Part shown: positions 1 through 64,000 of the stretch, piece by piece
Numbering within the stretch: position 1 is the stretch's first letter
Layout of the letters: each line of letters opens with the position of its first letter
Assembly (NCBI GenBank): GCA_020845575.1
Contig: JADLFL010000046.1
Location: 1 to 64,000 of the forward strand
DNA: 64,000 nucleotides
Reading direction: 5' to 3'
Source: Acidobacteriota bacterium
Lineage (GTDB): Bacteria > Acidobacteriota > Vicinamibacteria > Vicinamibacterales > Vicinamibacteraceae
The notes under the pieces: model-generated
Told to the model about the DNA's origin: nothing
The model's database searches: none
The model's input: only the letters and a program-made list of their open reading frames with translations
Program-made: the position numbers and the translations under genes

Positions 1-1962
1 ATGGAGATGACCAAGCGCGGCGTGCCCGGCGTGTGGACCTACGGGTTCTACGACGGCTGGACGCCGAACTACATGTTCTTCATCGCGCACACGCACAACG
101 CCATCGGGCGCTTCTACGAAGTGCAGAGCTACGGGCCCGACAACTACGAGGCCCGCGCCGGCGCCACGACCACGAGCCGCGAGTGGTTCAGGCCGAACCC
201 GCCGCTGCCGTCGATCAAGTGGGGGCCGCGCAACAACGTCAACATCCAGCAGTCGGGCATCCTCATCGCGCTGAACCACGTGGCGAAGAACCGCGAGCTG
301 TATCTCGAGAACTACTGGCTGAAGAACAAGCGCGCCGTCGAGGCTGGGCGGACGGGGCCGACCAACGCGTGGGTCATCCCCGCCGCGCAGTACCGCAAGG
401 GTGAAGCCGTCGATGCCGTCACTGAACTGCGGCGTCAGGGACTCGAAGTCCATCGCGCGACGAGCGCGTTCAAGGCCGGCGGCGTCGACGTGGCGGCGGG
501 CGATTACGTGATCCGCGGCGACCAGCCGTATCGCACGCTGGCCGACATGTACTTCGGCGTGCAGAACTTCCCGCCCGCCAACCCCCGTCCGTACGACGAC
601 ACGGGCTGGACGTTCCAGTACATGCGCAACGTGCAGCTGCGCCCGATCGCCGACGCGTCGATCTTCGACAAGGCGATGGCGCTCCTGACGGCCGACGCCG
701 TCGCGCCCGGCGGAATCGAGGGCACGGGTACTGGCGCGATCGTCGTGGAGCACACCACGGACAACAACCTGATGAAGTTCCGGTTCACGCACGCCAGCGT
801 GAAGATGGACGCCGCCGAGGAGGACTTCCAGGCCGCCGGACGCACGTTCCGCGCCGGGGCGTTCATCGTGTCTGCCGCCGATCGCGCGACGATCGAGCCG
901 ACGGTCCGCACGCTCGGGTTGTCGGCATGGGCCGTTGCGGAGATGCCGGCCGTGAAGCGGCACGACCTCGACGTGCCGCGGATCGGCTACGTCCACGCGT
1001 GGCAGCGGACGCAGGACGAGGGCTGGGTCCGCGCCGCGCTCGACACGTACGGCGTGCCTTACACGTATTTCGGAGACACCACGCTGCGCCAGGGCGGACT
1101 GCGCGCGAAATACGACGTGATCATCTACCCGCACGTCGGCGGTACCGCGCAGGCGCAGATCAATGGCATCCCGACAATCGGCAGCGCTCCTCTGCCCTAC
1201 AGGAAGACCGACAAGACGCCGCACCTCGGCGCGCTCGATCAGGCAGACGACATCAGGGGCGGCATGGGGATGGAGGGCCTGCTCGAGCTCGTGAAGTTCG
1301 TCCGCGAAGGCGGTACGCTCATCACTGAGGGCGCGACGTCGATCATCCTGCCGGAGTTCGGCCTCGTGAACGGCCTCACCGTCGAGCGGCCGGCAGGCCT
1401 CTTCGCGCGCGGGTCGATCATGAAGAGCGCGTGGACCGATCGGAAGAGCCCGATCGCGTACGGCTTCCAGGACAAGACGCTGCCCGTCTACTTCAATCAG
1501 GATCCGGTGCTGAGCGTTGGCGGAGCGGCCGGCGGCGGGTTCGGTGGCGGTGGTGCGACTGCCGCCACTGGACAGAACACGACGCCGATGGCCAACTCTC
1601 CGGTGCGGACCGTGCCGCTCGAGCCGGAAGAGAAGCGCGACGCACGACCGCAGGCTGACGCGGCAGAGGAATTCCGTCAGATGGCGCGCAGGTTCGGCGC
1701 CAACATCGACGATTCGCGCCCGCGGACCGTGCTCACGTTCCCGCGCAACGCCGACGACATGCTGCTCTCCGGCACGCTCGCCGGTGGTCAGGCCCTCGCC
1801 GGACGTGCGCAGGTCGTCGACGCCTCGATGGGCAAGGGCCATCTCGTGATGTTCGCCATCCGCCCGTTCTGGCGCTGGCAGACCCAGGGCACCTTCTTCC
1901 TCGGCTTCAACGCGATCCTGAACTGGAACGACCTCGACGCGGGGAAGACGAGGGAAAAGTGA
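1..1962 (+). CDS. M14-family zinc carboxypeptidase, C-terminal part (5' truncated by window edge)
   Basis: The reading frame is open from base 1 to a TGA at 1960-1962 (653 residues). The first residues (WTYGFYDGW, HTHNAIGRFYEVQSYGPDNYEAR) match the interior, not the start, of the large secreted M14-type carboxypeptidases common in Acidobacteria, so the ATG at base 1 is probably an internal Met and the catalytic HxxE region lies upstream of the window. The rest is the family's long C-terminal region, with a glutamine-amidotransferase-like fold suggested by VIIYPHVGG and the late FAIRPFWRWQTQGTFFLGFNAIL block. A Gly-rich linker lies near residues 505-520. Probably a periplasmic or outer-surface peptidase. 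The stop codon directly abuts a heptamer repeat array. Family assignment is from recognised sequence style, moderately sure. Confidence 0.75.
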   Translation: MEMTKRGVPGVWTYGFYDGWTPNYMFFIAHTHNAIGRFYEVQSYGPDNYEARAGATTTSREWFRPNPPLPSIKWGPRNNVNIQQSGILIALNHVAKNRELYLENYWLKNKRAVEAGRTGPTNAWVIPAAQYRKGEAVDAVTELRRQGLEVHRATSAFKAGGVDVAAGDYVIRGDQPYRTLADMYFGVQNFPPANPRPYDDTGWTFQYMRNVQLRPIADASIFDKAMALLTADAVAPGGIEGTGTGAIVVEHTTDNNLMKFRFTHASVKMDAAEEDFQAAGRTFRAGAFIVSAADRATIEPTVRTLGLSAWAVAEMPAVKRHDLDVPRIGYVHAWQRTQDEGWVRAALDTYGVPYTYFGDTTLRQGGLRAKYDVIIYPHVGGTAQAQINGIPTIGSAPLPYRKTDKTPHLGALDQADDIRGGMGMEGLLELVKFVREGGTLITEGATSIILPEFGLVNGLTVERPAGLFARGSIMKSAWTDRKSPIAYGFQDKTLPVYFNQDPVLSVGGAAGGGFGGGGATAATGQNTTPMANSPVRTVPLEPEEKRDARPQADAAEEFRQMARRFGANIDDSRPRTVLTFPRNADDMLLSGTLAGGQALAGRAQVVDASMGKGHLVMFAIRPFWRWQTQGTFFLGFNAILNWNDLDAGKTREK

Positions 1963-2031
1963 CGGCAACGGGCAACCGGCAACGGGCAACCGGTTGCACG
2001 AGACGGCATTCGACATTCGGCATTCGGCATT
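1963..2031. repeat. Two adjacent heptamer arrays (GGCAAC-type, then CGGCATT-type)
   Basis: Five units of the C/GGGCAAC type occupy 1963-1997 and four units of CGGCATT/CGACATT occupy 2004-2031, each with an exact 7-bp step. They fill nearly the whole spacer between the carboxypeptidase stop and the JAMM protease start. Confidence 0.9.
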
Positions 2032-2043
2032 ACGATCCTTCCG

Positions 2044-2460
2044 GTGATCACGGTGCCCGAAACCCTCCGAACTGCCATCGCGGCGCACGCGCGGGACGAC
2101 TATCCGGATGAGTGCTGTGGCCTGCTCCTCGGGACGTTCAGCGGTGACGACAGGACCGTGATGGCGGTGGAGCCCCTGGGCAATGCGCGCGAGGATGCGG
2201 CGCGGCACCACAGGTTCCTGATCGGTCCCGACGAGATGCGACGCGCGGACAGCGATGCCCGCGCGCGCGGTCTCGACATCGTCGGGATCTATCACTCGCA
2301 TCCGGATTGCCCGGCCGTACCGTCGCAGTACGACATCGACCACGCCTGGCCGACGTACTCCTACGTCATCGTGGCGGTGTCGGACGTGGCGATCACCGAC
2401 ATGCAGTCGTGGCGCCTGCGCGACGACCGCACCACCTTCGACGCGGAACCCATCGAGTGA
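2044..2460 (+). CDS. JAMM/MPN (Mov34) family zinc metalloprotease, M67
   Basis: A 138-residue single-domain protein, the usual size for bacterial stand-alone JAMM proteins. The complete zinc and catalytic signature is visible: Glu23 in YPDECCGLLLG, His84 and His86 in HSHP, Ser94 and Asp97 in SQYD. Bacterial relatives cleave isopeptide or C-terminal extensions, for example from ubiquitin-like ThiS/MoaD sulfur carriers, or act in cysteine synthesis. No sulfur-carrier gene is adjacent, so the substrate is unknown. The GTG at 2044 is taken as start; a second GTG three codons later is possible. It is cytoplasmic, with no signal peptide. A perfect 15-bp inverted repeat overlaps its stop codon. Confidence 0.85.
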   Translation: MITVPETLRTAIAAHARDDYPDECCGLLLGTFSGDDRTVMAVEPLGNAREDAARHHRFLIGPDEMRRADSDARARGLDIVGIYHSHPDCPAVPSQYDIDHAWPTYSYVIVAVSDVAITDMQSWRLRDDRTTFDAEPIE

Positions 2461-2488
2461 GCGGGCCGGGCTTGCCCGGCCCGCTCAC
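2457..2488. terminator. Perfect 15-bp inverted repeat overlapping the JAMM stop codon
   Basis: Arms 2457-2471 and 2474-2488 are perfect complements, GC-rich and separated by TT; the TGA stop lies inside the first arm. No T-run follows, so it is terminator-like rather than a canonical intrinsic terminator. The core resembles the GGCCGGGCT/AGCCCGGCC palindromes found at 15699, 60520 and 61985. It lies between convergent genes. Confidence 0.65.
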
Positions 2489-2512
2489 CTTCCGTTCGTC
2501 AGCGCGGCGCGT

Positions 2513-2541
2513 GCCAGGAGCTGAAGTCCCTGGCATCCATC
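2513..2541 (+). repeat. Palindromic tail-bearing repeat, family 1 (diverged copy)
   Basis: Arms GCCAGGAGC and GTCCCTGGC (two mismatches) surround a TGAA tetraloop, followed by ATCCATC. It has the same layout as the copies at 4165, 24407, 51047 and 54332. It lies between the convergent JAMM and glycosyltransferase genes and touches the glycosyltransferase stop codon. Confidence 0.75.
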
Positions 2542-4087
2542 ACGACAGATCTCTCCACAGGGCGTTCAGGCGCTCGGCGGCGATACGGGCGTCGAAATCG
2601 CGTTCGACGCGACGGCGCGCATTGGCGATGTAGCGATCACGTTCGCGCAGGGCGGCGACGATGCGATCCGCAACGTTCGCGGCGCGCTCACTGGCGCCGA
2701 ACAGCAGCCCTTCCTGCTGCTCCGGATCGATGAGGCTCTCGTAGCCCGTCGAGCGGTGCGCCACGACCAGCGCACCGGTGGCCATCGCCTCCAGCCCCAC
2801 CATCCCGAGAGACTCGTTGCGCGAGCCGACGAGCACCACGTGCGCCTGTCGATAGAGGTCCGCGATGTCGCGCGTGAACGGCTGCCAGCTCACGTCAGCC
2901 GATGCGGCGACGCGGTCGCGCACCTCGTCGCAGTAAGCGGGGTCGCTGCCGCAGGCCCCGACGATCGTCAGGCGGCAGTCCAGATGCGCGCGCAACTCGC
3001 GGAAGATGTCGAGCACGCGCAACTGCCCCTTCGCCGGCTCGACGCGTCCCACACACAGGCACATCGTCTCCGCCCCATCGCCTCTCGCGCGCACATCGAC
3101 ATCTCTCGCAGGACGAGACTCGAGACACACACCGTCGGAAATGTGCTCGATCCGCACGGCGTCGCCGGCCCGCGCCGCGATCGCATCGCAGACATGCCGT
3201 GACACGCCCACCAGCGCGTCGGCATACGCCATCGACGGCCTGAATCTGTCGACGTCTGTCAGCCTGACGTGCTGCACGAATCGTGCGCCGCGCGTGCGTA
3301 TCAGCGGCGCGCACCACTGCGCGTCGGCGCCGTCGGCGTGCACGACGGCAGGTCGAATCGCGTCCAACGTCTCGAGCAGCGTCGCCGTGTCTGCCGCGCT
3401 GTCCGGCGCCAGGCCTTCGTGTACGGGGACGACAGTGAAGCCGCGTGCCGTGGCGGCATCAGCGAGGTTCGTCCCCTCAGTCACGAGAAACGACACGCGC
3501 GCAGACGACAGGTACGGAAGCGATTCGATCCAGGCCGCGTGCGCACCGCTCTGATACGGCGACGGCAGCATCACCAGCACGCGACCCGATCGCGTGCGTC
3601 TCCGGTCTGGCAAGCGCTGCAGCACCTCGTCGAGCCTCGCTCGCCCGCGCACCATGGTCTCCTGTTGCAGATCGAGCGCTGCCCGCAGACGGGCCTCCTG
3701 CGGAACGTCGAGGAAGGCCTCGGGATCGACCATGCGCCGCACGTCGCGCGACAACGCCGCGACGTCCCGGATCTCCTCGGGCGACAGCAGCGACACCTGC
3801 GCTCGCGTGAGCGCACCGGCCTCCAGCGAGACGCCCGCTGCAACGAGCCGATCGAGCATCTGCGGGATCGTGGTACACCCGGGCACGCCGCCCGCTGCCG
3901 CGACGGCGCTCATCGCGCGCGTCGAGACGATGTAGCAGATGTCGGGACGAACCCCGTCGATCGTGACGAGGTCGAGACCGCGCGTGCGTGCGCGCGCGAG
4001 TGCGTCGGCGATCGTGCGAGGGGGCAGGAGCGCCGCGACAGGGCGCACGACGATCAGGTACTCGAACGCCGCGACATCGAGCCCCAC
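2540..4087 (-). CDS. Glycosyltransferase family 4-like protein with unrecognised N-terminal domain
   Basis: The C-terminal half is a GT-B glycosyltransferase. VGRVEPAKGQLRVLDIF and VVLVGSRNESLGMVGLEAMATGALVVAHRSTGYESLI include the E-x7-E type nucleotide-sugar site typical of GT4 enzymes, which transfer a sugar from an activated donor to glycan or lipid acceptors. The N-terminal ~150 residues are not recognised. The frame is open up to 4399 (619 residues). However, residues around 69-87 of that long version are encoded by a dispersed palindromic repeat (4165-4193) and the stretch before it is Pro/Arg-rich, so I prefer the GTG at 4087 (515 residues). The start is uncertain. No other glycan genes are adjacent. 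Confidence 0.75.
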   Translation of the reverse strand: MGLDVAAFEYLIVVRPVAALLPPRTIADALARARTRGLDLVTIDGVRPDICYIVSTRAMSAVAAAGGVPGCTTIPQMLDRLVAAGVSLEAGALTRAQVSLLSPEEIRDVAALSRDVRRMVDPEAFLDVPQEARLRAALDLQQETMVRGRARLDEVLQRLPDRRRTRSGRVLVMLPSPYQSGAHAAWIESLPYLSSARVSFLVTEGTNLADAATARGFTVVPVHEGLAPDSAADTATLLETLDAIRPAVVHADGADAQWCAPLIRTRGARFVQHVRLTDVDRFRPSMAYADALVGVSRHVCDAIAARAGDAVRIEHISDGVCLESRPARDVDVRARGDGAETMCLCVGRVEPAKGQLRVLDIFRELRAHLDCRLTIVGACGSDPAYCDEVRDRVAASADVSWQPFTRDIADLYRQAHVVLVGSRNESLGMVGLEAMATGALVVAHRSTGYESLIDPEQQEGLLFGASERAANVADRIVAALRERDRYIANARRRVERDFDARIAAERLNALWRDLS

Positions 4088-4164
4088 AAGACGACGCGCA
4101 TCGGTCGCCGCCGATCCGCGATCGACGATCAGCGAACGGCGCGGACGCGAGAAGTGTTCGCTGA

Positions 4165-4193
4165 CGAAGGGGCCGAAGCCCCTTCGCTCCATC
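4165..4193 (+). repeat. Palindromic tail-bearing repeat, family 1
   Basis: Arms CGAAGGGGC/GCCCCTTCG around a CGAA loop, followed by the tail CTCCATC. It lies in the 4088-4441 stretch between the glycosyltransferase and the aminotransferase; otherwise I see nothing in that stretch beyond a non-committal extension of the glycosyltransferase frame. Confidence 0.85.
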
Positions 4194-4441
4194 TGGTGTT
4201 CTGGTCGCTGGTCGGGCGCGGGTGGCGCCGGACGGGGCCGCCCCGCCCGCGCGCAGGCGCGTCTCCCGTACGAGGGCTGTTCGCGCCGAGGACGGGTGGG
4301 GCTGTCCGGCGACAGGACCCGCGCCACATGACCCTGGCGGGTGGGATCGTCGATCAGGAGGACGATGCACGCTACTGCCACGAGCGGCCACCCACGCAAG
4401 GCTGTCGGATGGCCATCGGCTGTCGACCGACGTCTGTCAGA

Positions 4442-5746
4442 TCACGCAGGCGCGCCGACGCCGCGCTGCGCGAGCAGGGCCTTCGACGTGACCAGCAGCA
4501 CGCTCAGGGCCACGCCTTCGGCGGCCACACGCACCGTCTCCAGGTCCGGGAACGTCGGCGCGATACGCACCGTGCGATCGTGCGGATCCTTCCCGAGCGG
4601 ATGCGTCGCGCCGGCCGGCGTGAGCTCGACACCCGCGTCCTTTGCCGCACGCACGAAGTCGCGCGCGCACCCGTCGATCACATCGAGGCTGATGAAGTAG
4701 CCGCCCTTGGGCACGAGCCACGACGCCACGCCCGTTCCACCGAGATGTGCGGCGAACGCGTCTGCCACCGCCGCGAACTTCGGCGCGACGATCGCGCGAT
4801 GGCGATCCATCAGCGCGAGCAGGCCGTTGGCGTCGCGCAGGAAGCGCACGTGGCGGAGCTGGTTGATCTTGTCGCTGCCGATCGTGCGCTTGCCCATCCG
4901 CGCGAGATACCACTTCACGTTGTCTGCCGATCCGGCAAACAGCGAGACGCCAGCGCCCGCAAGGGTGACCTTCGACGTCGATCCGAACACGAACGCGCGA
5001 TTCGGATGTCCGTGCCGCGCGCAAGCGTCGATCAGGCTCGCGATCTCGATGCGCTCGTCGGTCAGGTGATGCACCGCGTACGCGTTGTCCCAGAAGATGC
5101 GGAAGTCAGGCGCTGCCGCCGGCATTGTCGCGAGACGCTCGACCACCGCATCGGCGTACACCGCGCCAGACGGATTGCTGTACTTGGGCACGCACCACAT
5201 GCCCTTGATCGCCGGATCACCAGCCACGAGCGACTCGACCAGATCCATGTCCGGTCCGTCGGCGCCGAGCGGCACCGTAATCATCTCGATGCCGTGCTCT
5301 TCACAGATCGCGAAGTGACGATCGTAGCCGGGCACGGGGCACAGGAACTTCACCACCGGTTCGCGCGACCACGGGCGCGCGCTGTCGGCCGTGCCCTTCA
5401 GCAGGCTGTACGCGACGGCGTCGTGCATCAACGCGAGGCTGGAGTTGTCGCCGATCACGAGCTGCGCCGGCATGGCGCCGAAGAGCGGCGCGAGGAGCGC
5501 CCGCAGTTCGGCGAGGCCCTGGAGGCCGCCGTAGTTGCGGACGTCGGTGCCGTCGGCGGCGGTGTAGTCACCTGCCCCGGGCAGATCGAGCAGGCCGTTG
5601 GAGAGATCGAGCTGCTCGCTCGATGGCTTGCCGCGCGTGAGGTCGAGTTTCAGGCCACGCTGCCTGAACGCCTCGTAGCGCTGACGGGTCTGGTCGTGGA
5701 ACGCGGAGAGATCTGCAGTCTGGAGCGAGTCGAGAGCGGCCACCAA
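4442..5746 (-). CDS. PLP-dependent aminotransferase, Aminotran_MocR/aspartate aminotransferase-like
   Basis: A 434-residue fold-type I PLP enzyme. The internal-aldimine Lys is Lys259 in GSTSKVTLAGAG. Asp220 and Tyr223 in FWDNAYAVHH would contact the pyridine nitrogen and cofactor, and YSNPSG supplies the conserved Asn. LTRGKPSSEQLDLS near residue 36 and the length fit the atypical aspartate aminotransferase group (PF12897), which transaminates aspartate with 2-oxoglutarate. It is cytoplasmic. It is a monocistronic minus-strand gene, separated from DUF1080 by an 8-bp repeat array and a hairpin. Substrate assignment is by family; the fold is secure. Confidence 0.85.
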   Translation of the reverse strand: MVAALDSLQTADLSAFHDQTRQRYEAFRQRGLKLDLTRGKPSSEQLDLSNGLLDLPGAGDYTAADGTDVRNYGGLQGLAELRALLAPLFGAMPAQLVIGDNSSLALMHDAVAYSLLKGTADSARPWSREPVVKFLCPVPGYDRHFAICEEHGIEMITVPLGADGPDMDLVESLVAGDPAIKGMWCVPKYSNPSGAVYADAVVERLATMPAAAPDFRIFWDNAYAVHHLTDERIEIASLIDACARHGHPNRAFVFGSTSKVTLAGAGVSLFAGSADNVKWYLARMGKRTIGSDKINQLRHVRFLRDANGLLALMDRHRAIVAPKFAAVADAFAAHLGGTGVASWLVPKGGYFISLDVIDGCARDFVRAAKDAGVELTPAGATHPLGKDPHDRTVRIAPTFPDLETVRVAAEGVALSVLLVTSKALLAQRGVGAPA

Positions 5747-5764
5747 CAGTAGACGATACCTCAG

Positions 5765-5800
5765 GAATTTCAGAATTTCACGATTTCAGCATTTCACGAT
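5765..5800. repeat. Short-period tandem array (NNATTTCA, about 8 bp)
   Basis: Four consecutive octamers ending in ATTTCA. It is AT-rich against a GC-rich background and intergenic, comparable in layout to the heptamer arrays but with an 8-bp step. Confidence 0.75.
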
Positions 5801-5804
5801 TGTT

Positions 5805-5832
5805 GGCAGCGCCGGAAACGCCCGGCGCTGCC
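5805..5832. terminator. Strong GC hairpin downstream of the DUF1080 gene
   Basis: Perfect 11-bp arms GGCAGCGCCGG (5805-5815) and CCGGCGCTGCC (5822-5832) with a 6-nt loop, 14 bp beyond the DUF1080 stop codon. There is no T-run. A role in ending or stabilising the minus-strand transcript is an inference from position. Confidence 0.6.
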
Positions 5833-5846
5833 TGCCGTGCGCGACG

Positions 5847-6908
5847 CTACCGGCCCTGGATCGGCGTGATGACCAGCTTCCGAATGCTGACCTTCGAGTG
5901 ATCGCCCTGGATCATGATGGGGCCGGGCGCGAGCTCGTCGTTGTCCATGGCGCCGCCGGTGATGGCCGGGATCAGGGCGTTGTCGTGGACGCGCTTGCCG
6001 TTGAGCGTCGCCGTCACGCGATTGCCCACGAGTACGCCCTCGAGGATCTGCCACTGATCCGGCGGGTTGCCGGCATACACGTCGGCGCGCTTCCAACCGT
6101 AGATGTCCATCAACAGCCCCGGATACGCCGGCGTGCGAGCGCCTTCGGCCTGGAGCGCCATCTGCAGTTCGTAGCGTCCGCGCAGGTAGAGACCGCTGTT
6201 CTGCCCCGCGCCGAGGTTGAACTCCATCTCGAACCTGAAGTCGTTGAACTTCTGCTTCGTGTACGGGTTGCACGTAGAGCGCTCGCCGCGCGCGGGCACG
6301 CCGTTGGTCAGCACGCCGTCGGCGATCGTCCAGCGATCGACGCACGTCTGCCCGGGATCGGTTCCGAGCCCCGCCCAGACGTCCTTGCCGACGCCAGGCC
6401 CGACGATGACCACCGGTGCGCCGTACGCGTGCGTGCCGTTGGCGTTCGCGCCGGGGAACGTGGGCTGCCTGACGCCGACCCAGTGCACCGTCTGCGGCGC
6501 AGGCTGCGGACGCGCCGGGACGTTCACGCCGGCAGGACTCGGGCACGGCTCGCCAGGCGTCTCGTGCGATCCCACGAGCTTGCCGCCTTCGATCTTCCCG
6601 CGATAGATCGGCCCGCATGCCGGCTTCGGCAGCACGTCGCGCTGACCACCGTACTGCCACACCAGTTCGCCGTTCTCGACCTTGATCCACGCGATGGGCG
6701 TCGCGTGTCCGCTGCGATCGAGGAACGTGCCCTCGAGACCAGTTCCGGCCTCGCGCACCTCGAGGAAATACACGTTCCGGGCGTGCGGCCCGGTACCGGT
6801 GATGTTCCATCGTCCGACGTAGGGATTCTGCTGGGCCGACAGGCCAGCGACACCCACCACGCCCGCCGCCACGGCGACGATCGTCGACAGCACGACAGGT
6901 ACACGCAT
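5847..6908 (-). CDS. DUF1080 (3-keto-disaccharide hydrolase domain) exported protein
   Basis: 353 residues with an N-terminal signal peptide (hydrophobic run ending LSAQQ near residue 27). Residues about 28-120 form a beta-rich domain (GRWNITGTG, FLEVREAGTGLEGTFLDRSG). The DUF1080/PF06439 jelly-roll follows at about 155-350 (DFRFEMEFNLGAGQNSGLYLRGRYELQM, VTATLNGKRVHDN). Family members hydrolyse or eliminate glycosides that carry a 3-keto group. The gene lies 21 bp downstream of a Gfo/Idh/MocA oxidoreductase on the same strand, the partner expected to make 3-keto sugars, so an oxidise-then-cleave glycoside pathway is a reasonable inference. It is periplasmic. Confidence 0.82.
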   Translation of the reverse strand: MRVPVVLSTIVAVAAGVVGVAGLSAQQNPYVGRWNITGTGPHARNVYFLEVREAGTGLEGTFLDRSGHATPIAWIKVENGELVWQYGGQRDVLPKPACGPIYRGKIEGGKLVGSHETPGEPCPSPAGVNVPARPQPAPQTVHWVGVRQPTFPGANANGTHAYGAPVVIVGPGVGKDVWAGLGTDPGQTCVDRWTIADGVLTNGVPARGERSTCNPYTKQKFNDFRFEMEFNLGAGQNSGLYLRGRYELQMALQAEGARTPAYPGLLMDIYGWKRADVYAGNPPDQWQILEGVLVGNRVTATLNGKRVHDNALIPAITGGAMDNDELAPGPIMIQGDHSKVSIRKLVITPIQGR

Positions 6909-6929
6909 TCTGATTCCTCCCGGCGGCAG

Positions 6930-7931
6930 CTATCCGTCGTGCGCCGCGCTTCTCTCGTAGTACGACTGCAACAGCGCATCCATCACGCGAGAGGTGCGCG
7001 CGCCCGTCTCGCCGGTGCTCGGACAGGCACCTGGCTCGCCGCGCAACTGGTCGACGATCGTCTGGATGAGCGGCTGCTGCACGTGCGGCGGATGCGGCAC
7101 GGCAAACGACTCCCGCCCGCCTGCGGACTCCAGCACGACGGGCGCCTCGTCGAACGTCGAGAACGAGACACGGCCGCGCGTGCCGATGATGTCGACGATG
7201 TCGGCATCGCGATCGGCGGTGAAGCACCAGAGTCCCGTCCCGCGCACCCCAGTTTCGAACGCAAACGCCGCCGACACGATGTCTTCGGCACGATACAGGC
7301 CGCCCTGGTTGCCCGCCCCACCGGCGACAGACGCAATGGGGCCGATGATGAAGTCGAGGAGGTCGAGCGTGTGCGATGCGAGATCGACGAAGAGACCGCC
7401 ACCCGCGATCTGCGGATCGACGCGCCACGGCATCTGGCCACCGGCGTCGAGCGTCCGTCGAGTGAGCGAGACGGTCAGCGCGCGGATGTCGCCGATGGTT
7501 CCCTCGTCGATGAGCGCCTTGACCTTCAGGAACCGTGGCAGTGCGCGTCTGTAGTACGCGGTGAAGAGCGGCACGCCCGCGCTCCGGCACGCCTCGATCA
7601 TCGCCACGCACGCGGCGTGACTGGTGGCCATCGGCTTCTCGACGTAGACGGGTTTGCCGTGCCGCGCCGCCAGTTGCGTGTACGCCTCGTGTGACGCCGG
7701 CGGCGTGGCCACGTACACCGCGTCCACGTCCGCATCCTGCACCAACGCCTCCGCCCCGTCGTACCACCTGGCCACGCCATGCCGTCGCGCGTAGTCCTCG
7801 GCCAGCCCAGGCGTGCGGCGCATCACCGCCACGAGCGCCGACCCGTGCGCCTTCGTGAATGCCGGCCCGCTCTTCACTTCGGTGACGTCGCCGCACCCGA
7901 TGATGCCCCACCGAACGGGGTTGGTTGCCAT
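6930..7931 (-). CDS. Gfo/Idh/MocA family NAD(P)-dependent oxidoreductase
   Basis: 333 residues from the ATG at 7931; the frame extends 14 codons further, but MATNPVRWGIIGCGDVTEVKSG begins exactly at the Rossmann GxGxxG strand. EKPMATS (the conserved Lys-Pro of the family) and the C-terminal alpha/beta domain with GGGLFVDLASHTLDLLDFIIG are present. It has no signal peptide, unlike the other Gfo proteins here, so it is cytoplasmic and NAD(P)-linked. It is probably cotranscribed with the downstream DUF1080 gene, giving sugar or glycoside oxidation. The exact substrate cannot be read from sequence. Confidence 0.85.
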   Translation of the reverse strand: MATNPVRWGIIGCGDVTEVKSGPAFTKAHGSALVAVMRRTPGLAEDYARRHGVARWYDGAEALVQDADVDAVYVATPPASHEAYTQLAARHGKPVYVEKPMATSHAACVAMIEACRSAGVPLFTAYYRRALPRFLKVKALIDEGTIGDIRALTVSLTRRTLDAGGQMPWRVDPQIAGGGLFVDLASHTLDLLDFIIGPIASVAGGAGNQGGLYRAEDIVSAAFAFETGVRGTGLWCFTADRDADIVDIIGTRGRVSFSTFDEAPVVLESAGGRESFAVPHPPHVQQPLIQTIVDQLRGEPGACPSTGETGARTSRVMDALLQSYYERSAAHDG

Positions 7932-7960
7932 GCCGCAGATGATAGAGCAGGGTATCGGGA

Positions 7961-8065
7961 CGGCAACCGGCAACCCGGCAACCGGACACCTCTGGGCGAT
8001 GCCGGGAGTGCGGAAGCCCCCGCCTTCATCTGATTCCGGTTGCCCGTTGCCGGTTGCCGGTTGCC
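7961..8065. repeat. Inverted pair of heptamer arrays (CGGCAAC ... GGTTGCC)
   Basis: CGGCAAC units at 7961-7984 face GGTTGCC/CGTTGCC units at 8038-8065 in opposite orientation. About 50 bp lies between, including a GCGGAAGCCCCC segment that reappears inverted near 12947. It occupies the divergent spacer between the Gfo gene (minus) and the small exported protein (plus). Confidence 0.85.
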
Positions 8066-8132
8066 GGGATTCCCCTGTCTTTGTCCGCCGACAATTGCAC
8101 GCCTACCCCCCTTGGGCTAGGCTGGGCGGGTC

Positions 8133-8549
8133 ATGGCGGGATTGCGCAGGCGCATCCGTGCGTGGGCGATGGCGTGGCTGGTGCTCCAGTCCACGTCGCT
8201 CACCGCGTTTGTCGCGCGCGATTGCTGCGCCACGCACCGGCCGGCCGTGGCGGCCACGCCTGCCTGTCATGACGAGGTGGCGCTGGAACCGGCCCCCGAC
8301 GAGCACGCGCCGAACGGCCATCACGCCATGTCGGCAGCACCAGACCCGCAGGACACTCCAGCGCGCAAATGCGTGATGCGGGGCACCTGCGCGGGCATGA
8401 CGTTCGCGACGATCCTCTCCTCCCCCGGCATCCTCCCGGAGCCGACTCCGGAACCCGTCCGACTCGCGATGCGAGCCCCGTCGACAGACGTGGCGCAGCA
8501 ACTCATCACCCGTCACCACACACCGGATCCACGCCCTCCACGCGTCTGA
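8133..8549 (+). CDS. Small exported Cys/His/Met-rich hypothetical protein
   Basis: 138 residues. The N-terminus (MAGLRRRIRAWAMAWLVLQSTSLTAFVA) is a plausible signal peptide or membrane anchor. Beyond it the chain is rich in possible metal ligands: CC and TH near residues 31-35, CHDE near 45, a HAPNGHHAM patch, and CVMRGTC. No family is recognised. It directly precedes a TonB-dependent receptor and a propeller protein with a CYCC motif on the same strand, so a role in periplasmic metal (perhaps copper) handling is plausible but unproven. The frame and start are moderately supported; an opposite-strand frame of equal size overlaps and looks like a shadow. Confidence 0.6.
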   Translation: MAGLRRRIRAWAMAWLVLQSTSLTAFVARDCCATHRPAVAATPACHDEVALEPAPDEHAPNGHHAMSAAPDPQDTPARKCVMRGTCAGMTFATILSSPGILPEPTPEPVRLAMRAPSTDVAQQLITRHHTPDPRPPRV

Positions 8550-8656
8550 CTGCCTCGCCCATCACCGGGCCAGGAGAGGTTCCGAGGGAGCAACTGCCTG
8601 GCCTCATGGCTCGACGGGGTCGGTCTCTCGCAGGCCGACGCAGGCAGGAGCATCAC

Positions 8657-11479
8657 GTGGAAGTGTTCAGGAATCTCGCACTCGCGGGCCTTGTGCTCGC
8701 GACGGCGTCGCCTCTGGCGGCGCAACAGACCATCAGCGACGCCACGGTGACTGGCCGTGTCACCGACGCCACAGGCGCCATCGTCGCCGATGCGGACGTG
8801 ACGGCGCGTCACATCGACACGAACGTGTCGACGACGACCACGACCGACGTCGAAGGGCGCTTCAGGCTGGCGCACCTTCGCATCGGGTCATACGACATCT
8901 CGGTCCACCACGCCGGCTTCGCACCCGCGACGCACGCGCTCACGCTCGGTGCCGGCAGCGCGTTCTCGCTCCCCGTCACGCTCTCGGTCGACGGCATCGC
9001 CGACGACGTCATCGTCAGCGCCACGCCGCCCATCATCGAATCAGCGCGCAGCCAGGCGGCCGTGACGATGACCGAACAGGAAGTCGATCGCTTACCTGTC
9101 AACGGGCGCGGCTTCCTCGACGTGGCGCTGCTCGCTCCATCTGTCGCGCCTCCCAACATCAACAGCACGCAACTGTTCGCCGAGACATCGGCCGTCCCAG
9201 GCGTCGGCCTGTCCGTCGGCGGGCAGCGCAACCTCTCCAACAGTTCCATCGTTGACGGCCTCTCCGCCAACGACGATGCAGCGGGGTTGACCGGCATGAC
9301 GTACGGGCTCGATGCCATCGAACAGTTCCAGGTGATCACCTCCGGCGCGCAGGCCGAGCTCGGGCGCGCACTCGCAGGCCAGATCAGCGTCGTCACGCGC
9401 AGCGGCACGAACGCGTTGCGGGGCACCGTATACGGGTATTTCCGCGACGATCGGTTCAACGCCGCCAACGCCCTCTCCGGCACGACGCTGCCGATGTCGC
9501 AGCAGCAGTACGGCGCGAGCGTCGGCGGACCGCTTCGACGCGACAGCGCCTTCTACTTTGCCAACGTCGAGCGCCGCGTCCTCGATCAGTCAGGCCTGAC
9601 GACGATTGCGCCCGAGCATGTCGCAACCATCAACGCGCGCCTCGCGGCCGTCGACTATCCGGGGGAGCCCGTGAGGACGGGGTTGTACGACAACCCGGTG
9701 ACGACGCTCAACGCGCTCGGCAAGATCGATCACGCCGTCAGCACGCGCAACAGGCTCGGAGTACGGTACAGCCTCTACGACGTCTCGGCCGTCAACTCGC
9801 GAGGCGCCGGTGGACTGGCCGCTCCCTCGGCCTCGTCAGGTCTCGACAACAGGGATCAGTCCATCGCCGTCACGAACACGCTCACCATCGGCACGCGCAC
9901 CGTGAACGAGACGCGCGCGCAGTGGCTCGACAGCGACCTTCGCGCCCTGCCGTCCGATCCGATGGGACCTGCAGTGTCCATCGCTGGCATCGCCACGTTC
10001 GGCACGCTGTCGTCGAGTCCGCAGGGACGCGAGAACCGCATGCTGCAAATCGTCGACAACATCTCGCAGCAGCGCGGGGCACACGCCCTTCGCGCCGGTG
10101 TCGACCTCGTCCATCACGACGACCGCATCACGTTCCCGCGCGCGTTGCGCGGCTCCTATGCCTTCGCGTCGCTCGACGCCTTCCTGCGCGGCAGCTACAA
10201 CAACGCCGGTTTCACGCAGACGTTCGGCGCGGTGGGCGTCGATCAGCGCAGCACCAACCTCGGTGTGTTCGTGCAGGACGCGTGGAGCGCGGCATCGACC
10301 CTGACGCTGAACTTCGGGCTGCGCTACGACGCGCAGTGGCTCGACACCGTGAACACCGACACCAACAACGTGTCGCCGCGCGCCGGGTTCGCCTGGACGC
10401 CATCCGCCTCGCGCGCGTGGGTCGTGCGCGGCAACGCCGGCCTCTACTACGACCGCGTGCCGATGCGCGCGCTGGCCAACGCCCTTCTGTCGGCCGACAA
10501 CACCACGAACCTGACGCAGATGCGTCAGACCAACATCAGCCTGTCGCCGGGCCAGGCCGGCGCACCAGTGTTCCCGCAGGTCCTCCCTGCCGCGGTCCCG
10601 TCTGTCACGCTGTTCTCGCTCTCGACGATGCAGCGCGATCTGCGGAACGCCCGTTCGACGCAGGCCAATGTCGAAGTCGAGCGACAGATCGGCAGTCGCG
10701 GCGCCGTCAGTGTGGGCTACGCCTGGCTTCGCGGACGCGATCTGCTGATGGCCGTCAACCAGAACGTGCCGTCGTGCGTCCCCACGGGCACCAACAACGG
10801 GTGCCGCCCGAACGCCGCCTACGCCAACGACAGCCGCTACTCCTCCGCCGGACGGTCGACCTACCACGGCCTGCTCGTGTCGTACACACAGCGTCCGTCG
10901 GACTGGGGCTACGTGCGCGCGAGCTACACGCTGTCGAAGGCGATGAACGACGTCGGCGAGTACTTCTTCAGCGGGCCGATCGATCCGTTCGATCTCTCGA
11001 AGGACTGGGCGCGGGCCGACAACGACAGACGTCATCTCCTCGTCATCAGCAGCGGCGTCAACACGCCGATGGGCCGCGCGCGCACCACCTGGCAGCAGTT
11101 GTGGTACGGCTTCCAGATCAGCACGATGATCCAGGCCTACTCGGCAGCGCCCTTCACGGTCACGTCGGGCGTCACCACGCTGCAGGGCACGGCGGGTCGG
11201 CCGATCGTCGACGGCGCGTTCATTCCGCGCAACACGGGCGTCGGTGATGAGTTCATCAGCGTCAGCGCGCGCCTGAGCCGCACGTTCAGCCTTGGCGGCG
11301 GACTGCGTCTCGAAGCCACCGCCGAAGTGTTCAACGCCACGAACGCTGTCAACGAGATCGCCCGCAACACCACGTTCGGCACCGGCGCGTATCCCGATGC
11401 GCCGTCGGCGACGTTCGACAGGGTCACCGCCGTCGGCGATCCCCGCAGCGCGCAATTCGCGCTTCGCCTCCGCTTCTGA
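8657..11479 (+). CDS. TonB-dependent receptor with carboxypeptidase-regulatory N-terminal domain
   Basis: 940 residues from the GTG at 8657, chosen because it begins a signal peptide (LALAGLVLATASPLAAQQ). A CarboxypepD_reg-like domain follows at about 25-110 (GRVTDATGAIVADADVTA), then a plug domain (TEQEVDRLPVNGRGFLDVALLAPSV). The remainder is an outer-membrane beta barrel ending in the expected aromatic C-terminus (FALRLRF). This Oar-like architecture is the dominant TonB-receptor type in Acidobacteria and imports large or scarce ligands using the proton-motive force through TonB. Neighbours, a Cys/His-rich protein upstream and a CxCC propeller protein 11 bp downstream, hint at a metal complex as ligand; this is inference only. 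Confidence 0.88.
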   Translation: MEVFRNLALAGLVLATASPLAAQQTISDATVTGRVTDATGAIVADADVTARHIDTNVSTTTTTDVEGRFRLAHLRIGSYDISVHHAGFAPATHALTLGAGSAFSLPVTLSVDGIADDVIVSATPPIIESARSQAAVTMTEQEVDRLPVNGRGFLDVALLAPSVAPPNINSTQLFAETSAVPGVGLSVGGQRNLSNSSIVDGLSANDDAAGLTGMTYGLDAIEQFQVITSGAQAELGRALAGQISVVTRSGTNALRGTVYGYFRDDRFNAANALSGTTLPMSQQQYGASVGGPLRRDSAFYFANVERRVLDQSGLTTIAPEHVATINARLAAVDYPGEPVRTGLYDNPVTTLNALGKIDHAVSTRNRLGVRYSLYDVSAVNSRGAGGLAAPSASSGLDNRDQSIAVTNTLTIGTRTVNETRAQWLDSDLRALPSDPMGPAVSIAGIATFGTLSSSPQGRENRMLQIVDNISQQRGAHALRAGVDLVHHDDRITFPRALRGSYAFASLDAFLRGSYNNAGFTQTFGAVGVDQRSTNLGVFVQDAWSAASTLTLNFGLRYDAQWLDTVNTDTNNVSPRAGFAWTPSASRAWVVRGNAGLYYDRVPMRALANALLSADNTTNLTQMRQTNISLSPGQAGAPVFPQVLPAAVPSVTLFSLSTMQRDLRNARSTQANVEVERQIGSRGAVSVGYAWLRGRDLLMAVNQNVPSCVPTGTNNGCRPNAAYANDSRYSSAGRSTYHGLLVSYTQRPSDWGYVRASYTLSKAMNDVGEYFFSGPIDPFDLSKDWARADNDRRHLLVISSGVNTPMGRARTTWQQLWYGFQISTMIQAYSAAPFTVTSGVTTLQGTAGRPIVDGAFIPRNTGVGDEFISVSARLSRTFSLGGGLRLEATAEVFNATNAVNEIARNTTFGTGAYPDAPSATFDRVTAVGDPRSAQFALRLRF

Positions 11480-11490
11480 GGTCTCCCACA

Positions 11491-12828
11491 GTGACGACCA
11501 CGCTTCGATTCACGCTCGGTCTCCTGCTTGCCGGCACGGCCCTCCACGCCGTCGCTCGTTCGAACGCCGGTGCGCCAACGGCGAACCCCGTGATGCTCGA
11601 CGTGCCCGCGCGATCCGATGCCACGCCATCGATCGCCGCGCAGGGCGCGTTCGTCGCCGTGGCCTGGGGCGCCTCGGCCGACGGCAAGGCCGACGTCTTG
11701 GTCGCGACCAGCCGCGACGGCGGGAAGACATTCGGTGCGCCGGTGCGCGTCAATCGCGTTGCAGGCGAAGGACGCCTCGGCGGCGAGTTGCCGCCGCGCG
11801 TGGCGTTGCGCGCAACAGCGGGCACGCCACGGCCTGACGTGTTCGTCCTGTGGAACGCGCGCGGCGCGTCGACAACGATTCAGATGGCGCGATCGCGCGA
11901 CGGCGGCACCACGTTCGGCGCGCCTGTGGCGCTGCAGGCCAGCGGCGCTGCCGGTGATCGCGGGTGGCCCGCCCTCACCGTCGATACGCAGGGACGCGCG
12001 CACGCGATCTGGCTCGATCATCGCGGCCTCGCGGCGGCTCGAAGCGCGGGCGCGGCGTCGAAGCCGGCGTCGGGTACCGGACATCATGCGCATGCGCACA
12101 CCGACGGCCCTGCGGTCGACGGCGCGGTAGACGCGCAGAAGTCGTCACTGTTCTACGCACGCGTCGGTGGTGACGCCACACTCCAGCCCACGCCGGAACA
12201 GGCCGTCACGCCCGGCGTGTGCTACTGCTGCAAGACGGCGCTTGCCGCGGGGCCGAGCGACACGATCGTGGCCGCGTGGCGGCATGTGTACCCCGGCGAT
12301 CTCCGCGACATCGCGATGGCGATTTCGCGCGACGGTGGGCGCACGTTCTCGGCGCCCGCGCGCGTGAGCGAAGACGGCTGGGCCATCAACGGCTGTCCCG
12401 ACGATGGGCCTGCGGTGGTCGTGGACGGTGCCGGCGTGACGCACATCGTGTGGCCCACGGTGATCGGCACGACTGATCCGGAAGGCGCGCTGTTCTACAG
12501 CACGACACGCGACGGCAAGCAGTTCACGCCGCGCGTGCGCGTGCCGACGATGGGTGGGCCGAAGCCGACGCATCCGCAGTTGGCCATCGGTCCGACGGGC
12601 AGACTCGTCGTCGCGTGGGACGAGATGATCGGTCGAGAGCGGCTGTCCGTCCTGCGCGAAGTGAAGAACGGTGGCGCGACGCCGACCTTCGGCGAACCCG
12701 TCACGCTGGCACGCGGCGGCTCCGACAATCACCCCGTGGTCGCTGTCCTGTCAGATGTCGTCGTCGCCGCGTGGGCCACCGGCGGCGACAACTCGCGCAT
12801 CGCCACACGGCGGATTGCATTGAAATAG
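11491..12828 (+). CDS. Exported sialidase-like (BNR) propeller protein with CYCC motif
   Basis: 445 residues starting at GTG 11491, 11 bp after the receptor stop. A signal peptide (LGLLLAGTALHAVARS) is followed by Asp-box repeats of the BNR type (SRDGGKTFGAPV, SRDGGTTFGAPV, SRDGGRTFSAPA), indicating a six-bladed propeller. The catalytic arginine triad of true sialidases is not evident. A conserved-looking GVCYCCKTAL segment and NGCPDDGP lie mid-protein, suggesting a metal or disulfide site. Probably periplasmic and encoded in an operon with the TonB receptor. Called sialidase-like by fold, not by activity. Confidence 0.75.
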   Translation: MTTTLRFTLGLLLAGTALHAVARSNAGAPTANPVMLDVPARSDATPSIAAQGAFVAVAWGASADGKADVLVATSRDGGKTFGAPVRVNRVAGEGRLGGELPPRVALRATAGTPRPDVFVLWNARGASTTIQMARSRDGGTTFGAPVALQASGAAGDRGWPALTVDTQGRAHAIWLDHRGLAAARSAGAASKPASGTGHHAHAHTDGPAVDGAVDAQKSSLFYARVGGDATLQPTPEQAVTPGVCYCCKTALAAGPSDTIVAAWRHVYPGDLRDIAMAISRDGGRTFSAPARVSEDGWAINGCPDDGPAVVVDGAGVTHIVWPTVIGTTDPEGALFYSTTRDGKQFTPRVRVPTMGGPKPTHPQLAIGPTGRLVVAWDEMIGRERLSVLREVKNGGATPTFGEPVTLARGGSDNHPVVAVLSDVVVAAWATGGDNSRIATRRIALK

Positions 12829-12831
12829 GTC

Positions 12832-12887
12832 GGGCACCGGGCACCGGGCACCGGGCACCGGGCACCGGGCACCGGGCACCGGGCACC
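12832..12887. repeat. Eight perfect tandem copies of GGGCACC
   Basis: An uninterrupted 56-bp array of eight identical heptamers just after the propeller-protein stop. It is the most homogeneous array in the window, implying recent expansion or active slippage. Confidence 0.97.
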
Positions 12888-12910
12888 GGAAGGAGCCAAC
12901 GCAGAGACAC

Positions 12911-12939
12911 GATGGAGCGAACGGGTTTCAACCCGTTGG
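12911..12939 (-). repeat. Palindromic tail-bearing repeat, family 1 (reverse orientation)
   Basis: On the minus strand it reads as a stem with arms ending ACGGGT/ACCCGT, loop TGAA, then the tail CTCCATC. The stretch 12829-13101 between genes consists almost wholly of repeat material: this element plus the arrays at 12832 and 13007. Confidence 0.8.
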
Positions 12940-13006
12940 TCGACGCCGGGGGCTTCCGCCTCCGCGCACCGCGCTACGGCGAGACATGGCCTCCATCTCC
13001 ACTTCC

Positions 13007-13055
13007 GGTTGCCGGTTGCCCGTTGCCCGTTGCCGGTTGCCGGTTGCCGGTATCC
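13007..13055. repeat. Seven-unit heptamer array (GGTTGCC/CGTTGCC)
   Basis: Seven consecutive units with single-base variation lie upstream of the lactonase-like gene. It is in the opposite sense to the GGGCACC array at 12832. Confidence 0.93.
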
Positions 13056-13101
13056 CCCGGCATTGACCGGCGCTCGCGGCGGCTGGATGATGGGCGCCAT
13101 C

Positions 13102-14367
13102 ATGTCGTCGACTCCCGATCGGACGCTGACCACGCGCACGCTCACGCGGCGTGCGTTCGTCAAGACCGCCACCGCGCTCACGGCGAGTGCGCCGGCACTC
13201 GCGAGGGCGTCCGGTCAGGCGGCCGCGCGTGGGCCCCTGTGTGCGTACGTCGGCACGTACAGCGCCGCGCCGAACACGACGGGCGTCGCCGATCGCAACG
13301 GGCGCGGCATCCACATCTTCTCGGTGAATCGCGAGACAGGCGCGCTCACGCCGGCGGGCATCGTGGAGCACTACACGAGTCCGAGCGCACTCGTCGTCAA
13401 TGCCAACGCGACGCACATGTACTCGACCGATGCTTCGGACCTCGTCGACAACAGGACGTCGGGTTCCGTGTCTGCGTTCGCCGTGGATCGCACGACGGGC
13501 ATGCTGTCGCTGCTCAACACCGTGCCCTCCGGCGGCATGGGGCCGACGTACGCGCACATCCATCCGTCTGGCTCGCACCTGTTCGTGGCCAACTACGGCG
13601 GCGGGTCTGTTGCCGCGCTGCCCATCCTGCCCGACGGCCGACTCGGCCCCGCCAGCGACGTCCACAAGACCGCCGGCATCGTCGGGCCCACGCGCGCGGC
13701 GAGTGCGCCCCCGGGAAGCTTCGCGTTCAGCGGTCACGACAAGCCGCATGCGCACATGATCGAGACCGATCCGGCCGGCAGGTTCGTGCTGGCGCCCGAC
13801 CTCGGACTCGATCGCATCTTCGTCTGGTCGTTCGACGCGACGACGGGACGACTCACGCCAGCCGACCCACCGTCTGTCGCGTTTCCTCCGGGTGACGGGC
13901 CGCGCCACTTCGCCTTCCACCCGAACGGAACGTGGCTGTACTCGATTCAGGAGGAGGGATCGACGCTGGTGCTGCTGGACTACGACGCGGCTCACGGCCG
14001 TCTCACGCCACGGCAGACGATCTCGAGTCTGCCGCCGGGATACGCCGGCAGCAATTTCTGTTCGGGCATCTGCGTCTCGAGCGACGGCCGCTTCGTCTAC
14101 GCCGGCAATCGCCTGCACGACAGCATCGGCATTTTCGCGATCGGACGCGACGGCACGCTGACGTTCGTCGACGCCGAGCAGACGCGCGGCAGCTACCCGC
14201 GCAGCATGAGTCTCGATCCATCGGGCCGGTTTCTGTATTCGTGCAACCAGCGCGCCGACAACGTCACGACCTTCCGCGTCGACAAGAAGACAGGCCGCCT
14301 CACGTTCACGGGCCAGTACACGCCCGTCGGCAGCCCGTCGGCGATGGCATTCATCGACAGAGGATAG
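13102..14367 (+). CDS. Lactonase family (6-phosphogluconolactonase-type, YbhE fold) exported protein
   Basis: 421 residues from the ATG at 13102 (ATGs at 13087 and 13090 are possible; the frame further upstream is repeat-derived). A twin-arginine signal is visible (LTRRAFVKTATALTASAPALA). The rest is a seven-bladed propeller of the PF10282 lactonase family: YVGTYSAAPN, HPSGSHLFVANYGGGSVA, GDGPRHFAFHPNGTWLYSIQEEGS, FCSGICVSSDGRFVYAGNR. Cytosolic homologues open 6-phosphogluconolactone. An exported, Tat-dependent member more likely acts on periplasmic sugar lactones, or is only fold-related. It converges on dctA with a 3-bp gap. Confidence 0.83.
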   Translation: MSSTPDRTLTTRTLTRRAFVKTATALTASAPALARASGQAAARGPLCAYVGTYSAAPNTTGVADRNGRGIHIFSVNRETGALTPAGIVEHYTSPSALVVNANATHMYSTDASDLVDNRTSGSVSAFAVDRTTGMLSLLNTVPSGGMGPTYAHIHPSGSHLFVANYGGGSVAALPILPDGRLGPASDVHKTAGIVGPTRAASAPPGSFAFSGHDKPHAHMIETDPAGRFVLAPDLGLDRIFVWSFDATTGRLTPADPPSVAFPPGDGPRHFAFHPNGTWLYSIQEEGSTLVLLDYDAAHGRLTPRQTISSLPPGYAGSNFCSGICVSSDGRFVYAGNRLHDSIGIFAIGRDGTLTFVDAEQTRGSYPRSMSLDPSGRFLYSCNQRADNVTTFRVDKKTGRLTFTGQYTPVGSPSAMAFIDRG

Positions 14368-14370
14368 GGC

Positions 14371-15675
14371 TCAGCTCTCTTCGTCGATCACCGCGGTGCC
14401 GTTGAGGAGGGCGTGGGCGCGCGGTTCGTCGAGGGCGTTGTCCCACCTGGCGACGACGAGCGTGGCGACGACGTTGCCCACGAGGTTGGTGAGCGCGCGG
14501 GCTTCGGACATGAAGCGATCGACGCCCAGCAGCAGCGTGAGGCCGGCAACGGGGATGCTCGGAACGGCGGCAAGCGTCGCGGCCAGGGTGATGAATCCGC
14601 TGCCCGTCACCCCTGCCGCCCCCTTCGACGTGACGAGCAGCAATCCGAGGATCGACAGCGTGTCACGGATCGACAGATGGACGTCGGTCGCCTGCGCGAT
14701 GAACACCGCGGCCATCGTCATGTAGATGGCCGTCCCATCGAGGTTGAACGAGTACCCCGTCGGCACGACGAGTCCGACCACGGGCTTCGCGCACCCGAGC
14801 CGCTCCATCTTCGCCATGATGCGCGGCAGCACCGACTCGGACGAGGACGTGCCGAGCACGATGAGCAACTCCTCGCGGATGTACCGGATCAGCTTGAAGA
14901 TGCTGAAACCGCAGAACCTCACGATGGCGCCGAGCACGATGACGACAAAGAGCAGGCAGGTGATGTAGACGGCCGCCATCAGCTTGCCGAGCGACAGCAG
15001 CGTGCCGAGACCGTACGTGCCGATCGTGAAGGCCATCGCGCCGAACGCCCCGACGGGCGCCAGGCGCATCACGAGCGCGACGACGGCGAAGAGCCCGTGC
15101 GCGCACGCTTCGAGCAACGCCACGAGCGGGCCGCTCCCCGGCTGCAGGTGCAGCATGGCCAGGCCGAACAGTACGGAGAACAGCAACACCTGGAGGATGT
15201 CGCCCTTGGCGAACGCGCCGATGACGCTGTCGGGAATCACGCCGAGCAGGAAATCCGTCGCACTCGCATGTCCCGCGGCCGACGTGTAGGCGCTGACGCC
15301 AGACGCGTTCAGCGTCGCCGGATCGACGTGCATGCCGGCGCCAGGCTGCACCACCATGACGACGATGAGGCCCACCACGAGGGCCACGGTGGACACCACC
15401 TCGAAATAGATCAGCGCGCGGAGGCCGACGCGTCCCACGTCCTTCATCGCGCCCATCTGTCCGATGCCGACGACGACGGTGGTGAACACGATCGGCGTGA
15501 TCAGCATCTTCACGAGCTTGATGAAGCCGTCGCCCAGCGGCTTCATCGCCACGCCCGCGTCCGGCATGAACGTTCCGAGCAGGACGCCGATCGTGATGCC
15601 GATGAGGACCTGGACGTAGAGGCTGCGGAGCAGGCTCCCGCCGTGGCTGGATGCAGCGGACGTCTGCGCGATCAT
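14371..15675 (-). CDS. dctA: C4-dicarboxylate:cation symporter (DctA, SLC1/DAACS family)
   Basis: 434 residues, the normal length for DctA. It shows the hallmark HP1 serine-rich loop ([16 protein letters not shown]), the TM7 region [19 protein letters not shown]2 ([18 protein letters not shown]) and the [17 protein letters not shown] segment. It sits in the inner membrane and co-transports succinate, fumarate or malate, or possibly glutamate/aspartate as in the GltP sister group, with protons or sodium. No sensor kinase is next to it. The sequence favours DctA over GltP. A palindromic repeat lies just upstream of its start. Confidence 0.88.
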
Positions 15676-15698
15676 CGAGGGGGCATTCTACCCGCCGC

Positions 15699-15723
15699 GG
15701 GCCGGGCTCTCCGAGCCCGGCCC
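15699..15723. repeat. Palindromic repeat, family 2 (GGGCCGGGCTC-TCC-GAGCCCGGCCC)
   Basis: Perfect 11-bp arms around a TCC loop in the spacer between the dctA start and the CBM9-like gene stop (both minus strand). Near-identical copies occur at 60520 and 61985. Confidence 0.88.
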
Positions 15724-15730
15724 CTGGGGG

Positions 15731-16594
15731 TCAATGTCGGGGGGCGGCCACGAAGGTCACCACGCCGAAACGCTCGGGATCGTGGAAGCCCAGCGCGCCA
15801 TGCGTCACCGACCACGCGGCGTATTCATCGTCGGCGCGCAGGGCCTCCAGTTCCGCGTCGATCTCGGCCTTTCGCCCGGCTGCCGCCGCGCCGCGCTCCT
15901 GCACCAGCGCGTCGATGCGAGCGGCCTTGGCGACGCCCCCGGGACGCTTGATGCGGTACAGCCCCACGCGCCACTGGTCGCCAGGTTTCGGGGCCGACGT
16001 CACGCCCGACTCGGCCAGCGACGCCCACGGGATCGCCACTTCCGCGATCCAGCCAGCCGCGTGACGCGTCACGGCGGTCTGCATACCCGCCGCGTTCCAG
16101 CGACGCGTGTCGCCGCCGCCCGTCCGCGGCGCGGGAATCATCAGGTCCACGACGACGTTGGTGGGACTGACTTCGATCTCGGCGTACTGCCGTCCGTCGC
16201 CATCGGGGTCGAGGAAGATCTCGACGACCTCCTCCTGCCAGAGCCGCTCGTCACGCGCCGTGTGCCGCGCCCAGGGTTCGGCGTCAGTACACGCGAACGC
16301 GACGTACAGGTTCGTGGCGTCCCACGTCACCGCCGCCTCGGTGGGAAAAGCCGGCGGGCGCTGCGGTCCACGAATCAGCCGAAACGGCCCGACGCGCGGT
16401 GCAAGCGCCCACGACACCTCGTCGAGCACGCCGTCGATGCGGATCGTGTCGACCGTCCCCTGCGCCACATACGACGCGATGGGCGGCAGATCGCCCGTGC
16501 GCCCCGCCGCCTCCTGTCCCGACACTACGCCGCCGGCGAGCACGCATGCACCCGCCACCACCCCCACCAGCCACACCGACATCGGCTTCGACAT
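15731..16594 (-). CDS. Exported CBM9-like (carbohydrate-binding family 9) protein
   Basis: 287 residues with an N-terminal signal peptide (VWLVGVVAGACVLAGGVVSGQ). The body matches the CBM9/DOMON-like sandwich seen in many exported acidobacterial proteins: IRIDGVLDEVSWALAPRVGPF, EAAVTWDATNLYVAFACTDAEPWA, EEVVEIFLDPDGDGRQYAEIEVSPTNVVVDLM, AEVAIPWASL. The family binds sugars or heme-like ligands, and stand-alone versions have no assigned activity. It is the last gene of a likely operon with a TonB receptor and YtxJ (23 bp after YtxJ), so it may sit in the periplasm beside that uptake system. Confidence 0.8.
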   Translation of the reverse strand: MSKPMSVWLVGVVAGACVLAGGVVSGQEAAGRTGDLPPIASYVAQGTVDTIRIDGVLDEVSWALAPRVGPFRLIRGPQRPPAFPTEAAVTWDATNLYVAFACTDAEPWARHTARDERLWQEEVVEIFLDPDGDGRQYAEIEVSPTNVVVDLMIPAPRTGGGDTRRWNAAGMQTAVTRHAAGWIAEVAIPWASLAESGVTSAPKPGDQWRVGLYRIKRPGGVAKAARIDALVQERGAAAAGRKAEIDAELEALRADDEYAAWSVTHGALGFHDPERFGVVTFVAAPRH

Positions 16595-16617
16595 GCGCCG
16601 CCTCCTCGTGTATGGGA

Positions 16618-16977
16618 CTACCGTACCGCGGCGCGCTCGGCCGCCACGGCGGCGTGCACCGCCGGCACCGTGATCGCCAGGTGCGACGTGTGCCAGCGCA
16701 CGGTCCCACCCATGACGAGCAGCGCCTGCGGCGACTTGTGCCGCACGCCCAGGCGTTCCGCGATCTCGTTGGACACGGGTCGCGCCGCCTGCACGGAGAT
16801 CAGGTACACGGGCACGTCCCAGGCCGGATCGGCCAGCAGCGCCTGCACTTCCTCATGGGCCTGCAGGCTCAGCCCGCACGTCTCGCTGTGCTTGAACAAC
16901 AGAATCGGCGCATCACCCGCAGCATCGAGCGCCGCGTCGAGATCCGCGATGGTCAGGAGGGGCTTCATCGTCATCAT
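16618..16977 (-). CDS. ytxJ: Monothiol bacilliredoxin-like protein YtxJ
   Basis: 119 residues, the full size of the YtxJ/DUF2847 family, with a thioredoxin fold. FKHSETCGLS carries the single active Cys and RHKSPQALLVMGGTVRWHTSH the conserved C-terminal block. In Firmicutes, YtxJ (BrxC) reduces protein-bacillithiol mixed disulfides, so this suggests bacillithiol chemistry in the host. It is cytoplasmic. It starts only 6 bp after the TonB receptor stop and is cotranscribed with it, hinting at thiol or metal stress handling. No bsh genes are in the window. Confidence 0.82.
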   Translation of the reverse strand: MMTMKPLLTIADLDAALDAAGDAPILLFKHSETCGLSLQAHEEVQALLADPAWDVPVYLISVQAARPVSNEIAERLGVRHKSPQALLVMGGTVRWHTSHLAITVPAVHAAVAAERAAVR

Positions 16978-16983
16978 CGTGCC

Positions 16984-19269
16984 TCAGAACCCGACTTCGA
17001 CGCCGAACCACGCCGCGCGCGGCGCGCCAGGGCTGAGAAACCGCGGCCGGCCCTCGTAGGCATCTTCGAGGACGTCTGCCTCGCCGAGCATGCCGAACGT
17101 CGCGTAATCGGTATCGAACATGTTGATCACCTGCCCGACGAGCGTCACGCGCGCGCCGAGCTTCCAGCGCGCCTGCGCGTCGACCGCCGAGAAGCCCGAC
17201 ACCGGCGCGAGCAGGTTGGCCTCGTCGCCGCGCAGGAACTGCGACGATTGGACGCGCCACGTGGCCGCCACGTCGAGCGCGGACGCGAGGCGCGCCGACA
17301 CACCGACGCGGCCCACATGCGCCGGCACGCCCGGCAGTCGGGCGCCGCTCTCGACGTCGAGTTGTCCATCGTCGGCGTCGGGGTGAACGGGACTGAGCAC
17401 CGTGAGATCGGCACCATACGTCGCGCGCTGGAGCGTGTAGCTGCCAGACACCGTGACGTCGCGCACGCGCCACTCGCCTGTCGCCTCGACACCGCGGCGC
17501 CGCGTACGCTCCACGTTCTCGAAGTGCCCCGAGCCGCGCACGCGCCCGCTGCTCACGAAGATCAGGTCGTTGGTGACGCGGCTGTCGAAGATGGACAGGT
17601 TCCAGCTCGCACGTCGCACCGACCCGCGCGCACCCGCCTCCCACGTCCCCGCCACCGGCTGATCGAGCGGTGGATCCGAGACGAACGCGTTCGGCAGGCG
17701 GCACGGATCCTCGGGATCGGCACACGTCAGCTCGACGGGTGTCGGCACGCGCGACGACTGCGCCCACGACGCATACAGATTGAGCGAAGGCGATGCGTCG
17801 AACGTCACGCCCACCGACGGAGTGAGTCGCGCGAAACGGTGATCGCCATTGAGCGCCACGCCAATCCGATCGCGCAGACGAACCGTGGTCCAGTTCGCGC
17901 GCGCCGACGCCGTGACGTGCAGGCGGGGCGTGACGTCGAGCGTGTCGGTGAGGAGGATTGACGCCGTGCGCGTCGTAGCCTTCAGATCGACCGCCGCATC
18001 ATCGTCCATCAGGCCGGCGCCGATGGCCTCGCGCGTCGACGACAGGTAGCCGAACTCGCTGGAGAACCCGAACGTGCTCGACGCGGCATCGAACGTCACG
18101 CCGGCGATCAACTGATTGGCCCGTCCCTGCCACGGCTGCGTCCACACCACCTGCGCCGCGGCGCCGCCGGACACGTTCCTCGTGCGGCTGCGATTCAGCG
18201 CGCCGTCCAGTTCCACCTCGTCATCATCGTCATCGTCGTGGTCCGCATGGATCGCGTGGTCGTCATCATCATCATCATCGTGATCGTCGTCTTCGCCGGC
18301 GTCGCCGTTGAGCGTGCCGATGCGCGCCCGGCGCACGTACGCCATCGTCTCGACGCGCAGCGTGGACGTGGCGAACCGATCCGCGCGCAGCGTGAACGAT
18401 GCGAGATCGTTGTCGGTCCTGTCCGGATGCGTGAACACCGCGCTGCGCCGTTCGGCCAGCAACTGTTCCGGCGCGGTGCCGTTGCCGAGGAGGTCGTTGC
18501 TCGCCACTGTGACGGCCGCGTCGACGGCCGACGTGTCGCCGCGCCAACTGCCCTTGCCGAACGCACGCCGCAGCGTGGATGGCGAGAAGTCGCGCCACCC
18601 GTTCTCTTCGAGCCACGAACCCGCAACAAAACCGGCCGTCCGGCCACGCCTGACGCCTGTCTCACCGTCGGCACGCAGGCGATCCCATGAACCGGCAGCC
18701 ACGCTCACGCGCGAGCCGCGTGCGTCGAAGCCGTTGCGTGTCCGTACCGATACGGCACCGCCCAGCGCGTTCAACCCGAACAGCGGATTCGACCCCGCCA
18801 TCACGTTGATGCTGTCGATCGCGCCCGTCGGCAGACCGTCCCAGTTGACGACATCGCCGAAGGGCTCGTTGGCGCGCATGCCGTCGACGTACACGGCCAG
18901 GCCTTCCGACGCGCCGAGCAGCGGCGACCCGCCGAAGCCGCGGAAGATGACGTCGGGCTGGAACGTGCCACCCTGCACCTCGCTGGCAACGGGCGTGGCC
19001 AGCCCGCGCGTGAGCACCGCGGCCAGGTCCGTGAACGCACCCCCACCCTGAGGCAGGGTGATGACCTGCACGTTGGCCGGGATGAACAGGCGCGGCAGGC
19101 CAGACCCATGGAGCGGCGTGACCGCCACGACGTCGACGCGATCCTCAGCCGTGACGGCCGTCGGCTGCGTGGCTGCCGGAGGCGTTGACGCATCCGGAGG
19201 TTGAGCGTTCGGCTGTGCCGCAATCACGCTTGGCCACCAGAGAAACAGGGTCAGGGCCAATCGGCGCAT
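16984..19269 (-). CDS. TonB-dependent receptor with Asp/His-rich metal-binding-type loop
   Basis: 761 residues from the ATG at 19269, chosen because it begins a signal peptide (MRRLALTLFLWWPSVIAAQ); the frame extends 25 codons further. Plug domain: DLAAVLTRGLATPVASEVQGG, IFRGFGGSP, GLAVYVDGMRANEPFGDVVNWDGLP. Then comes a 22-strand-type barrel ending in AAWFGVEVGF. Residues about 326-353 form an extreme acidic and histidine stretch (runs of Asp with five His), placed where an extracellular loop would be. His/Asp-rich loops occur in zinc receptors such as ZnuD, so a divalent metal ligand is plausible. It heads an operon with YtxJ and a CBM9-like protein. Confidence 0.85.
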   Translation of the reverse strand: MRRLALTLFLWWPSVIAAQPNAQPPDASTPPAATQPTAVTAEDRVDVVAVTPLHGSGLPRLFIPANVQVITLPQGGGAFTDLAAVLTRGLATPVASEVQGGTFQPDVIFRGFGGSPLLGASEGLAVYVDGMRANEPFGDVVNWDGLPTGAIDSINVMAGSNPLFGLNALGGAVSVRTRNGFDARGSRVSVAAGSWDRLRADGETGVRRGRTAGFVAGSWLEENGWRDFSPSTLRRAFGKGSWRGDTSAVDAAVTVASNDLLGNGTAPEQLLAERRSAVFTHPDRTDNDLASFTLRADRFATSTLRVETMAYVRRARIGTLNGDAGEDDDHDDDDDDDHAIHADHDDDDDDEVELDGALNRSRTRNVSGGAAAQVVWTQPWQGRANQLIAGVTFDAASSTFGFSSEFGYLSSTREAIGAGLMDDDAAVDLKATTRTASILLTDTLDVTPRLHVTASARANWTTVRLRDRIGVALNGDHRFARLTPSVGVTFDASPSLNLYASWAQSSRVPTPVELTCADPEDPCRLPNAFVSDPPLDQPVAGTWEAGARGSVRRASWNLSIFDSRVTNDLIFVSSGRVRGSGHFENVERTRRRGVEATGEWRVRDVTVSGSYTLQRATYGADLTVLSPVHPDADDGQLDVESGARLPGVPAHVGRVGVSARLASALDVAATWRVQSSQFLRGDEANLLAPVSGFSAVDAQARWKLGARVTLVGQVINMFDTDYATFGMLGEADVLEDAYEGRPRFLSPGAPRAAWFGVEVGF

Positions 19270-19403
19270 CCGATGATTGTACCGGTCGCGCACGCACGAT
19301 CGTAAGATCGCGCAGGCAACACGCCGGGGCACGGAGTCCTGCACGAACGACGGTCAGGACCGAACACGGCACGCGGCCGGGGTCGTTGCGGAGAACCACA
19401 CGC

Positions 19404-20360
19404 ATGACAGCAGCACGATGGGTGGCAGCAGCCACGTTCGGGGTGGCCCTGTCGGTCACGCTGCGCGCGGGCGACGCCCCGCAGCAGCCAGCGGCGCAAC
19501 CGCCGGTCATCGAAGGACACGGCGGCCCGCCCGCCCCCGGCACGCAGACGGCGACGCCGGCACCCCGTCCCGGCCAGGGACAGGCACAGGGTCGATTCCC
19601 CGCACAGCAGCGTCCAAAGGGCGACCCCGACGTCATCCAGCGCGGGCGCGGCATCTTCGCCGGCGCGTGCGGACCGTGCCCCGGCGCCGACGCGCGCGGC
19701 GGACAGCTCGGTGGGCCGAACCTGCTGCGGTCGCAGCTCGCCCTCAGCGACAAGGCCGGTGAAGCGCTCTTCCCCGTCATCAAGAACGGCAGGCCCGGCA
19801 CGACCATGCCGCCAAGCCCGCTGCCCGATGCCGACATCAACGCCGTGATCGCGTTCGTCCACGACCTGCAGAGCAAGATCGGCGGACAGGGCAATCCGCC
19901 GCCCGGCGAGGAAGTGGAACTGAACATCCTCGTGGGCAACGCGAAGGCGGGCGCCGGATACTTCGCCGCGCGGTGCGCGTCGTGCCACTCGGCCACGGGT
20001 GACCTCGCGGGCCTGGCCACGCGCGTGCCCGAACCGAAGGCGCTGCAGAACCTCTGGGTGTCGGGTGGACGCACGGTGGCCCGCGGCGGCGGCGCGCGCC
20101 AGACCGGCGCGCCACGCGCCGTGACGACGGCAACCGTCACGTTGCCGTCCGGTCAGACCGCGACGGGCACGCTGCTGCGGCTCGACGACTTCCTCGTCAC
20201 CATCGCGTTGCCGGATGGATCGCAGCGCACCTTCCGCCGCGCCGGCGACACGCCGAAGGTGGACGTCACCGATCCGCTCACGGGGCATCGCGCCCTGCTC
20301 ACCGTGCTGACAGACGCCGACATGCACAACGTCACGGCCTACCTGGTGACCCTGAAATGA
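19404..20360 (+). CDS. Di-domain c-type cytochrome with degenerate first heme site
   Basis: 318 residues with a signal peptide (WVAAATFGVALSVTLRA). Two cytochrome-c-like segments are visible. The second has an intact heme motif, Cys191-x-x-Cys194-His195 (CASCHS). The first reads Cys89-Gly-Pro-Cys92-Pro93, so the axial His is replaced by Pro, although GRGIF, RGGQLGGPNL and MPP around it look like a normal domain. The C-terminal ~100 residues (VTLPSGQTATGTLLRLDDFLVTI) are a beta domain typical of quinoprotein partner cytochromes. The stop overlaps the ATG of the downstream quinoprotein (ATGA), so the pair is translationally coupled: electron acceptor and dehydrogenase in the periplasm. Confidence 0.85.
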   Translation: MTAARWVAAATFGVALSVTLRAGDAPQQPAAQPPVIEGHGGPPAPGTQTATPAPRPGQGQAQGRFPAQQRPKGDPDVIQRGRGIFAGACGPCPGADARGGQLGGPNLLRSQLALSDKAGEALFPVIKNGRPGTTMPPSPLPDADINAVIAFVHDLQSKIGGQGNPPPGEEVELNILVGNAKAGAGYFAARCASCHSATGDLAGLATRVPEPKALQNLWVSGGRTVARGGGARQTGAPRAVTTATVTLPSGQTATGTLLRLDDFLVTIALPDGSQRTFRRAGDTPKVDVTDPLTGHRALLTVLTDADMHNVTAYLVTLK

Positions 20361-22084
20361 GCCCGCGTCCACTCGCTCTCACGCTCGCGTTCGTCGCGCT
20401 GCCCGTTGCGGCTGCCGCGCAGGGGCCCGCTGCTCCGGCATCGGCCCCGGCGTCGGCACCGGCACCGTCGCTCGAACCCCGGCGCCTCGTCCAGCCGCTG
20501 GGCGACGACTGGCCGACCTATTCCGGCGACTACACCGGCAAGCGCTTCAGCCCGCTGACGCAGGTCGATCGCGCGTCGGTCAAGCACCTCACACTTGCGT
20601 GGACCGCGCGTCTCACGGCCGGGGCCGGCGCAGCGGGCCGCGCGCGCTTCGGCGGCGGCTCACCCGTCATCGTGGGCGGTACGGGTCCCGAAGGTCTGCC
20701 TGCCGTCCCGGCCAACGTCAAGGGCACGCCGTTGATGGTCAACGGTACGCTCTACGTGACCACGCCCGACAACGCGTGGGCGCTCGACGCACGCGACGGC
20801 CGCGAGTTCTGGCACTACTTCTGGCGCACGCAGGGCAGCACGCCGATCGCCAACCGCGGCGTTGGCATCTGGAAGGACTACCTGTACTTCGTGACGCCCG
20901 ACAACTTCTTCGTGTCGCTCGACGCGAAGACGGGCAAGGAGCGCTGGAACAAGGTCCACGCCGACTTCACGCAGCAGTACTTCTCGACGATGGCGCCCAT
21001 CGTGGTGGACGACCACCTGTTGCTCGGGACAGGCAACGACATCGACTCACCGGGCTACATCCAGTCGTTCGATCCGCTGACCGGCGACGTGAAGTGGCGC
21101 TTCTACACGGTGCCGATGAAGGAAGGCGATCCGGGTCTCGACACGTGGCCGAGCCTTCAGTCGGCCAAGTACGGTGGCGGCCATCCCTGGCTGCCAGGCG
21201 TCTACGACCCGGAGACGCGCCTCTACATCTTCGGAACGGGCAATCCGATCCCCGCGTACACGGCCGGCCGTGGCGAGGGCGACAACCTGTACACATGCTC
21301 GCTCGTGGCCGTGCACGTCGACACGGGCAAGATGGCGTGGGCGTTCCAGACGTCGCCCCACGACATGCACGACTGGGATTCCGCGCAGACGCCGATCCTC
21401 TTTGAAGGCATGGTCAAGGGGAAGATGCGCAAGCTCGTGTCGACGGCCGCACGCAACGGCTACTTCTTCACGCTCGATCGCGTGACGGGCGAGCACCTCG
21501 TCACGTCGAAGTTCGGGGGCGACGCGAACTGGGCCCGTGAGGTGGCCAAGGACGGGTCGGTGCGCCGCAACCCCGACAAGGACCCGACGGTCCCGGGTGC
21601 GATCACCAACCCGACGTCCGGCGGCACCATCAACTGGGAACCGCCCGCGTACAACCCGCAGACGGGGCTGTTCTACGTCACCGAGCGCAACGGCTTCTCG
21701 ATCTACTACCTCACCGATCCGGATCCGCGCGGATCGATGGGACTCGGCGGCAAGGAAGAAGTCTCGGTCGGATCGACGGGCAACTTCCTCACGGCCATCG
21801 ATCCCACGACGGGCTCGATCAAGTGGCGGCGGCCGTATCCGAGTGCCAGCGGGTTCGGTTCCGGCGGCGGGGGTGGCGGTCTGCTCACGACAGCCGGCAA
21901 CCTCGTGTTCGCCGGTGACGCCGGAGGCAATTTCGTGGCCTACGACGCGGAAACGGGCGCGCCGCTGTGGCACTCGCGCATCGGCAACGTGAGCAACGCC
22001 GCCATCTCGTACATGCTCGACGGCCGCCAGCACATCCTCGTGGCCGCCGGCGACACGCTGTACGCCTTCGCGCTGTACGAATGA
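20357..22084 (+). CDS. PQQ-dependent dehydrogenase-like quinoprotein (acidobacterial type)
   Basis: 575 residues with a signal peptide (LTLAFVALPVAAAAQ). An eight-bladed quinoprotein propeller is indicated by W-motif repeats: DWPTYSGDYTGKRFSPLTQV, WALDARDGREFWHYFW, VSLDAKTGKERWNKV, AIDPTTGSIKWRRPYP, AYDAETGAPLWHSRIGN. It contains no adjacent Cys-Cys pair, the vicinal disulfide over PQQ in true methanol/ethanol dehydrogenases, unlike the enzyme at 45610. An Asp in HDWDSAQTP sits at the usual catalytic place. It may be a divergent or cofactor-poor member of the acidobacterial quinoprotein group. It is coupled to the cytochrome c gene by a 4-bp overlap. Confidence 0.83.
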   Translation: MSPRPLALTLAFVALPVAAAAQGPAAPASAPASAPAPSLEPRRLVQPLGDDWPTYSGDYTGKRFSPLTQVDRASVKHLTLAWTARLTAGAGAAGRARFGGGSPVIVGGTGPEGLPAVPANVKGTPLMVNGTLYVTTPDNAWALDARDGREFWHYFWRTQGSTPIANRGVGIWKDYLYFVTPDNFFVSLDAKTGKERWNKVHADFTQQYFSTMAPIVVDDHLLLGTGNDIDSPGYIQSFDPLTGDVKWRFYTVPMKEGDPGLDTWPSLQSAKYGGGHPWLPGVYDPETRLYIFGTGNPIPAYTAGRGEGDNLYTCSLVAVHVDTGKMAWAFQTSPHDMHDWDSAQTPILFEGMVKGKMRKLVSTAARNGYFFTLDRVTGEHLVTSKFGGDANWAREVAKDGSVRRNPDKDPTVPGAITNPTSGGTINWEPPAYNPQTGLFYVTERNGFSIYYLTDPDPRGSMGLGGKEEVSVGSTGNFLTAIDPTTGSIKWRRPYPSASGFGSGGGGGGLLTTAGNLVFAGDAGGNFVAYDAETGAPLWHSRIGNVSNAAISYMLDGRQHILVAAGDTLYAFALYE

Positions 22085-22099
22085 CACGACCGGCGATCC

Positions 22100-22134
22100 G
22101 CTGCCCGCTGCCCGGTGCCCGCTGACCGATACCC
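22100..22134. repeat. Heptamer array (GCTGCCC-type, five units)
   Basis: GCTGCCC, GCTGCCC, GGTGCCC, GCTGACC and GATACCC follow at exact 7-bp steps between the quinoprotein stop and the lipoprotein start. Confidence 0.88.
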
Positions 22135-22162
22135 GTCTGTATCAACCATGGGAGAGAGACGC

Positions 22163-23245
22163 ATGTTCGCCGTACGTCAGTGGAAGACCGCCGGGATCGT
22201 CGCCCTGCTCGTGACAGCGGCGGCCTGCGGTGGATCGCAGCCCACTCCCGCAGGGCAGGCGCAGGCGAGCACGCCGGCGCCGGCCGCGCCGCTCCTGTAC
22301 GTGTCCAACGAGACGGAAGGCCAGGTGGTGCTCATCGATGCGACAACGCGCGAGATCGTGTCGCGGATCGGCGTCGGCAAGCGGCCGCGCGGCCTGAAGC
22401 TGTCGTCCGACGGCACGCGTCTCTACGTCGCACTGTCGGGCTCCCCCATCGCGCCGCCGGGCATCGACGAGTCCACGCTCCCGCCCGCCGATCGCACCGC
22501 CGACGGCATCGGCGTCGTGGACGTCGCATCGCGTAAGCTCGTACGAACGTTTCCGAGCGGACAGGATCCCGAGAGTTTCGATCTCTCGACCGACGGACGG
22601 CTCCTGTACGTCTCGAACGAGGAGACCGCGGAGATGTCCGTGCTCGACCTCGAGTCGGGCACCATCACGGCGCGCGTGGCGGTGGGCGAGGAACCGGAGG
22701 GCGTGACGACGAGTCCCGACGGCCGCACGGTCTGGATCACGTGCGAGGAAGACGACGAGATCGTGGCCGTCGACACCACGTCGCACGCCGTCGTCGGTCG
22801 CGTGACGACGGCCAGGCGGCCGCGCACGATCGTGTTCACGCCGGACGGCGCCACGATGTTCGTGACGGGCGAGTTCGGGTTCGCCATCTCCGTGGTGGAC
22901 GTGGCATCGCGATCGGTGGTGGCCACGATCGACCTGCCCGCCGGCGATGACGGCACGCTGCCGGCTCGCCCGATGAGTGCCGTGCTGTCGGCCGACGCGC
23001 GCACGCTGTACGTCTCCAACGGACGCGGACGATCAGTGTCGGCCATCGACGTGGCCACGCGCACGGTCGCGCGCACGTACGCCAATGTCGGCGACCGTCC
23101 GTGGGGCATCGGCCTCTCCCCCGATGGCACCACGCTCTTCACCGCCAACGGCCCCGGAGCCGACGTGTCGGCCATCGACATCGCCAGCGGCGCGGTCACC
23201 AAGATTGCCACGGGCGGCAGTCCATGGGGCCTCGTCGTCAGGTAG
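22163..23245 (+). CDS. YVTN beta-propeller lipoprotein associated with quinoprotein catabolism
   Basis: 360 residues from the ATG at 22163, which follows a GGAGAGA ribosome-binding site (an ATG at 22148 overlaps that site). The N-terminus ends in a lipobox (LVTAAACGG), so it is probably a lipoprotein. Seven repeats of the YVTN type follow: LLYVSNETEGQVVLIDATTREIVSRI, GTRLYVALSGSP, GRLLYVSNEETAEMSVLDL, TLYVSNGRGRSVSAID. It resembles the PQQ-dependent-catabolism-associated propeller proteins that sit next to quinoprotein dehydrogenases, which fits the genes immediately upstream. No enzymatic residues are recognised; a scaffold or electron-transfer accessory role is inferred. Confidence 0.82.
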   Translation: MFAVRQWKTAGIVALLVTAAACGGSQPTPAGQAQASTPAPAAPLLYVSNETEGQVVLIDATTREIVSRIGVGKRPRGLKLSSDGTRLYVALSGSPIAPPGIDESTLPPADRTADGIGVVDVASRKLVRTFPSGQDPESFDLSTDGRLLYVSNEETAEMSVLDLESGTITARVAVGEEPEGVTTSPDGRTVWITCEEDDEIVAVDTTSHAVVGRVTTARRPRTIVFTPDGATMFVTGEFGFAISVVDVASRSVVATIDLPAGDDGTLPARPMSAVLSADARTLYVSNGRGRSVSAIDVATRTVARTYANVGDRPWGIGLSPDGTTLFTANGPGADVSAIDIASGAVTKIATGGSPWGLVVR

Positions 23246-23275
23246 CCCCGCGCCGCACGGGGTAGAATCCGGCGC

Positions 23276-24376
23276 GTGAGTACGCTGCCTACGACCCCGC
23301 GCCTCCTGCTCGGTCCCGGACCGAGCCCCGTCCTCCCCCGCGTGCTGGAAGCGATGACTGCGCCGCAGCGCAGTCATCTCGATCCCGACATGGTCGCGCT
23401 GCTCGACGACGTCAGGCGGCGTCTGCACGGCCTGTTCAACGTCGGCGACGGGGGCATCGCGCTCGCCGTCTCGGGTACGGGCTCGTCGGGCCTCGAAACC
23501 GCCATCGCCAACGTCGTGGCTCCCGGCGATCGCGTGCTGTCGATCGTCACCGGTTATTTCGGCGAGCGACTCGCGCAGGTGGCCGAGCGCTACGGGGCCG
23601 ATGTCACGCGTCTCACCGGCGAGTGGGGTCGCGCCATCGATCCCGAACAGGTGCGCACGGCGCTCGAACACGGGTCCTGCCAGGTGGTCACCGTCGTCCA
23701 CGCGGAGACATCGACGGGCGTGCTGCAGCCGGTGCGCGACGTGGCTGCCCTGGCGCGCGCGCACGGTGCCCTCGTCGTCGTCGATGCCGTGACGTCGCTC
23801 GGCGCGCACCCCGTCGACGTGGACGGCTGGGGCCTCGACGTCGTCTACAGCTGCAGCCAGAAAGGTCTCGGCGCGCCTTCGGGTCTCGCGCCCATCGCGT
23901 TCAACGCCGCCGCGCGCACGCGCGCCACGAGCCGCAGCTTCTATCTGGACCTGCCGCTGCTCGAGGGGTACTGGGTCAAGCGCGGCTATCACCACACCAT
24001 CTCGACACCGCTGATCTATGCGCTCCACGAAGCCCTGCGCGTGATCGACGAAGAGACCATGCCGGCGCGTGCGGCCCGGCACGAGCGCGTGCACGGCGAG
24101 TTCGTTGCGGCTCTCGGGGAACTCGGTCTCTCGCTGCTGCCCCCGGAAGGCGAGCGTCTCTGGACGCTCAACGCCGTACGCATCCCGGAGAGCGTCACCG
24201 ACGAGGCAAAGGTACGCGTGGCCCTGCGCGATCAGCACGGCATCGAGATCGGCGCCGGCCTGGGACCGCTCGCCGGCAAGGTGTGGCGCATCGGCCTCAT
24301 GGGCGCAGGCGCCACGAGCGAGAACGTCGGACGCCTGACAAACGCGCTCGAGGCTGCTATCAGCCTCGGCAGGTAG
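23276..24376 (+). CDS. Alanine-glyoxylate / serine-pyruvate aminotransferase family
   Basis: 366 residues starting at GTG 23276. A fold-type I PLP enzyme of class V: the PLP Lys is Lys196 in YSCSQKGLGAPSG and the pyridine-contacting Asp is Asp170 in VVVDAVTSLG. GPGPSPVLPRVLEAM at the N-terminus and SGTGSSGLETAIAN are diagnostic of the AGXT/SPT group. It converts glyoxylate to glycine using alanine or serine as amino donor. A glycolate oxidase operon (glcDEF) and its permease lie 6.5 kb away in the same window, so it may take up the glyoxylate produced there. Confidence 0.87.
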   Translation: MSTLPTTPRLLLGPGPSPVLPRVLEAMTAPQRSHLDPDMVALLDDVRRRLHGLFNVGDGGIALAVSGTGSSGLETAIANVVAPGDRVLSIVTGYFGERLAQVAERYGADVTRLTGEWGRAIDPEQVRTALEHGSCQVVTVVHAETSTGVLQPVRDVAALARAHGALVVVDAVTSLGAHPVDVDGWGLDVVYSCSQKGLGAPSGLAPIAFNAAARTRATSRSFYLDLPLLEGYWVKRGYHHTISTPLIYALHEALRVIDEETMPARAARHERVHGEFVAALGELGLSLLPPEGERLWTLNAVRIPESVTDEAKVRVALRDQHGIEIGAGLGPLAGKVWRIGLMGAGATSENVGRLTNALEAAISLGR

Positions 24377-24406
24377 GAGCGCACGGCCTTCAGCCCATGC
24401 GTCTGC

Positions 24407-24434
24407 GCCAGGGGCTGAAGCCCCTGGCCTCCAG
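24407..24434 (+). repeat. Palindromic tail-bearing repeat, family 1
   Basis: Perfect arms GCCAGGGGC/GCCCCTGGC around TGAA, tail CTCCAG. It lies between the convergent aminotransferase (plus) and isochorismate synthase (minus) genes. Confidence 0.88.
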
Positions 24435-24448
24435 TTCTCGAGCGTGGT

Positions 24449-25591
24449 TCATTCGGCGCCGAGGGCGCGCAGCAGCGTTCTGAACTTCGCGCCGGTTTCG
24501 TCGGCTTCGAGACTCGGCACCGAGCCGGGGACGATGCCGGCGCCGGCGAAGAGGCGGGCGTCTGCGCCGGCGATCTCGGCGCAGCGAATCGCCACCACCC
24601 AGCGCCCGTCGCCATCGCCGGTACACCAGCCCACGGAGCCCCCGAAGAACTCGCGATCGAAGGGCTCGAGCCGCGCGATGAGCGACTGCGCCTCCTGGCG
24701 CGGCGACCCGCACACGGCAGGCGTCGGGTGCAGGGCCGCGGCGAGTTCGAGCGACGAGACATCGCACTTGAGCGTGCCCGAGACAGGCGTCGCCAGGTGC
24801 CACAGCGTCGGCGTCGCTGCCAGTTCCGGTACAGGCGGTGCGGTGAGCGTCTCGCAGTACGGCGCCAGAGTGTCGAGCACGAACTCGACAACGAAGCGGT
24901 GCTCGTACAGATCCTTGGCCGACTCCGCGAGCGCGCGCGCGGCGCGCTGGTCCGCTTCGACCGTTCCCCGACGCGGCGTGGACCCGGCCATGGGCAACGA
25001 CGTCACGTCCCTGCCACGACGCTCGATGAGCAGTTCCGGACTCGCGCCGACCAGCGTGCGCGCCGTTCCCGGTGCGACGTCGGCCAGCGGCACGCAGAAC
25101 GCGTGTGCGGCGGCATCGGAGCGCAGGGACGTGAAGACACGCGCGACGTCGATGGGCGCCGGTCCGTGCAGGGCGAGCAGGCGACCGAGCACGACCTTGT
25201 CCACGCCAGCGGCTGCCATCGCGTCGAGTGCCTCGCGCACCGCGCGCTCGTACGCGCCCCGCGAAGGCTGCTCGACGATCCGCCACTGGTGCGGCGTCAC
25301 GGACTGTCGCGAGCCGGGCGCCACGCGCGACGTCGGTTCACGGTGGACGTCGTCGACGGCGAACAGGTGTGCGGGCGCGTGCCTGTCGAAGGGCAGCGCG
25401 CCGACGAGGGCGGCGTCAGGACGCCCCGCCACGGCGCGCCACGCCGTCGACTCGACGTCGGTGACCGCGTCGCGAATCGCGCCGGAGGTCACCGGGGCTG
25501 TCATCGTGTCTGTCGGGCTGGCCAGGACGAACAGGGGCGACACCGAGGTGTGGAGCACGGGGACGGAAGCAGGAGACGAAGAAGCGGGCAT
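24449..25591 (-). CDS. Isochorismate synthase (MenF/EntC/DhbC family)
   Basis: 380 residues from the ATG at 25591; the frame continues 29 codons upstream, but that would run through the palindromic operator. It is a chorismate-binding enzyme: GVDKVVLGRLLALHG, VGASPELLIERRGRDVTSLPMAGSTPRRG, SAKDLYEHRFVVEFVLDTLAPYC, LWHLATPVSGTL, LHPTPAVCGSPRQEA, FDREFFGGSVGWC, FAGAGIVPGSVPSLEADETGAKF. It isomerises chorismate to isochorismate for menaquinone or catecholate-type siderophores. No other men or ent genes are adjacent. The Fur-box-like palindrome 27 bp before its start favours an iron-regulated role, but this is inference. Confidence 0.88.
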   Translation of the reverse strand: MPASSSPASVPVLHTSVSPLFVLASPTDTMTAPVTSGAIRDAVTDVESTAWRAVAGRPDAALVGALPFDRHAPAHLFAVDDVHREPTSRVAPGSRQSVTPHQWRIVEQPSRGAYERAVREALDAMAAAGVDKVVLGRLLALHGPAPIDVARVFTSLRSDAAAHAFCVPLADVAPGTARTLVGASPELLIERRGRDVTSLPMAGSTPRRGTVEADQRAARALAESAKDLYEHRFVVEFVLDTLAPYCETLTAPPVPELAATPTLWHLATPVSGTLKCDVSSLELAAALHPTPAVCGSPRQEAQSLIARLEPFDREFFGGSVGWCTGDGDGRWVVAIRCAEIAGADARLFAGAGIVPGSVPSLEADETGAKFRTLLRALGAE

Positions 25592-25617
25592 GGAGCAGGC
25601 CTTGACGCGAAAGCGTC

Positions 25618-25642
25618 CACATTGAGATCCAATCTCAATGTG
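25618..25642. promoter_or_regulatory. Perfect 11-bp inverted repeat, Fur-box-like operator
   Basis: Arms CACATTGAGAT (25618-25628) and ATCTCAATGTG (25632-25642) flank CCA. The core TGAGA-N5-TCTCA has the spacing of Pseudomonas-type Fur boxes. It sits in the divergent promoter region, 26 bp before the isochorismate synthase start and 12 bp before the response-regulator start, so one bound regulator could control both. Confidence 0.7.
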
Positions 25643-25654
25643 TTTGATACCATA

Positions 25655-26410
25655 ATGCCGACCGAATCGGTCGCTCAACTGACGAATCGTTCAGAAATCG
25701 TGACGCTCCTCTCTTCCAGCGGTCCCTCCCAGCGCGTGCTCGTCGTCGAGGACGAACGCAAGCTGGCGCGCGCTCTCGACGAGGGGCTCTACCAGACCGG
25801 CTACGCGGTCACCGTAGTCTCGTCAGGCGAGGACGCGCTCGACGCGCTGACACGCGACGCGTTCGACGTCGTGCTCCTCGACGTGATGCTGCCCGGCCTC
25901 GACGGGTTCGGCGTGGTCTCGGCGATGCGACGTGCCGGCGACGCCACGCCGGTGTTGATGCTGACGGCGCGCGACACGGTCGCCGATCGCGTCGACGGCC
26001 TCGACGCCGGTGCCGACGACTACCTCGTGAAGCCGTTCGAGTGGCCGGAACTCCTCGCGCGACTGCGGGCACTCACCCGTCGCGGCCAACGGCCCGACAC
26101 GCGTCTCTCCATCGCGGATCTCCTCGTCGATCGCGTGGAGCGGATCGCGACGCGCGCCGGTCGGGACCTGCTGCTCACGCCGCGCGAGTTCGACCTGCTG
26201 GCGTATCTGCTGCAGCATGCCGGCCAGGTCGTCTCCCGCGACATGCTCGCGCGCGACGTCTGGCGACAGGACCATCGCGGCACGCCGATCGACAACGTCA
26301 TCGATGTCCATGTGGTACGCCTGCGCCGCAAGGTGGATCACGGCTTCGCACCAGCGCTGATTCACACGATTCGCGGACTGGGCTTTGTCCTGCGCGACAA
26401 TCAGCCGTAG
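25655..26410 (+). CDS. OmpR-family response regulator
   Basis: 251 residues from the ATG at 25655. The receiver domain spans about 28-140, with the acidic pair in VVEDERK, the phosphoacceptor Asp76 in VVLLDVMLPG, Thr in LMLTARD, and Lys in DDYLVKPFEW. A winged-helix DNA-binding domain of OmpR/PhoB type lies at about 155-248 (LTPREFDLLAYLLQHAGQVVSRDMLARDVW, VIDVHVVRLRRKVD, IHTIRGLGFVLR). The stop abuts the histidine-kinase ATG with no gap, so the two are an operon. The target genes are unknown; divergence from isochorismate synthase across a shared operator suggests coordination. Confidence 0.93.
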   Translation: MPTESVAQLTNRSEIVTLLSSSGPSQRVLVVEDERKLARALDEGLYQTGYAVTVVSSGEDALDALTRDAFDVVLLDVMLPGLDGFGVVSAMRRAGDATPVLMLTARDTVADRVDGLDAGADDYLVKPFEWPELLARLRALTRRGQRPDTRLSIADLLVDRVERIATRAGRDLLLTPREFDLLAYLLQHAGQVVSRDMLARDVWRQDHRGTPIDNVIDVHVVRLRRKVDHGFAPALIHTIRGLGFVLRDNQP

Positions 26411-28033
26411 ATGACACAGGGCCTGTCCGGACATCCGGCAGCATCACCGGGACGGGAGACGCAGGATGCCGCACGGCGACCGTCGCTGCACACGCGCGTC
26501 GCCGCGTGGCTCCTGCTGCTGCTCGCCGTCACGCTCGCGGCGTTCGCCGCGGTGCTCTATCTCGCCGTGTCGCACGGGTTGTGGCGGGAATTCGAGGCGC
26601 GGCTCGCACACGAAGTGGACTCCACGCGCAGCGTGCTCGCGCCGTACTGGACGCAGGACGGCATCAGCGAGCCGGCCTACATCAACCCGATTCCCGCGCA
26701 CGACCGCCGGTGGGTCGAGGTGTGGTCGCTGACCGGGGCGCGCCTCTTCCAGTCGCCGCAGGCCGTTGCGCGGCCGATCGACGGCGTCGGTCCTGCCACT
26801 GCCGCGCGCGCCGTGTCAACGCACGACGCGTCGGGCGATCCGATCCGCGTGCTCGACGTGCCCACCGGGATCATCGGCATGCCCGTGATCATGCGTGTGG
26901 TGGAGTCCGAGTCGTCGCTCCGCGCGCAGTTGCGATCGATCCGCGTGCTCATCGTCGCCGGCCTGCTCACGTGCCTGCTCGTAGCCGTACTCGGGTCCTA
27001 TGGCCTGACGCGCTACGCCTTGCGCCCGCTGGGCGATCTCGTGGCGCAGACGGCTGACATCACGGCCGATCGCCTGCACAACGGCGTGCGCATCGAGGGC
27101 GCGGACCGGGAAGTCTTCGCGGTGGCCGAGGCGTTCACGCGTACGCTGCGACGACTCGACGTGTCGTTCGAACAGGCGAAGCGGTTCAGCGCCGACGCGT
27201 CGCACGAACTGCGCACGCCCATCACGTCGATCAGGACGATCGGCCAGGTCGCGCTGCAGGATGCCACAGCGGTGTCCGGCCAACGCGAGGCCATCGCCAG
27301 CATGGTCGAAGAGACGGAGCATCTGACGCGCCTGCTCGACGCCCTGCTCCTGCTCGCCCGCGCCGACGCACAGCAGGCCCCCATCACACTCGCCCCTGTC
27401 GACCTCGGCGCGTTGACGCGCGACATCGCCGACGAATGGGCGGTCGTGTCGGAGGACAGACAGCACACGCTCCTCGTCGACGCGCCCACGCTCACGATCG
27501 ACGGCGATGCGAGCCTGCTACGCCTCGCCATCGGCAACATCCTCGGCAACGCGATCCGCTACACGCCGCCGGGCGGACGGATTCAGGTGAAGGTGTACAC
27601 CTCCGGCAACGGGCAACCGGCAACGGGCAACCGGTCGGTTCAGGCGGGCACCGGGCAGCGGGCACCGGGCACCGGAACCGCACGGCAACCGAGCACCGAC
27701 ATCGCGGCATCGCGGCATTCGGCATTCCCGATGGCGCGCGTGTCCGTGCAGGATTCGGGACCGGGGATCGCACCCGAGCACCAGGCGCTGGTGTTCGAGC
27801 GCTTCTATCGCGTGGATCGCGGGCGATCGCGCGAGGCGGGCGGCACGGGGCTCGGGCTGTCGATCGCGGCGTGGGCGGCGACGGCGCACGGCGGGCAGGT
27901 CACCGTCGAGAGCACGCCCGGCGAAGGCAGCACGTTCATGATCGACGTGCCGATCGCGAGCGCGAACACTCAGTCCGGGGCGATGCGTCCTACGCGATCC
28001 GGCGATCCCTCGCGCGACTTGAACGTCACGTAG
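26411..28033 (+). CDS. Membrane sensor histidine kinase with repeat-encoded insert in the ATPase domain
   Basis: 540 residues. TM1 about 32-55, a periplasmic sensor, TM2 about 178-200, HAMP, then HisKA with the phospho-His265 in SADASHELRTPITSI. The N-box is IGNILGNAIRYTPPGGR, the G1 box DSGPGIAPEHQALVFERFYRVDR and the G2 box GGTGLGLSIAAWAATAHGG. About 43 residues between the N-box strand and the G1 box (roughly 398-440, with SGNGQPATGNR and TGQRAPGTG) are encoded by intergenic-type heptamer repeats at 27603-27731. The insert falls between core strands, so the kinase may still fold. The 3' end overlaps the convergent YVTN gene by 64 bp. Confidence 0.9.
   Translation: MTQGLSGHPAASPGRETQDAARRPSLHTRVAAWLLLLLAVTLAAFAAVLYLAVSHGLWREFEARLAHEVDSTRSVLAPYWTQDGISEPAYINPIPAHDRRWVEVWSLTGARLFQSPQAVARPIDGVGPATAARAVSTHDASGDPIRVLDVPTGIIGMPVIMRVVESESSLRAQLRSIRVLIVAGLLTCLLVAVLGSYGLTRYALRPLGDLVAQTADITADRLHNGVRIEGADREVFAVAEAFTRTLRRLDVSFEQAKRFSADASHELRTPITSIRTIGQVALQDATAVSGQREAIASMVEETEHLTRLLDALLLLARADAQQAPITLAPVDLGALTRDIADEWAVVSEDRQHTLLVDAPTLTIDGDASLLRLAIGNILGNAIRYTPPGGRIQVKVYTSGNGQPATGNRSVQAGTGQRAPGTGTARQPSTDIAASRHSAFPMARVSVQDSGPGIAPEHQALVFERFYRVDRGRSREAGGTGLGLSIAAWAATAHGGQVTVESTPGEGSTFMIDVPIASANTQSGAMRPTRSGDPSRDLNVT
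27603..27731. repeat. Composite heptamer array inside a coding region
   Basis: CGGCAAC/GGGCAAC units (27604-27631), GGGCACC/GGGCAGC units (27646-27673) and CGGCATT-type units (about 27704-27728) follow one another, the same three unit types seen separately in spacers. The total length keeps the histidine-kinase frame open. Confidence 0.9.
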
Positions 28034-28974
28034 GCGACGCCCGTGCGCGGATCGACAGCCACCGTGTTGGGCCGCGTGCCTCCCGTGCGCGTCTCGATGA
28101 CCGTCAGCGTGCGCGTGTCGATCACCGACACCGTCTCGGCGCCCCTGTTGGTCACGTAGAGACGCTGCCGCGCAGTGTCGAGCGCCAGTCCCAGCGCGCC
28201 ATCACCTGTCGCGATTGTCTCCACGACCTTCCCGCTCGCCACGTCGAGCGCCGTCACGGTGCCCGACCGCTGATGGCTCGCGTAGAGACGGTCCGCCGCA
28301 CCGTCGTACTCCAGGTGCGTCGTCCCTGCGCCACCGGACGCGAAGCGGCGCACGACCTGCCGCGTGGCGAGATCGATCTCGATGATCTCGCTGCTGGCGA
28401 TGCTGCACGTGAACAACCGGTTGCGCCTGGTGTCGAGCGCGAGGCCTGTCGAACGTCCGCCGACGTTGGTGATTTCGTGCGCGATCGTGTGCGTTGCCCC
28501 GTCGATCACCCAGATGCGGCTCGCGGGCTCCGGAATCGAGACGTACACGCGATTGGCCACGGGGTCGACGAGTGCGCGGAACACGTGCGCGCCAGGATCG
28601 CCGGCCTTGCCGATCGTGGCGATCGTGCGGCCCGAGACGGCGTCGATCGCCACGACGGTGCCCGTCGTGGTGCTCGTGCCATACAGCACGCGCGTGCGGT
28701 CGTTGAACGCCAGCCCGAATACGGGCCTGCCGTCGGTGTCCAATGACGTCCGCTCGCGCAGGGTCTTCGGATCGAGCACGAAGATGCGTCGCGCCGATGG
28801 TTCCGTCGACGCGACGTACACCGCGTCGGTGCTCATCCCGACGACCACTTCATAGATACCGGCGCCGACGGATCGCAACGTCATCGATCGGGTACTCGCC
28901 GCGGTGTGCGCGTACGACACGACGCACGCCAGCACCAGGATGGCGGCCCGCGCGGCGCCCGCCAGCCGCGTCAT
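27970..28974 (-). CDS. Exported YVTN-repeat beta-propeller protein
   Basis: 334 residues with a signal peptide (AAILVLACVVSYAHTAAS). It consists of repeated propeller blades: AVYVASTEPSARRIFVLDPKTLRER, RVLYGTSTTTGTVVAIDAVSGRTIATI, NRVYVSIPEPASRIWVIDGATH, RLYVTNRGAETVSVIDTRTLTVIETRTGG. No catalytic motif is seen; such proteins serve as periplasmic binding scaffolds. It lies 10 bp downstream of the lactate/glycolate permease on the same strand and is probably cotranscribed. Its C-terminal codons overlap the end of the convergent histidine kinase. Confidence 0.8.
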   Translation of the reverse strand: MTRLAGAARAAILVLACVVSYAHTAASTRSMTLRSVGAGIYEVVVGMSTDAVYVASTEPSARRIFVLDPKTLRERTSLDTDGRPVFGLAFNDRTRVLYGTSTTTGTVVAIDAVSGRTIATIGKAGDPGAHVFRALVDPVANRVYVSIPEPASRIWVIDGATHTIAHEITNVGGRSTGLALDTRRNRLFTCSIASSEIIEIDLATRQVVRRFASGGAGTTHLEYDGAADRLYASHQRSGTVTALDVASGKVVETIATGDGALGLALDTARQRLYVTNRGAETVSVIDTRTLTVIETRTGGTRPNTVAVDPRTGVAYVTFKSREGSPDRVGRIAPD

Positions 28975-28984
28975 GGCGCGCCCC

Positions 28985-30619
28985 TCACCACACCAGGTGC
29001 GTGAACGGCGGGACGTAGGCCTGCAACAGGACCAGGCCGCCGACCATCGCCGCGAGGACGAGACTGTGCCAGAACACGTACCGCAGGATGTCGCCCTCGT
29101 GCCCGTACCACCGCGTCGCCGTGCTGGCGACCACGATGCTCTGGGCGTCGATCATCTTGCCCATGACGCCGCCCGAGCTGTTGGAGGCCGCCATCAGCAC
29201 GGGATTGAGTCCGAGCTGTTCCGCCGTGATCCGCTGCAGGCTTCCGAAGAGCACGTTCGACGAGGTGTCCGATCCCGTGAGTGCGACGCCGAGCCACCCG
29301 AGCATGGTGCCGAAGAACGGGTACAGGACACCAGTCCCCGCGAAGGCGAGACCGAGCGTGGCATCGAGCCCCGAGTAGCGCGTGGTGAACCCGATCGCCA
29401 TCATCACGGCAATCGTGACGAGCGACGTGCGCACGAGCACGAGCGTCCTGACGTACGTCCTGACGAGTTCCGCGATGGAGCAGCCCATCACGAGTCCGGC
29501 AACGATCGCGGCGATGAAGATGCTCGTGCCCGTGGCCGACAGCCACGACACGGCGAACAACGCCGGCTCGCGCGCGGCCTCGGCCACCACCGGCGGCACA
29601 CGCTGGATGAGGTCGTGCAGACCCGGCACCGCGAGGCGCACGGTGGTCCAGTCGTCGAGCGCGGCCTTCACGGGCGGGAGTCCCCACACGAACACGAGCG
29701 CGCTGAGAATCGCCCACGGCACCCATGCCCGGATGACATCGGCACGCGTCGGCTCCGCCGCACCATCGTCCTGACGCGCGCCGAGGCGGTCGCCCGGCGT
29801 CCAGCCGTCTGACGGTTGCCACACCCTTAGGAACAGCACCAGCGACAGCATCGACGCGATGGCCGCCGCCACGTCGACGAGCCAGGGACCATGCAGGTTG
29901 GAGACGAGCCCCTGGAGCACCGCGAACGGCACGCCGGCGGCGAGGATTGCCGGCCAGACGCCGATCATGCCGCGCCAGCCCGCGAACGCCGCGATGAGCC
30001 AGAACGGGACGATCACGGAGAACAGCGGCAACTGGCGACCGACCATGCCGCTCAACGCGAGCAGGTCGAGTCCGCTCACGGCGCTCAACGCGATGATGGG
30101 CGTGCCGAGGGCACCGAACGCCACGGGCGCCGTGTTGGCGATGAGCGAGAGTCCCGATGCGGCGAGTGGCGCGAAGCCAAGCCCGATCAGGAGCGCGCCG
30201 GTGACGGCGACGGGCGTCCCGAAGCCAGCGGCCCCCTCGAAGAACGCGCCGAAGGCGAACGCCACGAGCAGGAGTTGCAGCCGCGCGTCGCGCGTGACGT
30301 GCGTGATGCTCTGCCGCAGCGTGGCGAACAAGCCGCGCTGTTCGGTGAGCTGGTAGAGGAAGATGACGTTGATGACGATCCAGCCGATGGGCAGCAACCC
30401 GTAAGCGGCACCGTACCCAGCGCTCGCGAATGCCATCGAGGCCGGCATGCCGAACAGCCCGATGGCCACGACGAGCGACGTCACGAGGCCGACGAGCGCC
30501 GCCTTGTGCGCGTGCAGCTTCAGGAACGCCAGCGATCCGAGCAACGCCACGATGGGCAACGCCGCGAAGATGGTGGACAGCCAGGCCTGCCCGAAGGGGT
30601 CGTACACCTGCTGCCACAT
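28985..30619 (-). CDS. L-lactate/glycolate permease (LctP/GlcA family)
   Basis: 544 residues with 12 or more membrane segments. LctP hallmarks: [65 protein letters not shown], and the C-terminal [20 protein letters not shown]. It is a proton symporter for lactate, glycolate or related 2-hydroxy acids in the inner membrane. It is divergently transcribed from glcDEF, which makes glycolate (or D-lactate) the likely substrate here. The 182-bp divergent spacer is mostly heptamer repeats; I could not assign a promoter. Confidence 0.9.
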
Positions 30620-30643
30620 GGACGAAGGCTCCTCTTCTGTTCA

Positions 30644-30782
30644 CTCACGGCTCACGGCTCACGGCTCATGGCTTGCGGAACAGCACTCGTTGGTCAGTTG
30701 CCGGCTTGTCCACCGCAGCGCGCGGCGCGAAGGCAGGCCGATTGCCGGGTTGCCGGTTGCCGGTTGCCGGTTGCCGGTTGCC
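30644..30782. repeat. Two heptamer arrays in the permease/glcD divergent spacer
   Basis: Five CTCACGG-type units (30644-30678) and five perfect GGTTGCC units (30748-30782). The second array ends 19 bp before the glcD start codon, so unit-number changes could alter promoter or leader spacing. Confidence 0.92.
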
Positions 30783-30801
30783 GGAGTATAGACTGCCACC
30801 T

Positions 30802-32247
30802 GTGGCGCGCGAAGATCTCCTGCCAGCGCTCGGGCGCGTGGTGCCTGCCGATCGCCTGCTGACGCGGCCTGGCGCGCTCGCACCATACGAGTTCGACGGC
30901 CTCACCGCGTATCGCGCACGCCCCTGCGCGGTGATCCTGGCCGAATCGGCGGACGAGGTGATCGAAACCGTGCGGCTGTGCCACGCGGCGCGCGTGCCGT
31001 TCATGGCGCGCGGAAGCGGGACCAGCCTGTCTGGCGGCGCGGTGCCCATCGAAGACGGCGTGGTCATCGCGCTCAATCGCCTGAACCGCGTGCTCCGGCT
31101 CGATCCCGATGCCCGCATCGCCGTCGTGGAACCCGGGGTCGTCAACCTCGCCGTCACGGCACTTGCCGCTCCGCACGGTCTCTACTACGCTCCCGATCCC
31201 TCGAGCCAGTCGGTGTGCACCATCGGCGGCAACGTGGCCTTCAACTCCGGTGGCGCGCACTGCTTCCGTCATGGCATGACGGCCAACCACGTGCTGGGGC
31301 TGCGCGTGGTGCTCGGCGACGGCACCGTGGTGACGCTTGGCGGCGAGAGCCTCGAACAGGTCGGGCCGGACATGACGGGGCTCTTCATCGGCTCGGAAGG
31401 CCTGTTCGGCGTGGCGCTGGAGATCACGCTGCGTCTCGTGACGCGGCCAGCGCTCTACCGCACGATGCTTGCCGCGTACGACAGCCTGCAGGCGGCAGGC
31501 GATGCCGTCTCGCGCGTGATCGAGTCGGGTCTGCTGCCGGGCGCGATGGAGATCATGGATCGGCTCGCGATGGACGCCGCCGAGGCCGCCGTCCAGGCTG
31601 GCTACCCTCGCGACGCCGCGGCCGTCCTCATCGTGGAGTGCGAAGGTGAATCGCCGCAGGTCGAGGCCGAGTTCACGCGCCTGATGCAGATCATCGAGGC
31701 GTCTGGCGCCGCGCACACGCACGTGGCCGCCGACGATGACGAACGGGCGCTGATCTGGAAGGGCCGCAAGTGCGCGTTCTCGGCCGTGGGGCGCCTCAGT
31801 CCCGACTTCATCGTGCAGGACGGCGTGGTACCGCGCGCGCGGCTCGGCGAGGCACTGGCCGCGATCGAGGCCTTGTCCCGGACGCACGGCGTTCGCGTAG
31901 CCAACGTCTTCCACGCCGGCGATGGCAACCTGCACCCGTTGATCCTCTACGACGGCCGTGTGAGTGGCGCACACGATCGCGCCGAGGCGCTGGCGGCCGA
32001 CATCCTGCGGTTGTGCATCAGCCTCGGTGGATCGATCACCGGCGAGCACGGCGTAGGCCTGGAGAAGCGCGCGTTCCTCCGCGAGATGTACGGAGAGCCC
32101 GATATCGACTGGATGCGACGACTCCGCGCCGCGATGGACCCGCACGCCGTGGCCAATCCTGGCAAGAAGCTCGATCCGGCCTTCGACATCCCTGCCTCGC
32201 ACGGCCTCCACCCGCTCGAGCGCGCGGGCGTGATCTCGCGCGTATGA
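30802..32247 (+). CDS. glcD: Glycolate oxidase FAD-binding subunit GlcD
   Basis: 481 residues from the GTG at 30802; the frame is open further upstream only because the repeats contain no stop codons. FAD-linked oxidase of the VAO fold: the pyrophosphate loop [52 protein letters not shown], and the C-terminal [19 protein letters not shown] with [12 protein letters not shown]. With GlcE and GlcF it oxidises glycolate to glyoxylate and passes electrons to the quinone pool at the membrane. D-lactate is an alternative substrate for this family. Its stop overlaps the glcE ATG (ATGA). Confidence 0.93.
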
Positions 32248-33323
32248 CCACGGCACGCCCCACGACCATCGACGATCTCGCGGCGCTCGTGCCGAGTCGG
32301 ACTCGCTGGCACGTGCGTGCTGGCGGCACCAAACCGGCACTCTCGACGCCACCGCCGGACGTCGACCAGTTGAACCTCGCCGGCCTCACCGGCATCACCG
32401 AGTATTCGCCGGAGGAGTGTACGTTCACCGCGCTCGCCGGGACGCGTCTCTCAGACGTGCAGCACGCACTGGCCCCGCACCGACAGTACCTCCCGTTCGA
32501 TCCGCCGTTCGCACCGGCGGGCGCGACGCTGGGTGGAACGGTGGCCGCCGGTGTCAGCGGGCCGGGCCGTCTGCGGTTCGGCGGCGTCCGCGACTTCCTC
32601 ATCGGCGTCCGCCTGGTCGACGGCGACGGGCATGTCCGTCAGAGCGGCGGCAAGGTGGTGAAGAACGCCGCTGGGTTCCTCCTCCATCAGGCGCTCGTCG
32701 GCAGCGCGGGACGATTCGCCGTGCTGGCCGAGCTCACGTTCAAGGTCTTCCCGGCACCGGAAGCCTCCGCCACTGTCGCGATCGCGACGGGCAGCGTTAC
32801 CGACGCCGTCGCACTGATGCTGATGGTGCAGCGTGAGCGCTTCGACGTCGACGCGATGGACATCGCGCCGCCGGGCACGCTTTTCGTGCGGCTCTCGGGA
32901 TTCGCCGAGGCGCTTCCCGCGCGTCTCGAGCGCCTGCAACGTGTTGCCGGCATCAGTGCGCATGTCCTTACAGGTTCGGACGAGGCGTCCGTGTGGCGAG
33001 AGGCGCGTGAATGCGAGTGGAGCGAGGACGGCGCGTCGCTGGTACGTGTCCCGCTCACGAGTTCGCAGGTCGCGCGACTCGACGTGAGTCTCGACGCCCA
33101 TGGCGTACGCCGGCGATACAGCGTCGCTGGCAACCTTGCGTGGATCGCGTGGACACCGCCGCTCGACACGCTCGACACGCTCTTGCGCGGTCTCGGACTC
33201 GGCGGTCAGGTGTTGATCGCTCCGACACCTCTCCACTCGCCGTTCCTCGGCATCGTCACGGCAGGCGTGTTCGACGAGCGCGTGCGGACGGTGCTCGATC
33301 CGCATCGCCGATTCGCAGGGTGA
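32244..33323 (+). CDS. glcE: Glycolate oxidase FAD-binding subunit GlcE
   Basis: 359 residues from the ATG at 32244, overlapping the glcD stop by 4 bp. A shorter FAD-domain protein: [33 protein letters not shown], the loop [34 protein letters not shown], and [36 protein letters not shown], all diagnostic of GlcE. It is an obligate partner of GlcD and GlcF in the glycolate oxidase complex. Order glcD-glcE-glcF is as in E. coli, but without glcC, glcG or glcB in this window. Confidence 0.92.
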
Positions 33324-33329
33324 CAGGCA

Positions 33330-34619
33330 GTGCAGCATCACATCCCGCCGGATCCGTCGAACCCGCAGCGCAACGCCATGGCACGCGCCGTGGAAACGTG
33401 CGTGCACTGCGGCTTCTGCCTCACGGCCTGTCCCACCTATCAGGTGCTCGGCGAGGAGATGGACTCGCCGCGCGGGCGGATCGTGCTGATGAAGCAGGTG
33501 CTCGAAGGCACGCTGTCTGCCGATGACGCACAGCCGCACGTGGACCGCTGCCTCGGCTGTCTCGGCTGCGTCACGGCGTGCCCATCACGTGTGGCGTATG
33601 GCGATCTGCTCGTGCCGTTCCGGTCGTCGCCGGTAACCCGAGGCACATCGACTCTCGATCGCCTGCAGCGACAACTCCTGCTCGACACGCTGGAATCGCC
33701 GGCACTGTTCAGGGTGTCGGCCCGCCTGGGCGCGATCGCGAAGCGCGCCGCGCGCGTACTGCCGGCACGCGTCAGGCCGATGCTCGATCTGCTGCCGACG
33801 CGACTGCCCGAACCGGTGGCCATCCCGCCGCTCGTCAAGCCGATCGGCCCTCGACGCGCCCGGGTTGGCCTGCTTGCGGGATGCGTGCAACAGGCGCTCG
33901 GTCCGGAGATCGCCCTCACCACGGTACGCGTGCTCGCCGCCAATGGCGTCGAGGTGGTGACGCCGCCGCAGCAGGGCTGCTGCGGTGCGCTGGCGCTGCA
34001 CACGGGCGAAGCCGACCGCGCATACGACAGGGCCACGGCGCTCATCAGGGCGTTCCCGCCCGATCTCGACGCGGTCGTCACCAACGCCGCCGGCTGTGGG
34101 TCGGCGATGAAAGAATACGGACACGCCTTCGCGGGGCGCGCGCAGGAGGACGCGCTGGCGGCGTTCTCGTCACGCGTGCGTGACGTGTCGGAGTTTCTTC
34201 ACGCATTGGGCCAGGTGCCGATGCCGCCGCTCGACGAACCGCTGGTCGTGGCCTATCACGACGCCTGCCACCTCTCGCACGCACAGGGCATCCGCCGCGC
34301 GCCGCGCGCGCTGCTCGCGTCGATCCCGAACGTACGGATCGTCGACATCCCGGATGGCGACATCTGCTGCGGATCGGCAGGCCTCTACAACGTCGAACAC
34401 CCGGACATCGCGGACACCCTCGGCGCGCGCAAGGCCCGCGCCGTGGCCACCACCGGCGCCGACGTCCTGACAGCCGGCAACATCGGCTGCCTCGTCCAGA
34501 TCGCGCGCCATCTGAATGCCGCAGGCACCCCGATCCCCGTCATGCACACGATGGTGTTGCTCGACAGGGCGATACGGAATGCTCCGGCAACCGGCAACGG
34601 GCAACCGGCAACAGGATAG
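33330..34619 (+). CDS. glcF: Glycolate oxidase iron-sulfur subunit GlcF
   Basis: 429 residues starting at GTG 33330, 6 bp after glcE. Two [4Fe-4S] ferredoxin motifs (CVHCGFCLTACP and CLGCLGCVTACP) are followed by two CCG domains (QGCCGALALHTGE; DICCGSAGLYNVEHP), the normal GlcF plan. It carries electrons from the flavin subunits to quinone. The last ~9 residues (APATGNGQPATG) are encoded by an intergenic-type heptamer array, so the original stop codon has probably been lost or moved and the tail replaced. The extension is short and probably tolerated. Confidence 0.92.
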   Translation: MQHHIPPDPSNPQRNAMARAVETCVHCGFCLTACPTYQVLGEEMDSPRGRIVLMKQVLEGTLSADDAQPHVDRCLGCLGCVTACPSRVAYGDLLVPFRSSPVTRGTSTLDRLQRQLLLDTLESPALFRVSARLGAIAKRAARVLPARVRPMLDLLPTRLPEPVAIPPLVKPIGPRRARVGLLAGCVQQALGPEIALTTVRVLAANGVEVVTPPQQGCCGALALHTGEADRAYDRATALIRAFPPDLDAVVTNAAGCGSAMKEYGHAFAGRAQEDALAAFSSRVRDVSEFLHALGQVPMPPLDEPLVVAYHDACHLSHAQGIRRAPRALLASIPNVRIVDIPDGDICCGSAGLYNVEHPDIADTLGARKARAVATTGADVLTAGNIGCLVQIARHLNAAGTPIPVMHTMVLLDRAIRNAPATGNGQPATG

Positions 34620-34697
34620 CTACGGCACCGCGGTATCTGGCAGCGGGCAGGGGGTTCCACGTCGTAGCCGTCCGGTTGCCCGTTGCCGGTTGCCGGT
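34584..34697. repeat. Perfect 25-bp inverted pair of heptamer arrays between convergent genes
   Basis: 34584-34608 and 34672-34696 are exact reverse complements (CCGGCAA-type versus GGTTGCC-type units), separated by 63 bp. The left arm forms the 3' end of glcF and the right arm ends one base before the Gfo stop codon. A transcript from either side could fold into a long hairpin. Confidence 0.92.
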
Positions 34698-36182
34698 CTA
34701 GATCTCCCTCGGCAGAATTCCCTCCCACCCGGCGCGGAAGCGCGGGCGGCGGATGAAGGGGGCGGCTTCGGGGGCGTTGGTGGCGCGCATGGTGCGCCAG
34801 TCCCATTCAATCTTCCTGCCCGTTCGATACGCGACGTTGCCGAGGTGATTGGCTTCCGTGGTCCACGCGGCGTACTGGAAGTTGGAGCCGGGCACCGGTC
34901 CCTTGCCCTTGGCGTGGTCGACCCACTCCACCCAGTGCCCCGGTGAGCGCGGCAGCGTCTCCGGCGGTGGCGTGACGCTCGCGAAACGGTCTTCGGGCAG
35001 GAGCGTCCCGTTGCCGAGGAGCATGCCCTTCTCGCCGATGAACACGCAGGAGCGCGCGCCCCACGCCTCCACCCAGCCGGGCGGCTTGCTGTCGCCCTGG
35101 TGCCATACCAGCGTGAGCGCGGGCTGATCGCCGACGGCGGCGTACTCGTACGTGGCCTTCAGCGTCGCCGGTGCGAGTTCCTTGTGCGGCACGGGAACGT
35201 TCGGCGACTCGGCGTGGACCGACACGGGCGCGAGATACCGCCCTGCCTGCCCATCCTGTCGCCACAAATCGAGCACCGTGTACGGCACGTCGTTGTCGTG
35301 CGATCCGAGATCGCTCATCGTGCCGTTGCCGACGTCCCACCAGCGATACCAGCGCGGGCCCGGGAAATACGTGGCGTGATACGGGCGCTCCGGCGCGGGT
35401 CCGAGCCACAGGTCGTAGTGCAGGTGCGCCGGTACCGGCATCGTCTCCGTGAAGCGATCGACGATCTGGATGCCGTTGTAGAAGCCGTGCGGCTTGTCGA
35501 ACTTCTCGGCAGACGCCGCGTCCTGCAGCCCCCATGCGCGGCTCGCCCACACATGCACTTCGCGCACCTTGCCGATCGCGCCGGTGTCGAGAATCTCCTT
35601 GATGCGACGACGTTGCGGTGACGCGTGTCCCTGGTTGCCCATCTGCGTCGACAGGTGCGGATACTTGCGCGCCGTCTCGCGGACGAGCCGCGTCTCCCAG
35701 ATGTTGTAGGCGAGCGGCTTCTCGCAGTAGACGTGCTTGCCGTGCGTGAGCGCGAGGTACGTGGCGAACACGTGCGTGTGCTCCGCCGTGGCCACGACGA
35801 CCGCGTCGAATGCCTTCGGGTTCTCGAAGACCTTGCGCAGGTCCGTGAACTTCGCGGCCTTCGGATACCGCACGCCAGCCGAATCGAGCGACTCCTGGTT
35901 GATGTCGCAGAGCGCGACGATGTTCTCGTCGGGATGCCTGTCGAGCGGCCCGCTGCCGTCCGTGCGCTTGGGCGGCGCTTCCGGGTTGATCGTCAATTCG
36001 TTGAGGCTCGCGCCGCCACGCCCGCCCGCACCGATGACGGCGATGTCGAGCTTGCCGTTCAGGTTCTGCCCGCGCAACAGCTCCGGCGCGTGCGCCAGTA
36101 CCGTGCCGGCCGCCACCGCGCGCCCCACGAACTCGCGGCGCGTGACACGTCGCACACCAGACCAGACCGTCGTTTTCTTCAC
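34698..36182 (-). CDS. Gfo/Idh/MocA family oxidoreductase with Tat signal
   Basis: 494 residues from a GTG at 36182, preceded by an ideal GGAGGA ribosome-binding site 7 nt upstream. A twin-arginine signal (VTRREFVGRAVAAGTVLAHAPELLRG) precedes the Rossmann domain (KLDIAVIGAGGRGGASL), the EKPLAYN motif with its Lys-Pro, and the GH109-like C-terminal domain (DLGSHDNDVPYTVLDLW, WVEWVDHAKGKGPVPGSNFQYAAWTTEANHLGNVAYRTGRKIEWD). Exported members use tightly bound NAD to oxidise or hydrolyse glycosides in the periplasm. Its start overlaps the DUF4126 stop (GTGA), indicating coupled translation. Confidence 0.87.
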   Translation of the reverse strand: MKKTTVWSGVRRVTRREFVGRAVAAGTVLAHAPELLRGQNLNGKLDIAVIGAGGRGGASLNELTINPEAPPKRTDGSGPLDRHPDENIVALCDINQESLDSAGVRYPKAAKFTDLRKVFENPKAFDAVVVATAEHTHVFATYLALTHGKHVYCEKPLAYNIWETRLVRETARKYPHLSTQMGNQGHASPQRRRIKEILDTGAIGKVREVHVWASRAWGLQDAASAEKFDKPHGFYNGIQIVDRFTETMPVPAHLHYDLWLGPAPERPYHATYFPGPRWYRWWDVGNGTMSDLGSHDNDVPYTVLDLWRQDGQAGRYLAPVSVHAESPNVPVPHKELAPATLKATYEYAAVGDQPALTLVWHQGDSKPPGWVEAWGARSCVFIGEKGMLLGNGTLLPEDRFASVTPPPETLPRSPGHWVEWVDHAKGKGPVPGSNFQYAAWTTEANHLGNVAYRTGRKIEWDWRTMRATNAPEAAPFIRRPRFRAGWEGILPREI

Positions 36183-36778
36183 GTCGTTCCTCCAGAGGGG
36201 CGCACGGCGCGCGCCATGAACGCGAGCGCGCGGCGGGCCAGCCAGAACACGATCACCGTCAGGATCAGCAGGCACACGATCGGGATCACGATCGCGGCAA
36301 TCGCGACGCCCACCGCGCCGGCCGTCTCGCCCGTGGCGACAACGGGATTGGCGAATCCGACTGTCGCCACGCCTGCCTTGGCGCGCACGACGGCGCTGCT
36401 CGCCTTCGTGAGGCCGGCCATGCCTCCGCCACCGATGATCGCGACGGGCCAGAGGATCGCGGGCGGGATGTCCGCCATCACCGCGGCGCTGGCGACGATG
36501 CCTGCGACCACGGCGGCGGGACTCGCGAGCAGGTCGAGCGCGTGGTCGACGCCGGGCACGTAGTACGCGATCACTTCGGCCACGCTCGCCGTCGCCATCG
36601 TGATGAGCGCCGGCGTGCTCGACAGCCATTCGAACCCGTGCGAGAGCGGCAGCACGTCCAAGCGCGCGGCAAGTCCGGCCACGAGCAGCGGCGCGAACAC
36701 ACGGAACCCCGTCGCGGCGGCAAGACCGATCCCGATGGCGACGGCGACCAGCGACTCGAGAGACACGGGGATGGGCAT
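36179..36778 (-). CDS. DUF4126 membrane protein
   Basis: 199 residues from the ATG at 36778; a GTG at 36808 would add ten residues but would overlap the divergent MFS start. It matches DUF4126: LVAVAIGIGLAAATGFRVFAPLLVAGLAA, DVLPLSHGFEWLSSTPALITMATASVAEVIAYYVPGVDHALDLLASPAAVVAG. About five membrane helices, ending with a basic tail. Function unknown. It is upstream of and overlapping with the exported Gfo/Idh/MocA gene. Confidence 0.82.
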   Translation of the reverse strand: MPIPVSLESLVAVAIGIGLAAATGFRVFAPLLVAGLAARLDVLPLSHGFEWLSSTPALITMATASVAEVIAYYVPGVDHALDLLASPAAVVAGIVASAAVMADIPPAILWPVAIIGGGGMAGLTKASSAVVRAKAGVATVGFANPVVATGETAGAVGVAIAAIVIPIVCLLILTVIVFWLARRALAFMARAVRPSGGTT

Positions 36779-36791
36779 GGGCGTGGTGTCG

Positions 36792-38081
36792 ATGGTAGTA
36801 CGTTTCACCTATTGCGCGACGGTCAGACGCTCGGCCATCATCCCGCCTCTGTCGACGCGTCCCCCATATCTCGCCTGCGCCCTCGTCGGACTCGGTGGAC
36901 TGTTCTCCGGGGTCACGGGTCCCCTGCTGTCGACATTCGTGCCGATCCTGGTGCGCGACGCGGTGGGCGACCACCGCTCGCTCATCGGCGCAATCATGGC
37001 CATCGACAACGTGCTGCTGCTCCTGCTCGTGCCGCTGGCCGGCGCGCTGTCGGATCGCGCACGCGCGAGTGGAGGCAGTCGGCTCCCGTTGATCGTCGCG
37101 GGATTGGTCCTCGCCGCGATCGGCATGGCGCTCATGCCGGCGTCGGTGTCGTTCGGCGTCGGCGGCCTCGTGGCGACGATGGTGATGCTCTACGCGGGGA
37201 TCAACCTGGAACGATCGCCGGCGCAGGTACTGGTGGCCGACATGGTGCCATCGCGCTACCGGTCACTGGCGTCCGGCTCGGTCACCTTCCAGATGTGCCT
37301 TGGTGCGATCGTCTTCCTGATGCTCGGTCGCGCGCTGGGCATGCGCGTCGCGTTCACGGTCGCGGCCGTCACCGTGCTGCTCATCGCCGTGGCATTCGCC
37401 GCTGGCCTGCGCACGCCGAGTGACTCGCCCGCGGATCCCGACGAGAGCGCGGCGTCGCTCGTCGCGACGCTCGTGGCCGCGGTACGCGGCACGCTACCGG
37501 GCATTCGCGCCGTGTTCCTCGCGTCGCTGCTGTTGCAGATGACGTTCCAGACGTTCTCGACGTGGTTCGCCCTGCACGGTACCGAGCGCTTCGGCGTGCG
37601 TCCCGAAGACGTGACCGTGGCATTCATCGCCTGGGCGATCGGCGGCGTACTCGGCGCGCTGCCGGCCGGCGCGATCGGCGTCGGGTTCGGGCGCCGGACC
37701 GCGATGCTGGTCGGGTTCGGCCTGATGGCGGCAAGCCTCCTCGCGCTCGACCGCGTCCCGTCACTGAACGCAGCGGCGCCGCTGCTCTGCCTGGCATCCG
37801 CCGCGTGGACGCTCCCGGCGGTCAACGCGTACCCGCTCTTCGTCGAACCGATCCCACCACAGCAGCGCGGGATGGTGTCGTCTGTGTTCCTGCTGTCGAT
37901 GGCCTTCGGCGGCGCAATCGGCGATCCCCTCAACGGCGCCATCTTCGACGCCGCCGGCAGCTACCGCCCGCTCTTCATGTCGATGGCCGTCTACACCGCA
38001 CTCGCATTCATGGCCATGCTGAAGGTCCCACGGGGAGCGGGGGAGGCGGTCGAAGTCCAAAGGGAAGTGGTCAAAGGATAA
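36792..38081 (+). CDS. Major facilitator superfamily transporter
   Basis: About 429 residues if started at the ATG 36792. The first ~20 residues of that version are not typical, and an unusual CTG near 36849 (LSTRPPYLACALVGLGGL) could be closer to the true N-terminus. Twelve membrane segments; the MFS loop-2 motif region reads DNVLLLLLVPLAGALSDRARASGGSR. TRPPYLACALVGLGGLFSGVTGPLLSTFVPILVRD resembles the sucrose/glycoside-pentoside-hexuronide transporter-like branch in style, but substrate cannot be assigned. It is divergent from DUF4126 with only 13 bp between the chosen starts. Confidence 0.78.
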   Translation: MVVRFTYCATVRRSAIIPPLSTRPPYLACALVGLGGLFSGVTGPLLSTFVPILVRDAVGDHRSLIGAIMAIDNVLLLLLVPLAGALSDRARASGGSRLPLIVAGLVLAAIGMALMPASVSFGVGGLVATMVMLYAGINLERSPAQVLVADMVPSRYRSLASGSVTFQMCLGAIVFLMLGRALGMRVAFTVAAVTVLLIAVAFAAGLRTPSDSPADPDESAASLVATLVAAVRGTLPGIRAVFLASLLLQMTFQTFSTWFALHGTERFGVRPEDVTVAFIAWAIGGVLGALPAGAIGVGFGRRTAMLVGFGLMAASLLALDRVPSLNAAAPLLCLASAAWTLPAVNAYPLFVEPIPPQQRGMVSSVFLLSMAFGGAIGDPLNGAIFDAAGSYRPLFMSMAVYTALAFMAMLKVPRGAGEAVEVQREVVKG

Positions 38082-38119
38082 GGACAGTCACAAAGGAGGA
38101 AGCCACAAGTCACAAAGGG

Positions 38120-38735
38120 CACAGCACAAAGGCCGACCAGTCGCCGTTCGTCTTGGCGCTTCGTGACTCGATGCAGCCGTTCCCTTCGGGCTGACGGACG
38201 AAGGCCGGCGACGACGTCATGCCCAGGAAGCGGGCCTCGGCCTGAACGTCGGCGCTGAGATGGACACTCCCGTGATCGTGGCGCAGCGCCAGGCCGGTCG
38301 CGGTGGCGGGGGCGAGGCCGCCGAAGTGGTCGCGGACACCTTGGCGGAGCGGCTCGAGCGCTTCGAAGCGATCGCCGTGCGTGGCGGCGTGGATCCCGAC
38401 GCACTCGCGGTGCAGTGGTCGATCGCGGCGAAGATCGTGGCGGCGCCCTCGACGAGCGTGACGGCCGGTCGTGGGGTGGGCGTGTCGCGCACGCCGCGCG
38501 TAGAGCGTCGACCGGGACAGGTCCCACTCCCGTACGACGCGCGCGATCCCGTAGGGCCGGCGCGTGGAGGGCGACGACTCACGCTCTCCAGGTCGGCACC
38601 GCGCAACAGCTCGAGCACCACCGACACCTTCCGTCGCGCCGACCACCGCCCGGTGCCACCGCGGCTCGGCGAGGCTGAGGCCTCGCCTGGTTCTTGTCTG
38701 GACATACCCCTTTCTCCTTGCTCCAAAGGGCTGTC
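38120..38735 (-). pseudogene. Decayed IS3-family transposase (OrfA helix-turn-helix plus OrfB integrase-core fragments)
   Basis: Transposase fragments are spread over two minus-strand frames. RWSARRKVSVVLELLRGADLESVSRR is the OrfA helix-turn-helix start. YGIARVVREWDLSRSTLYARR is the OrfB start. IFAAIDHCTA continues in the other frame as ECVGIHAATHGDRFEALEPLRQGV, GLALRHDHGS and FLGMTSSPAFVRQPEGNGCIE from the DDE integrase core. Most of OrfA and the middle of OrfB are deleted, there are at least three frame changes and the final Glu region is lost, so it is non-functional. Repeat-like sequences in inverted orientation flank it. It accounts for the 0.7-kb gap between the MFS and AhpD-like genes. 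Confidence 0.8.
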
Positions 38736-38807
38736 CAATCATTTCGTGCGGCGCGGGATTGGCGCTTCGTGCCTTACCCTTGTGACTTTTCTCCTTTTTC
38801 GCTGTCC

Positions 38808-38835
38808 TTATCCGTTATCCATTGGACTTTGGACT
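38808..38835. repeat. Heptamer array (TTATCCG, TTATCCA, TTGGACT x2)
   Basis: Four units at exact 7-bp steps to the right of the IS remnant. Together with 38777-38807 it is an imperfect inverted counterpart of 38050-38125 (shared GGATAAGGACAG and GTCACAA words) on the other side. Confidence 0.75.
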
Positions 38836-39399
38836 TTCCTCACGCCCTACACCGAGTGCGTCGGCCACCCTGTTTATGTAGTTGAACCAGGACGCGATCA
38901 GCGTGATTTGCAGGATGCCGCGATCGTCGAAGCCGACGGCGCGCAGCCTGTCGTGGAACGCGGGCGAGATGCGCGTTGCGTCCTTCGTGATCTGCTCGAC
39001 GTACTCGAGCATCACGCGATCCTGATCCGGCAGCGGTACCTGACGGAAGTCCGTCTTCAACGTCTCGACGAATGCCTCGTCCAGCGTGACCCTACGCAGA
39101 AACTCTGCGTGAGATTCCAGTCAATACTGGCACCTGTTGGTCGCCGACACGACGGTGGTGATCATCTCGTGCTGGCGCCGCGTGAGCGGCAGGTCGGGCG
39201 ACATCAGCGCACCGAAGGCCGAGAACCCGTGGAAGAGCGCGTCGGGAATCAGCGAGTGCGACGCCACGATGCCGTCCGTCTGCGCGTGGTGCGGATGCGT
39301 CGGCTCGGCGTACTCGATCGGATAGAGCGTGTGCTGCGCCTCGCGCGCGCGCATCAGCGTTTCGTCGCTGTCGAACGGAACCACCTTGATCCAGGTCAT
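38815..39399 (-). CDS. AhpD/carboxymuconolactone-decarboxylase-type peroxidase, predicted selenoprotein (CxxU)
   Basis: The frame from the ATG at 39399 (AGGAG site upstream) runs 92 codons to an in-frame TGA at 39121-39123, then continues in the same frame for 101 more codons of recognisable protein ([74 protein letters not shown]). Read through, this gives the normal ~194-residue peroxidase-related enzyme. The TGA replaces the second Cys of the NxCxYCxxxH active site: Cys90-Gln-Tyr-[TGA 93]-Leu-Glu-Ser-His97. A SECIS-like hairpin follows immediately. I infer Sec93 in a thiol/selenol peroxidase. The start overlaps the APC permease stop (ATGA). The alternative is a nonsense pseudogene, which the hairpin and intact downstream frame argue against. 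Confidence 0.85.
39094..39110 (-). promoter_or_regulatory. Predicted bacterial SECIS hairpin
   Basis: On the coding strand, ten nucleotides after the TGA, ACGCAGA pairs perfectly with TCTGCGT around a GTT loop. The apical loop begins 17 nt after the UGA and its first base is G, within the published bacterial SECIS rules (apical loop about 16-37 nt from UGA with a G in its first two positions). SelB would bind it to deliver Sec-tRNA. Confidence 0.8.
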
Positions 39400-40730
39400 G
39401 GGAACGACTCCTCCTCACGCGACACCGGCGATCGCGCCTGAATGATACGGTAGACGGGCAGCGCCGCCAGCACCGTCACGGCACCGAGCAGGGCCAGCAG
39501 CGGGTTGCTCGCGCCGACGAGCACCAGCAGCACGCTCACCAGCAGCAGGAAGACGATGGCCGGCCACGGATGCATCGGCACGACGATCGACGGATCGCGG
39601 CGTCGCAGGACGAACACACCCACCACCGTCGCGGCGATGAACGCCACCACGATGAAGACGAAGAACGCGACGATCGACTCGAACGTGCCGATCGCCACGA
39701 GCAGCGAGGCCAGGATCGCCTGCGTCGCGATCGCGCGCGCCGGCGTCCCCCATCGCGGGTGGATGGCGGCCACGGCACCCGGCAGCACGCCGTCGCGCGC
39801 CATCGCCGTGTAGATCCGCGGCGCGATCATCTGCATCGCGCCAAGGCTGCCGAAGACGCAGACGATGACGATGGCCGCAACGACGGTGCCGCCGCCAGGT
39901 CCGAGCGTCGCCTCGCCAACCTGGGCGATGAACGCCTGCCCTTCCACGACCTCGCCTATCGGCACGACGGCAATGAACGACATTGTCGCCGCGACATAGG
40001 TGAGCGTCACGATGGCGAGCCCGATGAGGAGCGCTCGCGGCAGCGTCCACGACGGATCGCGCACTTCGCCGGCGATCCTCGTGACTTCCCACCATCCGCC
40101 GAACGAGAAGAACGCGGCGACGAACGAACCGGCGGCCGCGCCGACGAGCGGCGGTGCGCCGGGGTGTCGTGCGACGAACGGCACGAAGCGATTCCAGTCG
40201 GCAGCCGGACTGCTGAACGCGGCGACGGTCAGTGCCGCGACGAGCACGACCTTGAGTACGGCGATGGCGGTCAGCAGTCGCACGCCGAGCGTGACGCCGG
40301 CGATGTGGACGGCGGCGAACGTCGCGATCGCACCAATGGCCACCAGACGCATGCCCACATCGCCCATCGGGATGACGTACGCGACGTAGCCTGCCAGCCC
40401 GGCCGCCAATGCCGCCGTGATGCCCGGGTCCATCAACAACAGGCACATCCAGCCATACAGGAACGCGATCCGCAGGCCGTACGCCTCGCGCAGGTAGACG
40501 TAGCCGCCGCCGGCCTGCGGATAGCGCGATGCGAGCGCGCCGTAGCACAGCGCGCCGCACATCGCCATGGCCCCCATCACGCCCCACACAACCAGGACGC
40601 CGAGCGGCGACGCGATGCTGCGGATGATCGATCCCGGCGTGAGGAAGATGCCGACAGCGATGACCTGGCCGACGACAAGCGCGACCGCCGCCCACAACCG
40701 CAGCGGCCGCGCCGAGACAGACTCGGTCAT
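39396..40730 (-). CDS. APC-family amino acid permease
   Basis: 444 residues from the ATG at 40730 with 12 membrane helices. LWAAVALVVGQVIAVGIFLTPG carries the APC helix-1 unwound Gly motif, and FFSFGGWWEVTRIAGEVRDPSWTLPRALLIG the helix-6/loop signature (here WWEVTRIAGEV for the usual YExxxxxAEEx). It is a cytoplasmic-membrane amino-acid importer or exchanger of unknown substrate. It starts 1 bp after the TonB-receptor stop, and its own stop overlaps the AhpD-like ATG. The three form one tightly packed operon, possibly outer- and inner-membrane uptake plus a redox enzyme. Confidence 0.88.
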   Translation of the reverse strand: MTESVSARPLRLWAAVALVVGQVIAVGIFLTPGSIIRSIASPLGVLVVWGVMGAMAMCGALCYGALASRYPQAGGGYVYLREAYGLRIAFLYGWMCLLLMDPGITAALAAGLAGYVAYVIPMGDVGMRLVAIGAIATFAAVHIAGVTLGVRLLTAIAVLKVVLVAALTVAAFSSPAADWNRFVPFVARHPGAPPLVGAAAGSFVAAFFSFGGWWEVTRIAGEVRDPSWTLPRALLIGLAIVTLTYVAATMSFIAVVPIGEVVEGQAFIAQVGEATLGPGGGTVVAAIVIVCVFGSLGAMQMIAPRIYTAMARDGVLPGAVAAIHPRWGTPARAIATQAILASLLVAIGTFESIVAFFVFIVVAFIAATVVGVFVLRRRDPSIVVPMHPWPAIVFLLLVSVLLVLVGASNPLLALLGAVTVLAALPVYRIIQARSPVSREEESFP

Positions 40731-40731
40731 C

Positions 40732-43692
40732 TCAGAACGTGGCGCGCACGGCGAACTGGAACGCGCGCGGCCCGCCCGATCCGAACACGCCGCCCGCTGT
40801 CGAGATCGCCTCACCGAAACCCGAGGAGCGCATGTAGCCCGCCGACGTCGGATCGCCGCTGTCGCGCACGAGCACGTTGGCGTACCCCGAGTAGTTCTTC
40901 ACGCTCGAGCCGAGCACGTTGGTCACGTTGAAGACGTTGAAGACCTCGACGATGGGTTCGACGCGCACGCGACCGCCGCCGATCGCGAACGGACGCGACA
41001 CGCGCAGGTCCACCGACGCGAACCCGTCGCTGAATCGTGCATCGTCTCGCACGTACGGCAGCAACTGGCCGTCGACGCCGCCCGCGGCGTTGAGGGTGGC
41101 CAGCGCCGCGTTGAGGTCTGCGCCGGTCTTGAACAGCCGGCCACCGGCGTTGCGCTGGAATGCCGGCACGCGCGACTGCCCGTCGGGCATGAGGATGTCC
41201 ATCGGCACGCCTGACGCCAGCGTCATGATTGGCGCGACTCGCACGCCGGCCGGTGCCTCCATCCACGCCGCCAGCGCGAAGCGGTGGCGCTGATCATTCG
41301 GCGTCGGCCCGTACTCGCGGCGCAGGTCGTTGGGGTCGAGCGGCCCGTTGGCGAACGGGATCTGATCGTCGTTGGCGTAGTTGAACGCCTTGGCGAACGT
41401 GTACGACGCGCGGAAGCCGAGGCGCGCGCTGCGGCGTTCGGCGCTCACGAGCAGGGCGTCGTAGCGCGTGCCGACGCTCGACTCGAGGTTGACGACACGA
41501 TCGGGCCCGCCGACGACGGGATTGAAGACCTCGCCGATGTCGCGCCCGATGATGAAATGCGATCCCGCGGCGTGGATGCCGTCGACGCGCAGCACCGTGT
41601 TCCACGGGAGCTCGCGCTGGAACCCGAGGTTGAACTGCTGCACGCTCGGGTTCTGCATCGCGTTGTCGATGATGTTGATGCCCGACGCGCCGGCGCCCGG
41701 CAGGATGAAGCCCGTGAACGGGTTCGCCGTCGACGGGGCGAACGGCGGGAACCGTCCCGTCATCGGGTCGAGGAAGAACACGTTGCCCGCGCGCACTTCG
41801 ATGGGCAGCGCACGCCCGTCGAGACCGCGCTCGAGCGACTGGATCTGCAGCGTGATGCGGTCGTAGTAAATCCCGTAGCCGCCGTGGACGCTCATGCGGC
41901 CGCCGTCGGGCGCCCAGTTGAAGCCCACGCGCGGCGACCAGTTGTTCATGTCGCGCTTCCGCGTGCCCTTCAGGAAGGGTGCGACGATCGGATTGATGTT
42001 CCCGACGCGGCTGATGTTCTTCACGTCGGTATCGAACTCGTAACGAAGGCCGACGTTGAGCGTCAGGTCCGGCCTGACGCGCCAGTCGTCCTGCACGAAG
42101 AACGCCACGTGATGGTTGTCGGCATCGGGCAGCTTCAGGCCGCGGTCGGGAAAGGCGCTGCGCAGCGTGACCGCGAACAGCAGATCGCCATCGTCCACGC
42201 GACCGTCGCCGTTGGCGTCGTAGCTCGGGAAGTCTTCGACGAGTTCGATACGCCCGTCGAGGAACACGTCGAGGTCGAACAGCGCGTCGACGCGCTGCCA
42301 TTCGCCGCCCACGCGCAGGCCGTGCGCACCACGCGTCCAGGACAGGGTGTTGGCCAACTGGAAGCGCTTCTGCGTCGTGCCCTGCGGCACGCGGAACGAG
42401 GAACCGTCGAGCATGCTCGGGAACGTGTACTGCGGCCCGCGCGCGACGGGCACGATCGTGTTGTCGAACGTGCTGAACGACGTCGTGAGTGCGTTGACGA
42501 TCGACGGGCTCACGATGCGCGTCCACGTGCCGACGACCGACTGATACGCATTCCTGCTGCGCTGGCGATACGACGCCGAGCCGATCGCGCGATCGAGCGT
42601 GCTCGCGCCCGTGTCTTCCGCACGCTCGCCGGCGTAGCGCACGCTGAGCGAGTCCTCGGAGCCGAATCGCACGTCGATGCGGCCGGAGCCCAGGAGATCG
42701 TCGAGCGGCGCCGGAGCGAACGACCTCCGGATGGTCCGCGCTGCGACGTCGCGCTCACCCACCAGCACCGCGCCGTTCTGGTTGCGATACTCCGCGGCGA
42801 CGAACCAGAACGCCCGTCCGGGTGCGAGCGGACCGCCGAGCGCTCCCGCGATCTGCTGGCGGTCGAACGGCAGCGACTCGCCGCTCGATCTGTCGTACGT
42901 GGCGGGCAGCGCCTGCCACGCGCTGTCGCGCGCGAAGAACGAGAGTGACCCGCGCAGGCTGTCCGTTCCAGAACGGGTCACCACGTTGATCGATGAGGAT
43001 GCCGATCGACCGAGCTCCGCGGTGAACCGCTGCGTGGCGATCTGGAACTCCTGCACCGCCTCCTGCGTGACGTTCTGCAGCGGACCACCCACCACGTCGT
43101 CGTTGTTGTCGGCGCCGTCGATCGTGATGTTGCCGCCCCGACCGAGCTGACCGGCCGACGAGATGACCACGGTGTTGGACTTGGTGGGATCGAAGTTCGG
43201 TGCGGGCGTGTTGCCCGGTACGAGCAGCGCCAGTTCGAGGAAGTTGCGACCGTTGAGCGGCAGGACGTCGATGGCCGCCGACGGGATCACGGCGTCGACG
43301 ACCGAGCGCGTGGTGTCGACGGCCGCGGCACCGGCGGTGACCGTGAGCGACTCGTCGATGCCCGCCACGCTCATGTCGATGTCGACAACGAGCGTCTGCC
43401 CTACTTCGAGGAGGAGTCCGCGCCGTGCGACGTCGGTCAATCCCGGTGCAGACACGGCCACGTCGACAATCGCCGGCGGGAGATTGGCGATGAGGAAGCT
43501 CCCGTCGGCCGACGTCGGCACTTCGCGCGTCGCGCCTGTTGCCGGCGCGGTCACGGTCACGCGTGCTCCGGCGATCGGCGCGGACTGCGCATCCTGCACA
43601 CGACCACGGATCGTCGACGTCACCTGCGCCTGCGCCGTCGTCGACAGCACGCCCAGCATCATCCCCACCATCCACACACACGCGTATCGCAT
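40732..43692 (-). CDS. TonB-dependent receptor with carboxypeptidase-regulatory N-terminal domain
   Basis: About 986 residues. The first Met of the frame is at 43701 (MKRMRYACVWMVGMMLGVLSTTAQAQ); the second, at 43692, leaves the signal peptide intact. CarboxypepD_reg-like domain about 27-110 (IRGRVQDAQSAPIAGARVTVTAP), plug domain with DVLPLNGRNFLELALLVPGNTPAPNF and NITIDGADNNDDVVGG, AELGRSASSSINVVTRSGTDSLRGSL, then a barrel ending FQFAVRATF. Typical Oar-type acidobacterial receptor. It heads the operon with the APC permease and the predicted selenoprotein, so its ligand may be a peptide or amino-acid derivative; this is inference. Confidence 0.88.
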   Translation of the reverse strand: MRYACVWMVGMMLGVLSTTAQAQVTSTIRGRVQDAQSAPIAGARVTVTAPATGATREVPTSADGSFLIANLPPAIVDVAVSAPGLTDVARRGLLLEVGQTLVVDIDMSVAGIDESLTVTAGAAAVDTTRSVVDAVIPSAAIDVLPLNGRNFLELALLVPGNTPAPNFDPTKSNTVVISSAGQLGRGGNITIDGADNNDDVVGGPLQNVTQEAVQEFQIATQRFTAELGRSASSSINVVTRSGTDSLRGSLSFFARDSAWQALPATYDRSSGESLPFDRQQIAGALGGPLAPGRAFWFVAAEYRNQNGAVLVGERDVAARTIRRSFAPAPLDDLLGSGRIDVRFGSEDSLSVRYAGERAEDTGASTLDRAIGSASYRQRSRNAYQSVVGTWTRIVSPSIVNALTTSFSTFDNTIVPVARGPQYTFPSMLDGSSFRVPQGTTQKRFQLANTLSWTRGAHGLRVGGEWQRVDALFDLDVFLDGRIELVEDFPSYDANGDGRVDDGDLLFAVTLRSAFPDRGLKLPDADNHHVAFFVQDDWRVRPDLTLNVGLRYEFDTDVKNISRVGNINPIVAPFLKGTRKRDMNNWSPRVGFNWAPDGGRMSVHGGYGIYYDRITLQIQSLERGLDGRALPIEVRAGNVFFLDPMTGRFPPFAPSTANPFTGFILPGAGASGINIIDNAMQNPSVQQFNLGFQRELPWNTVLRVDGIHAAGSHFIIGRDIGEVFNPVVGGPDRVVNLESSVGTRYDALLVSAERRSARLGFRASYTFAKAFNYANDDQIPFANGPLDPNDLRREYGPTPNDQRHRFALAAWMEAPAGVRVAPIMTLASGVPMDILMPDGQSRVPAFQRNAGGRLFKTGADLNAALATLNAAGGVDGQLLPYVRDDARFSDGFASVDLRVSRPFAIGGGRVRVEPIVEVFNVFNVTNVLGSSVKNYSGYANVLVRDSGDPTSAGYMRSSGFGEAISTAGGVFGSGGPRAFQFAVRATF

Positions 43693-43891
43693 TCGTTTCA
43701 CCCCTCGAGCGGCCAGTCACCCGCCGCCAGCACGAGACAAACGCATAGCGTGGCGTGTGCGCGCGCGCACGCCCACACTCGGTTCGGACTATCTCGGGCC
43801 ATGCGTTTGGACTATGACGGACGTCAGCAGGGCCGAACGGGACGGGCGACCTGTCCACCGCAGCCAGGAGGGCGACGGTGGAAGTCCGGCC

Positions 43892-44878
43892 CTACTCCCG
43901 TTCGATGTCGATCGCGGCGCTGCGCGAGACCAGGCGGACGGTGGGGCCGCCTGTCCCGACGTCGGCGGTCAACTGGCCGCGCGCGGAACCGGCGCGATCG
44001 ATGTCATCGGCGTGAATCGAACCCGATCGACTGCGCGCGTCGATGTGCATCGGTGCCGTCGGCGGTACGCGGACCGTGATGCGGCCCGACTGCGTCTCCA
44101 CGTGCCACGGGTCCGACGGCGTACCTGCCACGGCCACGGCGCCGCTGCCCGAGCGCACCGTCAGCGATCGGCCGGCACCCGTCACGTCGATGGCGCTCGA
44201 TCGCGTCTCCACATCGACCGACGCACCGCCGATCAACCCCACATCGACGCTCCCGCTGCCCGACCGCACACGCACGTCGGTACCGGCGTCGACGATGTCG
44301 ATCGCGCTGCTCGACGTGGTGACCGAGACAGGTCCTCGCGCGCGATCGACGCGCACGGCGCCGGAGCCTGACGTGACGGTGAGCGCTCCCACGTCAGACG
44401 CGGTGATGCGGCCCGACCTCGTCGACAGCCTCGTCGCACCATCGACATCGTCAAGCGCGATGGCCCCCGATCGCGTCACTACATCCACGCGCATCGTCTC
44501 GGGTACGCGGACGACATAACTGACGGTGACGGCACGTCGCGCCTCCGCACTTGCCGGGGTCGTGAGCGTGACTGTTCGCGCGTCGGCAGTGATCGGCGGC
44601 GCAGCCGCCACCTGCTGCGCCAGTGCGACAGCGTTCGCCGGGACACCGAACCCGACCCTGACGGTGACCGTCCCCGCGATCGCGATGGCCCCGTCGGTAC
44701 CACGCTGCACAGTTACTGCCCCGCGGTCCGTCTGCACCACGAGTATTGCGTCAGGCGCGACGGGCACGGTCCTGTCGAACGGGAACCGCTGGGCGATAGC
44801 CTCCTGCGGCGCCGCCACCAACAGCGGCAGAACCAAGAGGAGCGTCCGGCAAGCGATCGAAGGCAGGCAGTTGATCAT
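43892..44878 (-). CDS. DUF4097-type exported beta-helix/adhesin-like repeat protein
   Basis: 328 residues from the ATG at 44878. A signal peptide (LLLVLPLLVAAPQEAIAQ) is followed by a long series of short degenerate repeats, RSGAI, RSGRI, GSGAVRV, SSSAIDI, GSGSVDV, RSSAIDV, QSGRITV, giving a stacked beta structure as in DUF4097/DUF2807 proteins. Such proteins are periplasmic or surface located and of unknown function, sometimes beside anti-sigma factors. No sigma or anti-sigma gene is present here. The 199 bp between it and the TonB receptor start (43693-43891) hold no recognised feature. Confidence 0.8.
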   Translation of the reverse strand: MINCLPSIACRTLLLVLPLLVAAPQEAIAQRFPFDRTVPVAPDAILVVQTDRGAVTVQRGTDGAIAIAGTVTVRVGFGVPANAVALAQQVAAAPPITADARTVTLTTPASAEARRAVTVSYVVRVPETMRVDVVTRSGAIALDDVDGATRLSTRSGRITASDVGALTVTSGSGAVRVDRARGPVSVTTSSSAIDIVDAGTDVRVRSGSGSVDVGLIGGASVDVETRSSAIDVTGAGRSLTVRSGSGAVAVAGTPSDPWHVETQSGRITVRVPPTAPMHIDARSRSGSIHADDIDRAGSARGQLTADVGTGGPTVRLVSRSAAIDIERE

Positions 44879-44889
44879 GAAGGCTCCAG

Positions 44890-44917
44890 AAATGCCGCGA
44901 TGCCGCGACGCCGAATG
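44890..44917. repeat. Short tandem array (ATGCCGCG, about 8 bp)
   Basis: About three units of an ATGCCGCG-type octamer lie between the DUF4097 start and the toxin stop. It is related in composition to the CGGCATT-type arrays. Confidence 0.65.
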
Positions 44918-44943
44918 AGTACCACAGCGACATGGCATCACCG

Positions 44944-45246
44944 TCAAGGCCGATAGACCTCTCGACGGTGGCGAATCCGGATGACCAGGACGACTACCGT
45001 GGTGTCCTCGATGGTGTAGAGGATGCGCCAGTCGCCCTCGCGAACACGCCAGGTATCGGGTTCGGTTCGAGCGCCCTTCAGCGTCACGCAGCCCGGCGGT
45101 CGAGGGTCGCCGGCGAGCGCTCGAAGGGCCTCGGCCATGCGCGTCTGGACCGGCGGATCCAGTCTGTCGAAGTCACGCGCAGCGGGCTTGCTGATGTCGA
45201 CCCGGTACCGCCGCCTGGCAGAAGACGGGGCTCGCTCAGAGCCCAC
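44944..45246 (-). CDS. RelE/ParE-superfamily toxin
   Basis: 100 residues, typical size. The RelE fold is seen in YRVDISKPAARDFDRLDPPVQTRMAEALRALAGDPRPPGCVTLKG and the C-terminal VREGDWRILYTIEDTTVVVLVIRIRHRREVYR, which includes the Arg and Tyr/His positions used by ribosome-dependent mRNA interferases. The start overlaps the antitoxin stop by 11 bp, the standard antitoxin-first order, so synthesis is coupled. It likely cleaves mRNA on the ribosome when the antitoxin is degraded. Confidence 0.88.
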   Translation of the reverse strand: MGSERAPSSARRRYRVDISKPAARDFDRLDPPVQTRMAEALRALAGDPRPPGCVTLKGARTEPDTWRVREGDWRILYTIEDTTVVVLVIRIRHRREVYRP

Positions 45247-45493
45247 GTTCCGCCAGGAACTCCGCCAGCGGCTTGGTCCCGCCCTTCGTCTTGATCGCCT
45301 TCAGCGCACGACGCGCGGCGCGGACGTCACTGGCGTCTTCGAGCTGCTGCAAGAGCGCAAGCGTCTCGACCGGCACGAGCGCGGCAGCCGGCGTGCCGTT
45401 GGCAGTCAGGACGATGGACTCTCCGCGATAGCGAACGCGATCCACGACGGCCCCAAGGACCTTGCGCGCGTCGGCCAATGCAACAGTCGTCAT
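45236..45493 (-). CDS. Phd/YefM-family antitoxin
   Basis: 85 residues. The N-terminal half has the Phd/YefM DNA-binding fold ([51 protein letters not shown]), and the C-terminal tail wraps the toxin. It pairs with the overlapping RelE-like gene. Autoregulation is supported by a palindrome with a TGTACA core over the promoter, 12 nt before the ATG. The same core hexamer is used by YefM-YoeB operators. Confidence 0.87.
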   Translation of the reverse strand: MTTVALADARKVLGAVVDRVRYRGESIVLTANGTPAAALVPVETLALLQQLEDASDVRAARRALKAIKTKGGTKPLAEFLAERGL

Positions 45494-45531
45494 AGTTTAC
45501 ACATTGTACACTTTGACCTACGCAATGACAA
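45494..45531 (-). promoter_or_regulatory. Promoter and operator of the toxin-antitoxin operon
   Basis: A -35 TTGTCA (45526-45531) and a -10 TACAAT (45503-45508) are separated by exactly 17 bp, one mismatch each from consensus. A 19-bp near-palindrome (45494-45512; arms AGTTTACA/TGTACACT) covers the -10. The expected start of transcription is within about 3 nt of the ATG at 45493, so the mRNA would be essentially leaderless. Confidence 0.75.
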
Positions 45532-45589
45532 CTGGACGATGAAGACTCCGCGAGGCATTCCCGGCATCGCGACATCTCTCCGCATCCAT

Positions 45590-45617
45590 CATTCGTCATT
45601 CATCATTGGTCATTGCT
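45590..45617. repeat. Heptamer array (CATT at 7-bp steps)
   Basis: CATT words begin at 45590, 45597, 45604 and 45611, each separated by a variable NNN. It lies between the PQQ dehydrogenase stop and the toxin-antitoxin promoter and runs into the dehydrogenase stop codon. Confidence 0.8.
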
Positions 45618-47763
45618 CGACGCCCCTGTGTCGCCCCAGGTACTGCACGATCTGCTCGCGCTGTTCGGGGGTGCCGGCCATGCCGCGGCTCACCATGGTG
45701 GCCACGGTTTCGCGCCAGCCGTCGACGGGCTGCCTGACGCGTGTGACGACGGTCGGCAGGTGGCAGCCCGAGCAGAGTTGCTGCACGAGTGCGCGCGCGG
45801 GTTCGTCGGGCAGGCCGACACGGTCGAACTCCGCTCGCAGCGCTTCGACGGTATTGAGGCCGGACGGATCCTGGGGAGGCGGGATCGGCTCCATCGACGG
45901 CATGGGTGCCTTCGCGTCGACGGCAAACGTGTACAGGCGCCCCGGTGCCTGCGCACCGCTGCGGCCCGTGGCCACCGCGACGTACTGCACGCCGCCGAGC
46001 GTGTACGTGATCGGATTGGCGAAACCGGGGGCGAGCGCGACGGACCACAGCGCACGTCCCGTGTCGGCCGCATACGCGCTGAACGTTCCGTCGTTCGATC
46101 CGTGGAACAGCAGGTTGCCCGCTGTCGCCAGCGTGCCACCAGTGATGCCAGGTCGATCGAAGGTGAGGCGCCACCGCTCCTTCTGCGTGACGGGATCCCA
46201 GGCCACCAGGAACGCCCCCTGCTGCTGGCCACCACCCGCACCGACGATCTGCGGGCCACGCGGGGCAGTCGGCCGTGGCGGGGCCATGGGCTGCGGCGCC
46301 GGAGCTGCCGCCCCACCCGGATGGGTCGCCGCGTCGGCAGGCGCCGGCCTGTTGCGCGGCCGACCCGTGTTCATGCGGCCCACCTGGTGCTGGAAGTCCG
46401 GATCCCACGCGTACGTGCCCGTGGTGTGCTGTCCCGGGATGTACGCCAGGCCAGCGCCGGGATGGAACGCCATCGCGTGCCAGCTGTGCGCGCCGTCCGA
46501 GCCAGGCGACAACCGCTGCCCCGTCGTCCCGTAAGCTGCTTCTGACGTCTCGATGGGACGTCCAGTCACGGGATCGACGCCGGTGGCCCACGTGACGGAG
46601 GTGAAGGGCTGCGCCGAGATGAACGCGCCCGTCGCGCGATCGATCACGTAGAAGAAGCCGTTCTTCGGCGCCTGCATCAGCACCTTGCGCGCGCGTCCGT
46701 CGAGGCGCAGGTCGGCCAGCACGATCGGCTGCGTGCTCGCGTAGTCCCAGTTGTCGGCCGGCGTCGTCTGGTAGTGCCACACGTACTCGCCCGTGTCAGG
46801 GCGCAACGCGAGGATCGAACAGAGATAGAGGTTGTCGCCGCCGCCGGGGCTGCGCAGTTCGCGCGACCACGGCGAGCCGTTGCCCGTGCCGACGTAGAGC
46901 AGATCGAGCTCGGGGTCGTACGCCATGCCGTCCCACGGCGTGCCGCCACCGCCGTACGTCCACCACGCGCCGCTCCACGTCTCGGCAGCTCGCGCCATCG
47001 CGGCATTCTCGAAGCCGAGACTGGGATCGCCGGGAACGGTCCAGAAGCGCCACACCTGCTGGCCCGTCTGCGCGTCGTACGCCGCGACGAACCCGCGCAC
47101 GCCGAACTCCGCTCCGCTGATGCCGGTGATCACCTTCCCCTTGATGACGCGCGGGGCGCTCGTGATGCTGTAGTCGTCGGCCCTGCTGGCCACCTGCGTG
47201 CTCCACACCGTACGGCCCGTTCGCGCGTCGATCGCGACGAGGCGGCTGTCGAGCGTGCCGACGTAGACCTTGCCGTCGTGGTACGCCACGCCGCGATTCA
47301 CCGGGCCGCAACAGAGGCTCGGTCCGAGTCTGGTGCGCAACCCGCGCGGGTCCGTCGTGAACGTCGGATGGGGGATCTGCGGATCCCAGCGCCACTTCAC
47401 CTTGCCCGTACGCGCATCGATCGCGACAACCACGCTCCACGGTCCCGTCGTGTAGATCGTGCCCTCGACGATGAGCGGCGTGCCCTGAAGCTGGCCGGGA
47501 AAGGCATCGAACTCGGCCGACCAGGCCAGGCCGAGCCGCGCCACGTTCGCCGTAGTGATCTGCGCCAGCGGACTGTAGTGCGTCTCGGCAGCGTCGAGGC
47601 CGTACATCGGCCACGCCGCATCCGTTGCGCTCGCGGGGCCGCGGGCAGCCGCCTGATCGCGATCGGCGGTGCCGACACGCAGGGCTGTCGCGCCGGCGAT
47701 CACGCCGGCAAGCAGTACCATCACACCGATGCGCCGCGAGCGGCCGCGTACGCCGCGGCTCAC
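45610..47763 (-). CDS. PQQ-dependent quinohemoprotein alcohol dehydrogenase (type II-like)
   Basis: 717 residues starting at GTG 47763. A signal/anchor helix (IGVMVLLAGVIAGATAL) precedes an eight-bladed PQQ propeller (AAWPMYGLDAAETHYSPLAQIT, WRWDPQIPH). The vicinal disulfide Cys151-Cys152 (SLCCGPVNRGVAY) that lies on PQQ is present, as is a catalytic Asp in DNWDYASTQP. A Pro/Ala-rich insert lies near 475-520. A C-terminal cytochrome domain has Cys664-x-x-Cys667-His668. It oxidises alcohols in the periplasm and passes electrons through heme to a soluble carrier or azurin. The start overlaps the amidohydrolase stop (GTGA), so it is cotranslated with that gene. Confidence 0.9.
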   Translation of the reverse strand: MSRGVRGRSRRIGVMVLLAGVIAGATALRVGTADRDQAAARGPASATDAAWPMYGLDAAETHYSPLAQITTANVARLGLAWSAEFDAFPGQLQGTPLIVEGTIYTTGPWSVVVAIDARTGKVKWRWDPQIPHPTFTTDPRGLRTRLGPSLCCGPVNRGVAYHDGKVYVGTLDSRLVAIDARTGRTVWSTQVASRADDYSITSAPRVIKGKVITGISGAEFGVRGFVAAYDAQTGQQVWRFWTVPGDPSLGFENAAMARAAETWSGAWWTYGGGGTPWDGMAYDPELDLLYVGTGNGSPWSRELRSPGGGDNLYLCSILALRPDTGEYVWHYQTTPADNWDYASTQPIVLADLRLDGRARKVLMQAPKNGFFYVIDRATGAFISAQPFTSVTWATGVDPVTGRPIETSEAAYGTTGQRLSPGSDGAHSWHAMAFHPGAGLAYIPGQHTTGTYAWDPDFQHQVGRMNTGRPRNRPAPADAATHPGGAAAPAPQPMAPPRPTAPRGPQIVGAGGGQQQGAFLVAWDPVTQKERWRLTFDRPGITGGTLATAGNLLFHGSNDGTFSAYAADTGRALWSVALAPGFANPITYTLGGVQYVAVATGRSGAQAPGRLYTFAVDAKAPMPSMEPIPPPQDPSGLNTVEALRAEFDRVGLPDEPARALVQQLCSGCHLPTVVTRVRQPVDGWRETVATMVSRGMAGTPEQREQIVQYLGRHRGVEQ

Positions 47764-49124
47764 CGGGCCTCGCCCGTCGATGCGGCAGCAGGGGCCGATG
47801 CGGAGGCCATGCGCAAACCACGAGCGGCGAACTGCTTCTCGATCGACGTCCGCATCGCCGGCAGGTGGCGCAGCGCGTTGCCGTAATAGATCTTCCGCAG
47901 CACGGCGTCAGGCAGTCCGAGTCCGGAGACGTGCCAGCGCCCATGCCCGGGCGATCCGCTCGGTGTGCGCACTTGCGCGGGATGCGGGAAGTACTCGTCG
48001 AGTGTCTCGAGTATCCGCCAGTGTGGCCGCCAGAACTCGTCGGCCCCGCGAGACTGGCTGCCATCGGTACCGAACAGCACGCGGTCCTGGTACTTGATCA
48101 GGAACTCGCGCCAGAAGCGCGGCGCGCGGCCGAGATCCTGGAACGTCGCGGAGAGCTCGATGTCGGCGTTGGGATACGTGTCGAGGAACGTCGCGAGCTT
48201 CTCGGGGTCGTAGTACAGCATCGCCATGTGCGCGTTCACGAAGCGCGTCTTCGGGTGCTTGCGATGCATGTGTTCGCGCGCCTGCTCGATCACGAGATGC
48301 GACGGCCCGCCGTCCTGGAGGTTGCCCGACGAGTCGCCGCCGCGCCACAGACCGGCTTCGTACCGTTCGTTCTTCGGGGAGATAGGATAGAAGCGGCCGA
48401 TCGAGTCGCTCGTGTGGATCATCACCGGCCTGTCGTACTTCGCGGCCATCGCCCAGATCGGGTCAAGCCGTGGATCGTCGGCCTGGATGTACGAGCCGTC
48501 GGGGTTCTTCGCGCCCTGACCGAGCTGCTTGAAGACCTTCATGCCTTGCGCGCCAGTCTTGAACGCGCGCTCCATCTCCGCGGCGAACCGCCCGGACCAG
48601 CCGGGGGCGTTGATGCCATCGAGATTGAGCGTGATGAAGTTCGCCACGCGATCGCGATACGGCTGTCCGGCGGCGAGCACCTCGTCGAGTTGCGTGCCCG
48701 TGCCGCCGTTCAGGTTCACGATGACGCCCAGCCCGATGTCGTCCATGAGCGCCACGACCTCGTCGTAAGCGGCCTTCGACGTGAGGCCGCGCGCGTGCAC
48801 GTGGAAGTCGACGGCGGGATACTTCGCGCGCCACACGTTGGTGCGCGGCAGGCGCAGCAGCGTGTAGGGCATCGGCGGCGGCTCTTCGGCGCTGGGCGTC
48901 CAGCCCGCCGGCGGCGCCACCTGCTCCATCGTCGGCAGCGGCGGCGTCCACAGATCGCCTTCCTTCACGTCCGCAGGCGCGCGAGGTTCGACAACGATCC
49001 GTGGCGCGACGCTCGTCGGCGCCTGCGCGTGCAGTGACGTGGACGTGCTGCGCATGGTCGCGAGCGCGCAGCAGACACCGACAACTGCCGCGCACGGCAG
49101 CCAGGGACGCGTGGACTGGATCAC
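47760..49124 (-). CDS. Exported amidohydrolase-2 family metal-dependent hydrolase
   Basis: 454 residues from the GTG at 49124, behind a GGGAG site; upstream Met residues in the frame are repeat-derived. A signal peptide (PWLPCAAVVGVCCALATM) is followed by a TIM-barrel of PF04909: VDFHVHARG (HxH metal pair), PVMIHTSDS, RFVNAHMAM, and VLFGTDGSQ (catalytic Asp). Family enzymes are hydrolases or decarboxylases on aromatic and cyclic acids. The 4-bp overlap with the PQQ dehydrogenase suggests the two act on one compound, for example hydrolysis or decarboxylation linked to alcohol oxidation. Substrate unknown. Confidence 0.85.
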   Translation of the reverse strand: MIQSTRPWLPCAAVVGVCCALATMRSTSTSLHAQAPTSVAPRIVVEPRAPADVKEGDLWTPPLPTMEQVAPPAGWTPSAEEPPPMPYTLLRLPRTNVWRAKYPAVDFHVHARGLTSKAAYDEVVALMDDIGLGVIVNLNGGTGTQLDEVLAAGQPYRDRVANFITLNLDGINAPGWSGRFAAEMERAFKTGAQGMKVFKQLGQGAKNPDGSYIQADDPRLDPIWAMAAKYDRPVMIHTSDSIGRFYPISPKNERYEAGLWRGGDSSGNLQDGGPSHLVIEQAREHMHRKHPKTRFVNAHMAMLYYDPEKLATFLDTYPNADIELSATFQDLGRAPRFWREFLIKYQDRVLFGTDGSQSRGADEFWRPHWRILETLDEYFPHPAQVRTPSGSPGHGRWHVSGLGLPDAVLRKIYYGNALRHLPAMRTSIEKQFAARGLRMASASAPAAASTGEAR

Positions 49125-49196
49125 GAGCAGCTCCCGGGGAGGCGGTACACCCGCGCGCATTCTGGCACAACGCGGAATGACGAATACCAATCCGAG

Positions 49197-49333
49197 CCGG
49201 CAACCGGCAATGGGCAACCGGCAACCGGATCGTTGGGCTCAATCATCCCGCCATTCGGCGTTCGACATTCCCATCATTCCCGACATTGCTGCCAGCCACG
49301 CCGTCGCGCCGGTTGCCGATTGCCCGTTGCCGG
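49197..49333. repeat. Inverted pair of heptamer arrays with CATT-type units between
   Basis: CCGGCAA-type units at 49197-49228 and GGTTGCC-type units at 49309-49333 are near reverse complements, with CATTC-type words at about 49251-49288 between them. They fill the 216-bp gap between the CBS gene stop and the amidohydrolase start. Confidence 0.88.
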
Positions 49334-49340
49334 CCCTTCC

Positions 49341-49775
49341 TTACCCCGCGCTCATGATGTAGGACTGCAGCGTACTGATCGTCGACTGCTGGACGTCGAC
49401 GACGGCGCGGACGATGTCGCCGATCGAGATGATGCCGACCAGACGCCCGTTGTCGACGACGGGGAGGTGCCTGATGCGCTTGTCGGTCATCAGCGCCATG
49501 CAGTCGTCGCAGGTCTTGTCGGAGTCGACGGTGACGAGGTGGCTCGTCATCACCTCACGCACGGCCGTGTCGCTCGACGACTTGCCGTGCAGCACCATCT
49601 TCCGCGCGTAGTCACGTTCGGAGAGAATGCCCACGAGATCGACGCCGGACGTGACGAGGACCGCGCCGATGTCCCGCTCGGCCATCAGGCGAAGCGCGTC
49701 GAGTACGGTGTCGTCGGGACTCACCGTGTGTACGGCGGTCCTGCCGGCAAGGATGTGGCGAACGAGGATGGTCAT
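49341..49775 (-). CDS. CBS-domain pair protein
   Basis: 144 residues made of two CBS motifs: about 8-62 (HTVSPDDTVLDALRLMAERDIGAVLVTSGVDLVGILSERDYARKMV) and about 72-130 (VTVDSDKTCDDCMALMTDKRIRHLPVVDNGRLVGIISIGDIVRAVV). Stand-alone pairs like this bind adenine nucleotides (AMP, ATP, NADH) and regulate partner enzymes. It is cytoplasmic and monocistronic. The partner cannot be inferred from the neighbours. Confidence 0.9.
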   Translation of the reverse strand: MTILVRHILAGRTAVHTVSPDDTVLDALRLMAERDIGAVLVTSGVDLVGILSERDYARKMVLHGKSSSDTAVREVMTSHLVTVDSDKTCDDCMALMTDKRIRHLPVVDNGRLVGIISIGDIVRAVVDVQQSTISTLQSYIMSAG

Positions 49776-49957
49776 GGCCCCTCCTGCGCAGACGGTGTAG
49801 TGTGCAGGCGACCTTACGCCCGTGTGCGCCTCGGGTCAAGCGCAGGGGCAGAATGGTCGGACGCAAGAGCAAGGGACGGTCGGGTCCGGAGGGCCGTGGG
49901 AACGGTCGGGCTCGGAGAGCCGACCCTGCCAGGCAACCGATCTGGTTCGGAACTGAA

Positions 49958-49985
49958 GGCCGAAGGCCGATAGCCGATGGCCGTA
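49958..49985. repeat. Heptamer array (GGCCGAA/GGCCGAT, four units)
   Basis: GGCCGAA, GGCCGAT, AGCCGAT and GGCCGTA at exact 7-bp steps, 26 bp before the SMP-30-like start. The rest of the 49776-50011 divergent spacer shows no clear promoter. Confidence 0.85.
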
Positions 49986-50011
49986 TCGATAACAGAACAA
50001 GAGGTGACCTG

Positions 50012-51037
50012 ATGACTCGCACGCTCGTGATGACCGGTGCCGCGGCGCTGGTGCTCGGACTCGGAACCGGTGCGCTCGTGGCCCGGCAGGCTGCTCAACG
50101 CTACGTGGTCGGCAACCCCGTGGGCCTTCCCGTCGAACCGGCAGCCGACGGACGCTTCGCGCCGGCATCCGTCAACGTGAAGGTTTACGGTGCCGTCTAC
50201 TCGGCCGAGAGTTGCTCCTACGACCCGGTCAGGAAGCTCATCGTCGTGCCCAACCGCGGCGTGCCGCAGCACATCCAGGCGAACAACGCGTGGATCTCGC
50301 TGCTCAACCATGACGGTTCGGTCCACACGCCACGCTGGATCGGCGTGCAGAACCCCGGCCCCGCGCGCGACGGCAGCACGCCCCCGCTCGTGCTGAACGA
50401 GCCGTTCGGGAGCGACATCGTGAACGGCACGTTGTACGTGGCCGATCGCGACGGGAGTACGGGTCCCGACGTCAAGGGCGTGGCCGTGATCAGACGCTTC
50501 GACATGGCGACGGGGATGCCGAAGGGCGAGACGCCGGTGCCCGCCGTCGAGTGGTTCAACGACATCGAAGTGGCCGGCGACGGCACCGTGTACGCCACGG
50601 TCACGGGCGGCGGACAGGAGACCGACGCGGCGACGTGGCAGGTGTGGCGCATCAGGCCAGACGGGACGTCCAGCGCCATCATCACCGGCGCGCCGCTGAA
50701 GCGCCCCAACGGCATCGCCATCGATGGCGACGGCAATCTCGTGGTGGTCAACATGCTCACGCCAGACGTGCAGACGTTCACGCCCGACGGCCGTCTCCTC
50801 GAGACCGAGCAGGCCGCTCAGCCCGGCAACGACGGCATCGTGATCATGAAGGACGGCACCAAGTACGTGAGCAGCGTGACCCAGGGCGGCGTGTCACGCA
50901 TCAGGCCAGGTCAGGCGGCCACCCTCATCGCCGAGAACATCCCGAGCGCCGCGTCCATGTGCTACGACGAGGGCGCGAACCAGTTGGTGATCCCTATGAA
51001 CGCCAACAACGCGCTCGCCTTCGTGAAGCTCGACTGA
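50012..51037 (+). CDS. Exported SMP-30/gluconolactonase-like propeller protein
   Basis: 341 residues from the ATG at 50012 (GAGGTGA site upstream). Signal peptide TGAAALVLGLGTGALVARQ, then a six-bladed propeller: WFNDIEVAGDGTVYATVTGG, QVWRIRPDGTSSAII, LKRPNGIAIDGDGNLVVVNMLTPDVQTF, PGNDGIVIMKDGTKYVSSVTQGGVSRI. The NGIAxDGxGNL pattern is the metal-site blade of SMP-30/gluconolactonases. Likely a periplasmic lactonase or binding protein; activity unproven. Confidence 0.8.
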   Translation: MTRTLVMTGAAALVLGLGTGALVARQAAQRYVVGNPVGLPVEPAADGRFAPASVNVKVYGAVYSAESCSYDPVRKLIVVPNRGVPQHIQANNAWISLLNHDGSVHTPRWIGVQNPGPARDGSTPPLVLNEPFGSDIVNGTLYVADRDGSTGPDVKGVAVIRRFDMATGMPKGETPVPAVEWFNDIEVAGDGTVYATVTGGGQETDAATWQVWRIRPDGTSSAIITGAPLKRPNGIAIDGDGNLVVVNMLTPDVQTFTPDGRLLETEQAAQPGNDGIVIMKDGTKYVSSVTQGGVSRIRPGQAATLIAENIPSAASMCYDEGANQLVIPMNANNALAFVKLD

Positions 51038-51046
51038 CACCAGTGC

Positions 51047-51075
51047 GCCAGGGGTTGAAACCCCTGGCCTCCATC
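51047..51075 (+). repeat. Palindromic tail-bearing repeat, family 1
   Basis: Arms GCCAGGGGT/ACCCCTGGC around TGAA, tail CTCCATC. It lies between the convergent SMP-30-like (plus) and HAD (minus) genes and replaces any conventional terminator there. Confidence 0.88.
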
Positions 51076-51088
51076 TGAAATGCCCGCA

Positions 51089-51694
51089 TTACAGCAGTCC
51101 CCTGTCCACCAGATCCGTCCTGACCGCATCGGGGCCGTCGACGAGCGTGGCGTGGAGACCGCGGGTGCGGGCCGCGGCGACGTTGGCGGCGCTGTCGTCG
51201 AAGAACAGCACCGATGCGGGCTCCACGCCGAGCCTCGCCACCATGTCGTCGAAGATCGCGGGATCCGGCTTGCGCCGGCCCGCGTCCTGCGATCCGAGCG
51301 CCATGTCGAAAGCGTCGAGCACGCCAAGCGCGTCGAGCCGTGCCCAGTGCGCGGCGTTGGAATTGCTCAGCGCGGCGAGTCTGTAGCGTGGGCGCAGATC
51401 GTCGAGCAGCTCACGTGCGCTTGGCAGCCAGCCCCGAACCCAGTCCTGCCACGCGTCGAGAAACGCCTCGGGCGCGAGCGTGATGCCCCAATCGCGCGTG
51501 AACCGCTCGATGAACTGGTCGGTCGTGATCGCCCCCGCGCCATATGCCAGCGAGTGCGGACACGTCCCCCATTTCCTGGCGAGCGCGTCAGGGGCCATGC
51601 GCGCGGGCAGCAGCGGCTGAATGTCGTCGAGGCCGGAGAAATCGACGAGCACGCCCCCGAGATCGAACAACAGCACTGACACGCGATCGGCCAT
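51089..51694 (-). CDS. HAD-superfamily hydrolase (subfamily IA)
   Basis: 201 residues. Motif I FDLGGVLVDF with nucleophile Asp11, but Gly at 13 where many phosphatases have a second Asp. Motif II LAALSNSNAAHW (Ser), motif III Lys in RRKPDPAIF, motif IV VLFFDDSAANV. It belongs to the HAD-IA group with a helical cap, close to YihX-like sugar-phosphate phosphatases, which share the DxGG variant. Cytoplasmic; substrate unknown. Confidence 0.88.
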   Translation of the reverse strand: MADRVSVLLFDLGGVLVDFSGLDDIQPLLPARMAPDALARKWGTCPHSLAYGAGAITTDQFIERFTRDWGITLAPEAFLDAWQDWVRGWLPSARELLDDLRPRYRLAALSNSNAAHWARLDALGVLDAFDMALGSQDAGRRKPDPAIFDDMVARLGVEPASVLFFDDSAANVAAARTRGLHATLVDGPDAVRTDLVDRGLL

Positions 51695-51759
51695 GTGCGG
51701 ATTATCGCCGGGCCGGCGCTATGATGGGCGCTCCATCGCCCCCTGCCACAGGACGAGCC

Positions 51760-52935
51760 ATGACAGACGCCAACCCGCACGGCGCATCACGCCGCGCCTT
51801 CCTGCGCACAGCCGCCGCCACGACCGCCGCGATGCCGCTCGCTTCCCTGGCGACAGCGCCCGCATCGGCCGCGACAGCCGCGCCCCTCACACGCGAGCCT
51901 CGTCAGCAGGAATGGCAGGGCCCGCCGCGCCTGAAGTTCGCCGTGATCGGGCTCAACCACGGGCACATCACGAGCATGACCAACACGGTCCTGCGTGGTG
52001 GCGGAGAGCTCACGTGGGTCTACGCGAAGGAAACGGACCTGGTGAAGCCGTTCCTGACGCGCTTCCCGCAGGCGCGCCTCGCGCGCAGCGAAGCCGAGAT
52101 CCTCGACGATGCGTCGGTGAAGGTGGTGCTGAGCGCCTCGATTCCCGACGAGCGCGCACCGCTCGGCATCCGCGTGATGCGCGCAGGCAAGGACTTCATC
52201 GCCGACAAGCCGGGCATCACGTCGCTCGCGCAACTGGCCGAGGTCCGTGCCGTGCAGGCCGAGACGCGCCGCATCTACTCGATCGTCTACAGCGAGCGGC
52301 TCGAGAACAGGGCCACGGTGAGGGCCGGCGAACTCGTGAAGGCCGGCGCAATCGGCACCGTGCTCCAGACGATCGGGCTCGGTCCGCATCGCGCGAGCTT
52401 CAAGACGCGTCCCGAGTGGTTCTTCGACACGGCGCGCTACGGCGGCATCCTCGTGGACATCGCATCGCACCAGGCCGACCAGTTCCTGTTCTTCACCGGC
52501 TCGACCCGCGCGGAAGTCGTCGCCTCGCAGGCCGGCAACGTCCATACGCCGCAGCACCCGAAGTTCGAGGACTTCGGCGACATGATGGTGCGCAGCGACA
52601 AGGGCTCCGGATACATCCGCGTGGACTGGTTCACCCCTGACGGCCTGCCCACGTGGGGCGACGGCCGCCTCACGATTCTCGGCAGCGACGGGTTCATCGA
52701 GATCCGGAAGAACGTCGACATCGCTGGCCGCCCCGCCGGCAACCATCTGTTCCTCTCCGACCAGAAGAGCACGCGCTACATCGAACTCGGCGAGGTCGAG
52801 TTGCCGTACGGACGGCAGATCGTGAGCGACATCCTCGATCGCACCGAGACCGCGATGACGCAGGCGCACTGCTTCCTCGCGATGCAGCTCGTGCTCGAGG
52901 CACAGGAGAAGGCGCGCGCACCACGTCTCAGTTGA
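51760..52935 (+). CDS. Gfo/Idh/MocA family oxidoreductase with Tat signal
   Basis: 391 residues from the ATG at 51760. Twin-arginine signal SRRAFLRTAAATTAAMPLASLATAPASA, then KFAVIGLNHGHITSM. The usual GxGxxG glycine is replaced by Asn/His in GLNHGH, a variant known in some exported members. ADKPGITSLAQL carries the conserved Lys-Pro. The C-terminal domain includes YGGILVDIASHQADQFLFFTGST. It is a periplasmic, probably NAD-retaining, sugar or inositol-type oxidoreductase. It is followed 6 bp later by a second exported Gfo protein with a near-identical leader style, suggesting two steps of one route. Confidence 0.84.
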   Translation: MTDANPHGASRRAFLRTAAATTAAMPLASLATAPASAATAAPLTREPRQQEWQGPPRLKFAVIGLNHGHITSMTNTVLRGGGELTWVYAKETDLVKPFLTRFPQARLARSEAEILDDASVKVVLSASIPDERAPLGIRVMRAGKDFIADKPGITSLAQLAEVRAVQAETRRIYSIVYSERLENRATVRAGELVKAGAIGTVLQTIGLGPHRASFKTRPEWFFDTARYGGILVDIASHQADQFLFFTGSTRAEVVASQAGNVHTPQHPKFEDFGDMMVRSDKGSGYIRVDWFTPDGLPTWGDGRLTILGSDGFIEIRKNVDIAGRPAGNHLFLSDQKSTRYIELGEVELPYGRQIVSDILDRTETAMTQAHCFLAMQLVLEAQEKARAPRLS

Positions 52936-52941
52936 CCAGCC

Positions 52942-54327
52942 ATGACCAACCACCGACGACACGGCGCATCGCGCCGCACGTTCCTGCAGACCGCCGCCGC
53001 GACGACGGCCGCCATCGGCTTCCCGACCATCGTCCCCGCGTCGGTACGTGGCGCGCAGGCGCCGAGCAACCAGATCACCGTTGGGGCGATCGGCGTGGGC
53101 CGCATCTCGCGCACGCACGACATGCCAGGCATCTGGAAGCACGCCCAGGCGCGCATCGTCGCCGTCTGCGACGTGGATGCCAGGCGCGTGAACGACGCCA
53201 AGACGCTGGTCAATGGGCACTACGCGAAGGTCGGCGGAGCGCCGTATGCGGGTGTGACCGGCCATGCCGACTATCAGGAGTTGATCGCGAATCGCGACAT
53301 CGACGCCGTGGTGATCAGCACGCCCGACCACTGGCACGCCGCCATCGCGATTGCCGCGGCGCGCGCGGGCAAGGACATCTACCTCCAGAAGCCGGCGTCA
53401 CTGACCATCGCCGAAGGCCGCGCCCTCAGCGACGCGGTGCATCGCTCGGGCGTCGTCTTCCAGATCGGCAGTCAGCAGCGATCGCAGGTGCAGTTCCGGC
53501 GCGCGTGCGAGCTGGTGCGCAACGGCCGTATCGGCAGGGTGACGGCGGTGAAGGTGGGCCTGCCTGGCGATCCCTCGGGTCCGGTGGAGCCGGAGATGCC
53601 GGTGCCGGCCACGCTGAACTACGACATGTGGCTCGGCTCGACGCCGCGCGCCTTCTACACGGAGAAGCGCGTCCATCCGCAAGCGGGCTACGACCGTCCG
53701 GGGTGGTTGCGCTGCGAGCAGTTCGGCGCGGGCATGATCACGGGCTGGGGCGCGCATCATCTCGACACGGCGCACTGGGGCATGGGCGCGGAGTTCACGG
53801 GCCCCGTCGAGATCTGGGGGACCGCCGAGTTTCCGAAGAGCGGGCTCTGGGACGTCCACGGTCCGTTCACGACGCACGCACGCTATGCCGACGATGTGGT
53901 GATGACCGTCAGTGGCGACTTCCCCAACGGCATCCGCTTCGAGGGGACGGAAGGCTGGATCTTCGTGTCGCGCGGCAGCGAGACGGTCACGGCCAGCGAC
54001 CCCGTCGCGAAGCTGAAGGACACGCAGGCCCTCGCGGCCAGCGATCCGCGCATCCTGGAGTCGACGATCGGCGAGGATGGCATCCGGCTGTACGTCAGCG
54101 ACGACCACCACGGCAACTGGCTGGCGTGCATCCGCACGCGGCAGCTGCCGATCGCGCCCGTCGAAGTCGCCCACCGCGCGTGCAGCGCGTGCCTCCTCCA
54201 CCACATCGCGATGAAGCTGCCCCGTCGCCTGCACTGGGATCCCGTAAGGGAACGATTCCGGAATGACGACGAGGCCAACGCGATGCTGTCGCGCCCCCGG
54301 CGCGAGCCGTATGGGTTGTCGACCTGA
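52942..54327 (+). CDS. Gfo/Idh/MocA family oxidoreductase with Tat signal
   Basis: 461 residues. Twin-arginine leader SRRTFLQTAAATTAAIGFPTIVPASVRGA, Rossmann NQITVGAIGVGRISRTHDMPG, VVISTPDHWHAAIAIAAARAGKDIYLQKPASLTIAEG with the Lys-Pro, and the GH109-like domain with LNYDMWLGSTPRAFYTEKRVHP and GWGAHHLDTAHWGMG (catalytic-type His). It resembles the enzymes that form or resolve 3-keto-glycosides in the periplasm. It is operonic with the preceding Gfo gene and ends just before a convergent transporter. Confidence 0.87.
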   Translation: MTNHRRHGASRRTFLQTAAATTAAIGFPTIVPASVRGAQAPSNQITVGAIGVGRISRTHDMPGIWKHAQARIVAVCDVDARRVNDAKTLVNGHYAKVGGAPYAGVTGHADYQELIANRDIDAVVISTPDHWHAAIAIAAARAGKDIYLQKPASLTIAEGRALSDAVHRSGVVFQIGSQQRSQVQFRRACELVRNGRIGRVTAVKVGLPGDPSGPVEPEMPVPATLNYDMWLGSTPRAFYTEKRVHPQAGYDRPGWLRCEQFGAGMITGWGAHHLDTAHWGMGAEFTGPVEIWGTAEFPKSGLWDVHGPFTTHARYADDVVMTVSGDFPNGIRFEGTEGWIFVSRGSETVTASDPVAKLKDTQALAASDPRILESTIGEDGIRLYVSDDHHGNWLACIRTRQLPIAPVEVAHRACSACLLHHIAMKLPRRLHWDPVRERFRNDDEANAMLSRPRREPYGLST

Positions 54328-54331
54328 CCGA

Positions 54332-54360
54332 CGAACGGGCTGAGGCCCGTTCGCTCCATC
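54332..54360 (+). repeat. Palindromic tail-bearing repeat, family 1
   Basis: Arms CGAACGGGC/GCCCGTTCG around TGAG, tail CTCCATC. It starts 5 bp after the Gfo stop and ends 7 bp before the stop of the convergent transporter, so it fills the whole gap. Confidence 0.9.
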
Positions 54361-54366
54361 CTCTCC

Positions 54367-55794
54367 TCATCCCAGGAATGCGCGTATCTGGGCGAGGATG
54401 AGCCAGCCGCCGAAGAAGCCGTAGAACGCGGTCGCGATGACGAGCATCACGAGGCGAATCCCGCCGATGCGCAGGGGCGCCGGGAGGCCGCGCAGGTTCA
54501 ACCGGATGAGCAGCACGCCGTAAACGACCATCACGAGGCCGTTGAGGCACGCCGATGTCATGAGCAGCACCAGCGGCTGCTGCATGCCGCTCAGCAGGAT
54601 GAACGACCCCGACACCACGCCCGCCCACACCGCATAGAAGTAGAGCCGGCTCTCGCTCCACACCTCGTTGCCCTGCAGATACACGGTGCGCAGGATGTCG
54701 GCGACGATCCGCGCGATGTAGTCGACGGTGCCCAGGGCCACGAGCACCAGCGACATCGCGCCGAACACCCAGAAGAACTTGCCGAACCACGGCGCGACCA
54801 CCCGCTGGAGTACTTCGCCTTCCGCCTTGATGAACGCGAGATTGGCCTGCTCGGCGATCTGCTGACCGGGGATGGTCGAGTGCGCGAGCAACGAGAACGT
54901 CACGATCGAGAAGATGCAGATGAACCAGAAGCTCACCAGCTGCTCGGTGTTGGCGCGACGCCACCACACGCGGAAGCGCGCGAGGTTCGCCTCGTCGGTT
55001 CGCATCATCACGCCCGTGGTGGGCGCGGCCACGTCCTCACCCGTGATCGGCGAGACGATGCGCGGGATGTAGGCGCCCATGCCGAACCCCTTGTCGCGGA
55101 TCCAGTTGCTCTGCGCGAGGTTGTTCACGCCGCCCGCTCCCGCGAACACGAGCGCACTCAGGAGCAGCGTGATCGGAATGGCCGACGAGTCTGGCAACTG
55201 GCCGATGTGCGTCACGGCCTGGGGCAGGTCCGCCCACGCAGAGGCGTCGATCGCCGAGACAATCGCAACGGCAAGGAACACGAGCGTGAGCCCCACCTTG
55301 AAGAACTGCGCGCGTTCGAGCGTCTGGTACACGACAGGCGACATCGTCAGGGCAACGCCGATCGCGATCATCACGCCCACCGTGATGTAGCCGACGTTGC
55401 CGCCGCCCATCAGGAACGTGAGGATGGTCACGCCCGTCGTCGCCCAGCCCGGCCACATGTTGGGCAGCAGCGTGAAGAAGCAGAAGATCCAGCCCCAGTG
55501 ACGCCAGCGCCGCACGAAGCCGGCGATCGCCGTCTCTCCCGTGGCGAGCGTGTAGCGCTCGATCTCCATGTTGATGAAGTACTGGAGCGTGACGCTCGCC
55601 ACGGCGGCCCAGAGGAACGCGGGGCCGACGGCAGCCGTGATGAACGGCCAGATGATGTACTCGCCGGAGCCCACGCCAAGGCCCGCGAGGATTACGCTCG
55701 GGCCCAGGATCTTGAAGAGTGGCAGCGGCTCGGGCATGTCGCGCACGGCCATCGGCGGCAGGCATCCCGCGTCGACGTATTGCTGGTCCGTCAT
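54367..55794 (-). CDS. Nramp-related membrane transporter lacking canonical metal-site motifs
   Basis: 475 residues from the ATG at 55794, behind GGGAG; an ATG at 55836 is possible. About eleven to twelve helices with an Nramp/APC-fold layout (LFKILGPSVILAGLGVGSGEYIIWPFITAAVGP, ALVFAGAGGVNNLAQSNWIRDKGFGMG). The TM1 position that is DPGN in true Nramp manganese/iron transporters reads GSGE, and no MPH motif is seen in TM6. It therefore probably belongs to the divergent Nramp-related group common in Acidobacteria and Planctomycetes, and the substrate need not be a transition metal. The C-terminal helices are intact. Confidence 0.8.
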   Translation of the reverse strand: MTDQQYVDAGCLPPMAVRDMPEPLPLFKILGPSVILAGLGVGSGEYIIWPFITAAVGPAFLWAAVASVTLQYFINMEIERYTLATGETAIAGFVRRWRHWGWIFCFFTLLPNMWPGWATTGVTILTFLMGGGNVGYITVGVMIAIGVALTMSPVVYQTLERAQFFKVGLTLVFLAVAIVSAIDASAWADLPQAVTHIGQLPDSSAIPITLLLSALVFAGAGGVNNLAQSNWIRDKGFGMGAYIPRIVSPITGEDVAAPTTGVMMRTDEANLARFRVWWRRANTEQLVSFWFICIFSIVTFSLLAHSTIPGQQIAEQANLAFIKAEGEVLQRVVAPWFGKFFWVFGAMSLVLVALGTVDYIARIVADILRTVYLQGNEVWSESRLYFYAVWAGVVSGSFILLSGMQQPLVLLMTSACLNGLVMVVYGVLLIRLNLRGLPAPLRIGGIRLVMLVIATAFYGFFGGWLILAQIRAFLG

Positions 55795-55895
55795 GGCTCC
55801 CGCGCGCGGCGCCGCCCCCCCCTCGACCTCTTGCATCGCGAGATGGTATCCCACCCGATCGCCGTCCGCCGGGTGAAATCCGGCGGCTACACCTG

Positions 55896-58757
55896 TCATT
55901 CCCGGGTTGTCTGTTCGAGGAGGTGGACGATCGAGCGGTACGGGCGGCCTGTAGCGGAGGTCAGGGCCACTTCGCACATGCGGTTGGCCGAGACGTGGGC
56001 ATCACACGCGGCGGCCCTGACGGCTTCCGCTTCGTGGCGTGTGGCAGACGCGGTGAGCTCCGGCACGATGAACCCGCGGTCGCCGGCAAACCCGCAGCAC
56101 GCCGCGGCGTCGGGCAGCACGACATGGTCCGCGCACGCCTCGGCAAGCGTGACGAGATCCTCGACCCCGCCCATCTGCACGAGCGCGCACGTCGGGTGGA
56201 CGGCCACCGACGCCGCCGGCGCCGTGACCACGAGGTGCGGCAGCAAGTCGGTACGCGCGAACTCGACGCTGTCGAGCACGCGCAGCCGGTCGAACCGCTC
56301 GCGATTGGTCTCGGTCAGCGCCGGCCGGCACCCGCGCAGGCCCTGCGTGCAGGAATTGGCGTCGATCACGATCGGCAGGCGCCCCTCCTCCGACCACGTC
56401 CAGCAGCGTTCGATCGCGTCGTTGGCCGCCTGTCGATGCCCGCCCACGAGCCCCTTCGACGAAAACGCCGTCCCGCAACACGTCCCATGCACGTCGTCCG
56501 GGATCCATACCGGACGGCCCGCGCGCGCCGCCACCGTGACGAGCGCGCGCTGCAACGACAACGCGTCGGCATCGCCCGGCGACGCGCCGAACAGTCGGCC
56601 CACGCACGCAGGCACGTACACCGCGGCCGCGCCCACGCGAGGTGTCCTCGGCAGGGCCGGTGCGGGCAGCGGCATCGCCGGTGTCCACTGCGGTACGTCA
56701 CTGCCCCAGACTCGACGCGCCACACGCGTGAGCGCCGGCATCGCGCGCGGGCCGAGCACGCGCTGTACGCCATGCCCGACCGTCAGCGCCGCCTTCACGA
56801 GCGACTCCGCCAGCCCGAAGTGACGCGCGAGCGCACCGCCTGACTGCGCGGGCGTGTCATGCGGCACGGGGATCGCGCGCGGCCTGTTGCGCAGGCGCTT
56901 CACGAGCGTGCCTGTGTCGATCCCCACAGGACACGCCGTCGCGCACATGCCGTCGGCGGCGCATGTCGTCATGCCGTCGTATTCGTACGCCTCCCCCAAC
57001 GCGTCGCGCGACCCTTCATCGTCGACCCGCGCCATCTCCCGGCGTACGACGATGCGCTGGCGGGGCGTGAGGGTGAGCTCGCGCGACGGACAGACGCGTT
57101 CGCAGAATCCGCACTCGACGCACGTGTCCACGACGTCTTCGACCGACGGCAGGGCCTTGAGGTCCGTGAGGTGCGCGCGAGGGTCGGCGTTCAGGATCAC
57201 GCCTGGGTTGAGCAGCCCCTCCGGATCGGCCAGCGCCTTGAGCCGGCGCATCACGGCCAGCGCGTCGCCCCCCCACTCCGCCTCGACGAACGGCGCCATG
57301 TTGCGCCCCGTGCCGTGCTCGGCCTTGAGCGCACCGTCGTACTTCCCGACCACGAGTTCGACGACATCGTCCATGAAGCGCGCGTACTGATCGATGGCCA
57401 CCGCATCGTTGAACGACTGCGTGATCACGAAGTGCAGGTTCCCGTCGCCCGCGTGCCCGAAGATGATGCCCTCCGGGTAGCCGTGCCGCGCGAACAACTC
57501 CTGCAGGTCGCGCACCGCATCGCCCAGGCACGCGATCGGGAACGCGACGTCCTCGATGATCACCGTCGTGCCGCTGCGCCGCACGGAGCCGACGGAGGGA
57601 TACAACCCGTCGCGCACGCGCCACAACTTGCCGATCTGGCGCGGATCGTCGGTGAAGCCCGCCGGGTACATCAGGCCGTCGAGACGTTCGGCGAGCGGCT
57701 CGGCCACCGCGCGATAGTCAGCGAGCGCGTCAGGTGTTTCGGCCTGGAACTCCACGAGCAGGCCGGCCGCCGTGGGAGGCAGGTCGAGGAGTTCGGGCGG
57801 CACGCCGGGCTGGCGTTCCACAGCCCGCAATGACGCGCGGTCCATCAGTTCGAGGGCCTTCGCGCCAGCCGACTTGAGCACGGTGATGGCGGCACACGCC
57901 GCGTCGAGAGACCGGAACAGCAGGAGCGCCGTGCACTTGTATGGCAGGTCCGGGACGGTGTGCAGCACGGCCTCGGCGATGAACGCGAGCGTCCCCTCGG
58001 ATCCGATCAGCAGGTGGCTGAAGACGTCCACGGGCCGCGCGTGATCGAGGAACGCGTTGAGGCCGTACCCCGTGGTGTTCTTCATCCGGTACTTGGTCCG
58101 GATCCGCGCGGCGAGCGCGGGGTTGGCCTCGATCGCCGCCTTGAGCTCCAGCACACCTTCGGCCAGCGCGGGCGCCGCTCGCCTGAACTGCGCGTCGGCA
58201 TCCGGCAGCGCCGTGTCGATGCGCACGCCGGACGGGAGCACGAAGACGATCGAGTCGAGCGTGTGATACGCGTTCTGCGCCACGCCGCAGCACTTGCCGG
58301 ACGCGTTGTTGGCGAGGATGCCGCCGAGCGCGCACGCCTGGAGGCTTGCCGGATCGGGACCGATCTTCCTGCCGAACCGCCGCAGGGCGAGGTTGGCTTC
58401 GCCGCCGAGCACGCCCGGCTGCACGCGCACGCGCGCGCCTTCGTCGAGCACGTCGATGCGACGCCAGTGACGCTTCACCTCGACGAGCAGTCCCGCTGTG
58501 ACCGCCTGTCCGGACAGGCTCGTGCCAGACGCGCGGAACGTGATCGGGATGCGCAGGTCGTGCGACAGCCGGAAGAGCGCCGCGATCTCGTCGATGCCAT
58601 CGGCGAGCACGACGGCTCGCGGCACCGGGCGGTAGAAGCTCGCGTCGGACGCCCACGCCGCGAGGTCGATCGGGCGTGTCAGCACACGCTCACGCGACAC
58701 GATTGCGTCGAGGCGCGCGCGGAGCGTCGCCGCGTCGATGGTGGGCCCGTCCGCCAC
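55896..58757 (-). CDS. Fused FAD-linked oxidase / Fe-S oxidoreductase (D-2-hydroxyacid or D-lactate dehydrogenase, YdiJ/Dld type)
   Basis: 953 residues from the GTG at 58757, one base after the dehydratase stop; a GTG at 58796 would overlap it. The N-terminal GlcD-like FAD domain (about 30-530) has ITFRASGTSLSGQAVTAGLLVEV, LGGILANNASGKCCG, IGSEGTLAFIAEAVL and [13 protein letters not shown]. Two [4Fe-4S] motifs follow (CVECGFCERVCPSR and CAADGMCATACPVG). The CCG-type C-terminal half has HGTCCGTAFSSKG and DAAACCGFAGDRGF. It oxidises a D-2-hydroxy acid to the keto acid and feeds electrons to quinone. With the adjacent IlvD/Edd dehydratase it may serve sugar-acid or lactate catabolism. Confidence 0.9.
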   Translation of the reverse strand: MADGPTIDAATLRARLDAIVSRERVLTRPIDLAAWASDASFYRPVPRAVVLADGIDEIAALFRLSHDLRIPITFRASGTSLSGQAVTAGLLVEVKRHWRRIDVLDEGARVRVQPGVLGGEANLALRRFGRKIGPDPASLQACALGGILANNASGKCCGVAQNAYHTLDSIVFVLPSGVRIDTALPDADAQFRRAAPALAEGVLELKAAIEANPALAARIRTKYRMKNTTGYGLNAFLDHARPVDVFSHLLIGSEGTLAFIAEAVLHTVPDLPYKCTALLLFRSLDAACAAITVLKSAGAKALELMDRASLRAVERQPGVPPELLDLPPTAAGLLVEFQAETPDALADYRAVAEPLAERLDGLMYPAGFTDDPRQIGKLWRVRDGLYPSVGSVRRSGTTVIIEDVAFPIACLGDAVRDLQELFARHGYPEGIIFGHAGDGNLHFVITQSFNDAVAIDQYARFMDDVVELVVGKYDGALKAEHGTGRNMAPFVEAEWGGDALAVMRRLKALADPEGLLNPGVILNADPRAHLTDLKALPSVEDVVDTCVECGFCERVCPSRELTLTPRQRIVVRREMARVDDEGSRDALGEAYEYDGMTTCAADGMCATACPVGIDTGTLVKRLRNRPRAIPVPHDTPAQSGGALARHFGLAESLVKAALTVGHGVQRVLGPRAMPALTRVARRVWGSDVPQWTPAMPLPAPALPRTPRVGAAAVYVPACVGRLFGASPGDADALSLQRALVTVAARAGRPVWIPDDVHGTCCGTAFSSKGLVGGHRQAANDAIERCWTWSEEGRLPIVIDANSCTQGLRGCRPALTETNRERFDRLRVLDSVEFARTDLLPHLVVTAPAASVAVHPTCALVQMGGVEDLVTLAEACADHVVLPDAAACCGFAGDRGFIVPELTASATRHEAEAVRAAACDAHVSANRMCEVALTSATGRPYRSIVHLLEQTTRE

Positions 58758-58758
58758 G

Positions 58759-60483
58759 TCAGTGCGAATGGCGGGGCACGGCGGACCCGCTGCCACCCTC
58801 GAGGAAGTCCATGTCCGCGCCCTTGTCGGCCTGCGTCACGTGTTCGAGGTACAGCTTCACGTATCCGCGCGTGGCGCTCGGTGTCGGCGGCCGCCACTCC
58901 GCACGCCGCCGCGCCAGCTCGTCCTCGTCGACGCGCAGCGACAGCCGGCGCGCCGGCACGTCGAGCTCGATGAGGTCGCCGGTGCGGACGAGCGCGAGCG
59001 GGCCACCGATGGCCGCCTCCGGCGCGACGTGCAGCACCACGGTGCCGTAGGCGGTGCCCGACATCCGCGCGTCCGAGATGCGCACCATGTCGGTCACACC
59101 CTGCCGCAGCAGCTTCGGCGGCAGGGGCATGTTCCCGACTTCCGGCATGCCCGGATAGCCGCGCGGGCCGCACAGCTTGAGGACGAGCACGCTGTCGGCG
59201 TCGACGTCGAGCTCAGGATCGTCGAGTCGCGCGTAGAGGTCGTCGATGTCCTCGAACACGACGGCACGTCCCGTGTGCTGCAACAGGTGCGCGCTCGCGG
59301 CGGCGGGCTTGATGATCGCGCCGTCGGGCGCAAGGTTGCCCTTCAGCACGGCGATGCCGCTGTCGGGCACCACCGGCTCCTCTCGCGGACGGATGACGTC
59401 GCGGTTGTAGCAGGGCGCATCGGCAATGAGTTCGCCCATCGTGCGTCCCGTCACCGTGATCGCGTCGCGGTGAATCAGGTCGCCGAGTTCGCGCAGCACG
59501 GTGGGCAGGCCCCCCGCGTAGTAGAAGTCCTCCATCAGGAAGCGGCCCGACGGCATCAGATCGACGAGGCACGAGACGTCCCTGCCGAGGCGATCCCAAT
59601 CGTCGAGCGAGAAGTCGATGCCGACGCGGCCGGCGATCGCGAGAAGGTGGATCACGGCGTTGGTGGATCCGCCGACGGCGTTCACCGCACGCACGGCGTT
59701 CTCGAACGCGTTGCGCGTGAGGATGGTCGACAGCCGCAGGTCCTCCTCGACCATCGCCACGATGCGGTTGCCCGTGAGATGCGCGAGTCGCGAGCGCCGC
59801 GCGTCGACGGCGGGGATCGCCGCATTGGTCGGCAGCGCGATGCCCAGCGCCTCCACCAGGCACGCCATTGTCGAGGCCGTGCCCATCGTCATGCAGTGCC
59901 CCGGCGAGCGACTCATCCCGGCCTCGGCTTCACGGAAGTCCTCGGGCGACATCTGGCCGCAGCGCATCTCCTCGCTGAACTTCCAGACGTGCGTGCCTGA
60001 CCCGATGTCCTGGCCGCGGAACTTCCCGTTCAGCATCGGTCCGCCAGAGAGCACGATGGTCGGCAGGTCCACGCTCGCCGCTCCCATCACGCACGCGGGC
60101 GTCGTCTTGTCGCAGCCGACGAGCAGCACCACGCCGTCGATCGGATTGGCGCGGATCGACTCCTCGACGTCCATGCTGGCGAGGTTGCGGAACAGCATCG
60201 CCGTCGGGCGGAGCTGCGTCTCGCCGAGCGACATCACGGGGAACTCGAGCGGGAAGCCGCCGGCTTCATAGACGCCGTGCTTGACGTGCTCGGCCAGGTC
60301 GCGCAGGTGCGCGTTGCAGGGCGTGAGCTCGGACCACGTGTTGCAGATGCCGATGATCGGCCGTCCGTCGAACACGTGATCGGGGTGTCCCTGGTTCTTC
60401 ATCCAGCTCCGATGGATGAAGGTGTTCTTGTCGATCCCCGAATACCACGCGGCGCTGCGCCGCTGCCGCTTCACGCCTGACAT
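58759..60483 (-). CDS. IlvD/Edd family dehydratase, sugar-acid (L-arabinonate-type) dehydratase
   Basis: 574 residues. Cluster ligands: GICNTWSELTPCNAHL (Cys56), GCDKTTPACVMGA (Cys124 region) and MSRSPGHCMTMGTASTM. The catalytic Ser is in the late SDARMSGTAYGTVVLHVAPEAAIGGPLALV. The MSGVKRQRRSAAWYSGIDKNTFIHRSWMKNQG start and the length match pentonate dehydratases (AraC/XylD group) better than dihydroxyacid dehydratase IlvD. It removes water from aldonic acids to give 2-keto-3-deoxy acids. It is the first gene of a two-gene operon with the FAD/Fe-S dehydrogenase. Confidence 0.87.
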   Translation of the reverse strand: MSGVKRQRRSAAWYSGIDKNTFIHRSWMKNQGHPDHVFDGRPIIGICNTWSELTPCNAHLRDLAEHVKHGVYEAGGFPLEFPVMSLGETQLRPTAMLFRNLASMDVEESIRANPIDGVVLLVGCDKTTPACVMGAASVDLPTIVLSGGPMLNGKFRGQDIGSGTHVWKFSEEMRCGQMSPEDFREAEAGMSRSPGHCMTMGTASTMACLVEALGIALPTNAAIPAVDARRSRLAHLTGNRIVAMVEEDLRLSTILTRNAFENAVRAVNAVGGSTNAVIHLLAIAGRVGIDFSLDDWDRLGRDVSCLVDLMPSGRFLMEDFYYAGGLPTVLRELGDLIHRDAITVTGRTMGELIADAPCYNRDVIRPREEPVVPDSGIAVLKGNLAPDGAIIKPAAASAHLLQHTGRAVVFEDIDDLYARLDDPELDVDADSVLVLKLCGPRGYPGMPEVGNMPLPPKLLRQGVTDMVRISDARMSGTAYGTVVLHVAPEAAIGGPLALVRTGDLIELDVPARRLSLRVDEDELARRRAEWRPPTPSATRGYVKLYLEHVTQADKGADMDFLEGGSGSAVPRHSH

Positions 60484-60519
60484 GAGAGCTCCAAACAGAA
60501 TTTCCCGGGCCGAGGGGTA

Positions 60520-60543
60520 GGGCCGGCTCTCCGAGCCCGGCCC
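60520..60543. repeat. Palindromic repeat, family 2
   Basis: GGGCCGGCTC, TCC, GAGCCCGGCCC: a one-base bulge relative to the copy at 15699. It lies between the dehydratase start and the nucleoside-transporter stop. Confidence 0.87.
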
Positions 60544-60552
60544 GCGACTGTT

Positions 60553-61911
60553 CTACAGCAACGCGCCGGCGATGGTGGCGGTGACGAAATTGGCGAGCGT
60601 GCCGGCCATCATCGCGCGGAAGCCGAGGCGGGCCAGGTCGCTGCGGCGCGAGGGCGCGAGCGCACCGATGCCGCCGACCTGCATGCCGATCGACGCGAAG
60701 TTGGCAAAGCCGCACAGGGCGAACGTGGCTATGGTGAACGACCGAGGATCGAGCGTGGCCTTGAGCGCGCCAAGTTGCGAATACGCGACGAACTCGTTCA
60801 GCACCATGCGCGTCCCGAGCAGGTTGCCGATGACTGGCGCGTCGTGCCACGGCACGCCCATGCTCCAGGCGATCGGCGCGAAGACCCAGCCGAAGATCTG
60901 CTGCAGGCTCAGCCCGCCGAGGCCAAGGATCGCGTTGACGAGCGCGATGAGCGCGAGGAACGAGATGAGCATCGCGCCGACGTTGAGCGCGAGCATGAGT
61001 CCTTCCGAAGTACCACGTCCCGCGGCGTCGATGATGTTGACGTCGGTGCGCTCGTGCTCCAGTGTCACCGTCCCCATCGTCTCGGGCACCTGCGTTTCAG
61101 GCACGAACATCTTGGCCATCATGAGCGTGCCCGGCGCGGTCATGATGACGGCGGTCAGGAGATGCTGCGCCTCGATGCCGAAAAGCACGTAGGCCGCCAT
61201 GATGCCGCCGGAGATGTGCGCCATTCCCGACGTCATCACCGTCATCAGTTCGGACTGCGTCATCCTCGCGAGATAGGGTTTGATGGTGAGCGGGGCTTCC
61301 GTCTGGCCCATGAAGATGCTGGCCGCGACGTTGAGCGTCTCGGCGCCGCTCGCCTTCATCACCCAGCGCATGCCGACGGCGAAGACGCGCACCACCAACT
61401 GCATCACGCCCAGGTAGTAGAGGATCGCGAAGAGCGATGCGATGAAGATGATCGTCGGCAGCACCTGGAAGGCGAAGAGCACCGAGTAGCGCGCACCTTC
61501 CTCGCCGAGCGCCGCCGTCATGATGCGCGGCCAGACCGTCTTGTCGCCGAGCGGACCGAAGACGAACGCCGCTCCCACGGCACCGAAGTCGAGCAGCCAG
61601 TTGATCCCGCGTCCGGCCGCCGCGAACGCCTCTCGACCGGGCGTCGTCCGGAGCACCACGAGCGCGATGACCACCTGCAGGCCGAGGCCCCACGCCACGG
61701 TCTTGCGGTCGATGGCCGACCTGTCGCTCGACCACGCGAACGCGATCGCCAGCAGCACGAGCAGTCCGACGAGCGATTGCACCTTGGGTGCGTGCGCGAC
61801 GGCCGCGACAGCCGCCAGCACCGCGGCCGCACCAAGCATGCCGGCCAGGATCAGCGCGTCTCCCCGACGCCACGGCACGCGAGCGGGCGCCTCCACATGA
61901 GGATGAGTCAC
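60553..61911 (-). CDS. nupC: CNT-family concentrative nucleoside transporter (NupC)
   Basis: 452 residues from the GTG at 61911; the longer frame is repeat-derived. Ten or more helices and the CNT signatures: SIFMGQTEAPLTIKPYLARMTQSELMTVMTSGMAHISGG, LTAVIMTAPGTLMMAKMFVPET, GTRMVLNEFVAYSQLG, and FALCGFANFASIGMQVGGIGALAPSRRSDLARLG. It imports nucleosides with sodium or protons across the inner membrane. It is monocistronic, with family-2 palindromes on both sides (60520, 61985). Salvage genes are not adjacent. Confidence 0.92.
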   Translation of the reverse strand: MTHPHVEAPARVPWRRGDALILAGMLGAAAVLAAVAAVAHAPKVQSLVGLLVLLAIAFAWSSDRSAIDRKTVAWGLGLQVVIALVVLRTTPGREAFAAAGRGINWLLDFGAVGAAFVFGPLGDKTVWPRIMTAALGEEGARYSVLFAFQVLPTIIFIASLFAILYYLGVMQLVVRVFAVGMRWVMKASGAETLNVAASIFMGQTEAPLTIKPYLARMTQSELMTVMTSGMAHISGGIMAAYVLFGIEAQHLLTAVIMTAPGTLMMAKMFVPETQVPETMGTVTLEHERTDVNIIDAAGRGTSEGLMLALNVGAMLISFLALIALVNAILGLGGLSLQQIFGWVFAPIAWSMGVPWHDAPVIGNLLGTRMVLNEFVAYSQLGALKATLDPRSFTIATFALCGFANFASIGMQVGGIGALAPSRRSDLARLGFRAMMAGTLANFVTATIAGALL

Positions 61912-61932
61912 GCGCGGAAGTATAAAGCGCGT

Positions 61933-61960
61933 CGGCAACCGGCAATCGGCACGCCGGCAA
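61933..61960. repeat. Heptamer array (CGGCAAC/CGGCAAT/CGGCACG)
   Basis: Three to four units at 7-bp steps just upstream of nupC, next to the family-2 palindrome at 61985. Confidence 0.85.
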
Positions 61961-61984
61961 CCGGGCGGCGCGCTCAGTAGGTAA

Positions 61985-62006
61985 GGCCGGCTCTCCGAGC
62001 CCGGCC
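61985..62006. repeat. Palindromic repeat, family 2
   Basis: GGCCGGCTC, TCC, GAGCCCGGCC. It lies in the divergent spacer between nupC (minus) and the DUF4139-type gene (plus). Confidence 0.87.
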
Positions 62007-62060
62007 GACACGAGCGTCGCGGCTTGGAACCTATCGGGCTCGCGTGCACACTAACGCGAT

Positions 62061-64000
62061 ATGTCCCATTCCCATCGTCCCGGCCTCGCGGTCCTGCTCG
62101 CGGTTGCGCTCGGCATTCCTCTGCTCGCGCAGGAACCGGCTCCGTCCGCGCGGCTTCCCGTGAAGCGCGTCGTGCTCTACAAGAGCGGCGTCGGGTACTT
62201 CGAGCATGTCGGCCGCATCAGCGGCAGCGACACCGTCACCGTCGATCTCACCAGCGGCCAACTGGACGATGTGCTCAAGTCGCTGACGACCGTGGATCTG
62301 GGCGACGGGCGTGTGACGGGGATCACGTTCAACTCGGTGGCACCCCTCGAGCAGCGTCTGCGCACGCTGGGCCTGCCGCTCGGGACCGACACGTCGCTGC
62401 CGCAACTGCTCCAGGCGCTGCGAGGCTCGCGCGTCGAGGTGCAGGGTGCGGGCGCCGCCATCACCGGCCGCGTCCTCAGTGTGCAGGAGCGCGACAGGCA
62501 GGCCGGCGACGTCACCGAGCGCATCACCGACCTCACGCTGGTCACTGACGGCGGCATCGTGCGCACCGTCGTCGTGACGCCATCGGTGGGCATCCGCCTG
62601 GCCGAGTCGTCGCTGCGTGGCGAGCTTTCGCAGTATCTCGATCTCGTCGGCTCCACGCGCGCGCAGGACGTGCGCCAGTTGCGCATCGCAACGACGGGGA
62701 GCGGTACGCGCGACCTGTTCGTGAGCTACGTGAGCGAAGTCCCCGTCTGGAAATCGACGTATCGCCTCGTCCTGCCGTCGACGGGATCGCGCGCGCCATT
62801 CCTCCAGGGCTGGGCCATCGTCGACAACACGCTCGGCGAAGACTGGACCGACGTGCAGCTCTCGCTCGTGGCGGGCGCGCCGCAGTCGTTCATCCAGCAG
62901 ATCTCGCAGCCGCTCTACACACGACGTCCCGTGGTGCCGCTGCCGAACACGGCACTCCTCACGCCACAAACGCACGACGCGACGATGAAGACATCCGGGA
63001 TGGCGGGAGTCAGCGGAGGAGGCGAGGGAAGAGTCCCTGGTGGCGCGCTGGGTGGCGTTGCCGGCGGACTGCCCGCGCCGCCACCCGCCCCTGCCGCGCA
63101 GTTCCGGGCCACTCCCAGCGAGGAAGCCGTGCTCGACCGGATGTCGTCCGCACCGGTCGAGGCGCAAGGTGCCGCACTCGGCGACCTCTTCCAGTACACG
63201 CTCACGCAGCCGATCACCATCAGGCGCAACCAGTCGGCGCTCGTGCCGATCGTGCAGGCCGACGTCAGCGTCGAGCGCGTCTCGCTCTGGAGCGCCGCGT
63301 CGCGATCGCCGCATCCGCTGCGCGCGGTGTGGCTCACCAACGACACGGGGCTGACGCTCGACGGCGGGAGCCTGTCGCTCGTCGAAGGCGGGGCGTTCGC
63401 CGGCGAGGGCCTGCTCGATCCCGTGCAGCCGAAAGAGAAGCGATTGATTTCCTATGCCGCCGACATGGCCGGCCGCGTGACCGTGTCTCGCGATGGCGGA
63501 CCGCGCCGTGTCAGCCGGATCCGGATCACTCGCGGGGCGTTCATCCAGGTCGTGCAGGAACGCGCGAGCAGCACGTACACGGTGCGCAACGAGGACGCGG
63601 AGCCGCGCACGTTCGTGATCGAGCACGCCAGGCGCGACGGGTGGGCCCTCGCACCGGGCGCACCCGCTCCGGCAGAGACCGCCGCCGCCGCTCACCGCTT
63701 CCGCCTCGTCGTCGCACCGCATGCGTCGGAGGATCTGAAAGTGGACGAAGTGCGCGACGTGGAGTCGCGCGTCGCGGTCACCACGCTCACGTCCGAGCAG
63801 GTGACGCTGGTCCTCACCGGCCGCGGTGTCGACGCCACCGCCGAGCCGCAGCTGCGAGCCGTGATGGCGCAGAACGCGGAGGTTGCGCGCCTGCAAAGTG
63901 CCTTGCGAGACAAAGCCTCAGAAATTGAGCGTATCGAGAAGGATCAGGCCCGCGTCCGCGAGAACCTGACGGCCCTGAAGACCAGCGCCGAGGAGCGGCA
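62061..64000 (+). CDS. DUF4139-type exported protein (3' truncated by window edge)
   Basis: The frame opens at ATG 62061 and has no stop before the window end (646 codons visible). A signal peptide (LAVLLAVALGIPLLAQ) is followed by VKRVVLYKSGVGYFEHVGRISG, the typical N-terminal strand of DUF4139/DUF4140 proteins. The DUF4139 core follows: VPVWKSTYRLVLP, LQGWAIVDNTLGEDWTDVQLSLVAGAP, LFQYTLTQPITIRRNQSALVPIV, VWLTNDTGLTLDGGSLSLVEGG. A coiled coil begins near the end (VARLQSALRDKASEIERIEKDQARVRENL). Function unknown; these are periplasmic or surface proteins often linked to the envelope. An internal Gly-rich stretch lies near 63000-63060. Confidence 0.82.
   Translation, partial: MSHSHRPGLAVLLAVALGIPLLAQEPAPSARLPVKRVVLYKSGVGYFEHVGRISGSDTVTVDLTSGQLDDVLKSLTTVDLGDGRVTGITFNSVAPLEQRLRTLGLPLGTDTSLPQLLQALRGSRVEVQGAGAAITGRVLSVQERDRQAGDVTERITDLTLVTDGGIVRTVVVTPSVGIRLAESSLRGELSQYLDLVGSTRAQDVRQLRIATTGSGTRDLFVSYVSEVPVWKSTYRLVLPSTGSRAPFLQGWAIVDNTLGEDWTDVQLSLVAGAPQSFIQQISQPLYTRRPVVPLPNTALLTPQTHDATMKTSGMAGVSGGGEGRVPGGALGGVAGGLPAPPPAPAAQFRATPSEEAVLDRMSSAPVEAQGAALGDLFQYTLTQPITIRRNQSALVPIVQADVSVERVSLWSAASRSPHPLRAVWLTNDTGLTLDGGSLSLVEGGAFAGEGLLDPVQPKEKRLISYAADMAGRVTVSRDGGPRRVSRIRITRGAFIQVVQERASSTYTVRNEDAEPRTFVIEHARRDGWALAPGAPAPAETAAAAHRFRLVVAPHASEDLKVDEVRDVESRVAVTTLTSEQVTLVLTGRGVDATAEPQLRAVMAQNAEVARLQSALRDKASEIERIEKDQARVRENLTALKTSAEER

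Follow-up and report, generated by a model that had tools for sequence, protein, structure and literature searches.

How tandem heptamers of the kind that fill intergenic DNA came to lie in frame within the catalytic domain of a sensor histidine kinase, and whether they alter the enzyme, is the question raised by the gene at 26411-28033 of the window (the whole 64,000-nt stretch of DNA that was analysed). The kinase follows its presumed partner, and a repeat block of 129 bp lies in its 3' part:

25679-26410, plus strand: response regulator with Response_reg and Trans_reg_C domains (Pfam), presumed partner of the kinase
26411-28033, plus strand: sensor histidine kinase, 540 amino acids, with HisKA at residues 257-320 and the C-terminal part of HATPase_c at residues 441-515 (Pfam)
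27603-27634, plus strand: heptamer array 1, CCGGCAACGGGCAACCGGCAACGGGCAACCGG, called by Tandem Repeats Finder as (CCGGCAACGGGCAA)2.3 with a 14-bp unit
27645-27675, plus strand: heptamer array 2, CGGGCACCGGGCAGCGGGCACCGGGCACCGG, called by Tandem Repeats Finder as CGGGCAC x4.4
27676-27731, plus strand: degenerate tail, read from the sequence as GGCAACC, GAGCACC, two 8-base GGCATCGC-like units and two GGCATTC units (27714-27727)
27608-27727, plus strand: net inserted stretch of 120 nt or 40 residues (about N400 to F439), defined by the 35-residue spacing in homologues, its edges uncertain by a few codons

Anatomy of the repeat block

The period-7 repeats that the initial annotation had placed in frame within the ATPase domain of the kinase proved real, both by Tandem Repeats Finder and by a lag-7 test: 64 of 122 positions of the block matched at lag 7, whereas 5000 dinucleotide shuffles gave 37.2 ± 5.1 and never more than 56, and lag 7 outscored all other lags from 2 to 21. 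Of the three heptamer types described there, two correspond to arrays; the third amounts to only two GGCATTC units and was not called by Tandem Repeats Finder. Array 1 was a perfect 14-bp repeat in which GGCAACG and GGCAACC alternate, and array 2 contained an odd unit, GGGCAGC, and the only canonical four-tract G-quadruplex motif of the block (27646-27669, coding strand, identified as a sequence motif). The insert itself was a direct repeat, with no palindrome in it. The heptapeptide GNRQPAT assigned to three units is the product of a perfect GGCAACC run, but with its alternating units the kinase reads GNGQPATGNR.

Base composition also set the block apart: GC at codon positions 1, 2 and 3 was.67,.74 and.77 in the insert versus.72,.50 and.88 upstream in the kinase, and the coding score along the gene was negative in the insert only. 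By base composition per codon position, the insert is foreign to the codon use of the kinase. The GGCAACC and GGGCACC units are stop-free in all six frames, as had been pointed out, but this gives them no special permit to grow inside genes, since at 69% GC stop-free units are ordinary (77% of random heptamers of the same composition).

Comparison with homologues and predicted structure

The extra sequence lies between the N-box and the G1 box: these are 75 residues apart here, versus 35 in 25 of the 26 measurable homologues of the order and 39 in the remaining one. The earlier figure of about 43 extra residues describes the block (43 codons); relative to homologues the net gain is 40 residues. 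The closest orthologue, in genome G059 (matching record: MAG Acidobacteria bacterium SCN 69-37), was 52-53% identical and syntenic, with a response regulator and a divergent chorismate-utilising gene, both upstream, common to the two loci. It was free of the insert, VSTPAGAVRIDVQD standing opposite VYTSGN...PMARVSVQD in the alignment. A conserved, non-repetitive insert in orthologues, which the initial annotation had named as evidence to the contrary, was looked for in this comparison and was not seen.

In solved kinases such as 4i5s, a turn of about 5 residues occupies the position of the insert (alignment). An AlphaFold model, run with two sequences and weak overall (mean pLDDT 48.7), placed the insert at residues 399-439, with pLDDT of about 27, between strands 390-398 and 441-448; Foldseek matches to this weak model support the kinase fold only. 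The modelled insert site is a beta-hairpin turn of the ATPase domain, outside the ATP-binding boxes, and the predicted role of the insert is most likely that of a passive disordered loop.

Every box of the HisKA/HATPase_c sensor kinases was found by Pfam and alignment: SHELRTP with the phospho-acceptor His, the N-box GNILGNAIRYT, G1 DSGPGI, F ERFYRVD and G2 GGTGLGLSI. Since all these motifs are intact and no decay was seen downstream of the insert (identity to the orthologue of 63.5% after it versus 59.7% before it), the proposal that the repeats disable the kinase appears unlikely from the sequence.

At the other end of the gene, the C-terminus was about 25 residues longer than that of the orthologue (27970-28033), as if an old stop had been lost, and the 3' end overlapped a convergent gene for a YncE-like beta-propeller protein by 64 bp, tail to tail. 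An N-terminus of the same kinase (60% identity) was also seen at the end of a contig labelled Anaerolineae MAG TGS_CHL14, in which this contig is possibly a contaminant.

Heptamer arrays in the genome

Statistics for the genome itself were obtained from a 457-kb sample, window included, and from pattern searches. Period-7 arrays numbered 37 in the sample, versus at most 4 for any other short period not a multiple of 7. A home-made gene finder marked about 92% of the sample as coding, yet placed 42 of the 50 arrays between genes, and in 31 of these 42 the G-rich strand was directed away from the nearest gene (Fisher p = 0.0018). The GGCAACSGGCAACSGGCAAC pattern, representing the GGCAAC type, gave 332 matches in the genome versus 2 for the reversed control. 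In 59 related genomes of the order, the same pattern was frequent only in G029 (32 matches), with 1-3 matches in two others. G029 belongs to another family of the order and has GGCAACC arrays mixed with CCGGTAA; its richness in GGCAACC may be either convergent or transferred.

In the kinase composite, a GGCAACS cassette of four units is followed, after about 10 nt, by a GGGCACC cassette of four units and then by the GGCATTC/GGCATCGC tail. The order of array 1, about 10 nt and array 2 was found at many loci, and the tail resembled that of intergenic composites such as L163. Parts of the block recurred elsewhere: its first 79 bp at C72:2018-2094 (89% match), 31 bp of array 1 from 27604 identically at 1963-1993 of the window, and array 2 letter for letter at three loci (L151, L152 and L162). 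A search of the rest of the genome for a donor copy of the whole 120-nt composite returned partial composites only. Heterogeneous 32-bp cassettes were present as exact copies at unlinked sites, CCGGCAACCGGCAATGGGCAACCGGCAACCGG at 12 and CCGGCAACCGGCAATCGGCAACGGGCAACCGG at 6, counts from a search pattern that varied at fixed positions only and that leave out the frequency of other variants. These exact cassettes carry CCGG at both ends, and at 20 cassette sites no shared flanks or target-site duplications were detected (0-5 bp, not above chance). As independent slippage events would hardly arrive at an identical odd unit in an identical position, the shared mixed cassettes are a strong hint that copying, rather than local slippage alone, distributed them, and copying is the better account.

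Many intergenic arrays formed inverted pairs, and the sequence between the partners varied by locus. Some pairs occupied both edges of a gap, with GGCAAC on the left and GTTGCC on the right (34584-34612 with 34675-34697 in the window; L065:11468-11556; L080:10929-11044). Arrays also supplied C-termini, for example that of a GlcF-like protein (33330-34619); the last residues of this iron-sulfur protein, NAPATGNGQPATG, were array-derived, and its closest congener ends differently.

In-frame inserts in other proteins

The central proposal of the initial annotation, that repeats of intergenic type create protein sequence, was strongly supported by the orthologues lacking the insert, by the same cassettes in intergenic DNA and by further proteins of this genome. 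At least six proteins besides the kinase carried in-frame inserts, and in four of the five compared with relatives the insert was absent from the relatives:

AMP-ligase/acyltransferase: insert of 19 amino acids, sense orientation, absent in four congeners (70-74% identity)
UvrD/PDDEXK helicase, linker: insert of about 13 amino acids, sense orientation, relatives without insert
POTRA/BamA-like protein: insert of 54 amino acids, sense orientation, absent in five relatives
Membrane glycosyltransferase-like protein: insert of about 45 amino acids relative to G001 and G002, sense orientation, G004 intermediate
FG-GAP/UnbV protein: heptamer insert in a loop, sense orientation, congeners with different heptamers of their own in that loop
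CofH_C-domain protein: in-frame insert, sense orientation, identified from the sequence of this genome

Kinase included, the orientation was sense in 7 of 7 cases (p = 0.008 if orientation were even), a count biased towards sense because some of the cases were found by searching the insert peptide in open frames; the kinase, the ligase and the helicase are the three from the unselected 457-kb sample. One in-gene array (L072:4105), which may be a chance match, was left out of the count. Translated in sense, the arrays give GNRQPAT or GHRAPGT; the antisense peptides contain Cys, Leu and Val. A 7-nt unit yields one cyclic peptide whichever of a strand's three frames is read, so that the peptide depends solely on orientation; the sense bias and the loop position can therefore serve as simple tests of the tolerance of proteins for new sequence. 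The kinase insert is one case of a recurrent invasion of proteins by repeats, with nothing peculiar to the kinase.

Unit turnover among congeners

The loop of the FG-GAP/UnbV protein (loci L172, L233, L234 and L235) carried a species-specific unit in each of the four genomes compared: GGCAACC/GGGCACC here, GGGAACC in G004, CGAACGC and GGCCGAT in G001, and GGCTCAG and CGACTGC in G002. An Lhr-like helicase loop carried CGACTCC in G002 and CTGCAGG in G001. Across a syntenic stretch, G001 carried 41 arrays and G002 carried 37, each genome with units of its own, and the arrays of the two coincided at common gene junctions more often than by chance (p = 0.006; 0.02 with only spacers longer than 40 bp considered). 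Arrays were unevenly spread, with none in one 120-kb stretch of G001 and 41 in another of 180 kb, so that their absence from a small sample says little. A single array in G004 (L133:3711-3768) showed a gradient of units from GGGAGTC through GGGAACC to GGCAACC and is a possible intermediate of unit change.

Unit turnover may reflect either repeated strikes on the same sites or rewriting of old arrays. It is doubtful that a cell-wide templated process writes the cassettes and replaces the units in concert in each species, refilling the same loops and junctions.

Origin and consequences of the kinase insert

Probably, a copied composite of intergenic type was fixed in frame in the kinase gene and is tolerated as a passive, near-neutral loop in an active kinase. 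A composite of the kind that fills the intergenic regions of this lineage would have become established in the gene mainly as ready-made cassettes copied in, whether by templated insertion or by array-to-array recombination, rather than by slippage from a single local seed alone. Its survival would be due to its position on a surface turn, a net length that keeps the frame, and a sense strand coding for a hydrophilic, disorder-prone peptide (GN[RG]QPAT / GTGHRAP), and it would now act as a floppy loop of almost no consequence.

Growth in place is the less likely course, in which a chance seed in the loop codons (CCGGCA..GGGC) would have expanded by polymerase slippage in steps of 7 or 14 nt and diverged into the unit types with no outside copying. 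Array 1, itself a perfect 14-bp repeat, could be accounted for by a local seed and slippage, given the likeness of the orthologue's loop DNA, ACGCCGGCAGGGGCC, to the first unit, CCGGCAACGGGC; the unit gradient in G004 fits mutation with slippage, and slippage is the process to which heptamer over-representation has been ascribed (PMC4692102, discussion). What such growth accommodates poorly is array 2, identical at three other loci down to its odd GGGCAGC unit, the recurrence of the composite order at many loci, and the exact heterogeneous cassettes at 12 and 6 unlinked sites. These cassettes, discrete and with CCGG ends, would suit a MITE-like mobile element inserted by a transposase, as would the similar peptide in frame in unrelated proteins (cf. 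the Rickettsia palindromic elements) and the many inverted pairs of intergenic arrays. Such an origin is nonetheless very unlikely: the 20 sites showed neither target-site duplications nor common flanks, the insert has no palindrome or terminal inverted repeats (only separate arrays pair in inverted orientation), the sequence between paired arrays changes from locus to locus, and arrays of other units abound in congeners.

Copying into a tolerant loop also has to be weighed against readings in which the insert matters to the kinase. Selection for tuning, whether by slower movement of the ATP lid, an altered dimer or partner contact, or translation slowed by a G-quadruplex, would agree with the location inside the catalytic domain and with the four-tract motif of array 2 on the coding strand, and a rise of NeuO activity with repeat number has been reported (PMC13001214). 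Yet the insert shows no adaptation in its codons, inserts like it are found in unrelated proteins and the hairpin turn is not among the ATP-binding boxes, making tuning quite improbable. Somewhat less credible still is a contingency locus modelled on neuO, which is switched by slippage of a coding (AAGACTC)n array (PMC13001214): as the unit length is not divisible by 3 and essential boxes lie downstream of the array, gain or loss of one unit would shift the frame ahead of the G1 box and turn the kinase off. At about 4 units the arrays are, however, short, and they are heterogeneous, both of which favour stability; they lie in the middle of the protein rather than at the 5' end; and like inserts are found in enzymes that serve general metabolism and repair, namely the ligase, the helicase and the POTRA protein. 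Decay of the gene into a pseudogene, or an assembly artefact as the source of the block, is the least credible reading and very remote: the genome is a draft in 78 contigs and the kinase has the C-terminal overrun and convergent overlap, but the frame is open throughout, the C-terminal part is undecayed, no array reaches the length of a sequencing read, and coding arrays of this kind occur in other intact genes and in single-contig assemblies of congeners.

Relationship to known repeats

G-rich heptamers, GGGNATC in Xanthomonas and GGGGA(C/T)T in Nostoc, form many short, dispersed and mostly intergenic arrays (Rehm et al. 2015, PMC4692102); 7-11% of the Xanthomonas arrays lie inside ORFs, and the heptamers are under-represented on the coding strand of ORFs (PMC4692102). 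The present arrays share with them the genome-wide excess of period 7, arrays of commonly about 4 units, the mostly intergenic location, the inverted pairs and the orientation of the G-rich strand away from the nearest gene. G-quadruplex formation in vitro is a further trait of that class, for which a canonical motif is present in array 2 only. The units here are not of the GGGNATC type; with GGCAACS and GGGCACC as units, these are the same kind of feature and a different repeat family. They further differ in belonging to another phylum, in forming stereotyped composites of two or three cassettes, in their insertion into folded domains, checked here against insert-free orthologues, and in the location of all seven coding cases on the coding strand, contrary to the reported under-representation. 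A literature search for heptamers in Acidobacteria or Luteitalea returned nothing. The repeat class is already known from Xanthomonas and Nostoc; what is new is a variant of it, in which composites are inserted in frame and their units turn over.

The kinase provides an orthologue-controlled case in which non-coding repeat DNA becomes protein within a folded catalytic domain, and the phenomenon recurs in unrelated proteins of one genome and in the same loops of sister species. The identical mixed cassettes, together with turnover at orthologous sites, make the origin of heptamer arrays and the genome-wide uniformity of their units testable.

Other translated repeats offer partial parallels. 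The neuO gene of the E. coli K1 phage CUS-3 has one long 5' (AAGACTC)n array of 3-53 units and is phase-variable (PMC13001214). As in neuO, a heptanucleotide repeat is translated with three units per heptapeptide; unlike it, the present arrays are short, mixed and internal to the protein, in a comparison of one genome per species. Rickettsia palindromic elements, of about 100-150 bp, occur within the reading frames of unrelated proteins (Ogata et al. 2000, summarised in PMC10969869). As far as described in that secondary account, they resemble the present case in that an intergenic-type repeat adds a similar peptide to unrelated proteins, and differ from it in that the repeats here are tandem heptamers with no palindrome or target-site duplication and with a unit that differs between sister species. 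The TAACTGA direct repeats of marine Beggiatoaceae (PMC4679880) are likewise dispersed intergenic heptamer arrays, with another unit and in another lineage.

Follow-up and report, generated by a model that had tools for sequence, protein, structure and literature searches.

We identified, on the minus strand of a stretch of Acidobacteriota DNA, a gene of the AhpD/CMD family that, judging from comparative sequence evidence, almost certainly encodes a functional selenoprotein with Sec at codon 93. The window, meaning the whole stretch that was analysed, is 64,000 nucleotides long. The gene (38815..39399, minus strand) starts with an ATG at 39399-39397 and continues, with 92 sense codons in total, to a TGA at codon 93 (39121..39123, minus strand), which is followed by 101 further codons and a TAA at 38817-38815. 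Reading the TGA as Sec93 would give a protein of 194 amino acids. The TGA is the sole interruption of the frame, with no further stops and no frameshifts, and the motif around it (...TNRC-Q-Y-TGA-L-E-S-H...) places it at the second Cys position of CxxC. The frame is well fixed because the ATG overlaps the TGA stop codon of an upstream permease gene as ATGA and because the MTWI start of the protein is kept in the aligned relatives. A plus-strand reading of 38815-39399 yielded no family sequence and was rejected. The preliminary description of this DNA had given the frame, the position of the TGA, the codon counts and the motif correctly but had not named the strand, which is minus; its claim that nothing else breaks the frame was borne out by the minus-strand translation. 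Standard gene calling would split the gene at the TGA.

The upstream gene (39396..40814, minus strand) encodes an APC-superfamily amino-acid permease (Pfam AA_permease_2), and upstream of the permease lies a gene for a TonB-receptor-like outer-membrane protein with a carboxypeptidase-regulatory domain (40732..43701, minus strand). The latter is likely the first gene of the selenoprotein's transcription unit, co-transcription being suggested by overlap and strand, and translation of the selenoprotein is probably coupled to that of the permease. Elsewhere in the window, positions 33330-34619 (plus strand) encode a GlcF-like iron-sulfur subunit of glycolate oxidase, whose score of 304 bits falls slightly short of the cut-off of 333 bits, and positions 36182-36808 (minus strand) a DUF4126 protein (Pfam PF13548). 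When the window was screened by GC3 and a nearby Cys for further genes interrupted by TGA, seven weak candidates emerged.

A search of the source genome for selA, selB, selC and selD found all four, on separate contigs. The tRNA-Sec (contig C12) scored 65.3 bits and has a UCA anticodon, SelA (C23) scored 496 bits, SelB (C54) lay 328 bits over the cut-off with its C-terminal region matched by a family model too, and SelD (C27) scored 334 bits. As both tRNA-Sec and SelB are present, the objection that the preliminary description had raised against itself, a genome devoid of selB or selC, does not apply. The selD gene (genome G000, contig C27:5467-6393, minus strand, locus L024) has an in-frame TGA of its own in the GUASK motif, at the catalytic position, which makes SelD a second selenoprotein of this genome.

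Protein family, active site and predicted catalysis

Searched as a whole, the frame matched the NCBIfam model TIGR01926 ('peroxidase-related enzyme') at 101.2 bits, above the cut-off of 81.8; the match extends from residue 47 to 185 and so spans the TGA. Residues 61-105 matched the Pfam CMD domain (PF02627; 35.7 against a cut-off of 23), and solved AhpD-like structures likewise matched the sequence through the TGA. Two related models of AhpD-domain (seleno)proteins, NF041238 (alkylhydroperoxidase-related; 54 bits, cut-off 175) and NF053654 (YciW-related; 35 bits, cut-off 310), gave scores far under their cut-offs, so the protein is a member of neither. The AlphaFold model of the selenoprotein is all-helical (pLDDT 89), and its best matches in the PDB are the AhpD or peroxidase-related structures 6k40, 2pfx, 3c1l and 2prr (TM 0.68-0.80). 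These four and 2oyo are Cys-type proteins of the peroxidase-related AhpD group that have the same fold and active-site layout at 23-32% identity, and they carry Cys where the window protein has Sec.

The proton relay of AhpD consists of Glu118, Cys130, His132, Cys133 and His137 in the Mycobacterium tuberculosis enzyme and of Glu36, Cys48, Tyr50, Cys51 and His55 in Pseudomonas aeruginosa PA0269 (PMC3141380). The corresponding residues of the window protein, Glu78-Cys90-Tyr92-Sec93-His97, are spaced identically to both Glu-Cys-(His/Tyr)-Cys-His relays, indicating that Sec replaces the second active-site cysteine that both enzymes have at this place. The chain topology of M. tuberculosis AhpD differs from that of the window protein. 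In the alignment, Glu78, Tyr92, position 93 and His97 do not vary, and L045, a relative described below, is the only one to have lost Cys90. By profile score, modelled fold and relay the window protein is assigned to the TIGR01926/AhpD-like branch of the CMD superfamily; the TIGR01926 and PF02627 matches and the relay spacing thus agree with the earlier proposal of an AhpD/CMD-family protein with TGA at the second redox Cys.

By analogy with the family, the active site in the all-helical AhpD fold would be the five-residue relay, with Sec93, the counterpart of M. tuberculosis AhpD Cys133 and PA0269 Cys51, as the redox-active nucleophile. Sec93 would reduce a peroxide or a comparable oxidised substrate and thereby become a selenenic acid, which Cys90 would resolve as a Cys90-Sec93 selenylsulfide, and a cellular thiol or dithiol would recycle the enzyme. 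We consider catalysis as such a thiol-recycled peroxidase via Sec93 the somewhat favoured reading. Where the preliminary description spoke of a peroxidase, the family membership was upheld, and the activity itself is a prediction from the family.

A less probable reading, though one to be taken seriously, keeps the same Sec insertion and makes the protein a thiol/selenol oxidoreductase, a dehalogenase-like or another enzyme that acts on an amino-acid-like compound imported by the permease, with no role as a general peroxidase. A permease gene lies directly upstream, on the same strand and within 400 nt, in 30 of the 77 loci with enough flanking sequence, several of them with the ATGA overlap, and a TonB-receptor-like gene lies beyond it in 13. 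Such a linkage would be unusual for a simple peroxidase, yet many relatives have no adjacent permease. The debrominase Bmp8 uses the same fold, but the match to it is weak (13% identity). A long branch parts the clade of the window protein from other TIGR01926-like selenoproteins. Against this reading, the Sec members have all kept the complete Glu-Cys-Tyr-Sec-His relay of AhpD. Since translation appears to be coupled to that of the permease, the substrate of the selenoprotein may perhaps, speculatively, be linked to the imported compound; the permease context suggests such a link and offers a handle on the substrate of AhpD-like selenoproteins. A text search of the literature gave no earlier description of the permease pairing, though one may exist. 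On the downstream side, 17 other relatives have as their neighbour a gene for a repeat protein that looks FG-GAP/VCBS-like on visual inspection.

Conservation of the TGA codon across relatives

Homologues were aligned at position 93 in two collections. From a phylum sample of 396 genomes, a close group of 28 members was formed, consisting of the window's own protein and 27 relatives that are 60-89% identical to it. All 28 have TGA at exactly the codon-93 column and none has another in-frame stop, so the random stop codons in close relatives that the preliminary description had said would count against it were not encountered. The second collection, of named genomes, comprises relatives from Acidobacteriota, Gemmatimonadota, Latescibacterota, Planctomycetota, Zixibacteria and KSB1; here TGA is present in 79 of 80 relatives and TGC in one (L146, Latescibacterota). 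Column 93 holds Cys in L045, L146 and the PDB homologues. In comparisons with congeners, dN/dS was 0.075-0.098 after the TGA, below the 0.15-0.30 found before it. The codons downstream of the TGA are, by this measure, under strong purifying selection, which indicates that the region is translated and selected.

A TGC-to-TGA change in a single genome would look the same at this locus as a selenocysteine codon, so that the two parts of the frame could in principle be the broken pieces of a Cys-type gene. The recurrence of the same TGA in both collections across several phyla, with no other stops, and the low dN/dS after it refute this reading, to which we give a negligible probability. Equally improbable, and rejected on the comparative data, is a reassigned code (TGA as Trp or another residue) or read-through by something other than Sec, either of which would explain the open frame, because TGA serves as an ordinary stop for the neighbouring permease gene, relatives show Cys and not Trp at the aligned residue, and tRNA-Sec, SelA, SelB and a SECIS are present.

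The distribution of SelA follows that of the TGA codon. SelA was found in all 28 close-group genomes, compared with 64% of the phylum sample. Among the matches listed, 91 genomes have a TGA-bearing homologue and 22 have stop-free homologues only; SelA was found in 85 of the former and 11 of the latter (Fisher p=8e-6, kinship ignored). Of the six TGA-homologue genomes with no detected SelA, three (G104, G140 and G341) carry a tRNA-Sec scoring 69-73 bits and the others are MAGs that are 72-75% complete. G341, with no SelA and a decayed hairpin, was considered as a possible TGA genome devoid of Sec machinery and was rejected as such on its 72.8-bit tRNA-Sec.

The two relatives with Cys at column 93 differ in their surroundings. 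L045, from a genome of the same order (G014; 68% identity), has in addition Thr at the first Cys (TRYC) and has lost the hairpin codons described below; SelA is absent from G014, and the best tRNA-Sec candidate there scores 47.1 bits, about what a tRNA-Ser would score. Judging from its sequence, L045 may have ceased to be an enzyme of the CxxC type. L146 (positions 3001-3573) has TGC for TGA and retains the exact 17-nt SECIS hairpin in a genome with SelA, which points to a probable recent Sec-to-Cys change. In the tree the two Cys rows nest separately inside the Sec clade, making two independent Sec-to-Cys changes from a Sec ancestor the likely direction. The clade would thus provide a natural series for Sec loss, with one change in a genome that lacks Sec machinery and the other with its SECIS intact.

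The SECIS hairpin

The RNA directly 3' of the UGA reads CUGGAAUCUC-ACGCAGA-GUU-UCUGCGU. Its last part forms a predicted bacterial SECIS hairpin (39094..39110, minus strand) of 7 bp with a 3-nt apical loop (GUU, a G followed by a U; 39101..39103, minus strand), 17 nt from UGA to loop and an MFE of -8.5 kcal/mol. These values agree with all of the published bSECIS criteria, namely a loop of 3-9 nt, a stem of 4-16 bp, G in the first two loop positions, a spacing of 16-37 nt and an MFE <= -7.5 (PMC13188914), and the hairpin is the sole match to this pattern in the genome.

The hairpin codons (+4 to +9) show a synonymous codon identity of 0.94 among the 28 proteins, compared with 0.475 +/- 0.065 for other six-codon windows: CAC, GAG and CTG are used in all 28, TTT in 27, GCA in 26 and CGT in 25. 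The GUU loop is present in all 28 clade members, and the identical hairpin 17-mer in 72 of the 80 named loci, making this compact SECIS unusually invariant. Among 20 distant Sec homologues, most stems read ACGG(G/A)G(A/C)...(T/G)CUCCGU, and the loop is GGG, GGA or GUU in 18 of the 20, with the G kept and then U or G. The stem covaries: 13 sequences have exchanged C-G for G-C at one pair, and the next pair is A-U or G-U. When 41 distinct sequences are taken together, paired cells make up 92%, compared with at most 59% for slid partners. In two distant TGA-bearing homologues, L076 (G341) and L062 (G191), the hairpin is poorly paired at the usual place.

A codon-preserving folding-energy test on the 48-60 nt downstream of the TGA gave a weakly negative value, which did not surpass that of a control stretch upstream, and the MFE z-scores of the region 3' of the TGA were unremarkable; energy alone was therefore not taken as evidence. 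A Rfam scan of the locus gave no match, including at the hairpin. The case for the SECIS is built on the conserved synonymous codons, the covarying stem and the agreement with the published model. With machinery and SECIS both identified in the sequence, the ribosome, SelB-GTP and Sec-tRNA-Sec would, guided by the hairpin, insert Sec at codon 93. The proposal of Sec93 in the preliminary description is upheld, at the level of sequence, by the machinery, the SECIS, the invariant TGA column and the Sec/Cys replacement.

Relation to known AhpD-like selenoproteins

AhpD-like CxxU selenoproteins were described from the Sargasso Sea in 2005 (27 sequences; PMC1088965) and from the GOS in 2008 (299 + 70 sequences; PMC2398784), and a 2026 inventory lists an 'AhpD-like protein, TIGR01926, CxxU' (PMC13188914). 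The window protein is therefore no new kind of selenoprotein, and calling it new, as the preliminary description did, was an overstatement, even though the same text rightly stated that such proteins had been reported from metagenomes, which in the 2005 and 2008 reports came from the sea. What the locus adds is a very strongly supported case in uncultured soil bacteria. The published proteins share with it the family, Sec at the second CxxC position, a SECIS directly downstream and TIGR01926.

The window protein falls in a clade that may be distinct from the published AhpD-like proteins, of which MCB9421940.1 is one example. In the tree, a fully supported branch, 2.4 changes per column long, separates the clade from 19 other sampled TIGR01926-like Sec proteins. 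Its members have a conserved N-terminus (MTWI/MAWI) and the near-identical 17-nt SECIS, and the matches of the window protein to NCBIfam include no model dedicated to the clade. A deep clade of its own, spread across several phyla, with a near-invariant SECIS and frequent permease coupling, appears to be undescribed. That it represents a distinct Sec-AhpD subfamily of Acidobacteriota, Gemmatimonadota and others, whose members act together with an amino-acid-type permease on a particular imported compound and not as general peroxidases, is a tentative proposal that we think rather doubtful. Following Sec, members of the clade mostly read SHAEFLRR, as against H-H/A-G-x-LR in the other TIGR01926-like Sec proteins.

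Follow-up and report, generated by a model that had tools for sequence, protein, structure and literature searches.

A predicted bSECIS hairpin behind the in-frame UGA of an AhpD-like selenoprotein gene in an Acidobacteriota bacterium

The AhpD-like gene and its neighbours

The window analysed here, a stretch of 64,000 nucleotides (64 kb) of DNA from a soil bacterium of the Acidobacteriota, carries on its minus strand an AhpD-like gene with an in-frame UGA, followed by a short hairpin and preceded by a permease gene:

38815-39399, minus strand: predicted selenoprotein gene of the AhpD-like, peroxidase-related type with a CMD domain; 194 codons, counting the UGA (translation, HMM and structural relatives)
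39121-39123, minus strand: in-frame UGA, predicted Sec93 of CQYU, at the second Cys of CxxC (TGA in 109 of 110 close relatives)
39111-39120, minus strand: 10-nt spacer between UGA and stem, CTGGAATCTC (sequence)
39104-39110, minus strand: 5' arm of the putative bSECIS stem, ACGCAGA (sequence, fold, codon constraint and co-variation)
39101-39103, minus strand: apical loop GUU, first base G (sequence and fold; G conserved in TGA relatives)
39094-39100, minus strand: 3' arm of the putative bSECIS stem, UCUGCGU (sequence, fold, codon constraint and co-variation)
39396-40736, minus strand: APC-family amino acid permease gene, directly upstream, its stop overlapping the start of the selenoprotein gene (ATGA, 39396-39399)

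Translation of the gene from the ATG at 39397-39399, with the TGA read as Sec, gives 194 residues containing the motif NRCQYU, in which the CxxC site reads CQYU (residues 90-93). The protein scores 101.2 bits against TIGR01926 (peroxidase-related enzyme), over the cut-off of 81.8, the CMD domain is also matched, and CQYU supplies the CxxU motif by which an AhpD-like TIGR01926 selenoprotein is recognised. Relatives of known structure bear the annotation AhpD-like or peroxidase-related, and when the protein is aligned with two of them, 2pfx and 2oyo, Sec falls on the second Cys of CxxC. The gene most likely encodes a selenoprotein of 194 residues, which a standard-code reading trims to 92. Relatives within the genus are 85-88% identical across the UGA, and the part of the protein that follows it is 89-93% identical among four genus members, with dN of 0.04-0.06 against dS of 0.3-0.7. 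Since dN lies far below dS after the UGA, the downstream frame appears to be translated and selected.

The permease and the selenoprotein gene are likely to share a transcript. A same-strand permease stands upstream in 39 of the 97 loci with enough upstream sequence, from several phyla, forming a conserved pair (L015-L017, L048, L073, L075, L088 and L097 are among them, and L031, the closest Cys relative, is counted by a weak partial match only). Just downstream of the gene, positions 38110-38742 of the minus strand hold overlapping broken frames that resemble the remains of an insertion-sequence transposase (RWSARRKVSVVLELL...); a Pfam search with one of these frames gave no match.

The hairpin and the Sec machinery of the host

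From 39123 the minus strand reads TGA CTGGAATCTC ACGCAGA GTT TCTGCGT AGG, that is, a perfect, bulge-free 7-bp stem with a 3-nt loop, occupying 39094-39110 and starting 10 nt past the in-frame UGA. This geometry had been reported in a preliminary description made from the sequence, together with a loop placed 17 nt from the UGA and having G as its first base, and both observations hold (the loop being GUU). According to the bSECIS model (PMC13188914), an in-frame Sec UGA lies immediately upstream of the element, the upper stem has 4-16 bp, the loop has 3-9 nt with a G at position 1 or 2, often with G or U next, the distance from UGA to loop is 16-37 nt, and the free energy is -7.5 kcal/mol or lower. 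These rules were coded in a script, with the spacing minimum set to 15 and not 16. The UGA at 39121-39123 upstream of the stem, the 7 bp and 3-nt loop, the G of GUU, the spacing of 17 nt and the free energy (-8.2 kcal/mol for the isolated hairpin, -13.7 kcal/mol for a 48-nt stretch) all lie within the model.

The z-score of the 48-nt fold is only -0.62, so its overall stability is not exceptional and gives no support for the element by itself; a scan of the AhpD-like gene with Rfam returned chance matches only and none to a SECIS. It had been argued in the preliminary description that such a stem at this place was unlikely by chance and supported a selenoprotein independently. This stands for the exact layout (TGA, 10 nt, 7 bp and a 3-nt loop beginning with G), which occurs once when both strands of the window are searched, with about 0.17 occurrences expected per 64-kb strand, or about 2e-4 per TGA, by a first-order Markov model that is rough, being based on 6 simulated strands. 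The argument is weakened by the fact that a looser bSECIS rule (at least 7 bp, loop 3-9, spacing 16-37) already admits about 2.5% of all the window's TGAs. Perfect 7-bp stems with 3-nt loops number 13 in the 64 kb. Taking into account the z-score and the frequency of looser hairpins, the hairpin alone is suggestive and not proof, and conviction has to come from the comparative evidence.

The host genome assembly (78 contigs, 95.8% complete) contains a tRNA-Sec (65.3 bits, anticodon TCA), SelA (400 bits), SelB (305 bits, over the cut-off) and SelD (334 bits), whose gene has one in-frame TGA of its own:

G000:C27:5467-6393: host selD (L157), also predicted to encode a selenoprotein; its in-frame TGA precedes an 8-bp hairpin with a GCU loop

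The selD hairpin, which is kept in the genus, resembles that of the AhpD-like gene in its perfect stem and 3-nt G-first loop directly after an in-frame UGA, whereas its 8-bp stem, the position of its loop at 15 nt and its unrelated sequence set it apart. Its spacing of 15 nt falls barely short of the 16-37 nt that the bSECIS model allows. In G282, a genome of the same order, a TGA-type homologue (G282:C9:189916-190365) is accompanied by SelD and a tRNA-Sec candidate of 61.7 bits; no SelB was found over the cut-off, possibly due to an assembly gap.

Read-through of stops is known in general, and the UGA could in principle be decoded by near-cognate Trp suppression or under a reassigned code. 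However, it is a Cys, the second of CxxC, and not a Trp that stands opposite the residue in the alignments, there is a single such UGA in a frame that is standard for the rest, and the genome holds a tRNA-Sec with the TCA anticodon together with SelA, SelB and SelD, which leaves this explanation with next to no probability.

Relatives carrying UGA or Cys

Over 200 related genes were compared in all. The first set comprised 110 close relatives, nearly all from metagenome bins, assigned by their record titles to Acidobacteria, Gemmatimonadetes, Latescibacterota, KSB1, Zixibacteriota and Planctomycetota; the codon at the UGA site is TGA in 109 of them and TGC in the other. For codon and stem counts, 103 non-identical close TGA genes were used. 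All seven stem pairs are present in 95 of these and six of the seven in the other 8, and 89 carry the identical 17-mer. The hairpin codons 97-102 (CAC GCA GAG TTT CTG CGT) are the six least variable among the 102 conserved codons, with a normalised codon entropy of 0.07 as opposed to 0.78 (p = 2e-5 by Mann-Whitney test). Within the hairpin codon identity reaches 0.96, compared with 0.44 elsewhere, and the codons flanking it on either side vary freely.

A frozen segment of this kind might have been kept for some cause other than a SECIS, such as the peptide HAEFLR, which is conserved too, a regulatory site or a recent gene transfer, and the identical 17-mer in 89 of the 103 genes would suit such a cause. 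Recent transfer, however, cannot account for it, since synonymous sites have diverged elsewhere in the gene, as the codon identity of 0.44 indicates. The explanation is also opposed by the evidence of the wider family, in which different sequences maintain the stem in other subfamilies and genes with a Cys codon have lost it. When wider TIGR01926 members were added (169 distinct TGA sequences and 24 Cys sequences), the stem variants ACGGAGA/UCUCCGU, ACGGGGA/UCUCCGU and ACGGGGC/GCUCCGU were found among the TGA relatives. Pair 4 flips from C-G (103) to G-C (34), where Ala gives way to Gly on one side and the Leu codon shifts synonymously from CTG to CTC on the other, and pair 7 flips from A-U (119) to C-G (10). 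Across the 169 TGA sequences 87% of pair positions are formed (96% in TGA relatives scoring at least 250), compared with 24-58% in slid controls. Double-sided cells number 47, against a shuffle mean of 19 and a maximum of 31; the slid control at -2 also reaches 45, but with just 58% paired. All 169 have a G as the first or second base of the loop.

In the 24 Cys sequences, 37% of pair positions form, a value not above that of shuffles, and a stable hairpin obeying the rules is found in 17%, versus 90% in the close TGA group and 6% in random codons of the same genes. The closest Cys relative (L031, G020:C125:5491-6015) branches within the TGA clade, where the genus of the window is its sister group with support of 99/93; its codon is TGC and its stem is gone (3 of 7 pairs). 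Neither SelB nor SelD was found over the cut-off in its genome, and no tRNA-Sec was detected there, the best match (47.1 bits) being a tRNA-Ser according to ARAGORN. Its motif is NRTRYC where the present gene has NRCQYU, that is, the first Cys has also gone, and the loss of Sec was thus accompanied by loss of its partner Cys.

With these data, conservation of the segment for a cause unrelated to a SECIS becomes very improbable. Even less can be said for the UGA as an ordinary stop or pseudogene mutation with a coincidental hairpin behind it, an idea to which the ordinary fold stability and the loose bSECIS-like hairpins after about 2.5% of the window's TGAs would be congenial: 109 of 110 close relatives, spread over several phyla, share the TGA at this position, the protein downstream is under purifying selection, the hairpin codons are frozen and the stem co-varies, and the Sec machinery is encoded in the genome. 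The bSECIS is therefore the reading retained. As for the comparison of stem co-variation in TGA and Cys homologues proposed in the preliminary description, it returned compensatory changes between TGA subfamilies and Cys sequences devoid of the stem. Two findings had been named there as adverse. Cys homologues that keep the stem equally did not appear, and TGA homologues without it were absent among close relatives; a subset of distant TGA relatives does depart from the expectation, having hairpins in other registers.

These registers are several. In a near-clade of TGA-bearing TIGR01926 relatives (L197, L191, L204, L202, L144, L142, L141, L150, L134, L149, L207 and L198), the best hairpin is of the type CGACCUC-CGUGCC-GAGGUCG, with a 6-nt loop at +24 and not +17, and by its sequence it is a predicted bSECIS shifted by 7 nt; two changes on the tree suffice for its distribution. 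Further TGA relatives have the loop at +16, +18 or +20, and in some the hairpin search found none. It is conceivable, though we advance it only tentatively, that in this family the bSECIS was remodelled on several occasions and that a minimal class with a three-nucleotide loop, perhaps read by sequence together with structure, exists. The several registers would then offer a natural series for finding what the SelB proteins of Acidobacteriota read.

Proposed function and known systems

The open frame with protein-level selection before and after the UGA, the link of the stem to TGA, the frozen codons, the co-variation and the Sec machinery of the genome support the selenoprotein and SECIS reading put forward in the preliminary description, and the hairpin is almost certainly, on comparative sequence grounds, a bSECIS directing Sec insertion at the UGA of an AhpD-like CxxU protein. 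The hairpin would fold in the mRNA 10 nt after the UGA, and its apical stem and G-first loop would be bound by SelB carrying Sec-tRNA-Sec and GTP, so that Sec would be delivered to the ribosome at the UGA instead of termination. The product would be the complete peroxidase-related protein of the AhpD-like CxxU type, in which, judging by homology, Sec would serve as an active-site redox residue, and its function would presumably be peroxidase-like.

A 2026 review (PMC13188914) counts an AhpD-like protein of TIGR01926, from a metagenome study of the Sargasso Sea (PMC1088965), among the CxxU selenoproteins. The family is thus already known, and the present gene is a clear new example of it, not a novel type. 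It shares with the Sargasso gene, AACY01418594, the assignment to TIGR01926 by HMM, the CxxU motif and a bSECIS directly downstream of the UGA, and differs in coming from Acidobacteriota. The AhpD-related selenoprotein NF041238 (Sargasso hypothetical protein 1) is similar in its AhpD-type domain and the position of CxxU; membership of that family was rejected, the score being 54.4 bits against a cut-off of 175. The SECIS of Escherichia coli fdhF combines a loop of the GGUCU type with a bulged U. A hairpin a few nucleotides past the UGA and recognition by SelB, presumed in the present case, are common to both elements, whereas the loop GUU and the perfect 7-bp stem without a bulge exclude the fdhF type here.

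In a 2006 survey, Acidobacteriota had only 3 selenoprotein families, with 4 proteins (PMC1794560), and our literature search found no paper dedicated to Acidobacteria with a TIGR01926 AhpD-like selenoprotein. The near-invariant hairpin, its co-variation and its loss alongside the Sec machinery in the one close Cys lineage provide comparative data of unusual clarity on the evolution of bSECIS elements in Acidobacteriota. With a hairpin frozen across phyla, and shifted to other registers in other subfamilies, this goes slightly beyond what was known of this selenoprotein family.
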